In this document: positions 1 through 39,716 of the stretch, in pieces
Layout: every line of letters starts with the position of its first letter
How positions within the stretch are numbered: position 1 is the first letter of the stretch
Origin: Streptosporangiaceae bacterium
Lineage (GTDB): Bacteria; Actinomycetota; Actinomycetes; Streptosporangiales; Streptosporangiaceae
DNA: 39,716 nucleotides
Assembly (NCBI GenBank): GCA_030038015.1
Contig: JASHPR010000514.1
Location: 1 to 39,716, forward strand
Direction: 5' to 3'
The notes under the pieces: generated by a model
Seen by the model: the letters and a program-made list of their open reading frames with translations, nothing else
What the model was told of the DNA's origin: nothing
Database searches by the model: none
Program-made: the position numbers and the translations under genes

Positions 1-1
1 A

Positions 2-202
2 GATGGCAGCGAGACTCCGGCAGCCCTCGACCTGGTGCGGCTGGCAATTCCGCGCCGCACCTATACCCAGAGCCACATCGACTACGTGATCGAAGTCGTG
101 CTGCGAGTGGCCAAGACGGCCGGTGATCTTCCCGGCTTGCGCATCGTCTCGCAGCCTCGCCAGCTACGGCACTTCACCGCGCGGTTCGTGCCGCTGCGCT
201 GA
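2..202 (+). CDS. tnaA: Tryptophanase-type beta-eliminating lyase, 3' end only (gene starts before window)
   Basis: Translation DGSETPAALDLVRLAIPRRTYTQSHIDYVIEV...QPRQLRHFTARFVPLR* matches the TnaA/TPL family C-terminus. The LRHFTA motif carries the His typical of TnaA (E. coli His463) rather than the Phe of TPL. Confidence 0.8.
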   Translation, partial: DGSETPAALDLVRLAIPRRTYTQSHIDYVIEVVLRVAKTAGDLPGLRIVSQPRQLRHFTARFVPLR

Positions 203-1663
<1,461 letters not shown>

Positions 1664-1745
1664 CGACGGCGTTCGCGGCCAGTGTTACCGGCTGCGCTAT
1701 CTGAGGATTGGACGGCAGCGTTCCCAGCCGGCCACCAGGCCAGGG

Positions 1746-2930
1746 TCAGCTCATCCCGGCCCGGACGGCCGCGAACGCTGTTGCTGCGGTCTCGAGATCC
1801 TCGCGGCTGTGCGCGGCGGATACCTGTGTCCTGATCCGCGCCTTGCCGACTGGGACCACCGGATAGCTGAAGCCGATCACGTATACGCCCTTTTCCAGGA
1901 GCAGGTCGGCCATCTGGGTGGCACGCGCGGCGTCGCCAATCATCACGGGCACGATCGGGTGATCACCGGGCAGGATGTCAAAGCCCAGGCCGGTCATGCG
2001 CTCGCGGAACCACATGGTGTTTTCGCGCAGGCGGGCCCGCAGGTCATCGCTGCCCTCCAGCAGGTCCAGGACCTTTAGCGAGGCACCCACCACCGCGGGT
2101 GCCACGGAATTGGAGAACAGGTACGGCCTTGAACGCTGGCGAAGAAGGTCAATGATCTCCTTGCGACCGCTGGCGAAGCCGCCGCTGGCCCCGCCCAGCG
2201 CTTTGCCCAGGGTCCCCGTCACGATGTCAACGCGGTCGCTGACGCCGTGCAGTTCGGGCGTGCCGCGGCCGCGGGCGCCGACAAATCCCACCGCGTGCGA
2301 GTCATCGACCATGACCATCGCCCCGTAACGGTCGGCCAGGTCACAGATCTCACCGAGTGGCGCTACGTAACCGTCCATGGAAAACACGCCGTCGGTGGCG
2401 ATGAGCCGGCGCCTTGCGTCCGCACTGGCCGCCTTGAGCTGGGCTTCGAGGTCGGCCATATCGCGATTGCGGTAGCGCAGCCGCCTGGCCTTGCTCAGCC
2501 TGATCCCGTCGATGATGGACGCGTGATTCAGCTCATCGCTGATGACGGCGTCCTGTTCGCTGAGCAGCGTCTCGAACAGACCTCCGTTGGCATCGAAGCA
2601 GGAGGAGTACAAGATGGTGTCCTCGGTGCCGAGAAAGCCCGAGATGCGGTGCTCAAGTTGCTTGTGCACGTCCTGAGTGCCGCAGATGAACCTGACGCTC
2701 GCCAGGCCATACCCCCAGCGGTCCAGGGCCTCCTTGGCGGCCGCCACGATCCGTGGATCGTCGGCCAGGCCCAGATAGTTGTTCGCGCAGAGGTTGAGAA
2801 CCTCCTTGCCGTCGCCGACGCGAATGTTCGACCCCTGCGGGCTGACGATAACGCGCTCAGCCTTGAACAGGCCTGCCGAGCGGATCTCGCCAAGCTCGGC
2901 GCTGATCTCTTGCCGGACGCTGGTAAACAC
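1746..2930 (-). CDS. kbl: Glycine C-acetyltransferase (2-amino-3-ketobutyrate CoA ligase)
   Basis: Alpha-oxoamine synthase family: [25 protein letters not shown]. Directly downstream of tdh on the minus strand. Confidence 0.93.
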
Positions 2931-2955
2931 CTGCCGGACCCCTCACGATCGTTGC

Positions 2956-3987
2956 TTACCGGTGAGCCCAGGTGAGGACCACCTTGCCGCATTGGGCGCT
3001 GCGCACCGTTTCGAAGGCCTGCGCGAAATCGGCGGCGTCGAACCTGTGCGTAATGACCGGCGAGATGTCCACGCCCGAGTGGATCAGCACAGACATCTCG
3101 TACCAGGTCTCGAACATCTGCCGCCCGTAGATTCCCTTGATCGTGATCATGTTGGTAACAAGGTGCGACCAGTCGATCCCGAAGTCCTCCGCAGGCAGGC
3201 CAAGCATGGCAATCTTGCCCCCGTGGGTCATGGTGGCCAGCATTCCCCGCAGTGCGGCCGGCTTGCCGGACATCTCAAGGCCGACGTCGAAGCCCTCGCG
3301 CATGCCAAGTGTGGCCATGAGATCACTAAGGCTGACGTCGGCAGCATTCACGGCCAGGGTCACGCCGATCCGCCTGGCGAGATCGAGCCGGTACTCCGAC
3401 ACATCACTGATGGCGACATAACGGGCGCCGGCGTGCCTGGCCACGATCGCTGCCATGAGACCGATCGGGCCAGCACCGGTGATGAGAACGTCCTCCCCGA
3501 GGACTGGGAACGTCAGGGCAGAGTGCACGGCGTTGCCGAAGGGGTCGAAGATGGCGGCGACGTCGAGGTCGATGCCCGGCTCGTGCCGCCAGACGTTTGT
3601 TGCCGGCAGCGCGATGTACTCGGCGAAGGCGCCGGGATGGTTGACCCCCACCGCTTTCGTGTGCGCGCACTGAACGCGCCGGCCGGCCATGCAGTTGCGG
3701 CAACGGCCGCATACCAGATGGCCCTCACCGCTCACGAGGTCGCCCTGATGCAGCTCCTGCACCTCGGAGCCGATATCCACGACCTCGCCGACGAACTCAT
3801 GGCCGACAACAAGCGGCACCGGCACATTCGCCCGCGCCCAGCCATCCCAGTCGTAGATGTGCAGGTCCGTACCGCACACGCCGGTCCTGAGCACACGGAT
3901 CAGAACGTCGTCCCTGCCCAAGGCGGGGACTGGCACGTCCTCGAGCCTGAGGCCAGGCTCCGCTTCCGCCTTAACCAGCGCCTTCAT
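2956..3987 (-). CDS. tdh: L-threonine 3-dehydrogenase (zinc-dependent MDR family)
   Basis: [37 protein letters not shown] and [12 protein letters not shown]. Paired with kbl. Confidence 0.93.
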
Positions 3988-4392
3988 CCGCCGCCCGTCC
4001 CTCGGTACACGATCCTGCCGGGACTGCGGCCGTCAGCGCATACCCTCCCGGCCGGCCGCCGTGTCCCGCCAGCCGAAAACTCTACCGCCCGGGCAGCCGG
4101 ACCGCCCGCCCAGATCCACTCGCGTGGTGAGGCCCAGGCGCCGGGCGGGGGGATTTGGTGCTGGCTGACATGGCGGGCCGCTCCAAGCGGCAGCCGGCTT
4201 CTGGCCTGCGCCGAATGCGGCGCTCCCTGGGCACCGCCCATCGGAGTTGAGGTGGCCGCCGGTCATGGCCGCCGCCGGGCGTCCGCTTGGGCGGCGCGAC
4301 CACCGCCGCCGGCCCGCCGGCCGGCGCGGGACGGGAGGTCTTTCTGCAAATGGCAGGCTGGAAATGGCTCGGCTGTCATTAGAGTTGCCGAC

Positions 4393-4833
4393 ATGGATTT
4401 CTACGACTCTGTCCAGCCCGAGCTGATCCCGGCCGGCTCGCACGCGTGCCTGTACTTCGACGGCCTCTACGCAGCAAGCGCGCAGCAGGCGGAGCGCTTC
4501 GCAGCCGTGAGGTGGATCACCGTCGTCGGCGACTACGAGAACTGCGGCATCGCTGACTTCGAGCAAGGGAACGAGGTTTACTCACAGCCCGGCGCGCTGC
4601 GCGCCTGGGTCGAGGGCCGCAAGGACATGCGCGTCAGGGCGCGGGTCTACTGCGACCGGGCCGACCTGCCGACGGTTCGCTCCGAGCTGGAAGGCCTGGA
4701 CTATCTCGTCTGGCTGGCCACGCTGGACGGGGACAAGCTGTCGGCCGGCTACACGCCCGGGCTGTGGGGCGTGCAGTTCGCAGGTGGGCCGACTGCCGAG
4801 TATGACACGTCCGTGCTGTACGGCATCTGGTGA
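4393..4833 (+). CDS. Hypothetical protein, possibly a glycoside-hydrolase-like (Rv2525c/DUF1906 or GH25-like) fold
   Basis: 146 aa ORF from ATG (MDFYDSVQPELIPAGSHACLYFDGLYAAS...VLYGIW*). The upstream extension of the longer ORF reads as non-coding frame. Family suggestion is weak. Confidence 0.6.
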   Translation: MDFYDSVQPELIPAGSHACLYFDGLYAASAQQAERFAAVRWITVVGDYENCGIADFEQGNEVYSQPGALRAWVEGRKDMRVRARVYCDRADLPTVRSELEGLDYLVWLATLDGDKLSAGYTPGLWGVQFAGGPTAEYDTSVLYGIW

Positions 4834-5020
4834 TCTGGCTGACCCGGCCGCATGGAAGTCCGAATCCCTCCGCCCGCGGGCGCTCCGGGTGCGGCGGCGG
4901 CGTCCGCTGCAGGGCTCTGACCCCTGCCTCCGCTGGTCCGAGCCCAGCCCCCGGAGGCGGCGCCGCCGGCCGGCTGTCCTGACTGGTGATGGGCGGCCGG
5001 CCGGCACGTTCTCCGCATGA

Positions 5021-5206
5021 CTACCGGTGCATGCTCTGGAGCAGCACGACCGCCCCGGAGCCGACCAGCACCACTATCACGATCGCGATGATCGCGAGCA
5101 GTATGCGGAGCACTAAGCGCCAGAAGATCACGAGCACCGCCGCGATCAGCACGATGGCTGCCTTGGCGGACTCCGCCTCCTGGGCGGCTCCGTGAATGGC
5201 CAGCAT
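5021..5206 (-). CDS. Small hydrophobic membrane protein (61 aa)
   Basis: MLAIHGAAQEAESAKAAIVLIAAVLVIFWRLVLRILLAIIAIVIVVLVGSGAVVLLQSMHR: two hydrophobic stretches. The longer 88 aa start looks spurious. Confidence 0.6.
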   Translation of the reverse strand: MLAIHGAAQEAESAKAAIVLIAAVLVIFWRLVLRILLAIIAIVIVVLVGSGAVVLLQSMHR

Positions 5207-5292
5207 GTTCCTGCTCCTGACTGGCTGGCCGCAACCAGGGTCAGGCTGAGGAATGCTGTCCGGGCGAGCGGCGGCGGGCAGCGTCACCTGAC

Positions 5293-5304
5293 CATTTGCA
5301 AATG
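5293..5304. promoter_or_regulatory. Perfect 12-bp palindrome CATTTGCAAATG (candidate operator)
   Basis: Reads the same on both strands; lies in the divergent region between the small membrane gene and the XRE regulator. Confidence 0.4.
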
Positions 5305-5390
5305 TCAGGCAGGCCGTTGCATTCCGTCACCAGGCCGGTAACATGATCCTCAGCGCTGACCCTCCTTCGCGGGCTGGGTCCGGTGTGATG

Positions 5391-5421
5391 GCACGGTCGA
5401 TGCGGCGAACATCGGCCGTGC
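5391..5421 (+). terminator. Terminator-like hairpin, possible end of a small RNA
   Basis: Arms GCACGGTCGATG / CATCGGCCGTGC (11/12 paired), 7-nt loop, followed by TTTGTG. Confidence 0.3.
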
Positions 5422-5782
5422 TTTGTGTGGCGGCATTCCGCCGGCCTGCCGTAGCGGCGGCCAGGCCCCGGTTCAGGCCGTCACGCTGAGTCGCAGGGAA
5501 GCGCTCGGGCGATTCACGAGCGTTGAGTGGTATGACGTACCACAGGCGCCTCCTCTCCGCCGCGCAAGAGCCGAATGCCCGCGGCGATGTACCCGGTGGC
5601 CCCCCACCGCCTTCCTGACCGCTATCCGCGCGGATCTCTTGAGGATGCTCCGTGGTTCTGCTTCAATGGTGGCTTTGGCAGAAGCCATTGGCAAGTGCCA
5701 TTTTTGCTTCCCACGGGCACTCAGTTGCACCGGCGCGTTCCCTGTGTTGCGGTCGACGCTCAGAGAAAGGGGCGAGACTGAA

Positions 5783-6652
5783 GTGCCAGGCGCCAGCAGC
5801 CCCACGGTCAGCCGCCGGGAGCTTGGAGCCCAGCTCAAGGCGCTCCGGGCGGAGCGGGGCTGGACGGTCGAGCAGGTGGCCGAGCGGCTGCTCATGTCGT
5901 CGTCCAAGGTGAGCCGGCTCGAAACCGGCCAGCGGGGTGCCAGCCCGCGGGACATCCGTGACCTCTGCGACCTCTACGGGCTCGGCAACGAGGACCGGCA
6001 GCGCCTTACCGACCTGGCCAAGGCCGGCAAGCAGCGCCCCTGGTGGCAGCCGCTGTCCCTGCCTTACTCCACCTACGTGGGCCTTGAGGCCGAGGCCACA
6101 CAGATCAGGGACTTCGGGCTTGGCGTGGTGCCGGGCCTGCTCCAGACGCCCGACTATGCCCGCGCCGTCCTCCTGGCGGCCGTGCCCGCCCGCACGGCCG
6201 ATGAGATCGAGAACCTCCTGGAAGGGCGTATCGCACGGCAGCAGCGCGTCCTGTCGGCAGAGGACCCGCCGCAGTTCCAGGCGATCCTCGATGCTTCGGT
6301 GCTGCACCGTGTGGCCGGCAGCCCGGCGACCATGCGCGCCCAGCTGCGGCGGCTTGTGGAAGCCTCGCAGATGCCGAACGTCACGATCCGCGTCGTACCC
6401 TACACAGCGGGCGTGCTGCCGGTCCCGAACAACAAGTTCATCATCCTCAGCTTCGGCACCCAGCTGCTGCCGGACGTCGTCTTCATCGAAGGGCTGACCG
6501 GCGACCTGTATATCGACCGCAAGGACGACACAGACACGTACCACGCTGCGTTCCAGGCACTTCAGACCCTCGCCGCAACACCAGATGACACGCGTGACAT
6601 CATGACTTCGCTGTTGGAGTTAGCGATTGGCCTGCCGGCCCAGATGGGTTGA
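5783..6652 (+). CDS. XRE/HTH regulator with C-terminal DUF5753-type domain
   Basis: GTG start after AAAGGGGCGAG; HTH LGAQLKALRAERGWTVEQVAERLLMSSSKVSRLETGQRGASPRDIRDLCDLYGL; C-terminal domain typical of actinobacterial regulators paired with DUF397. Confidence 0.88.
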   Translation: MPGASSPTVSRRELGAQLKALRAERGWTVEQVAERLLMSSSKVSRLETGQRGASPRDIRDLCDLYGLGNEDRQRLTDLAKAGKQRPWWQPLSLPYSTYVGLEAEATQIRDFGLGVVPGLLQTPDYARAVLLAAVPARTADEIENLLEGRIARQQRVLSAEDPPQFQAILDASVLHRVAGSPATMRAQLRRLVEASQMPNVTIRVVPYTAGVLPVPNNKFIILSFGTQLLPDVVFIEGLTGDLYIDRKDDTDTYHAAFQALQTLAATPDDTRDIMTSLLELAIGLPAQMG

Positions 6653-6697
6653 GCCGGCAAGGCCATCCGGACAATCCCACCCAGAAAGCAACTGCAT

Positions 6698-6907
6698 ATG
6701 ACCTCATATGGGACGCGCCAGCCAGATCCGGCGTGGCGCAGGCCGAGCTATTGCGCAGGCGGGGAGTGCGCGGAGATCGCGAAGGTGGATGGCATGGTCG
6801 CGCTCCGCAGCTCGACGGCACCCGGCAGCGTGGTCCGCTACACCGCCGAAGAATGGCAGGCGCTCGTCCAGGCCATCACGGCCGGCGAGTTCGCCGACCT
6901 CGACTGA
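6698..6907 (+). CDS. DUF397 domain protein
   Basis: 69 aa: WRRPSYCAGGECAEIAKVDGMVALRSSTAPGSVVRYTAEEWQALVQAITAGEFADL; directly downstream of the XRE regulator. Confidence 0.88.
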   Translation: MTSYGTRQPDPAWRRPSYCAGGECAEIAKVDGMVALRSSTAPGSVVRYTAEEWQALVQAITAGEFADLD

Positions 6908-7100
6908 CCCGGTCAGTCATCGCATTACCAAGGCAGGTGGCCTCCGGGTCCACGTGCTCTGCTCGTTGTGCCCGCCGTACCTGCCGGCGGTTGCGGGCGC
7001 TGGACAGAACACAGAAACCTGACGTCACGCCAGCCCCAGCGGCCACTCGGCACCAGGTCATCGGGCGGCCGCAGGCCATGATCCGGTAACGTCCCGGGAC

Positions 7101-8465
7101 ATGACCTCCCACCAGGCCGAAGTCGGGCAGCTCACGGGGGCCGTCCAGCGTGTCCTGCCGTCCGCGCGCACCGACCTCGAACGGCTCGTCCGGATCCCGT
7201 CGGTATCGGCCGATCCCGATGCCGCGCCGCACCTGCGGGCCAGCGCGGACGAGGTCGCCGCGCTGCTCGGCCAGGCTGGCCTGCCCGAGGTCGAGGTGAT
7301 CACGGTGGACGGCGGCCAGCCCGCCGTTCTCGGGCGGCGGCCGGCGCCCCCCGGCGCTCCCACGGTCCTGCTGTACGCCCACCACGACGTGCAGCCCACC
7401 GGCGACCCCGGTGCCTGGGACAGCGACCCGTTCCAGCCAACGGAGCGGGAAGGGCGGCTGTACGGGCGGGGGGCCGCCGATGACAAGGCAGGGATCGCGG
7501 TGCACCTGGCCGCCCTGCGGGCGCACGGCGACCGGCTGCCCGTCGGGGTGACCGTGCTCGTCGAGGGCGAGGAGGAAATCGGCTCGCCCACGCTGGAGAT
7601 CTTCCTCCGCAAGTACCAGGACCTGCTGAGGGCCGACGTGGTGGTTTTCGCCGACGCGGCGAACTGGACGGTCGACGTGCCGGCGCTGACCACGTCGCTG
7701 CGCGGCGCGGCCCCGGTCACCGTGGAGGTCCGCGCGCTGGAGCATGCCGTGCACAGCGGCCTGTACGGCGGCCCGGTGCCCGACGCCCTGACCGCGCTGT
7801 GCCGGATGCTGGCAACGCTGCACGACGAGCAGGGCGACGTGGCGGTGGCGGGCCTGGCCAGGGGCACGGCCGACCCGCTCGACCTCACCGAGACGCAGCT
7901 CCGCACCGACGCGGCGGTGCTCGGCGGGGTCCAGCTGATCGGCACCGGCGGCCTCACCGACCGGCTCTGGGCCCGCCCGTCGGTGACGGTCATCGGCATC
8001 GACGCCCCGTCGGTCGCCGCGGCTTCCAACACCCTCCTCCCGGCCGCCCGCGCCAAGGTCAGCCTGCGCGTCGCCCCGGGCGACGACGCGACCAGGGCGA
8101 GCGCGGCGCTCGCGACCCACCTGAAAGCGCACGCGCCCTGGGGCGTGCACGTGACCGTGCAGCAGGCGGCCACCGCGGCGCCGTACACCGTGCCGACCGG
8201 GGGAGCGGCGTACCAGGCCGCGCGCTGGGCCCTGGCCGAGGCCTGGGGAACCCCGGCCGCCGACATCGGCGGCGGCGGCTCGATCCCCTTCGTCACCGGC
8301 TACGCCGAGCTGACCCCCGACGCTGAGATCCTGATCACCGGCGTGGAGGACCCTGACACCCGGGCGCACGGCGCGAACGAGAGCCTCCACCTGGGCACGT
8401 TCGAGCGGGCATGCCTGGCCGAGACGCTGCTGCTGCACCGGCTCGGCGAGATCGGCCGCGGCTGA
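7101..8465 (+). CDS. M20 family dipeptidase/metallopeptidase
   Basis: LLYAHHDVQP, YGRGAADDKAGIA, VEGEEEIGSP and IPFVTGYAE. Confidence 0.92.
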   Translation: MTSHQAEVGQLTGAVQRVLPSARTDLERLVRIPSVSADPDAAPHLRASADEVAALLGQAGLPEVEVITVDGGQPAVLGRRPAPPGAPTVLLYAHHDVQPTGDPGAWDSDPFQPTEREGRLYGRGAADDKAGIAVHLAALRAHGDRLPVGVTVLVEGEEEIGSPTLEIFLRKYQDLLRADVVVFADAANWTVDVPALTTSLRGAAPVTVEVRALEHAVHSGLYGGPVPDALTALCRMLATLHDEQGDVAVAGLARGTADPLDLTETQLRTDAAVLGGVQLIGTGGLTDRLWARPSVTVIGIDAPSVAAASNTLLPAARAKVSLRVAPGDDATRASAALATHLKAHAPWGVHVTVQQAATAAPYTVPTGGAAYQAARWALAEAWGTPAADIGGGGSIPFVTGYAELTPDAEILITGVEDPDTRAHGANESLHLGTFERACLAETLLLHRLGEIGRG

Positions 8466-8714
8466 CCCGCCAAGCCGGTTTTCCTGAACGTGACGCCGCC
8501 CGGTCACCGTGGCGTGCTCCGTACCGGTTCCCTGGAGTAGGGCCGGCGCCCCGGTGGCTCCGCCCACCCGGGCCTGCCCGAACCCTGGCGACGCTGGAGC
8601 CCGGATCGATCTAGCCTGCTCGGCCCACTGGTGCGCGTCGCGTTCAGGCTTTAACGTGGATTGGCCTGGGGCTCGGTCGTCCGGTGCCGTGCCTGGTCAA
8701 GGAGCGTGCCTCTC

Positions 8715-9455
8715 GTGGAGATCAGCGACTTCGAGGCGATCAGCTTCGACTGCTACGGAACGCTCGTCGACTGGGAGGCCGGGCTGCTCGCCGTGCTGGG
8801 CCCGTGGGCCAGGTCCCGGGAGCTGACGCTGGACGGCGACGCGCTGCTCGCCGCCTACGCCGGGCACGAGGAACAGGCGGAGGCGGAGCACCCGAGAACG
8901 CCCTACCCGGAGATCCTGCGGCGGAGCATGACGGCGCTGGGCAGGGAGCTCGGCGCCGAGGTCACCGCGGAAGACGCGGAGCGGCTGGCCATGTCGGTTC
9001 CTGACTGGCCGCCGTTCGGTGACTCGTCCGCCGCGCTGGCCGCGCTCGGCAGGCAGTTCAAACTGATCATCCTGTCCAACGTCGACCGGTCATCGTTCGC
9101 CGGAACCGCCGAGCGGCTCGGCGTGACCTTCGACAGCGTGCTGACCGCCCAGGACATCGGCTACTACAAGCCGTCACCTTGGAACTTCGCCGCGCTGCAG
9201 GAGGAAGCCAGGCGGCTCGGCGTGGGGGAGGGCAGGCTGCTGCACGCTGCGCAGAGCCTGTTCCACGACCACGTCCCGGCCAAGGCGGCTGGCCTGCGGA
9301 CGGTCTGGATCAACCGCCGTCAGGGCCGGCCAGGCTGGGGAGCCACCCCGGCCCCGCCGGTCGAGGTCAAGCCCGACTGGGAATTCCCGTCCATGGCGGC
9401 CTTCGCCGCCGCGGCGACCGGCAGCGTCATCCCTGACAGCAGCGCGTCCCCCTGA
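8715..9455 (+). CDS. HAD superfamily hydrolase (haloacid dehalogenase type II-like)
   Basis: ISFDCYGTLVDWEAG motif I, IILSNVDRSSF motif II, YKPSPWNF motif III; probable GTG start. Confidence 0.87.
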   Translation: MEISDFEAISFDCYGTLVDWEAGLLAVLGPWARSRELTLDGDALLAAYAGHEEQAEAEHPRTPYPEILRRSMTALGRELGAEVTAEDAERLAMSVPDWPPFGDSSAALAALGRQFKLIILSNVDRSSFAGTAERLGVTFDSVLTAQDIGYYKPSPWNFAALQEEARRLGVGEGRLLHAAQSLFHDHVPAKAAGLRTVWINRRQGRPGWGATPAPPVEVKPDWEFPSMAAFAAAATGSVIPDSSASP

Positions 9456-9581
9456 CGGGAGCGCCAGGCCCGCAGGTGAACTCTTACCTAACCCTCGGGC
9501 GGCAGGCATGTTACTGCTCAGTAGAAGGCATTATCCCAGTAAGCGCCACGCTGATGCCGAGACTCCCGTGGAGCAGCGGTA

Positions 9582-10517
9582 ATGTCCATGCGGCTTAAAT
9601 ACGTGCTTCCCCTCGCCGCGGTCACCGCGCTCGCCGTGGGCGTCGGCCTGGTTCTGCTTCTGCAGCCGACCGCGCCGGTGAAACGCCGGGCTGCGCATGA
9701 GCGCCCGCCTCACGTGCGCAGCGTGGCAGTGCAGGCGGTCGACCCGGCGATCTTCAGCCCTGGCGCGTGCATGGCGTTCAGCCCGACTCGGGGGAACCGG
9801 CACGAGACGGTGTTCCTCGACGCCGGGCACGGTGGCATTGACCCGGGCGGGACCGGCGCGACCGAGAACGGCACGGTCGTCGAGGAATCCACCGTAAATC
9901 TGCCGATCGAGCTGGACACGATGGCGATCCTCCGCGCCCAGGGCTTCCGGGTGGTGGTGTCGCGAACCGGGGACACGTCGGTGACCAAGCTCGGCCCGGC
10001 CGACGTGTCTGACGGCGAGCTCACCGCCCAGGGCGTCGTTGCCGACGTCGGGGCCCGCGACGTGTGCGCCAACATGGCCGGGGCCGACATCCTCATCGGC
10101 ATCTACATGGACGCCGGGTACGCAGGCGACGCGGGCTGCGTCACCGGCTACGACGCCGACCGGCCGTTCTCCGCTGAGAACCTCCGGCTGGCCACGCTGC
10201 TGCAGGATAACGTCCTGGCTGCCATGAACGCCCGCGGCTGGGCCATCCCCGACGATGGCGTCCTGCCCGACACCGGCATGGGTTCGGCCATCACGGCCGC
10301 GGACGTGGCCTACGGTCACCTGATCCTGCTGGGCCCGGCCAAGGCCGGCTACTTCACCACGCCGAGCCAGATGCCGGGCGCGCTGATCGAGCCGCTGTAC
10401 CTCACCGACCCGTTCGAGGCGTCGATCGCCGCGAGCGCGCAGGACCAGCAGGTGATCGCCGCCGGGATCGCGCAGGCGGTCGGCCAGTACTTCGCGCCTG
10501 GAGCGGGCCGGGCGTAG
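9582..10517 (+). CDS. N-acetylmuramoyl-L-alanine amidase family (Amidase_3-like), membrane-anchored or secreted
   Basis: N-terminal hydrophobic segment, VFLDAGHGGIDPGG, VVEESTVNL, and GALIEPLYLTDPFEAS in place of the usual Glu-containing EhGFhSN motif. Confidence 0.8.
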   Translation: MSMRLKYVLPLAAVTALAVGVGLVLLLQPTAPVKRRAAHERPPHVRSVAVQAVDPAIFSPGACMAFSPTRGNRHETVFLDAGHGGIDPGGTGATENGTVVEESTVNLPIELDTMAILRAQGFRVVVSRTGDTSVTKLGPADVSDGELTAQGVVADVGARDVCANMAGADILIGIYMDAGYAGDAGCVTGYDADRPFSAENLRLATLLQDNVLAAMNARGWAIPDDGVLPDTGMGSAITAADVAYGHLILLGPAKAGYFTTPSQMPGALIEPLYLTDPFEASIAASAQDQQVIAAGIAQAVGQYFAPGAGRA

Positions 10518-10582
10518 CCGACGGCGGGCGGGGCGAAGGCACCGGGCGCAGGGCGCAACCGTCCGGTGCGGGCGGCAGACAT

Positions 10583-10618
10583 GGCTGAGCCCGGGCGGAG
10601 CATGGCCCGGGCTCAGCC
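10583..10618. terminator. Bidirectional terminator hairpin between convergent genes
   Basis: Perfect 14-bp arms GGCTGAGCCCGGGC / GCCCGGGCTCAGCC with 8-nt loop, between amidase (+) and HtrA (-) stop codons. Confidence 0.8.
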
Positions 10619-10634
10619 TTCTTCAGGCCCTGCG

Positions 10635-11960
10635 TCAGTCGGCTGGGCCATTCGTGAGGGTCACCGTGGAGGTCTGGGTCTGGCCGGACTGGTTCGTCCA
10701 GGAGATGCTGACCTTGCCGCCGGGGCGGTACTGCTCGATCACCGACTGGAGGCCGGCCGGGGACGACACGGCGTGGCCGCCGACCGAGTCGATCACGTCG
10801 CCCGCGGACAGGCCGGCCGCGGCCGCCGGCGATCCGGAGAGGGTGCCCTCCACGGTCACGCCGCCGCCGTTCTGCTCGCCCCCGCCGAAGCCCGACATGC
10901 CGCCCAGCGGGGAGGAGTCAGCGGACGCGACTTCCACGCCGAGGAAGCCGGTGGCGCCGATGTGCACCGTGCTCGACGACGTGCCCGCCTCGATCTGGCT
11001 GGCGATGGAGAGCGCCTTGTTGATCGGGATCGCGAAGCCCTCGGTCTGCGGCTGGCCGGACGAGGACGGCGACTGCCCGTCCGGGGACTCGCCGTAGGGC
11101 GGCTGGCCGTAGGGCGACTGCCCGTCCGGCGACTGGCCGTAGGGGGACGAGAGCTCGGACGAGGTGGACGCTGCGGTGTCGATGCCGATGACCTGCCCCG
11201 CCGCGTTGACGAGCGGGCCGCCGGAGTCGCCCGGCTGGATGTCGGCGTTCGTCTCTATCATCCCGCTGAGGTTCTCCGAGGAGCCGCTGCTCTCGTCGCT
11301 GGCGGTGATCGACTGGTCCAGCGCGGTGACCGTGCCGGCGGCGGCCGACGGGGTGCCGCCCTTGCCGCCCGCGTTCCCCAGCGCGACCACGGTCTGGCCG
11401 GCCGCGACGTCTGAGGAGTTGCCGAACGACACGGTCGCCAGCCCGGACGCTCCCTCGAGCTGCAGCACCGCGATGTCGTCCGTCTTGTCGTAGCCGACGA
11501 CCATCGCGGTGTAGGTGCGGCCGTTGCCGATGTCGGTCGCCTTGATCGACGTCGCGCCGTCGATCACGTGGTTGTTGGTCAGCACCTCGCCCGATGACGT
11601 CATCACCTGGCCGGTGCCCGCCGCCTCAGCGTTCTGGTATCCCAGCGTGGAGACGATGTCGACCAGGCCCGGATCGACGCGCGTCGCGATCTGGGACGTG
11701 CTGAGCGCCGTGGCGGCGGCCGTCGTGGCTCTTCCCGCCGACGCCCCTTCGATGCCGTACAGGGCGATCGCGCCCACCGCCAGGCCGACCGTGGCAACGG
11801 TCGCCATGATGGCCAGGCGGCGGCGCCGCCGCTGGCCCGGGCCGGGGCGCTCCTCGCCCCAGCCGCCGTAACCGTTCGGAGTCCATGGCGGCGGCGGCGG
11901 ACCGGTCGGCGAGGTCTGCGGCGACTCAGCCGCGCCAGAGTGATCCTTATCCGTGCTCAT
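10635..11960 (-). CDS. HtrA/DegP-like trypsin-family serine protease with PDZ domain
   Basis: TM segment, NNHVIDGA (His), DDIAVLQL (Asp), PGDSGGPLV (Ser), C-terminal PDZ (GLSAGDVIDSVGGHAV). Start at MSTDKDHSG. Confidence 0.92.
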   Translation of the reverse strand: MSTDKDHSGAAESPQTSPTGPPPPPWTPNGYGGWGEERPGPGQRRRRRLAIMATVATVGLAVGAIALYGIEGASAGRATTAAATALSTSQIATRVDPGLVDIVSTLGYQNAEAAGTGQVMTSSGEVLTNNHVIDGATSIKATDIGNGRTYTAMVVGYDKTDDIAVLQLEGASGLATVSFGNSSDVAAGQTVVALGNAGGKGGTPSAAAGTVTALDQSITASDESSGSSENLSGMIETNADIQPGDSGGPLVNAAGQVIGIDTAASTSSELSSPYGQSPDGQSPYGQPPYGESPDGQSPSSSGQPQTEGFAIPINKALSIASQIEAGTSSSTVHIGATGFLGVEVASADSSPLGGMSGFGGGEQNGGGVTVEGTLSGSPAAAAGLSAGDVIDSVGGHAVSSPAGLQSVIEQYRPGGKVSISWTNQSGQTQTSTVTLTNGPAD

Positions 11961-12129
11961 GAAAGGCACTTCCCTCGGTCGTCCGTGATGTTGCCGTCGA
12001 TTCGATGGTCGGTCTCCGGCCTGAAGAGAAACGCTGAAGATTCGCTGAGGAACCCCTGAGGGCATGGAGGGCCGACAGGTGCTCAGCGGGCATTCAGGAA
12101 TCAGTCGGCAAGTGGTCAGTTCCGGGCCG

Positions 12130-12810
12130 TCAGATACCCCTGGGGATCCGCATCAGCAGGAACTCGTCAACCAGCTTCGGCGGCGTCGAGCCTGGCCGGC
12201 CGAGGATCGCCGGGAGGTCGCTCACCTGGGCCGACAGCCGGGCGGCCAGCCCGTCCAGGGCGGCGGCCGACAGCCGGAGCAGCCGGACGTACGCCGCGGC
12301 GCCGCCCGGCTTCCCGAACGAGAGCCGAATGGGCTCGTCCCACGGCGGGAACACCAGCGGCCTGACCGCGAACAGCAGCTTCCCGGCGGCCGTGTCGCCG
12401 AACGCGACGTCAACGTCCCTGCCGTGAACGTTGCGGCGTGCCGCCGGTGCGGCCCGCAGCGCCGCATAGGCCTGCCCGGCCGAGGCCAGCTCGGCCTCGC
12501 TCAGGCCGGTCAGCGTGGCTTGCTCACCCGGCAGGCGCGCCGCCCAGCCGGCCCACCACACCCGGAGCGCCTCGTCGGTCCGCTCGGTGTCGGCCCGGCG
12601 GAGATGCCGGCATCCCCACGCGCGGAGCCAGGTGATCGCCGCGGCGCGGTGCGCCTCGGCGCCCAGGTTGAGGTGGGCGCCGGTCGCATCCAGCAGCCGC
12701 CGGGTCGCGGAATCTGGCCCAGCGGCCGCGCCGAACGCGGCCAGGTCCGCGGCGATGTCGCCCGGGCTCATGTTCAGCCGGAGATCATCCAGAAGCGCAG
12801 GGCCCGTGAC
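12130..12810 (-). CDS. Hypothetical protein, last gene of SPFH/AIM24 operon
   Basis: Long ORF directly downstream of AIM24; GTG (12810) or ATG (12771) start is uncertain. Confidence 0.6.
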   Translation of the reverse strand, partial: VTGPALLDDLRLNMSPGDIAADLAAFGAAAGPDSATRRLLDATGAHLNLGAEAHRAAAITWLRAWGCRHLRRADTERTDEALRVWWAGWAARLPGEQATLTGLSEAELASAGQAYAALRAAPAARRNVHGRDVDVAFGDTAAGKLLFAVRPLVFPPWDEPIRLSFGKPGGAAAYVRLLRLSAAALDGLAARLSAQVSDLPAILGRPGSTPPKLVDEFLLMRIPRGI

Positions 12811-12856
12811 ACCCTGGCTCGCCGGCCCGCGCCGCGCGCCGGGCGGGGTGCGGCTG

Positions 12857-13747
12857 CTACCAGACCTGGGTGGTGGCGCTGGAGCACCTGACAACCTGGC
12901 CGACCATCTCCGGGCGCTCGAACACCGACTGGATCGCGACCCGGCCCGGGCCGTGCAGCACCAGCCACACCGACTTTGCCTGCCACCGGGCCGAACTGAA
13001 CCAGTAGGCCCCGTGCGGGTACTCGAAGTGGAGCGTCATCCGCACCGTGGGGTCCTTCCAGATCAGCCCGCTCGGCTGGATCAGGATCCGCTCGCCGGGC
13101 GCCAGGTCGCGGATGAACGTGTTCCCGGGCGCGTGCAGCAGCATGAGGCCGGGCCCGCCCTGCGCCCAGAACCGGTCCATGGTCCGGCCCAGCGGGTAGT
13201 GGTACTCCTGGTCGTCGCCCTTCTGCGTGGAGAACCAGATTCCGGAGTTCTCCCACTGGTAGTTGATGTTCCCCGTCGCCACGAGGAACCGGTGCTCGAC
13301 CACGTCAACGGCCTGGTTGTGCTGCAGCGGCACGGCCAGGGTCTCGCCGGGCGCGTCGGCGCTGAACGCGATGTGCCCCGGGCCGCGGGCGGTCATCATG
13401 ATCAGCGGCATGCCGGCCAGCACCCGGTTCCAGCCGGCCGCCATCCGCATGGTGTCCAGCCGCACCCGCGGCTCGGTGTGCAGCAGCACGTGGTGCGAGA
13501 AATAGACCCAGTCGTCGTCGTGCAGGTTCATCTCGGCCACGGGAACGTACGTGCCCACGATCTGGCAGGTGGAGCGGCTGAAGTGCAGCCGGGCCATGTC
13601 CCGGATCGGCGGCTGCTCGGCCCACCCGGAGTCGGAGGTGCGCTCCCGCACGTCGACCGGGGCGCCGCAGTGCGGGCAGGTGCCGCTGGACCCGTCGCTG
13701 GGGATGCGGCAGTAGGGGCACGTGTAGGTGGCAGTCGGTGTCGCCAT
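12857..13747 (-). CDS. AIM24 family protein with N-terminal zinc ribbon
   Basis: YTCPYCRIPSDGSSGTCPHCGAPVDV followed by AIM24-like GPGHIAFSADAPGETLAVPL and GGPGLMLLHAPGNTFIRDLAPGERILIQPSGLIWKD. Confidence 0.85.
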   Translation of the reverse strand: MATPTATYTCPYCRIPSDGSSGTCPHCGAPVDVRERTSDSGWAEQPPIRDMARLHFSRSTCQIVGTYVPVAEMNLHDDDWVYFSHHVLLHTEPRVRLDTMRMAAGWNRVLAGMPLIMMTARGPGHIAFSADAPGETLAVPLQHNQAVDVVEHRFLVATGNINYQWENSGIWFSTQKGDDQEYHYPLGRTMDRFWAQGGPGLMLLHAPGNTFIRDLAPGERILIQPSGLIWKDPTVRMTLHFEYPHGAYWFSSARWQAKSVWLVLHGPGRVAIQSVFERPEMVGQVVRCSSATTQVW

Positions 13748-13753
13748 GGCGGC

Positions 13754-14554
13754 CTACTCGGATCCGTGGTGGACGTACATGGACTGGATGCCGACCCGGC
13801 CAGGGCCGGTCATCTCGGCCAGGTACATGTTGTGGCTGCCCATCATGCCGGTCCGCATGCTCTGCCTGACCGTGTTCATGATCACCGAGGAGTCCTTGTA
13901 CAGGAAGCCGCCGGGCTCGATGAGGATCTTCTCGCCGGGCTGCAGCGTCTTCTGGAACACGTTGCCGTACCCGTGCAGCAGCAGCAGCCCCGGCTGGTTC
14001 TGCGTGATGAACCGGTCCAGGTACATGCCCTCGCCGCCGTGCAGCACGTTGGCCAGTCCCTTGATCCGCACGAACGAGTAGTTCAGCGAGTGCGTCCCGG
14101 CGAGGAAGGCGTGCTCGCGCACGTCGAGCTCCATCGACGGGTGCAGCGGCAGCACCACGACCTCGCCCGCGGCGTCCCGGGAGAACGCGATCCGGCCGGG
14201 CCCGTGCGCGATGGACAGCACGTGCGGCATGCCGCCCAGCATGCGCTTCATGCCGCCGCTGGTGTTCATGGCCGACATCGGCACGCCGGGCTCCTTCCAC
14301 AGCATCACGTGGTGCTCGAAGAAGACCGCGTCGCCCTGCGCCAGCGCCATCTCGGCCACGGGCACCAGCTCGCCCTCGATCTGGCAGGTGGAGTTGGAGA
14401 ACCGGAACTCGGTCATGTCCCGCAGCCGCGGCGCCTCGGCCCAGCCGGAGTCGGACACGAGGTTCCGCTTGTCGAGCGGTGCGCCGCAGGTGAAGCAGCT
14501 TGTTCGGTCAGGCTCGTTCTGAGCCTTGCACCACTGGCACTCAATCCTGTCCAT
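13754..14554 (-). CDS. AIM24 family protein with N-terminal zinc ribbon (paralogue)
   Basis: MDRIECQWCKAQNEPDRTSCFTCGAPLDKRN then GPGRIAFSRDAAGEVVVLPL and QPGEKILIEPGGFLYKD; similar to the adjacent gene. Confidence 0.87.
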   Translation of the reverse strand: MDRIECQWCKAQNEPDRTSCFTCGAPLDKRNLVSDSGWAEAPRLRDMTEFRFSNSTCQIEGELVPVAEMALAQGDAVFFEHHVMLWKEPGVPMSAMNTSGGMKRMLGGMPHVLSIAHGPGRIAFSRDAAGEVVVLPLHPSMELDVREHAFLAGTHSLNYSFVRIKGLANVLHGGEGMYLDRFITQNQPGLLLLHGYGNVFQKTLQPGEKILIEPGGFLYKDSSVIMNTVRQSMRTGMMGSHNMYLAEMTGPGRVGIQSMYVHHGSE

Positions 14555-14654
14555 CCGGACACGCCTTTCTTTGAACGCGACGCCGCCGGGCTGGCCGCGT
14601 GCGGACGGGCCGGTGTGGCCCGGGGGGTTAGCGAGAGCCTGACCGTCGCGGCGG

Positions 14655-15854
14655 TTACGAGGCTGGCGGGTTCGCCGGAGTTCCGCACTCGGCGCAGAAC
14701 TTCGCCGTCGGGGCCAGGCTCGCATTGCAGTTCGTGCAGTGCTTCTGCGTGGCCGTCCCGCACTCGGGGCAGAACTTCGAGCCCACCTGCACCGGGCTGT
14801 GGCAGTTGCCGCACTCTGTCATGCCTGCGGGCGCCGTCCCTGCCGGGGCCTGGGCCGGCACCTGGGCCGGCACCTGCGCGGGCGGCGGCGCCTGCGCGGG
14901 CGGCGGCGCCTGCGCGGGCGGCGGCGCCTGCTGCTGCGGCGGCTGGGTGAAGCCGGGCCCGCCGCCCGCGAACCCGGGACCGGGCGGCGGCGGGTTGTAC
15001 GGGGCCTGGGCGGGCGCCTGCATCATCTGGCCGGCCAGGCCCATGCCCGCCCCGAAGAACATCGGGGTGACGCCCTCGCCGCCCTTGGCCATGCCCTCGC
15101 CGGCGCCCTGCAGCGCCTCGGCCTGGGCCGCCTGCAGGAAACCGCCGGCCAGCCTGCTGTAGGCGGTGTCCCCGGCCAGCTTCTTCAGCCGCGCGTTGTC
15201 GTCGTCGTCCAGGTTGATGTCCAGGTTGCCGAGCCTGGTGATGGAGATCCCGTAGTCGGTAAGCTCCCTGTCGGCCGCCTGCTTGGCCGCCAGCTCGATC
15301 TCCGGGGTGTGCACGGACAGGCCGAGGATCGGCCACGCGCCCGACATGAGCTGCGTGGTGACCGCGGTACGGGTGACCTTCAGCAGCTGCTGGGTGACCC
15401 AGGCCGTGATCGCGTCGTTGTTGGTCACGTCCACGGTGCCGACCAGGTTGAGGAGCAGCTTGGGCGCGTCGATGACCCGCAGTGCGAACTCGCCGAACGT
15501 CCGCAGCGTGACGATCAGGCCGGTCTGCGGGTCCTGCACCTCGTCCAGCCGGCCGCCGAACCGCAGGTTCGGGAAGTCCCGGATGCCGACGAAGTAGAGC
15601 TCGGCCTTGAACGCGTTGCTGTTGGTGGCCCAGTCGACGAACATGCCGAGGAACGGGAGTTCCTTGGCGTCGAGCTGATGGTGGCCGCTGAGCAGCGTCC
15701 CCATGACCTGCCCCTGGCTCATGAAAACCGCGACGGCATCCGGCTCGACGATGCAGCGCGTGAACTTCCGGATGTTGTGGTCGGGCCACTTGTAGACGAT
15801 CTGGCCCTTGGAGGTGTCTGGCGCCGCGATGAACTCGCGGCCGAGGAGTGCCAT
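14655..15854 (-). CDS. SPFH domain protein with C-terminal double zinc ribbon
   Basis: MALLGREFIAAPDTSKGQIVYKWPDHNIRKFT, SPFH-like body, Pro/Ala/Gln linker, C-terminal CGNCHSPVQVGSKFCPECG and CTNCNASLAPTAKFCAECG. Confidence 0.87.
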   Translation of the reverse strand: MALLGREFIAAPDTSKGQIVYKWPDHNIRKFTRCIVEPDAVAVFMSQGQVMGTLLSGHHQLDAKELPFLGMFVDWATNSNAFKAELYFVGIRDFPNLRFGGRLDEVQDPQTGLIVTLRTFGEFALRVIDAPKLLLNLVGTVDVTNNDAITAWVTQQLLKVTRTAVTTQLMSGAWPILGLSVHTPEIELAAKQAADRELTDYGISITRLGNLDINLDDDDNARLKKLAGDTAYSRLAGGFLQAAQAEALQGAGEGMAKGGEGVTPMFFGAGMGLAGQMMQAPAQAPYNPPPPGPGFAGGGPGFTQPPQQQAPPPAQAPPPAQAPPPAQVPAQVPAQAPAGTAPAGMTECGNCHSPVQVGSKFCPECGTATQKHCTNCNASLAPTAKFCAECGTPANPPAS

Positions 15855-16066
15855 CGAAATGCCCCCTGAAATGGAGTATGACCCTCACTGCCTGAGCGAA
15901 TCATACGACTCGGAGAGGGCCAGCATGCCAGAGCCGACCAGGTCCGGCGCTCGCGCTAGGGCGGGAACTGGGACGCCCCCTAGGCGGCGGATCCCAGGCG
16001 CATCGCTGGAGCTCTGCCGTCGCTGCTGCGACGTCAGTGCGGCGCCGAGTTCCCCGGGCCACGGTT

Positions 16067-18457
16067 CTACGTGTCGTCGAGCCGCTCCCGCAGGCGGCGC
16101 AGCCGGTCCGGCCGCTCGGCGGCGAACCGCTCCAGCGCGGCCAGGATGTGCGCCCGGTCGAGGTGCGCCTCCTCGATCACCTCGTCCACGCTGCCGCCGG
16201 TGCGCCACCGGTCGTCCCAGTCGGGCGACAGCGAGTACTCACGGACCAGCGGGTCGTCCGCCCAGTCCTGCATCAGCTTGAACGCGCCGTTGGTGATCAC
16301 CATGGCGTCCAGCCGGCCGGCCGGGCCGACCACGGCCCGCCGGTACGCGTCGGGCTGGCGGGCGAAAAGCTGCGGGCTCACCGCGGCGACGATCTTCACG
16401 TTGATGCCGCGGGCGTCGAGTTCCGGCAGCACGCTGACCAGGTTCTGCGTCGGCATGGTGCCGCGCACGTACACGGTCCCGCCCCGGGGCTGGCCGGGCC
16501 GGTAGTCCCGGAGCACGTACGCGCCGCGCGCGGCCTCGAGGTGGGAGGGGATGCCCAGCGCCTCCCGGTCGGGTATCTCCACCGGCGGGCGGGTCAGGTG
16601 CAGCGCCACGATCGGCACGTCCAGCGAGAACGCCGCGCCGAGCAGCACCGGCACCTCGTTGTACTCCCACGGGTGGAGGTCGATCACGTGCCCGGCCGGG
16701 AACAGCTGGGTCACGCCGATCGAGAAGATGCCGAAGTGGGTGCGGGAGTCCTCGGCGGTCTCCGGCCCGGAGTGGCCGGCGATCCACAGCACCTTGCCGA
16801 CCTTGAGCTCGCAGTCCTGGGCCAGCTGGCTGAACAGCCGCATCTCCCCGTACTTGAGGTAGGAGAACGAGCCGTAGGTCGAGGTCGCGCCCCAGAACCC
16901 GTCGAACTCCGAGAACGGGTCGGCGGCCAGGTTGACCGTGGCCAGCCCGCACACCAGGCCGGAGTTCGAGAACTCGGTGATCTCGGTCGGCAGCAGCGCG
17001 CCGAACGGGTTCCCGGTCCGCTCGTACCACCCGGTGCCCGGCGAGCCGTCGAAGTCCTGGCCGAACCCCGCGATGTTCGTCGACTCGGCCAGGTCGGCCG
17101 ACGCCGCGATGAACAGCGGCCTGCCGTAGTCGCGCAGCGCGAGCGAGTTCACGTACGCGCCCCACGCCGCCAGGCCCGCCCGGTTCGGCGCCTTCTCGCC
17201 CGGCTTCTTCCACATGCTGTCCGGGTACGCGGCGACGTCGAAGATCCGCCGGTCGCCGAACACCTCGGCGGAGCGCTTGCCGAGCCGGAAGCCGTCGACC
17301 TCGTCCGGCACCGTGCGCCCGATGGCGGCCAGCCGGTCAGACAGCCACGTGACGAGGCTGTCGTCACGTTCAAGGACACTCATCGCCGTCCGCAGGTTCG
17401 CTTCGGCCTGCGCCGCCGTAGCCTCAGGGGCGGCCGGCGCCGGGGAGTCCACGCCCTGGTACTCGACCCCGTACCGCTGCATGAACCGCTTGCGGACCGC
17501 CCAGAACTGCTTGGCGTTCATCGGCCAGGCCGTGCCGTGGCTGGCCGCGTCGACCTTGCCGTAGCCGCGGCCCTTCTGGGTGACGAACCAGGCCATGGTC
17601 GGCACGTGACCAGGGTCAGGGTCGCCGCCGCACGCCGCGTCCAGCACGGTCTGGGTGACCGGGCCCCACTCCATGCCCTGCTCGGTGCCGGTGACCCGCC
17701 AGCCATAGGGCAGGAACCAGTCGACCGGTGTCCCGGCGACCACGCTGGAGGCCGGGCGCGGGTCGATGCCGAAGTCGTTCCAGTCGACCATGAACACCAG
17801 GTTGTCCAGGCCCAGGCCCCAGGCCATGTTCTTGACCTCGTGCGCCGAGCCCGGGGTGAGCCCGCCCTCGCCCTCGAACACGAACACCTTGACCTCGCCG
17901 GCCCCGGCGAGCTTCAGCGCCAGCGCCTCGCCGGCCGCCGGCGGCATGCCGTGCCCGGACGGGCCGGTGTTGAACTTCAGGAACAGCGTCCGGCCTTCCA
18001 TCTCGGCGTGCCCCGGCAGCCCGCCGTTGCGGCGCAGCTTCAGCAGCCACTCCCAGGTCAGCGCCCAGCGGCCGTCGTCGGGGAACGCGAACTCCGGGTC
18101 CCCGGTGCGCTGGTGCCGCTGCCGGACCGCCTCGTTCAGCACCGCGAGCGTCGCGTACACCAGCGGCACGGTGTGCCCGGCGGAGAGCACGAACCGGTCG
18201 CCGAACCGGCGCCACGGCCGGAGCACGTCCCAGCGCATCGCGCCGGACAGCAGCAGCGCCAGCATCATGTGCACCTTGGACCGCGACCCGCCGGGGTGCC
18301 CGCTCTGCCGGTAGTTCAGCGACAGGTCGATGCACTCGTCGACGAGGTCCTTGACGATCTCGTAGCGGGCGAAGTCCGGCTCGGCCGCGGCAAACAGCCG
18401 CGCGGCGTCGAACTCGCCGCCGGACCGAGCGATCAGCGTCGACCGATCGGAAGTCAC
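16067..18457 (-). CDS. Transketolase-like thiamine-diphosphate enzyme (796 aa, atypical)
   Basis: SGHPGGSRSKVHMMLALLLSG, FNTGPSGHGMPPAAGEALALKLAG, EGEGGLTPGSAHEVKNMAWGLGLDNLVFMVDWNDFGID, WIAGHSGPETAEDSRTHFGIF. Confidence 0.8.
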   Translation of the reverse strand: MTSDRSTLIARSGGEFDAARLFAAAEPDFARYEIVKDLVDECIDLSLNYRQSGHPGGSRSKVHMMLALLLSGAMRWDVLRPWRRFGDRFVLSAGHTVPLVYATLAVLNEAVRQRHQRTGDPEFAFPDDGRWALTWEWLLKLRRNGGLPGHAEMEGRTLFLKFNTGPSGHGMPPAAGEALALKLAGAGEVKVFVFEGEGGLTPGSAHEVKNMAWGLGLDNLVFMVDWNDFGIDPRPASSVVAGTPVDWFLPYGWRVTGTEQGMEWGPVTQTVLDAACGGDPDPGHVPTMAWFVTQKGRGYGKVDAASHGTAWPMNAKQFWAVRKRFMQRYGVEYQGVDSPAPAAPEATAAQAEANLRTAMSVLERDDSLVTWLSDRLAAIGRTVPDEVDGFRLGKRSAEVFGDRRIFDVAAYPDSMWKKPGEKAPNRAGLAAWGAYVNSLALRDYGRPLFIAASADLAESTNIAGFGQDFDGSPGTGWYERTGNPFGALLPTEITEFSNSGLVCGLATVNLAADPFSEFDGFWGATSTYGSFSYLKYGEMRLFSQLAQDCELKVGKVLWIAGHSGPETAEDSRTHFGIFSIGVTQLFPAGHVIDLHPWEYNEVPVLLGAAFSLDVPIVALHLTRPPVEIPDREALGIPSHLEAARGAYVLRDYRPGQPRGGTVYVRGTMPTQNLVSVLPELDARGINVKIVAAVSPQLFARQPDAYRRAVVGPAGRLDAMVITNGAFKLMQDWADDPLVREYSLSPDWDDRWRTGGSVDEVIEEAHLDRAHILAALERFAAERPDRLRRLRERLDDT

Positions 18458-18616
18458 TCCATCCCCCTCACCTGCGGTGCCTCACGGATTCTAAGGCTGA
18501 CGTGTCGCCGGCCCCGCGGCAAGAGTCGGCCGCAACCGGATCACACTGTGGAACTTCCGGCCTTACCGCAGATCAGGCCCTTACCGCCGATCATTCGCGG
18601 CCGTATCATCGGGGCC

Positions 18617-19804
18617 ATGACCGCATTCCCCCTGGCAGACCGCATGAGCATGCTCGGCACCGAGTCCGCGTTCGAGGTGCTGGCCCGGGCCAAGGCCATG
18701 GAGGCCGCCGGGAGGAAGGTCGTCCACCTGGAGATCGGCGAGCCGGACTTCCCGACCGCGGCGCACATCATCGATGCCGCGGTGGCGGCGCTGCGGGCGG
18801 GGCAGACGCACTACGTCCCGGCGCCGGGTGTCCCGCCGCTGCGCGAGGGCGTCGCCGATTTCCTTGAACGTAACGGCCGGATGCGGGTCTCGCCGGACCA
18901 GGTGATCGTCACGCCGGGCGCGAAGCCCATCATGTTCTTCACGATCCTGGCCCTCTGTGGCCCGGGCGACGAGGTGCTGTACCCGGACCCGAGCTTCCCG
19001 ATGTACGAGTCGATCACGGCGTTCGCCGGCGCGACCGGGGTGCCGATCCCGCTGCGCGAGGGCAACGAGTTCCGGATCGACACCGATGAGCTGGAGCGCC
19101 TGGTCACCGAGCGGTCCAAGCTGCTGATCATCAACTCGCCGCACAACCCGTGCGGGTCGTCGCTGACCGCGGCGGACTGCGAGGCGATCGCCGAGATCGC
19201 GATGCGGCACGACCTGACCGTGCTGTCCGACGAGGTGTACTGGGCGATCAGGTACGGCACCGGGCGGCACGTGTCCGTGCTCGACGTGGACGGCATGGCC
19301 GACCGCACGATCCTGCTCGACGGCTGGTCCAAGACCTGGGCGATGACCGGCTGGCGGCTCGGCTTCGGCGTGTTCCCGCCCGCGCTGGTCGAGCCGGTGA
19401 CCCGGCTGGTCATCAACTCTGTGTCCTGCACGTCGGCGTTCAGCCAGTACGCGGCGCTGGCGGCGCTGCAGGGGCCGTGGGAACCGGTCGCGGAGATGGT
19501 CGCCGAGTTCCGCCGGCGGCGCGACGTGATCGTGGCGGGGCTGAATTCCATCCCGGGGATCTCGTGCGTGGAGCCGCAGGGCGCGTTCTACGTGTTCCCG
19601 AACATCACGGGGACCGGGCTGACCTCAGGCGAGCTGGCGGCCCGGCTGCTGGCCGACGCCGGGGTCGCCGCGCTGGCCGGGACCGCGTTCGGCAGGTTCG
19701 GCGAGGGGTTCATGCGCTTCTCCTACGCCAACTCGGTCGAGAACATCAACCTGGCGCTGGACGCCGTCCGCGCGAACCTGGCCGAGAGCGTCACCCCAGC
19801 CTGA
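18617..19804 (+). CDS. Class I/II PLP-dependent aminotransferase
   Basis: LEIGEPDFPTAAHI, INSPHNPCGSSL, DGWSKTWAMTGWRLGF (PLP Lys). The long upstream extension of this ORF is antisense to the transketolase gene. Confidence 0.9.
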   Translation: MTAFPLADRMSMLGTESAFEVLARAKAMEAAGRKVVHLEIGEPDFPTAAHIIDAAVAALRAGQTHYVPAPGVPPLREGVADFLERNGRMRVSPDQVIVTPGAKPIMFFTILALCGPGDEVLYPDPSFPMYESITAFAGATGVPIPLREGNEFRIDTDELERLVTERSKLLIINSPHNPCGSSLTAADCEAIAEIAMRHDLTVLSDEVYWAIRYGTGRHVSVLDVDGMADRTILLDGWSKTWAMTGWRLGFGVFPPALVEPVTRLVINSVSCTSAFSQYAALAALQGPWEPVAEMVAEFRRRRDVIVAGLNSIPGISCVEPQGAFYVFPNITGTGLTSGELAARLLADAGVAALAGTAFGRFGEGFMRFSYANSVENINLALDAVRANLAESVTPA

Positions 19805-19839
19805 GCCACCAGCCCCAGCCCGCGCACCCGGAGCCCGAG

Positions 19840-19982
19840 GGCCCCGGGAGCCCCGCCCGTGTGCGGGGAGCCCGGCCCGTGTGGCGGGGAGCCCCGCCCG
19901 CGTGGCGGGGAGCCCGGCCCGCGTGGCGGGGAGCCCGGCCCGGGTGCGGGGAGCCCGGCTCGCGTGGCGGGAGCCCAGCAAC
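19840..19982. repeat. GC-rich tandem array, unit about 20-21 bp (GTGGCGGGGAGCCCGGCCCGC), about 6-7 copies
   Basis: Successive units at 19861, 19881, 19902, 19923, 19944 and 19964, 20-21 bp each with few substitutions. Confidence 0.9.
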
Positions 19983-20040
19983 GGTGTCGTGGACTCCTTG
20001 CTGTTGCTCTATGAACAGTAAGGACTCCACGACACCATTG
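19979..20040. repeat. Long imperfect inverted repeat (hairpin element E1)
   Basis: Arms 19979-20005 and 20014-20040, 24/27 complementary, 8-nt loop GCTCTATG. Abuts the tandem array. Confidence 0.9.
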
Positions 20041-20349
20041 GTGATCCAGAGAACCCTCATTTGCGTGCCCGATATATTCCGTTCTGAGTAACCTGCGCAC
20101 GGGTTTCGGATAGTGCTCTCGTTCTGGAAACTTCACGGCTGTTTTGTGGTCATTCCATAACCGGCCTGCCCGCCTATCCGGCCGATGAGCGCTGGCTGCG
20201 GCGCGCCGCGATCGCCGTTGAACCGCCACGCTGGGCCGGCCGGGCGGATTCTTGGACGACGAAGGGCCCGTGCCATGGTGACGGGTGCTGCCGGCGAACC
20301 GGGTGGCTGGCTGCTGAGGGTGGCGCACGCGACAGATAGCGTGAATCAC

Positions 20350-20772
20350 ATGGCATCGACGGAGAAGATTGAGGCGTTTCTGGCCGAGCCGCGGAACATC
20401 GTGGTCGCCGGGATCCGGCGGGACGGGACCCCGCACCTGACTCCCAACTGGTTCTACTGGGACGGGGAGCGGTTCTACGTGTCCACCACGCGGCACCGGG
20501 CGAAGTACGCGATCTTCCGCAGGGACCCCAGGGCGCAGCTGCTCGTCGACGACTCCACCGGGTACCGCGCCGTGCTGGCCCGGGCCACCGCGGAGATCCG
20601 CGAGGACCTCGCGGCCGAGCTGCCCCGCTTCCGCGCGATCCGGGAGAAGCACGGGGTGCAGGTGCCGAGCGACGAGGAGCAGCTGCGGGCGCTGACCGAG
20701 GAGGGCCGGGTCCTGCTCGCGTTCACGCCCGACGGGCCGCCGTCAACGTGGACGTCCTGGGGGCTGGACTGA
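20350..20772 (+). CDS. PPOX-class (pyridoxamine 5'-phosphate oxidase-like/F420-dependent) enzyme
   Basis: AFLAEPRNIVVAGIRRDGTPHLTPNWFYWDGERFYVSTTRHRAKYAIFRRDPRAQLLVDD. Confidence 0.88.
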   Translation: MASTEKIEAFLAEPRNIVVAGIRRDGTPHLTPNWFYWDGERFYVSTTRHRAKYAIFRRDPRAQLLVDDSTGYRAVLARATAEIREDLAAELPRFRAIREKHGVQVPSDEEQLRALTEEGRVLLAFTPDGPPSTWTSWGLD

Positions 20773-20780
20773 CCGCCCGC

Positions 20781-20818
20781 ACCCTGCCGCCGAGACCGGA
20801 CCCTGCCGCCGACACCGG
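20781..20818. repeat. Two-copy 19-bp GC-rich tandem repeat
   Basis: ACCCTGCCGCCGAGACCGG / ACCCTGCCGCCGACACCGG. Confidence 0.7.
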
Positions 20819-20906
20819 ATCCGGCCCCGATGGCGGCCGGGTGCCGTCCTGCGTGCTCCGCGCCGCGCCGGCCGCTCGGCGGCGTGCAGGGACCGACGCC
20901 ATCACT

Positions 20907-20939
20907 GGTCCGAACAGCAACGGACCCACAACATCATTG
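20907..20939. repeat. Hairpin element E2
   Basis: GGTCCG-AACAGCAA-CGGACC core stem; 20913-20939 AACAGCAACGGACCCACAACATCATTG is 20/27 identical to the E1 right arm. Confidence 0.6.
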
Positions 20940-20946
20940 CCGGGCG

Positions 20947-22617
20947 TCAGGAGCGGATGCGCGCGAGCACCAGGGTCATGTCGTCCTCGGCGTCCTCGTG
21001 CGGCATCTCGGTAACGGCCAGGCAGGTGTCGGGCAGCGAGGCGGCGGGCTTGGTCAGGGCACGGCCGAGCGCGTCGCGGAGCGCGGCCATGCCGACGTCG
21101 AGCGTCCGGGTTCGCCCTTCCACTAGCCCGTCGGTGTAGAGGGCGAGAACCGACCCGGGTGGCAGGCTGATGCGGCTGGCCTCGAAGCGCTCCTCGCCGA
21201 GGCCGAGCGGGAGGCCCGGCGGCAGGTTCAGCACCCTTGTCGTCCCGTCGGCGAGCACCAGCACCGGCGGCTGGTGGCCGGCCTGGGCTATCACGCAGGA
21301 GCGGCTCCAAGGGTCGAGGACCGCGTACACGCAGGTGGCGGCGAACGGCGCCACAGCCATCCCGGCGGCCATGGCATCCAGCTTGCGCAGCATCAGCTCC
21401 GGCGGGAGGTCCAGGCCGGCCAGGGTGTGAGCCGCGGTGCGCAGCTGCACCATGACCGCCGCCGCCTCCGGGCCGTGGCCCATCGCGTCCCCGACGATGA
21501 GCGCCGCCCTGCCGCCGGGCAGCGCCACAATGTCGTGCCAGTCACCGCCGACGACGCTGTCGCCGACCGGGCGGTAGCGGTGCGCGACCTCCAGGCCGTC
21601 TGGGATCCGGGCACGGCCGGGCAGCAGGCCCTGCTGCAGGGCCAGCGCGGTGCGCCGCTCCCGGTCATACAGCCGGGCGTTGTCCAGGCACACCGCGGCC
21701 CGCGAGGCGAGCTCGCCGGCCAGCGTGATGTCGCACTGGTTGAACGGCGGGCTGGCCGGCACCCGCCCGAAGATCGCGCACCCCACGACCACGCCGCGGG
21801 CGATCAGCGGCATCGCCATGTAAGAGGTGTAGACCGCGGCCCGCTCGGCGGCGTGGGGGTAACGGGAGAGCCGCTCTGCGGTCTCGCTGTCGAGGCTGTC
21901 GAACAGGACCGGGCCGCCGGTCGCCATCGCCCGGCAGCCGGGAGTGTCTGGGCCGAGGACGATCACCTCGCTGGGGTGCGCGAGCTTGCTGGTCTCGTCA
22001 GCGGGCTGGCTGGCCTGGCGGCTGGCCAGCCGCCGCACCACGGCTCCCTGCGCTACCCGGGAGGAGGTCAGCTCGTCGGCTGCCAGCAGGCGCTCGGCGA
22101 CGTAGATGACGGCAACATCGGCGAACCCGGGGACAGCGGCGTCGGTGACCTCCGCGGCGGTCTTGACCAGGTCCAGGCTGCTGCCGATCCGGGCGGCGGC
22201 ATCACGCAGCCAGCCGGGCGCGGGCTGCGGCCATGCGCGCTGGGCGATCACGACCGCGCCGCCGCCCAGCCCGTCCAGCGGCTCCCAGCGGATCGCGAAC
22301 CGGCCCTCGCCTAAGGAGCCGCCGGCCACCGTGGCGGTGTGCACCTGACCGGCGGCGACCTCGGCCAGCGCCCGGTTCACCAGGTCGCGCTGCCCGGGGC
22401 CGGTCATCAGCACGTCGCAGACGTCCTGCCCGGCAACGGCACGCGCCTGATGCCCGAACATCCGGGTGGCGGTCACCGACCAGGACGTGATCCGGCCCCT
22501 GGCGTCCAGGGTGAAGGTGGCGAGTCCGGCCAGGTCGGGCTCGTGCCGCCGGGGCAGCCCGGCCTCGCCATTCCTGGCCGTCTGCGACACCACCGCTACG
22601 TGCACCAGCCTCGACAT
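20947..22617 (-). CDS. PAS-GAF-SpoIIE/PP2C-type serine phosphatase
   Basis: PAS-like N-terminus, GAF-like middle, PP2C SpoIIE core GDWHDIVALPGGRAALIVGDAMGHGPEAAAVMVQLR and LALYTDGLVEGR. Confidence 0.9.
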   Translation of the reverse strand: MSRLVHVAVVSQTARNGEAGLPRRHEPDLAGLATFTLDARGRITSWSVTATRMFGHQARAVAGQDVCDVLMTGPGQRDLVNRALAEVAAGQVHTATVAGGSLGEGRFAIRWEPLDGLGGGAVVIAQRAWPQPAPGWLRDAAARIGSSLDLVKTAAEVTDAAVPGFADVAVIYVAERLLAADELTSSRVAQGAVVRRLASRQASQPADETSKLAHPSEVIVLGPDTPGCRAMATGGPVLFDSLDSETAERLSRYPHAAERAAVYTSYMAMPLIARGVVVGCAIFGRVPASPPFNQCDITLAGELASRAAVCLDNARLYDRERRTALALQQGLLPGRARIPDGLEVAHRYRPVGDSVVGGDWHDIVALPGGRAALIVGDAMGHGPEAAAVMVQLRTAAHTLAGLDLPPELMLRKLDAMAAGMAVAPFAATCVYAVLDPWSRSCVIAQAGHQPPVLVLADGTTRVLNLPPGLPLGLGEERFEASRISLPPGSVLALYTDGLVEGRTRTLDVGMAALRDALGRALTKPAASLPDTCLAVTEMPHEDAEDDMTLVLARIRS

Positions 22618-22756
22618 CGGGAACCAGCGGGCCCGGCCACCCCGTCAATGGCCGTGGGCCTTTTATCTGCCCTCATAGAATATGTCGATCGATTGCCCCT
22701 ATTCTTGGATATCATGCAATTGCGAAATGCATGTGCCCCAAGGGCCAGGCCGCCCG

Positions 22757-23569
22757 ATGTCTGACGACCCGAGCTGGGTACCGCCGGGCGTCGACATGGG
22801 GCGGGCCAACGTGGCCAGGGTCTACGACTACTGGCTGGGCGGCAGCCACAACTTCCTCGCCGACCAGGACGCTGCCAGGGCTACGGTCGCCGTCGAGCCG
22901 AATGTCCGCAGGAACGCGCGGGCCAACCGGGCGTTCCTCGGCCGGGCGGTGCGCTTCCTCGCCGCGAGCGGCGTCCGCCAGTTCCTGGACATCGGGTCCG
23001 GCATCCCCACCGAGGGCAACGTGCACGAGATTGCCCAGCGGGCCGACCCGGCCGCCCGGGTCGTCTACGCCGACGTCGACCCGGTCGCCGTCGCGCACAG
23101 CAGGGCCATCCTGACGGGGAATCCCACCGCCGCGGTCATCGAAGCCGACCTGCGCGAACCACAGCGAATTCTCCTGAACGATACGGTTCGCGGCCTGATC
23201 GACTTCGCCCAGCCGGCCGGGCTGCTGCTCGTCTCCGTGCTGCACTTCGTGGCGGATGACGCGGAGCCGTGGGAGATCGTGGCCATGCTGCGCGACGCGC
23301 TCGCGCCCGGCAGCTACCTGGTGCTCGCCCACGGAACCGGCGAGGGCACGCCCGTGGCGCTGAGGGCAGCCGAGAAGGTGTACAACCGCAGCGTCTCCAC
23401 GAACGTCCACGTGCGCTCCCGTGCGGAGATCGCGCGCTTCTTCGACGGGTTCGACCTGGTGGATCCCGGAGTCGTCTACATCCCGGAGTGGCGGCCCGAC
23501 CCGCCCGGCGACGTCCCCGAGGACCCGAGCAGGTTCTGGGCCCTTGTCGGCGTCGGCCGCAAACCCTGA
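22757..23569 (+). CDS. SAM-dependent methyltransferase (DUF574-type)
   Basis: MGRANVARVYDYWLGGSHNFLADQDAA, FLDIGSGIPTEGNVHEIAQ, VVYADVDPVAVAHSRAIL. Confidence 0.9.
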   Translation: MSDDPSWVPPGVDMGRANVARVYDYWLGGSHNFLADQDAARATVAVEPNVRRNARANRAFLGRAVRFLAASGVRQFLDIGSGIPTEGNVHEIAQRADPAARVVYADVDPVAVAHSRAILTGNPTAAVIEADLREPQRILLNDTVRGLIDFAQPAGLLLVSVLHFVADDAEPWEIVAMLRDALAPGSYLVLAHGTGEGTPVALRAAEKVYNRSVSTNVHVRSRAEIARFFDGFDLVDPGVVYIPEWRPDPPGDVPEDPSRFWALVGVGRKP

Positions 23570-23652
23570 TGAGCTGACGGCGGGCTCGTCATGGAGCGCG
23601 CTTGGGCAGGCTCTGGGGGTGGGGGTGGGCTCGGCATCGGAGGGCTGAGGGC

Positions 23653-23755
23653 GGTGGCTGGAGCCGGTGGTCCGGGGCGGTGGCTGGAGCCGGTGGTCCG
23701 GGGCGGTGGCTGGAGCCGGTGGTCCGGGGCGGTGCTGGAGCCGGTGGTCCGGGGC
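23653..23755. repeat. 26-bp tandem repeat, four copies (last one 25 bp)
   Basis: GGTGGCTGGAGCCGGTGGTCCGGGGC at 23653, 23679 and 23705, nearly identical copy at 23731. Confidence 0.95.
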
Positions 23756-23764
23756 GGCTGGCCG

Positions 23765-24595
23765 TCATTGCCATGGGATGTTCAGGTCGGCGAGCAGCGT
23801 CTTGAGGGCCCGGGCGGCGCGGCGGAAGCCGTCCGGGCCGCTGAAGCCGCCGAATCGGCCGGCCGCGGCCAGGTGCGGCTCCAGCGACAGGAAGCCCTCA
23901 AAGCCGGAGTCCCGCAGCGCCGCCAGGGTCTCGCGGACCTGGCCGTCGCCCTGGCCGGCCGGCACGACCTCGCCGGTTGCCGCCAGCGCGTCCTTGACCT
24001 GCACGTACACCAGGTATGGGCGGAGCAGGCCGTAGGCCTCGTCGTGCGGGCGGACGCCGCACTGCACGAAGTTGGCCGCGTCGAACGTGGCCCGCAGCGC
24101 GGGTGAGCCGACGGCTTCGATCAGGCCGGCGCAGCGTTCCGGGCGGTCGCCGTAGATCCCCTTCTCGTTCTCGTGGGCCAGCACGATGCCCCGGTCCTCG
24201 GCGATGTCCGCGAGCGCGCGCATGCGCCCGATCACCTGCTGCCGGTGCTGCTCCGGCCGTTCTCCTTCAGGGATGAAGAACGAGAAGACGCGGACGACCG
24301 TGGTGCCGAACGCGGCCGCGACGTCGGCGATGCGGCGCATCCGGTCCAGCTCTGGCCGCAGCGGCGCGCTGACCGGGATCTTGCCGACCGGCGAGCCGAT
24401 CGCCGAGACGCGCACCCCCGCGCCGCCGAGCGCCTCGCCCAGCCGTGCCAGGTCGGCGTCGCCGAGGTCGGCGACGTTCGTCGACCACGCGCCGCGCAGT
24501 TCGAGGTGTGAGATCTGCTCGGCGGCGAGCACGGCGATCTGCTCGGCCGGGTCCGGCGAGATCTCGTCGGCGAACCCGCTCAGCGTGACGGTCAT
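23765..24595 (-). CDS. Sugar phosphate isomerase/epimerase (xylose isomerase-like TIM barrel)
   Basis: [76 protein letters not shown]. Confidence 0.87.
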
Positions 24596-25863
24596 CGTGC
24601 GCCGTCCACGCTGCGCGCGGGGATGACGACCGTCCGCCCGGTGCGCGCCGACTCATACACGGCGCGGACAACCTCCAGGGTCGCGCGGGCGCTCTCGGCG
24701 GTGACCGCGGGCTGACGGCCCTGGTCGATCGCGGTGAGGAACTCGGCGATCTGCGCCGCGTGGCTGGACGGGTCGATGCCGCCCGGGTTCGCCGCGGCGT
24801 TGGGCTCTGTGCCGGGTGTGGCAGCGCTGCGATCTGTGGCGGGCGTGGCGCCGGGGTCTGTGCCGGGTCTGGCAGCGCTGCGATCTGTGGCGGGCGTGGC
24901 GCCGGGGTCTGTGCCGGGTGTGGCTGGCGTGGCGGCGGCAGGGCCGGCGGGCGGCGTGGCTGGTGTGGCGGCCGTATGGCTCGCGGTGGGTCCGGCGGAA
25001 GGGCCGCGCTGGCCGCCGGGGCTGCCCGGCCCGTGGCGCTCGCCGGCGAGGGCCCGGCGGGTGATCCTGCCGTCCTCGACGACCACCGTGCCGTTCGTGC
25101 CGGTGACCTCGAGGCGCTGGGCGAATCCCGGGTAGACCGCGGTGCTGGAGACGATAGTCCCGACCGCGCCGGAGGCGAACCGCACCAGCGCGAGCGCGGT
25201 GTCCTCGACCTCGACCCGGTGCGCCTGGGTCGCGCAGATGGCGGTCACCTCGGCGGCCGGGCCCATGGCCCACAGCAGCAGGTCCACGTAGTGGACGCCC
25301 TGGTTCAGCAGCGACCCGCCGTCCAGGTCCCGGGTGCCGCGCCAGGCCGCGCTGTCGTAATAGCCCTGGGTGCGGTACCACTTGGTGCTGGCCTCGCCCA
25401 GCAGCAGCGAGCCGAGGGCGCCGGAGTCCAGCAGGCGGCGCAGCTCATCCAGGCCGGTGTCAAACCGGTGCTGCGAGATCACGGTGATCAGGACGCCGTT
25501 CCCGCGCGCGGCCGCGATGAGCCGGTCGGCCGCTTCCAGGGTGACGTCGATCGGCTTCTCGACAACGAGGTGCTTGCCCGCCGCGGCCGCCTGGATGCCG
25601 ACCTCGGCGTGCAGGCCGCTCGGCACGCACACGGACACCACGTCGACGTCGTCCCGGGCCAGCAGCGCCGCCAGGCTGGGCTCGGCCGCGCAGTCCCATT
25701 CGCCGGCCAGGGCCTTGGCCCGCCCGGGCACCGCGTCGGTGACCGCGGCCAGCCTGGCGCCGGGGAGCAGGCCGATGGCCTCGGCGTGCACCGCGCCGAT
25801 CACGCCGACGCCGACGATGCCGAACCCGCGGCGCCGGGTGCCGGCCGCGCCCGATTCGTTCAT
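24592..25863 (-). CDS. Gfo/Idh/MocA family oxidoreductase with low-complexity insertion
   Basis: [17 protein letters not shown] Rossmann motif, [34 protein letters not shown]; overlaps the isomerase start. The longer upstream ORF is rejected. Confidence 0.88.
24809..24925. repeat. 51-bp in-frame coding minisatellite (two copies plus partial third)
   Basis: Units 24809-24859 and 24860-24910 differ at a single base; the next copy starts at 24911. Encodes 17-aa [17 protein letters not shown]-type repeats. Confidence 0.9.
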
Positions 25864-26025
25864 CCCGCCTCCTCGAGGACGCGGAACCAGGATTTCAGCA
25901 GCCCCGAATGCTGGGGCAGTGCCGTCCCTGGCTCCTCGATCCCAGGGTGCCAGCGCCTCCCCCACGCCACCGATACCCCGCCCGGGTATCGGCGGCCGGC
26001 GAGCCGCCGGAGGTGTGGCGGCCCG

Positions 26026-26200
26026 GGCGAGGCGCTCGGCGACCGGGTGGCACGGTGGATCACGCTGAACGAGCCGCAGGTGGTGGCGAGCCACGGCTAC
26101 CGCACCGGGCAGCATGCGCCTGGGCTCCGCGACGCGATGGCCGCGGTGGCGGCCACGCACCACCTGCTGCTGGGGCACGGGCTGGCGGTGCAGGCGCTGG
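26026..26200 (+). pseudogene. Fragment of GH1 beta-glucosidase
   Basis: [54 protein letters not shown] is a recognisable GH1 segment (TLNEP acid/base region) with no start or remaining domain. Confidence 0.75.
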
Positions 26201-26316
26201 GCTCGGTCGCCCCGTGCCGCACGGCCGGGGTCCGCGCCAACGCCGTCCCGGCCCCGCCCGCCGGCGGCCTGATGAGCGCTGACGGCCTGGCGCGCACCTG
26301 ACCGCCCCGCCCGGCT

Positions 26317-26358
26317 GCGCCCGGGGTCGCCCGGGTCGCCGAGGGTCGCCCGGGTGAG
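26317..26358. repeat. Short GC-rich irregular repeat (GGTCGCCCGG-like, 9-10 bp)
   Basis: GGTCGCCCGGGTCGCCGAGGGTCGCCCGGGTGAGG. Confidence 0.5.
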
Positions 26359-26374
26359 GTGGCCATGGTGAGTC

Positions 26375-26416
26375 TGTGGTCGCCAACGGCTGTGCGCACA
26401 GCCGTTCGTGACCACA
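26375..26416. repeat. Long palindrome (hairpin element E3)
   Basis: TGTGGTCGCCAACGGCTGTGC / GCACAGCCGTTCGTGACCACA: 19/21 complementary, no spacer. Confidence 0.85.
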
Positions 26417-26449
26417 AAGGGCGAATCTCGATCCGGCAGGCGCGGTGAG

Positions 26450-26636
26450 ATAGCTCGGGGCGGGAAGGTGACCGTCGAACCGCGGCAGGACGGCCAGCAG
26501 TCGCACGTCACCATCAGCATGGACTTTTCCGGCCACGGGCCGGGCAAGCCGGTGCTCCCGATGGTCCTCCGGCAGGCACGCCGCGAGGCCCGCGGAGCTG
26601 CGGAACCTGAAGCAGCGCCTGGAAGCCGACGGCTGA
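26450..26636 (+). pseudogene. 3' remnant of SRPBCC (polyketide cyclase-like) gene with frameshift
   Basis: KVTVEPRQDGQQSHVTISMDFSGHGPGKPVLPMVLRQARREA in one frame, then ELRNLKQRLEADG* in another. Confidence 0.6.
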
Positions 26637-26707
26637 CCGCGGGCGGCGCGGCCGACCGCACCCAGTTGCCAGCGTGCTGAGGGCATGGCGGCCTAGCATC
26701 GTGTGTC

Positions 26708-27802
26708 ATGCCCCCCAGCCGCATGAACCGGGACGAGTTCTTTGCCAAGCTGTCGCCGCTCGACGAAGACCGGCTGCGGAAGGTGCTGTGGAACCTGTAC
26801 TGGAGGGCCCCGGCGCCGCTGCGGGAACGCATCGAGGGGGAGCTCGAGCCCGCCGAGCCGCGCCGCGCGAAACGTGCGGCTGCGCAACGCCCCAGCCCCG
26901 GCCTGGTGCTGGATGAAGTCCGGGAGTTCGCTGAGCTGGCGCGCTCGGGGGCGTACATCGCCGGCGACCGGCGGGTGTCGCCGAAAGAGCGGACGCGCTG
27001 GCGGCTGACTTTCCGGCGGCTGGCAGGCGACGCGCAGTCGGCGCTGCACGCCGCGGATCCGGGCCCCGCCGAGGAGGCGATGGCGCTGGTCATCGACCTG
27101 GCCTGTGAAATGAAGGACAGTACCTACTTCCACTCCGAGGATCCGGTAGAGGCTGCGCGGTTCGTGGTGTCCGACGCCGCGGCCGTGCTATGGGAGACCG
27201 TGCAGGCCAGGCACGGCTTCGACATCTTCGCGCAGCGGGCAGCGGCCCAGCTCATCCGGTGGGAAGCGCGTTACGGGTGGACGCGGGGCTGGGGCCAGGT
27301 CCAGGAGAGGGAGACCTCCCTCGCGGCTGTGCTCGCGCGGATGCTGCGCATCCCCGATCACTGGACCGTGTTCGCCGACCGCTACCTGGACGCGCTGGAC
27401 GAGGTGGCGCTGACAAAGAGCAGGCCCGTGATCATGGTGGGTTCCTGGGACTACGGCGACCGGGATTTCACCCGCCGCTGGCGGACGGACGCTCTCGCCG
27501 AATGGCACAGCTTGCTGCTCGACCGCCTCCCCGGGTCCGAAGCCGAGGACCGGCTGGACCGGCTGGCCAGCCACCGGGCGCTGGCCGGCCCCGAGCTGAC
27601 GTTCGTGCAGGCCCGGGTGGCGCACCTGCGCGGGGATCTGGCCGGCGCCCGGACGCTGGCGCACGATTGCCTGGAGGACCTGCCAGGACACTCGGGTTTC
27701 GCCGAGTTCGCTGCCGAGATCGGTGCCGGCCTGCCGTCCCGTTCAAGAGAAATCGCCGGTGCCGGCGGGTGGGGTGACCTGATGCCGAGGACGGAGCCGT
27801 AG
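26708..27802 (+). CDS. Hypothetical protein (364 aa)
   Basis: Long plus-strand ORF with compositionally ordinary protein; stop codon abuts the start of the SEC-C gene. Confidence 0.75.
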   Translation: MPPSRMNRDEFFAKLSPLDEDRLRKVLWNLYWRAPAPLRERIEGELEPAEPRRAKRAAAQRPSPGLVLDEVREFAELARSGAYIAGDRRVSPKERTRWRLTFRRLAGDAQSALHAADPGPAEEAMALVIDLACEMKDSTYFHSEDPVEAARFVVSDAAAVLWETVQARHGFDIFAQRAAAQLIRWEARYGWTRGWGQVQERETSLAAVLARMLRIPDHWTVFADRYLDALDEVALTKSRPVIMVGSWDYGDRDFTRRWRTDALAEWHSLLLDRLPGSEAEDRLDRLASHRALAGPELTFVQARVAHLRGDLAGARTLAHDCLEDLPGHSGFAEFAAEIGAGLPSRSREIAGAGGWGDLMPRTEP

Positions 27803-30006
27803 TGGCCAGGAGCAACCGGCGGCGGAAGCAGGACCGGGCAAAACGTGAGGCAAGGGCGTCGCGGAAGCGGGCGGTGTCGCAGCGCCGGCGGGAGGCCGAA
27901 GAGTCGATCCGGGTCGCGCTGGAGCGCTACGACCGGATCGTCGATCCGGCCACGCCACTGGGAGAACTCGCCAGCCTCCTGGCCGGGAATTACGGCGGCG
28001 AACCCGTATCCGCCGCGCTGGCGGAGCGGATGCTGGAGGCCGGTTCCCCGGCGGGGCGGCTGGCCCAGGCGGCCGACGTGATGCTCGCCGCTGACCCCCT
28101 GTCGCTGACCGCGCTGACGTTCGCCGCCGGGACCGCCCGCGCTGCCGGGGACACCGCCGCGGCTCGTCGGCTGCTCGACCAAGCCCTCTCGGTGGCCAGC
28201 GATGCGGAGACCGGCGACCCCGGCCTGCGCATGGAGCTGGCGCGGCACCTGCAGGTTGGCGGGCGTCTCGCCGATGCCGTCGAGCTGGCTGAGGCCAGGC
28301 TGCGGGACGAGCCGGGCGATGACTACGCCGCCGAGCGCTACGGCTCTCTGATGCAGGACGTGCATGCCCGCGTCAACGGCGCCGCGCCGGACACCTGCCC
28401 GTGCGGGCTCGGCAGCCGGTGGCAGGAGTGCTGCGGGCCGCGGGAACGCGCCGCGCTGGCCCGGTTCGCCGACCGGTCGGGCCTGGCCGCGCTGCAGGAC
28501 GCGGTCAGCGCGTACGCCTCCGCGTCAGACCTCGGCCCGGTCATCGAGCAGAACGTCGCGGAATCGCTGTCGTTCACCGAAGACCTCGACTGGGAGCCGG
28601 CCGAGCGCGCCCGGTTCGCGGCCCTGGCGGCAGAATCCGCTCTGGTCACGGTCGGATCGCCTGAGGAGGACGAGGCCGACGGCGCCGGTGGCGGGCCGGA
28701 GCCACCTGGCCTGCTGGATGAAGGCGACGTGGACGGCGGAGACGTGGATGCGGGCGACGCCGACGCGGCGATGGGCAGGTTTGCTGCCGACCCGTCGGTC
28801 CCGGCAGGCCTGGCGGCCAGGGCGGCCGCGTGGGACAAGCACATCCACTACGGCCTGTGGCGTGTCGATGATGAGCCGGACCCGGCTCCCGGCCTGTGGT
28901 GCACGGACATCATCTCGGGCGTGACCAGGTACGCCGAGTTCCCCGGTGATCTATCGGACGGCACACCGCGATGGGCGGTGTGGCTGGGCGGGATGGTGCC
29001 GGATGACGGGATCTGGCGCTGCACCGGTCATGGCATGTGGCTCAGCCCTGCCGAAGCGGACGCCGCCGCCGAACTCGTGCACGGCGCCTACGCGGCCCTC
29101 GCCTCCGAGCTCACCGGGAAGCGGAAGAGGCGCTCGCGCGCCGCGGATGAGCCGATGCGGTTCGGCCGGGCCGAGCCGATCGGGGTGTACGTGGACTACG
29201 AAGAAGCCGCGCCGGACCTGGCGGCCAGCTTCCTGAGCGCGATCGCCGCCAGCCTGGTGACCCGCATCGCCGCGGAGGTGCACGCCTACCGCCGCACGCC
29301 GCCCGGCCTGTGCAACACCGACGGCGACGAGATGTGCCTGATCACCGCCCAGATCAAGGTGCGCGACGGCGTGCAGGCGGCGGCACGGCTGTCCGCGCGC
29401 ACCGACTTCGACGGCGAACCCGATCCCGGCCGCGGGCGCCGCGATCCGCTGCGCCTTGTCTGGCTTGGCCGGCAGATCCCGGATGGCGAGCGCGCGGCGC
29501 TGCTGGCCGAGGCCAGGGCGCAGCTCCGCCTCCAGGGACTCGGAGACGTGGACGTCGACAACCTTCCCGAGACGCAGCGCTGGGTACGGGGCTCGCTCCA
29601 GTTCCGCGGAGACCAGATTGAGGCCGAGGTGAACTCCCGGGAGCGGCTCGCGGGCCTGCTCGGCATCCTGACGAAGATCGGCGCCGAGCCGGTCGTCACC
29701 GACGAGGTGCGCGTCGACCCGGCGCAGGACACGGCCTGGCCCGCCGGGCCGCGGGCGTTCCCGCGCGGCGCCGCCCCGGCGGCCGAGGGATGGGAGAAGC
29801 ACTGGCTCGATGAGAAGGTCCCGGCGCTGCGCGGCCAGACGCCGCGCCAGGCCGCCGCCGGGAAAGGCCGGCTGCTGCTGGAGGGCATGCTGCGCCAGTT
29901 CGAGTACGAGGCCGACCTGGTCGCGGCGCGGGGAGAGCACGGCGTCGACACGGCGTGGCTGCGCCGCGAACTCGGCATGCGCGATCACCTGGCGCTGTCC
30001 GGGTAA
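27802..30006 (+). CDS. SEC-C metal-binding motif protein (about 734 aa)
   Basis: CPCGLGSRWQECCGP SEC-C motif; basic N-terminus; GTG start overlapping the previous stop. Confidence 0.8.
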   Translation: MARSNRRRKQDRAKREARASRKRAVSQRRREAEESIRVALERYDRIVDPATPLGELASLLAGNYGGEPVSAALAERMLEAGSPAGRLAQAADVMLAADPLSLTALTFAAGTARAAGDTAAARRLLDQALSVASDAETGDPGLRMELARHLQVGGRLADAVELAEARLRDEPGDDYAAERYGSLMQDVHARVNGAAPDTCPCGLGSRWQECCGPRERAALARFADRSGLAALQDAVSAYASASDLGPVIEQNVAESLSFTEDLDWEPAERARFAALAAESALVTVGSPEEDEADGAGGGPEPPGLLDEGDVDGGDVDAGDADAAMGRFAADPSVPAGLAARAAAWDKHIHYGLWRVDDEPDPAPGLWCTDIISGVTRYAEFPGDLSDGTPRWAVWLGGMVPDDGIWRCTGHGMWLSPAEADAAAELVHGAYAALASELTGKRKRRSRAADEPMRFGRAEPIGVYVDYEEAAPDLAASFLSAIAASLVTRIAAEVHAYRRTPPGLCNTDGDEMCLITAQIKVRDGVQAAARLSARTDFDGEPDPGRGRRDPLRLVWLGRQIPDGERAALLAEARAQLRLQGLGDVDVDNLPETQRWVRGSLQFRGDQIEAEVNSRERLAGLLGILTKIGAEPVVTDEVRVDPAQDTAWPAGPRAFPRGAAPAAEGWEKHWLDEKVPALRGQTPRQAAAGKGRLLLEGMLRQFEYEADLVAARGEHGVDTAWLRRELGMRDHLALSG

Positions 30007-30068
30007 GCACCACGGCAGGCCGCAGTGATTGCAGCCTGGCGCAGGTGGGCGGGCGGTAGGTTGCCTGC

Positions 30069-30542
30069 ATGTCAGGTGCGGCGGGACGCGAGGTCGTGGA
30101 GATCTACACCGACGGTGCCTGCAGCGGCAACCCGGGCCCGGGAGGCTGGGGCGCCGTGCTGCGCTACCGCGGCCACGTCAAGGAGCTGTACGGCGGCGAG
30201 CCAGGGCTGACCACCAACAACCGGATGGAGCTCATGGCCGCGATCCGGGCGCTGGAGAGCCTGACCAGGCCGGTGCTGGTCCGGCTGCACACCGACAGCA
30301 CCTACCTCCGGAACGGGATCAGCAAATGGCTGGCTGGCTGGAAGCGCAATGGCTGGATGACGGCCGGGAAGCGGCCGGTCAAGAACGCAGACCTGTGGCA
30401 GCGGCTGGACGCAGTGGTGCGCCGGCACGACGTGGACTGGCGCTGGGTCAGGGGCCACGCAGGGAACCCTGGCAACGAGCGCGCGGACGCGCTGGCCAAC
30501 CGCGGCATGGCAGCGGCCATGCGTGCCCCGTCGCGGCGGTAG
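30069..30542 (+). CDS. rnhA: Ribonuclease HI
   Basis: [57 protein letters not shown]: all catalytic acidic residues present. Confidence 0.95.
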
Positions 30543-30681
30543 GCTCCGGTCCCGGCCGGTGCGTCCGGTCCCGGGGCAGGTTCCGGACCCGGCCGGCGAC
30601 ACGCTGGCATCCTCCCCACGGCAGCCCGGGAACCGGGCAGCCTGGCCGCGTTCCTGGCGAACACCTGGCAAGCTGAGAACC

Positions 30682-31704
30682 GTGGAGCTGCTGATCGCCG
30701 CCAACCCCGACCCCGAGTCGAAGCTGCGCTACCTGATGCGGCTGCCGGTCTCCGGCGGGATGGTGTTCCGCACCGCGGGGACGTGGCCGCGGACCACGGC
30801 GCTGTACTGCTATCCCGTCCCGGCCGAGGAGTGGCCCGCGGATCCGCAGATCGTCGAGCGGGTGCCGCTGCGGTCCTGCGTCCGCCGGGGCGCCGCGATC
30901 GACCTGGTCCTGGACCGCGGCCGGGAGAACCGCTCCCAGCTCGTCTTCACGAAGGCCCGCGGCCGGGACGCGGTGTTCTGGCAGTCGCCCCGGACCCGCA
31001 AGCAGGCCCGCCCGAACGTGCGCACCCCCACCGCCCGGGCTGCGGGCATCCCCGACCTGGAGATCGTGGCCGACAGCCACGAGCAGTACCCCTACCGGTT
31101 CGCCGGCCAGCAGGCCACGGTGGTGAAGCGGGCGCTGCCCTGCGGTGATTACGGTGTAGTCCATGCCGGCCGCCTCATCGCCTCGGTCGAACGCAAGTCC
31201 CTGGCCGACCTGGTGTCCAGCCTGACCGCTGGGAAGCTCCGCTACGCCGTCGCCGAGCTCGCGGCGCTTCCCCGGGCCGCGCTGGTGGTCGAGGACCGTT
31301 ACTCGGCCGTCTTCAAGGCCGAATGGGTGCGCCCGTCGGTGGTCGCGGACGCCCTCGCCGAGGTGCAGGTCCGCTGGCCGTCGGTGCCGATCGTGTTCTG
31401 CGAGACCAGGCAGCTCGCCGAGGAGTGGACCTACCGGTTCCTGGCGGCGTCCCGTGCCTGGGCCGAGACCGAGGCCGCAGCGGCTGGCCGCCTCATGCCC
31501 GACGGAGGCGAGACGGACCTGGACGGTGCGCCCGCCGCGCCGGAGCCGACCACCGCCGAGCTCCGCGCCTGGGCCAGCGCCCGGGGCATCGCGGTCCCCG
31601 CGCGCGGCAAGCTCGCCCGCCAGGTGTGGGACGCCTGGCGGGCCGCCCAGCGCGGCGCCGGAAGCACCGGAACCGCCCAGGATGCAGCCCCGGCCGCGTC
31701 ATAG
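30682..31704 (+). CDS. ERCC4-type nuclease domain protein with Lsr2-like C-terminal DNA-binding domain
   Basis: DLEIVADSHEQYPY and SVERKSLADLVSSL (ERKx3D nuclease motif); C-terminal AELRAWASARGIAVPARGKLARQVWDAWRAA resembles the Lsr2 C-terminal domain. GTG start. Confidence 0.83.
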   Translation: MELLIAANPDPESKLRYLMRLPVSGGMVFRTAGTWPRTTALYCYPVPAEEWPADPQIVERVPLRSCVRRGAAIDLVLDRGRENRSQLVFTKARGRDAVFWQSPRTRKQARPNVRTPTARAAGIPDLEIVADSHEQYPYRFAGQQATVVKRALPCGDYGVVHAGRLIASVERKSLADLVSSLTAGKLRYAVAELAALPRAALVVEDRYSAVFKAEWVRPSVVADALAEVQVRWPSVPIVFCETRQLAEEWTYRFLAASRAWAETEAAAAGRLMPDGGETDLDGAPAAPEPTTAELRAWASARGIAVPARGKLARQVWDAWRAAQRGAGSTGTAQDAAPAAS

Positions 31705-31866
31705 CAGCCGCCGGGCCGGCGCCCGCTTCCGGCTTTTCTTGAACGTTACGCGCCGGGGAAACCCTGGCCGCCCAGGGGCATACACGTCGCCACGCGTACT
31801 TATTCGCCGGTTTTGTCGTACCCGGCTCGTATGGTCGTCGGCATCAACCGAGCAACGGGAGGTTCC

Positions 31867-32784
31867 GTGGGCCGTGCAAGCAACCGCAAGAAGGCCCGCC
31901 GCGTGGCGGCGTACGACACCCGGCGGATCAGGCCAGTCTTAGCGACGGAGGCCATGTGGCAGTGCAAGCTCGTCGCTGGCATGCAGGCGCTGAGCGAGGC
32001 CTTCCACGAACGCCACGCACACTATGCAGCGACCTGCCGGGCGTGGTGTGGCGGCACCGAACCGGTTCCAGCCATGGCGCGGCGATGGCCGGCGGGTTCC
32101 CTGGGCCATCGTCTTTTCGGCGGCGTCATGCTGGCGGAAGCGCGGCGTGCGCCCAGCTTGCTTACGGCGGGTGTCCCAAGCGCCACAGTGATCACTGCTG
32201 ATCCGGTGCACTGGCACGTCGCGGTCAGCGCGCTGGTTCGCGCAGTGGTCTTCGACGGGCTGGAACTGAGCAACCCAGCGGTGAACGCGCTTCTCGAAGT
32301 GCTCGCACCCATCGCCAGAGCAGAGCTGAACTGCAGCAAGGCGATTCAGGCGTGGCTGCTGAGGGATGCGAGCCAGCGTTTCCAGGCCGGCCCGGAGTTT
32401 CCCATCCTTGACGGGCCGGCGTTCCTCCTTGGCGAGGGCGCGCTCGTGGACGCGACCTGTGCGCTGGTCGGGGGTGACGAGCTCAGCGAGGCGCTGGCCG
32501 AGCTCTCGCCAGTGGTCGATGGCATCATCCCGGGCACGGCCGGCCCGGTCGCTGCCGACGCGCTGACCGGCGCCCTTGCTGCGGGTTACTTGCAGCGGCA
32601 GTGGATCGTTGCCGAAGAACCCGATCGCGCGGAGGGATCGCAGGGCGGCAACCCGCTCGAGATCCTGGTCGCCGCCGGAGAGGTGGCACCTGAAGACGTC
32701 CTCCGGACCGGCCTGATAGCCCTGTCAGTGCTCGCTGATCTGTGCCGGAGCGATTCGCCATCGATCATCCGGCACGCCGCCTGA
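31867..32784 (+). CDS. Hypothetical protein (305 aa)
   Basis: GTG start after ACGGGAGGTTCC; product VGRASNRKKARRVAAYDTRR.... Confidence 0.65.
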   Translation: MGRASNRKKARRVAAYDTRRIRPVLATEAMWQCKLVAGMQALSEAFHERHAHYAATCRAWCGGTEPVPAMARRWPAGSLGHRLFGGVMLAEARRAPSLLTAGVPSATVITADPVHWHVAVSALVRAVVFDGLELSNPAVNALLEVLAPIARAELNCSKAIQAWLLRDASQRFQAGPEFPILDGPAFLLGEGALVDATCALVGGDELSEALAELSPVVDGIIPGTAGPVAADALTGALAAGYLQRQWIVAEEPDRAEGSQGGNPLEILVAAGEVAPEDVLRTGLIALSVLADLCRSDSPSIIRHAA

Positions 32785-32806
32785 TAAGGCGCGGCCGCAC
32801 CCGTAG

Positions 32807-34387
<1,581 letters not shown>

Positions 34388-34489
34388 CGCATTTTTCCTG
34401 AACGGGTCGCCCAGCCTCCAGCGTGGATCAGCCGGTGCTCAACCGTCTCGCGGACGCGCGGCGTGCTCAGGACCCGCCGCGGCGTGCGG

Positions 34490-36172
34490 CTAGCTGAAGT
34501 GGATGATCTCCGGGTTGGTCACCCCGCGGGCGGGCAGCGCCAGCAGGAACCCGGGCCCCTGGTTCACCTGGACGGCGATGGTGTAGCGGTGACGGCTGCC
34601 GGCCTTCGCCTTCGCCGGTGTGGCGAAGGTGCAGGAGAAGTACCGGTGCCTGCTGACCCAGCTGCAGGTCACGGTCTCGGTCCTGATGCCCGGCCCGGCC
34701 AGGATGGCCCGCACGTCGTGCCCGGCCGACAGCGCCCTGGCCGTCGCCCCGGCCACCTCGGCACCCGTGGCCGGGTTGGTCAGGCGGAACGCGGCCGGGA
34801 AGCTGCGCGCCGACTTGCTCAGAGTCGCGCCGGGCTTGGGCGTGCTGAACCCGGCCAGGTCGTACCGGCGGGCGCTGAAGCAGCCGGACACGTACAGGTT
34901 GGAGTTGCTCGCGTCCGGGCAGATCGTGTTCGACCAGGTGTCCTGGTAGAAGTCGGCCGCCACGGCGTTGCTGCCCCAGAAGCTCGCGTCGGTGAGGTTG
35001 TCGTACTGGAACTCCGTGCTCGCGATGTTCGCGAAGTCCAGGTCCATGCCGGTCAGGTCGAGGTTCGCCAGCACCTCGCCGTACTTCAGGTCGGCCGTCG
35101 GGCCGAGCAGGTAGCCGCCGGCGAACATCCAGTGCGGGGGCAGGACCGCCGGGCCGCCTGCGATGTCCGCGGTGATCACGCCGGTCAGGGTCGCGCCCGC
35201 GAGGTCCGCGCCCTGCAACGTCGGCGCCCCGGCGCCGAACGCTTCCAGGGCGATGCTGGCGTCGGTGAGGTTCGCGCCGGTCAGGTTGGCGTTCTCGAGG
35301 TCGACGCCCGCGGCGCTGATGCCGGTGAGGTTGGCGTCGCTGAGGTTGGCGCCCGCCAGGTCGGTCCCGTAGAACGACGCGTCCTCGAGGTCGGTGCCGG
35401 ACAGGTTCACGCCGGACGCGTCGTCGCCGTCAAGGTCGGCATCCGGGCCCGCCAGGTAGCCGCTCTTCAGCTGCCAGTCGGCCGGCAGCATCGTCGTCGC
35501 GCCGGTGATGCCGCCGGACTCGACTCCCGCGAGGGACGCGCCCGTCAGGTTCGCGTCGTTGAGGTCGGCGCCGGCCAGGTTCGCGTCCCCCAGGGATGCG
35601 CCGTCAAGGTCGGCCTCGGCAAGGCTCGCCCCGGTCAGGGTCGCGCCGTCCATCAGCGCCCCGGCGAGGTCCGCCGACGACAGGCCGGCGCCGCTGAGCG
35701 CCGCGTTGCCCAGGTCGGCCCGCGGGCCGATGAGGTAGCCGTCGGTGAGCTGCCAGCCGGCCGGCAGCGTCGGCAGGGGGCTCGCGGTGACATCGCCCGA
35801 CGCCGTGTAGACCATGGTGGCGCCGGTGAGGTTGGCCGATGACAGGTTCGCCGACTTGAAGATGACCTGGTCAAGGTTGGCGCCGGTAAGGTTCGCGCCG
35901 GAAAGGTCGGCGCCTTTCATCAGCGATATGGCCAGGTCAGCGCCGGAAAGGTCGGCGCCGGACAGGTCCGCGTTGTCCAGGTCGCAGCCGGCCCAGTCGA
36001 CCCCGGGCGACGGGGCAGGCGTCACCGCCCCGGTGCTCGAGCTGACGGTTGGGCACGTCACGCCCTCGACCGCCTGGGCCGCAGAACTGCTGATCCCGGT
36101 CGCCATGCCCGCGGCCAGCGCGGCAGCCGCGAGAACCCCGAGAACGCGCATGCCAGGCTTGCGACCGGTCAT
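34490..36172 (-). CDS. Secreted pentapeptide-repeat protein
   Basis: Signal peptide MTGRKPGMRVLGVLAAAALAAGMATGISSSAAQA; many A(D/N)LxG repeats. Confidence 0.9.
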   Translation of the reverse strand: MTGRKPGMRVLGVLAAAALAAGMATGISSSAAQAVEGVTCPTVSSSTGAVTPAPSPGVDWAGCDLDNADLSGADLSGADLAISLMKGADLSGANLTGANLDQVIFKSANLSSANLTGATMVYTASGDVTASPLPTLPAGWQLTDGYLIGPRADLGNAALSGAGLSSADLAGALMDGATLTGASLAEADLDGASLGDANLAGADLNDANLTGASLAGVESGGITGATTMLPADWQLKSGYLAGPDADLDGDDASGVNLSGTDLEDASFYGTDLAGANLSDANLTGISAAGVDLENANLTGANLTDASIALEAFGAGAPTLQGADLAGATLTGVITADIAGGPAVLPPHWMFAGGYLLGPTADLKYGEVLANLDLTGMDLDFANIASTEFQYDNLTDASFWGSNAVAADFYQDTWSNTICPDASNSNLYVSGCFSARRYDLAGFSTPKPGATLSKSARSFPAAFRLTNPATGAEVAGATARALSAGHDVRAILAGPGIRTETVTCSWVSRHRYFSCTFATPAKAKAGSRHRYTIAVQVNQGPGFLLALPARGVTNPEIIHFS

Positions 36173-36473
36173 TGTCGCTCCCCGTCGTGAAGTGGCCGGA
36201 AACCGGCACACGCCATTCGCCCGTCTGCCAGGGCTGGCGGGGAACCTATACTCCCGAAGCGGTAAAAGCAATACGCAAACGGATAAAATCAGCCGAGCAC
36301 GGTCAACGTGACCGCCGGGCCGCCCTGATGCTGGCCGCGAGCAGCGCGCACCGCAGCAACTGGCTACGGCCCTGCGCAGCCGCATCGAGGCGCTGTCGCA
36401 GTAACCACCCGGATCGCTGTCCATCCTGTGGAAACCCACCAAGCTTCCTGAAGGTGTGCCCTACTATGTCGCC

Positions 36474-37625
36474 GTGCGTCGACTGCTTGCCGCGGCCCTG
36501 GCGGGCAGCGCGGTGTTGCTGGCTGCGGGCTGCTCGGCAGGCAGCCAGCAGCCAAGCTCGACGCCCAGCCGTACCACCCCGGCCAGCGTGGCGGCGTCGG
36601 CTTCGGCCAGCGCCAGCGTGTCGCCGGTTGCGGTCACCGTGCCCGCCCCGCCGTCGCCGTCAACGTCCGGTCGCCTGCACGTGCTGGCGCGCGTTCCGTT
36701 CCCGCTCCCAAGCAGCGCCTTCCTGGCGGTGGCCGCCGCCGAGGCGCCCGACGGCAGTGTGTTCGCGGCGTTCGGCCCGCAGCAGGCCGGGACCCAGGTG
36801 GCTCCCGCGGGAACGGCCGTCTACGTCGTCGACGGGGACGGGCCCGCGCAGGTCGCCGAGCACCCGCCGATCCCCATAGCGGCGCTGGCCGCCGACGACA
36901 CCTACCTGTATGTCGGCGGCGGCACGCAGATCATCGAGTACGCGCGGGCGACCGGGGCGGTCGTCCGGAGGTTGAACCTGGCCTTGCCTGTGCGGCTGAT
37001 GGCGGCCTCGGCCGGTGAGCTGTGGGCCGTTCTCGGCAGCATCAGCGGCCCCGGGCAGGTTGTCGAGATCAGCCCGGGCTCCGGCGCGACGACCACGGTC
37101 GGCACCGACGCGGCGAACGTCGCGGATGTGGCCGCCGGGCCGCTCGGCCTGTACTACGTGGAATCCGGCGGCGCGACCATCGTCCGCATCAACCCGAACG
37201 GGACCCGGCTGGAGGCATCGACCAACCAGAGCGTCAACGAGCAGCTCTCCGGCCCCGCGGCGATCCAGGCGATCAGCGTCATCGGCAGCCAGCTCCTGGT
37301 GATCCACGACGCCGGCCAGGGCCTGGACTCCTCGTCGCAGACCTACGACGCCACGACGCTCGCCGGCCCGGAGACAAACGCACCGGGCATCGCCGGCAGC
37401 AACCACGCCATCGGCAGTCTCGCCGGGCCCATCGACCAGAGCGCGCCTGACGCCCAAGCCTGCGCGGGCATGGGCTGCGCCGGCCGCTACAACGTCGCCA
37501 CCGGCGCGGTCACGGACGCCGTCACCTACCCGCAGAGCACCCGCCTGGGCCCGCTGCTCGGCCCCTATCCCGCCCTCATCGTGTTGCCCGCGGCCGGCCG
37601 GGTGTACCTGGACAGGATCGGCTGA
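36474..37625 (+). CDS. Lipoprotein, possibly beta-propeller-like
   Basis: VRRLLAAALAGSAVLLAAGCSAGS lipobox; repeated blade-like segments. Start could be 36456. Confidence 0.75.
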   Translation: MRRLLAAALAGSAVLLAAGCSAGSQQPSSTPSRTTPASVAASASASASVSPVAVTVPAPPSPSTSGRLHVLARVPFPLPSSAFLAVAAAEAPDGSVFAAFGPQQAGTQVAPAGTAVYVVDGDGPAQVAEHPPIPIAALAADDTYLYVGGGTQIIEYARATGAVVRRLNLALPVRLMAASAGELWAVLGSISGPGQVVEISPGSGATTTVGTDAANVADVAAGPLGLYYVESGGATIVRINPNGTRLEASTNQSVNEQLSGPAAIQAISVIGSQLLVIHDAGQGLDSSSQTYDATTLAGPETNAPGIAGSNHAIGSLAGPIDQSAPDAQACAGMGCAGRYNVATGAVTDAVTYPQSTRLGPLLGPYPALIVLPAAGRVYLDRIG

Positions 37626-37703
37626 GCCGCCGACACGGCTGCGGGTACGGCACCAGGGTGCGGGCTGGGTCCCTGCCAGGTCCCGGGCGGCGCGTCTTTC
37701 CCC

Positions 37704-37839
37704 GGTCAGCGAACCCGGGCCAGCGTGCCCGGGCCAGCGTGCCCGGGTCAGCGTGCCCGCGCCAGTGAGCCCGGGTCAGCGTGCCCGGGTCAGCGTGCCC
37801 GCGCCAGTGAGCCGGCGTCAGTGAGCCCGCGCCAGTGAG
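37704..37839. repeat. 14-bp tandem array, about 9.7 copies
   Basis: Consensus SGYCAGYGWRCCCG; nine full units in exact register from 37704 plus CGCCAGTGAG to 37839. Confidence 0.95.
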
Positions 37840-37887
37840 GTGATGGCGTCCACGCTGTTCCTCTTACGACAGCGCGGACTCCACCAC
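37840..37887. repeat. Hairpin element E4, abutting the 14-bp array
   Basis: Arms GTGATGGCGTCCACGCTGT (37840-37858) / ACAGCGCGGACTCCACCAC (37869-37887), 16/19 paired; right arm similar to E1. Confidence 0.85.
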
Positions 37888-37975
37888 ACTGTTCGCCGGA
37901 CCATGTTCGGCGGCAAGATGGCCGTCAGCACGTCCTGCAACCGCCCGGATTGAAGGTCGCGAGGAGGACCAGCTC

Positions 37976-39058
37976 GTGGCGAGATGGCCGGACCAGCCGC
38001 AGCCGGCAGAAGAAAGGGCTGGTGAGCAGGCTGCTCCCGGCCACCGGCCGGTGGCGGATCGCCGGGCGCCCGCGGATCGGTCAGCGTTAGCCGACGGTCT
38101 GGGGCGATGGTCCCGCGAAAGCCTGCGGCAGCGCCTGGACCGGCTGCCCGACTGGCATCCGAGTCGGCCCAGCCAGCCGGACCGGCCCGGCGGCCAGCGC
38201 GAAGAAACCCTCCCGGACGGGCCGCAAGTGCGCCCGGAGCCGCTCACCGACGCACAGCACGAAGACCGCGTACGGCACATCCGCGGCCAGCTTGACCGGG
38301 CGCGCGATCAGGGGCTGGCGACCGACCGGCAGCACCTGGCCGACCAGCGACTCGGAATCTGGTCGAAGGATCGCCGGGATGCGCACGACGCGATCGTCGC
38401 GGATCTCTACGAGATGGCATCTAATGTTCCCTGCGAGAGGAAGGCGATCATGGCTGGAGGGCTTGGCGGCGCGGGGAAGTCGACCGTGCTCGGTGACCAC
38501 GCCCACGTTGAACAATCGCGGTACCTGACCATCAACCCGGACGGCATCAAGGAAGCGATGGCCCGGCGAGGGCTGATTCCACAGCTTGATGGCCTGTCTC
38601 CGATGGAGGCATCCGACCTGGTGCATGAGGAGTCCTCGCATATCGCCAAACTGTTAGCCGGCCGGGCGGTGAGGGATGGGAAGAACGTCATCTGGGACAT
38701 CACGATGAGCAGCGCGCCATCCACCGAGCAGCGGCTCGACGACCTGGATCGCGCGGGATACTCGACCGGCGGAATTTTCGTGGCTATCAGCATCGATGTC
38801 GCGGTGGGCCGCGCCTATACCAGGCACCGCCAAGGGCACGAGGACTACCGTGCGGGCATCGGATTCGGCGGCAGGTACATCCCGCCCGAAGTAATCAAGG
38901 CCCAAGCGGACCCAGATTGGGGCAGCGTGAACCGCCGGACGTTCGAGAAGGTCAAGCCGAGGTTCGCCGATTGGGCGGTCTACGACAACTCAGTCACTGG
39001 CCGAGATCCAATGCTGATCGACGTCGGCCATTGCCGAAGACAACGGGAGGAATGGTGA
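37976..39058 (+). CDS. Zeta toxin family protein with N-terminal extension
   Basis: AIMAGGLGGAGKSTVLGDH Walker A, LTINPDGIKEAMARRG, DITMSS, GGRYIPPEVI; GAGGAGG before GTG start. Confidence 0.87.
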   Translation: MARWPDQPQPAEERAGEQAAPGHRPVADRRAPADRSALADGLGRWSRESLRQRLDRLPDWHPSRPSQPDRPGGQREETLPDGPQVRPEPLTDAQHEDRVRHIRGQLDRARDQGLATDRQHLADQRLGIWSKDRRDAHDAIVADLYEMASNVPCERKAIMAGGLGGAGKSTVLGDHAHVEQSRYLTINPDGIKEAMARRGLIPQLDGLSPMEASDLVHEESSHIAKLLAGRAVRDGKNVIWDITMSSAPSTEQRLDDLDRAGYSTGGIFVAISIDVAVGRAYTRHRQGHEDYRAGIGFGGRYIPPEVIKAQADPDWGSVNRRTFEKVKPRFADWAVYDNSVTGRDPMLIDVGHCRRQREEW

Positions 39059-39345
39059 GCGAGGTCACCGACCTGATTGCCAGCTACAAAGCTGGTGAGC
39101 TCACATTGGAGGAGCTTGCCCGACGGTTCCGCAGTCGCAACTGGCCGGCAACGATGCCGCCGCCGCCATCTAGCTACCTGGATTTGGCGGCACGAGCACA
39201 AGAAGATCCCCGCCCATCCGTCGCGAACTCCTATGACGATGTCACGGCTGCCTATTCGCGAGGGGAGCTGACCCGGGAGGAGTATGACGTGCTCTCAGAG
39301 GCCGTGCTGGAAGCCAGGAAGGCTGAGGATCGGAGCACCCCATAG
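39052..39345 (+). CDS. Small protein, putative Zeta partner
   Basis: 97 aa ORF; start overlaps the zeta stop by ATGGTGA; CGGGAGG just upstream. MVSEVTDLIASYKAGELTLEELARRF.... Confidence 0.75.
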   Translation: MVSEVTDLIASYKAGELTLEELARRFRSRNWPATMPPPPSSYLDLAARAQEDPRPSVANSYDDVTAAYSRGELTREEYDVLSEAVLEARKAEDRSTP

Positions 39346-39440
39346 CCGTCGGCTGCCGTTGGCCAGTCTCCGTTGTCGATGACATCTCGGGCAAGCGGGC
39401 TGTGGCGCGTGCCAATAGCCCGTCGGCCACCCGGGGCGGG

Positions 39441-39716
39441 CTATCCGGCGGCGTTTTCGAGCCCGAATGCGATGACGCGGGTGGGGTGGATGCGGATGAT
39501 CTCGTTGGACATCCCGGGAAGCGGGGCAGGCTGGTCGGTGAGGGCTTCCGCGTGCCCCCGGATCTCGATGCAGCGGACTCTCCAGGGCTGGTAGGAGGCG
39601 ATGTCGTCGACCACGAAGGCCACGTTGGGGTTGGCGGACAGGTTGCGGAACTTGCGGCTCTGGCCCATGGCGCGACCGCCAATGTCGATGGTGCCGAGCT
39701 CGGCGTTGTACCGGAA
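39441..39716 (-). CDS. PPOX-class oxidoreductase, partial (5' end beyond window)
   Basis: FRYNAELGTIDIGGRAMGQSRKFRNLSANPNVAFVVDDIASYQPWRVRCIEIRGHAEAL...; frame open to window edge. Confidence 0.82.
   Translation of the reverse strand, partial: FRYNAELGTIDIGGRAMGQSRKFRNLSANPNVAFVVDDIASYQPWRVRCIEIRGHAEALTDQPAPLPGMSNEIIRIHPTRVIAFGLENAAG

Follow-up and report, generated by a model that had tools for sequence, protein, structure and literature searches.

In the window, by which we mean the whole 39,716-nt stretch of Streptosporangiaceae DNA that was analysed, a 21-bp tandem array runs into a long inverted repeat between two plus-strand genes, and the question is what kind of element this site, E1, represents (Table 1). 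The initial annotation had proposed a composite of array and hairpin belonging to a dispersed non-coding family, with a REP- or MITE-like repeat, a structured RNA or an unusual terminator as options. Both parts were found where they had been described. The arms of the 62-nt hairpin (19979-20005 and 20014-20040) form 24 of 27 Watson-Crick pairs and one G-U pair, and the predicted fold has an energy of -40 kcal/mol, compared to -13.1 +/- 2.7 for shuffled sequences (z -9.8). The array (period 21, 6.4 copies, 90% match) stops 2 nt short of the hairpin, the edge of which is not visible inside the array unit. At the curated threshold, Rfam gave no match in the window, and E1 yielded sub-threshold matches only.

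Table 1. Positions of E1, its flanking genes and related sites in the window.
Feature	Position	Strand	Remark
Aminotransferase class I/II gene	18617..19804	+	upstream of E1 (context)
E1 21-bp tandem array	19846..19976	.	adjoins hairpin; locus-specific, taken as secondary, outside the dispersed element
E1 hairpin	19979..20040	.	family copy; 27-bp arms, 8-nt loop, CTG-12nt-CAG apex
Pyridoxamine-phosphate-oxidase-like gene	20350..20772	+	downstream of E1 (context)
E2 single right arm	20912..20939	.	degenerate half copy; left arm unrecognisable
14-bp tandem array	37700..37839	.	adjoins E4; units carry CAGTGAG, the first 7 nt of the E4 hairpin
E4 hairpin	37833..37894	.	second family copy of the window; covariance model 60.2 bits

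The host assembly (6.69 Mb, 786 contigs, 91% complete) was searched first with E1 as the query and then with a covariance model built from 21 copies, which revealed about 39 distinct, dispersed hairpin copies with E-values as low as 1e-17 and the consensus CAATGATGTsGTGGAsTCCnCGCTGTTnCTCTAnGAACAGCGnGGAsTCCACsACATCATTG. The copies reside at unrelated loci, and 39 of the 40 sites inspected fall outside called genes. The suggested family of dispersed, non-coding hairpins is thus borne out by intergenic matches far above chance. A pattern comprising a single arm matched the host genome 63 times, versus three times for the reversed control pattern. As these matches fall almost exclusively into hairpins and very few are solo sites, the arms do not occur dispersed one by one in the manner of uptake sequences; the many single copies besides inverted pairs that would characterise DNA uptake sequences were absent from this search.

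Within the window, the architecture of E1 had been thought to recur at E2 and E4. E4 is a true family copy next to an array. At E2 (20878-20939), in contrast, the hairpin is not intact; the right arm alone matches, and the covariance model score of 8.8-10.1 bits (E 2-5) is at chance level. A further palindrome (26372-26419, TGTGGTCGCCAACGGCTGTGCGCACAGCCGTTCGTGACCACA) is located beside a short tandem array (26308-26356) and scores weakly with the model (15 bits, E 0.08); it is possibly a relative of the E1 family or an independent case of an array beside a hairpin. Immediately behind a plus-strand gene, positions 23649-23762 harbor a 26-bp array of 4.4 near-identical copies without an adjoining family hairpin, and a gene for a Zeta-toxin-like kinase lies downstream of E4 (38228-39058).

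Relatives were sampled across the order, the family and the class, and homologous hairpins were identified. Their distribution is patchy, comprising the host genus, the genera g77, g25 and g20, and a sister family, and all carrier genomes are fragmented assemblies. About 60 copies occur in Streptosporangiaceae bacterium JOPF361 (G315, genus g77), about 13 in a second member of that genus (G320), five in the sister family (G027), three in G019, and one or two in G323 and G024; by genus, g25 and g20 have one to three. A pattern scan of genome contigs returned JOPF361 as the sole clear relative, the seven others looking like chance or unrelated hairpins, and no viral contig matched the hairpin pattern. 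The relatives keep the geometry of the hairpin, a stem of at least 19 bp and the CTG-12nt-CAG apex, while the outer stem is typical of each genome, e.g. CAACGTGGGGCCCTTGCTG in G315 and CAACGCTGAACCCCTGATG in G320. Among genomes sampled with at least four copies, outer-stem identity is 0.74-0.90 within a genome versus 0.26-0.65 between genomes. For the apex, similarity between genomes comes close to that within a genome; in hits found with the joint model R2, this conservation is partly due to selection, because R2 was built on this apex. Even two species of one genus possess different stems, at times in one syntenic gap: at four such gaps (L131/L189, L205/L197, L069/L159 and L064/L133) the hairpin is present in both genomes with different stems, versus a roughly estimated expectation of 0.7-1.4 (p about 0.006-0.05). 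This hints at old sites whose stems have been re-typed, an account that suits the four gaps no worse than fresh insertion does.

Elsewhere in the class, the family f21 yielded single matches that have the apex motif and might be distant members; they are left at that because 400 kb of one such genome, G512, contained a single hairpin of this kind. The same genome harbors long hairpins at L240, L242, L243 and L245 with TGATCATG/CATGATCA near their ends in common, which seem to belong to a separate family of dispersed palindromes. In three G315 copies (L147, L154, L159) one of the arms is inverted between its CAGC and GCTG ends, so that it lies in direct orientation, and about 60 nt of 5' flank are common to them. 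A repeat some 290 nt long without an Rfam match is likewise found near hairpins of G315 (L160:1226-1501, L204:1587-1872, L161:1118-1411) and contains a GCAAAGCGGGCATTCGG-like module that occurs beside other hairpins as well.

A conserved RNA structure, for which compensatory differences between copies had been proposed as a hallmark, would be expected to preserve pairing. The covariance model and genome search suggested at the outset did yield many intergenic matches; covariation, however, was absent in the 21 host copies, in which 83.1% of positions are paired versus 83.5% in column shuffles. A modest excess appears when diverged copies are included (34 host copies, 82.0% versus 77.8%) and in G315 (90.7% versus 87.8%). 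Strong covariation, with both sides of the stem changing together throughout, is restricted to comparisons between lineages, which are confounded by relatedness. In the host copies, positions 10/53, 16/47 and 7/56 of the 62-mer vary independently and do not keep their pairing, and the two arms, judged by their sequence, resemble a single consensus repeated in inverted orientation. An RNA helix under selection is possible, and the structured-RNA reading as a whole is weakened by the lack of pairing excess in the 21 host copies, by an orientation that is random relative to the genes and by ten copies residing in divergent gaps.

An alternative that we consider unlikely is that the hairpin consists of two inverted sites of a DNA-binding protein with lineage-specific recognition, which could be a nucleoid protein, a chromosome organiser or a regulator. 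It is favored by the quasi-palindromic make-up of each single arm (GGASTCC; CAGC-GTGGGGCCCTT-GCTG), by the mutually independent variation of S positions in the two arms, by the three G315 copies with a flipped arm and by the re-typed stems in the same syntenic gaps. However, single arms elsewhere in the genome are almost absent, the spacing is mostly fixed at 12 nt, and a double-stranded site would have no need of a conserved apex.

A role in transcription termination is distinctly unlikely as a full explanation, i.e. that the copies are bidirectional intrinsic terminators of the I-shaped, U-less type which have sequence in common by happenstance. Genes were called with a simple custom codon-usage script and spot-checked with Pfam. 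By these calls, the 36 placeable host copies are distributed over 15 tandem, 11 convergent and 10 divergent gaps, and the G315 copies over 25, 13 and three, respectively. In G315, 21 of the 25 tandem copies are closer to the upstream stop codon (p=0.0009), and in both G315 and G320 the median distance behind stop codons is tens of nucleotides, the hairpin often being alone in a short convergent gap. This placement, the high stability of the hairpin and the U-less structured 3' ends that are common in Streptomyces clavuligerus (PMC8269248) all favor terminators. On the other hand, a uniform sequence throughout the genome is not a property of ordinary terminators, none of 80 host tails has a T-run (at least four T in 8 nt) after the hairpin, the ten host copies between divergent genes include some with Pfam support on both sides (L071, L081), and the three stem positions named above fail to keep pairing. 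The location behind plus-strand genes with a shared orientation, noted initially for all three sites of the window, applies to E1 and E4 only; in each of the three genomes compared, hairpins are oriented randomly relative to the genes (7 of 15 tandem gaps in the host). Many copies, chiefly those of the relatives, could plausibly act as terminators, perhaps in a secondary role; in the host genome, this is not the whole story. The neighboring genes, 50-odd of which were scanned, are mostly ordinary metabolic ones. A separate locus (L058:3-2618) encodes an FtsK/SpoIIIE-like protein, the C-terminal part of which matches a LAGLIDADG domain and is possibly an intein.

Mobility is suggested by the unrelated flanks of the dispersed copies and by one pair of loci, L074 and L080, at which a segment of about 184 nt is 93% identical and starts exactly at the hairpin edge, while the outside sequence differs, as expected of a copied unit. 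For REP families, RAYT transposases are the accepted explanation. In the incomplete assemblies at hand, no RAYT (NF047646) was detected in the host, G315, G320 and G027 at E up to 1, and no Y1_Tnp domain (PF01797) in the host, G315 and G027. Similarly, no recurring transposase was present among the 50-odd genes near hairpins, and neighbors common to the lineages revealed only common synteny and widespread enzyme families instead of a cognate gene. The copied segment and the dispersed inverted repeats would also suit a MITE, which would derive by deletion from a DDE-type insertion sequence and have the arms as terminal inverted repeats. We regard this as highly improbable, as flank matches outside the palindrome showed no clear excess indicative of target-site duplication at any offset tested (k=2-9) and neither a parent insertion sequence nor a longer element with these ends was found in the 91% complete assembly, in accordance with the near absence of solo arms. 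At L085 and L086, two host contigs of 98.6% identity differ by an 851-bp segment encoding an HTH regulator (L085:3106-3956 versus L086:2841-2848); the break is located 43 nt from a hairpin and has short microhomology, and the difference may reflect a deletion close to the hairpin or variation between strains.

The tandem arrays are clearly associated with the hairpins: an array called by TRF lies within 25 nt of 15 of 40 host hairpins, versus five of 88 hairpin-free gaps with any array (p=1.4e-5). Period and sequence of the array are different at each locus, and it may be on either side of the hairpin. The terminal 6-14 nt of the hairpin are often present inside the array unit, and its terminal 7-mer occurs 39 times in the flanks versus 16.6 times expected. 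For example, the unit at L073 contains the terminal bases CAATGAT, that at L077 includes 14 nt of the hairpin, and those at L072 and L100 (G027) include a whole arm. The simplest account is that the arrays, which look like tandem duplications bounded on one side at or within the hairpin, were made in place; replication stalling at hairpins would be a fitting cause. Array and hairpin have not been dispersed together, because the units are unrelated between loci and grow from the hairpin's own edge. The proposal that both spread as one composite unit, for which the 15 adjoining arrays might speak, is therefore barely conceivable in view of locus-specific arrays on either side and 25 of 40 host copies having none.

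Taken together, E1 is best explained as a member of a REP-like family of palindromic DNA elements dispersed over the genome, and we consider this reading probable. It might be hypothesized that a trans-acting factor recognises the hairpin, probably as single-stranded DNA, multiplies the copies and keeps them uniform, and that its specificity has diverged between lineages; no candidate for this factor was found, and it is not a recognisable RAYT. The arrays would arise when replication stalls at the base of the hairpin and the nascent strand re-anneals upstream, by which the hairpin edge and its flank would be duplicated. Copies close behind stop codons may double as bidirectional terminators or stabilisers of mRNA 3' ends. 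Only tentatively might it be speculated that the family represents a new kind of palindrome with a conserved apex and an outer stem re-typed genome-wide in concert, old sites keeping their position and changing their sequence, driven by a non-RAYT factor that recognises hairpin DNA. An actinobacterial family with REP-like dispersal, without RAYT or tag, and with a stem that is uniform per genome and differs even within a genus makes the spread or homogenisation of palindromic repeats without the known enzyme testable. Furthermore, with about 15 naturally occurring arrays that grow from hairpin edges, the host genome provides a clean system for hairpin-induced replication slippage.

In a broad sense, the hairpins resemble REP elements in that tens of dispersed intergenic palindromes were found (about 39 in the host, about 60 in G315). 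The accessible part of Di Nocera et al. 2013 (PMC3733652) defines REPs by a GTAG or CGTC tag and a stem length of 5-13 or 8-9 bp, to which RAYT genes are added for the GTAG type. Like the REP, BIME and REPIN repeats associated with a RAYT (TnpA-REP), the present family consists of short intergenic palindromes in tens of copies with lineage-specific sequence, with a 3'-end bias in some genomes and with replication trouble to be expected at the hairpin. Unlike these, it lacks the GTAG tag (10-nt flanks: 0/80 in the host, 0/119 in G315, 1/26 in G320) and a RAYT in four genomes, and it combines a stem of 19-27 bp, against 5-13 bp for REP/RAYT in that part of PMC3733652, with a conserved apex and a genome-typed outer stem. 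With the CGTC REPs, as described there, it has in common the dispersal without a dedicated transposase; their 8-9 bp stems, 4-5 nt loops and unpaired CGTC tag are not found here (CGTC in 6/80 host and 2/119 G315 flanks; apex loop 8-12 nt). Untagged REP-like families are listed in the same part for M. tuberculosis, D. radiodurans, Bordetella and Brucella. Compared by description only, these are likewise dispersed and devoid of a terminal tag, with one actinobacterial example (M. tuberculosis), while genome-typed stems on a common apex and arrays formed in place are not described in that part of PMC3733652. I-shaped terminators of GC-rich bacteria are alike in having a stable GC-rich hairpin without a U-tract, often behind stop codons; unlike those, the hairpins here are sequence-uniform per genome and found between divergent genes as well. 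The open-access literature yielded no description of REP/RAYT systems in Actinobacteria or of palindromic repeats in Streptosporangiaceae, and a prior description is possible. The family works like REP/BIME repeats yet fails the defining features tested, tag and RAYT, and is assigned to neither the GTAG nor the CGTC REPs. What is ordinary about it is the dispersed palindrome; what is unusual are genome-typed stems on a common apex, the absence of the known enzyme and arrays formed in place.
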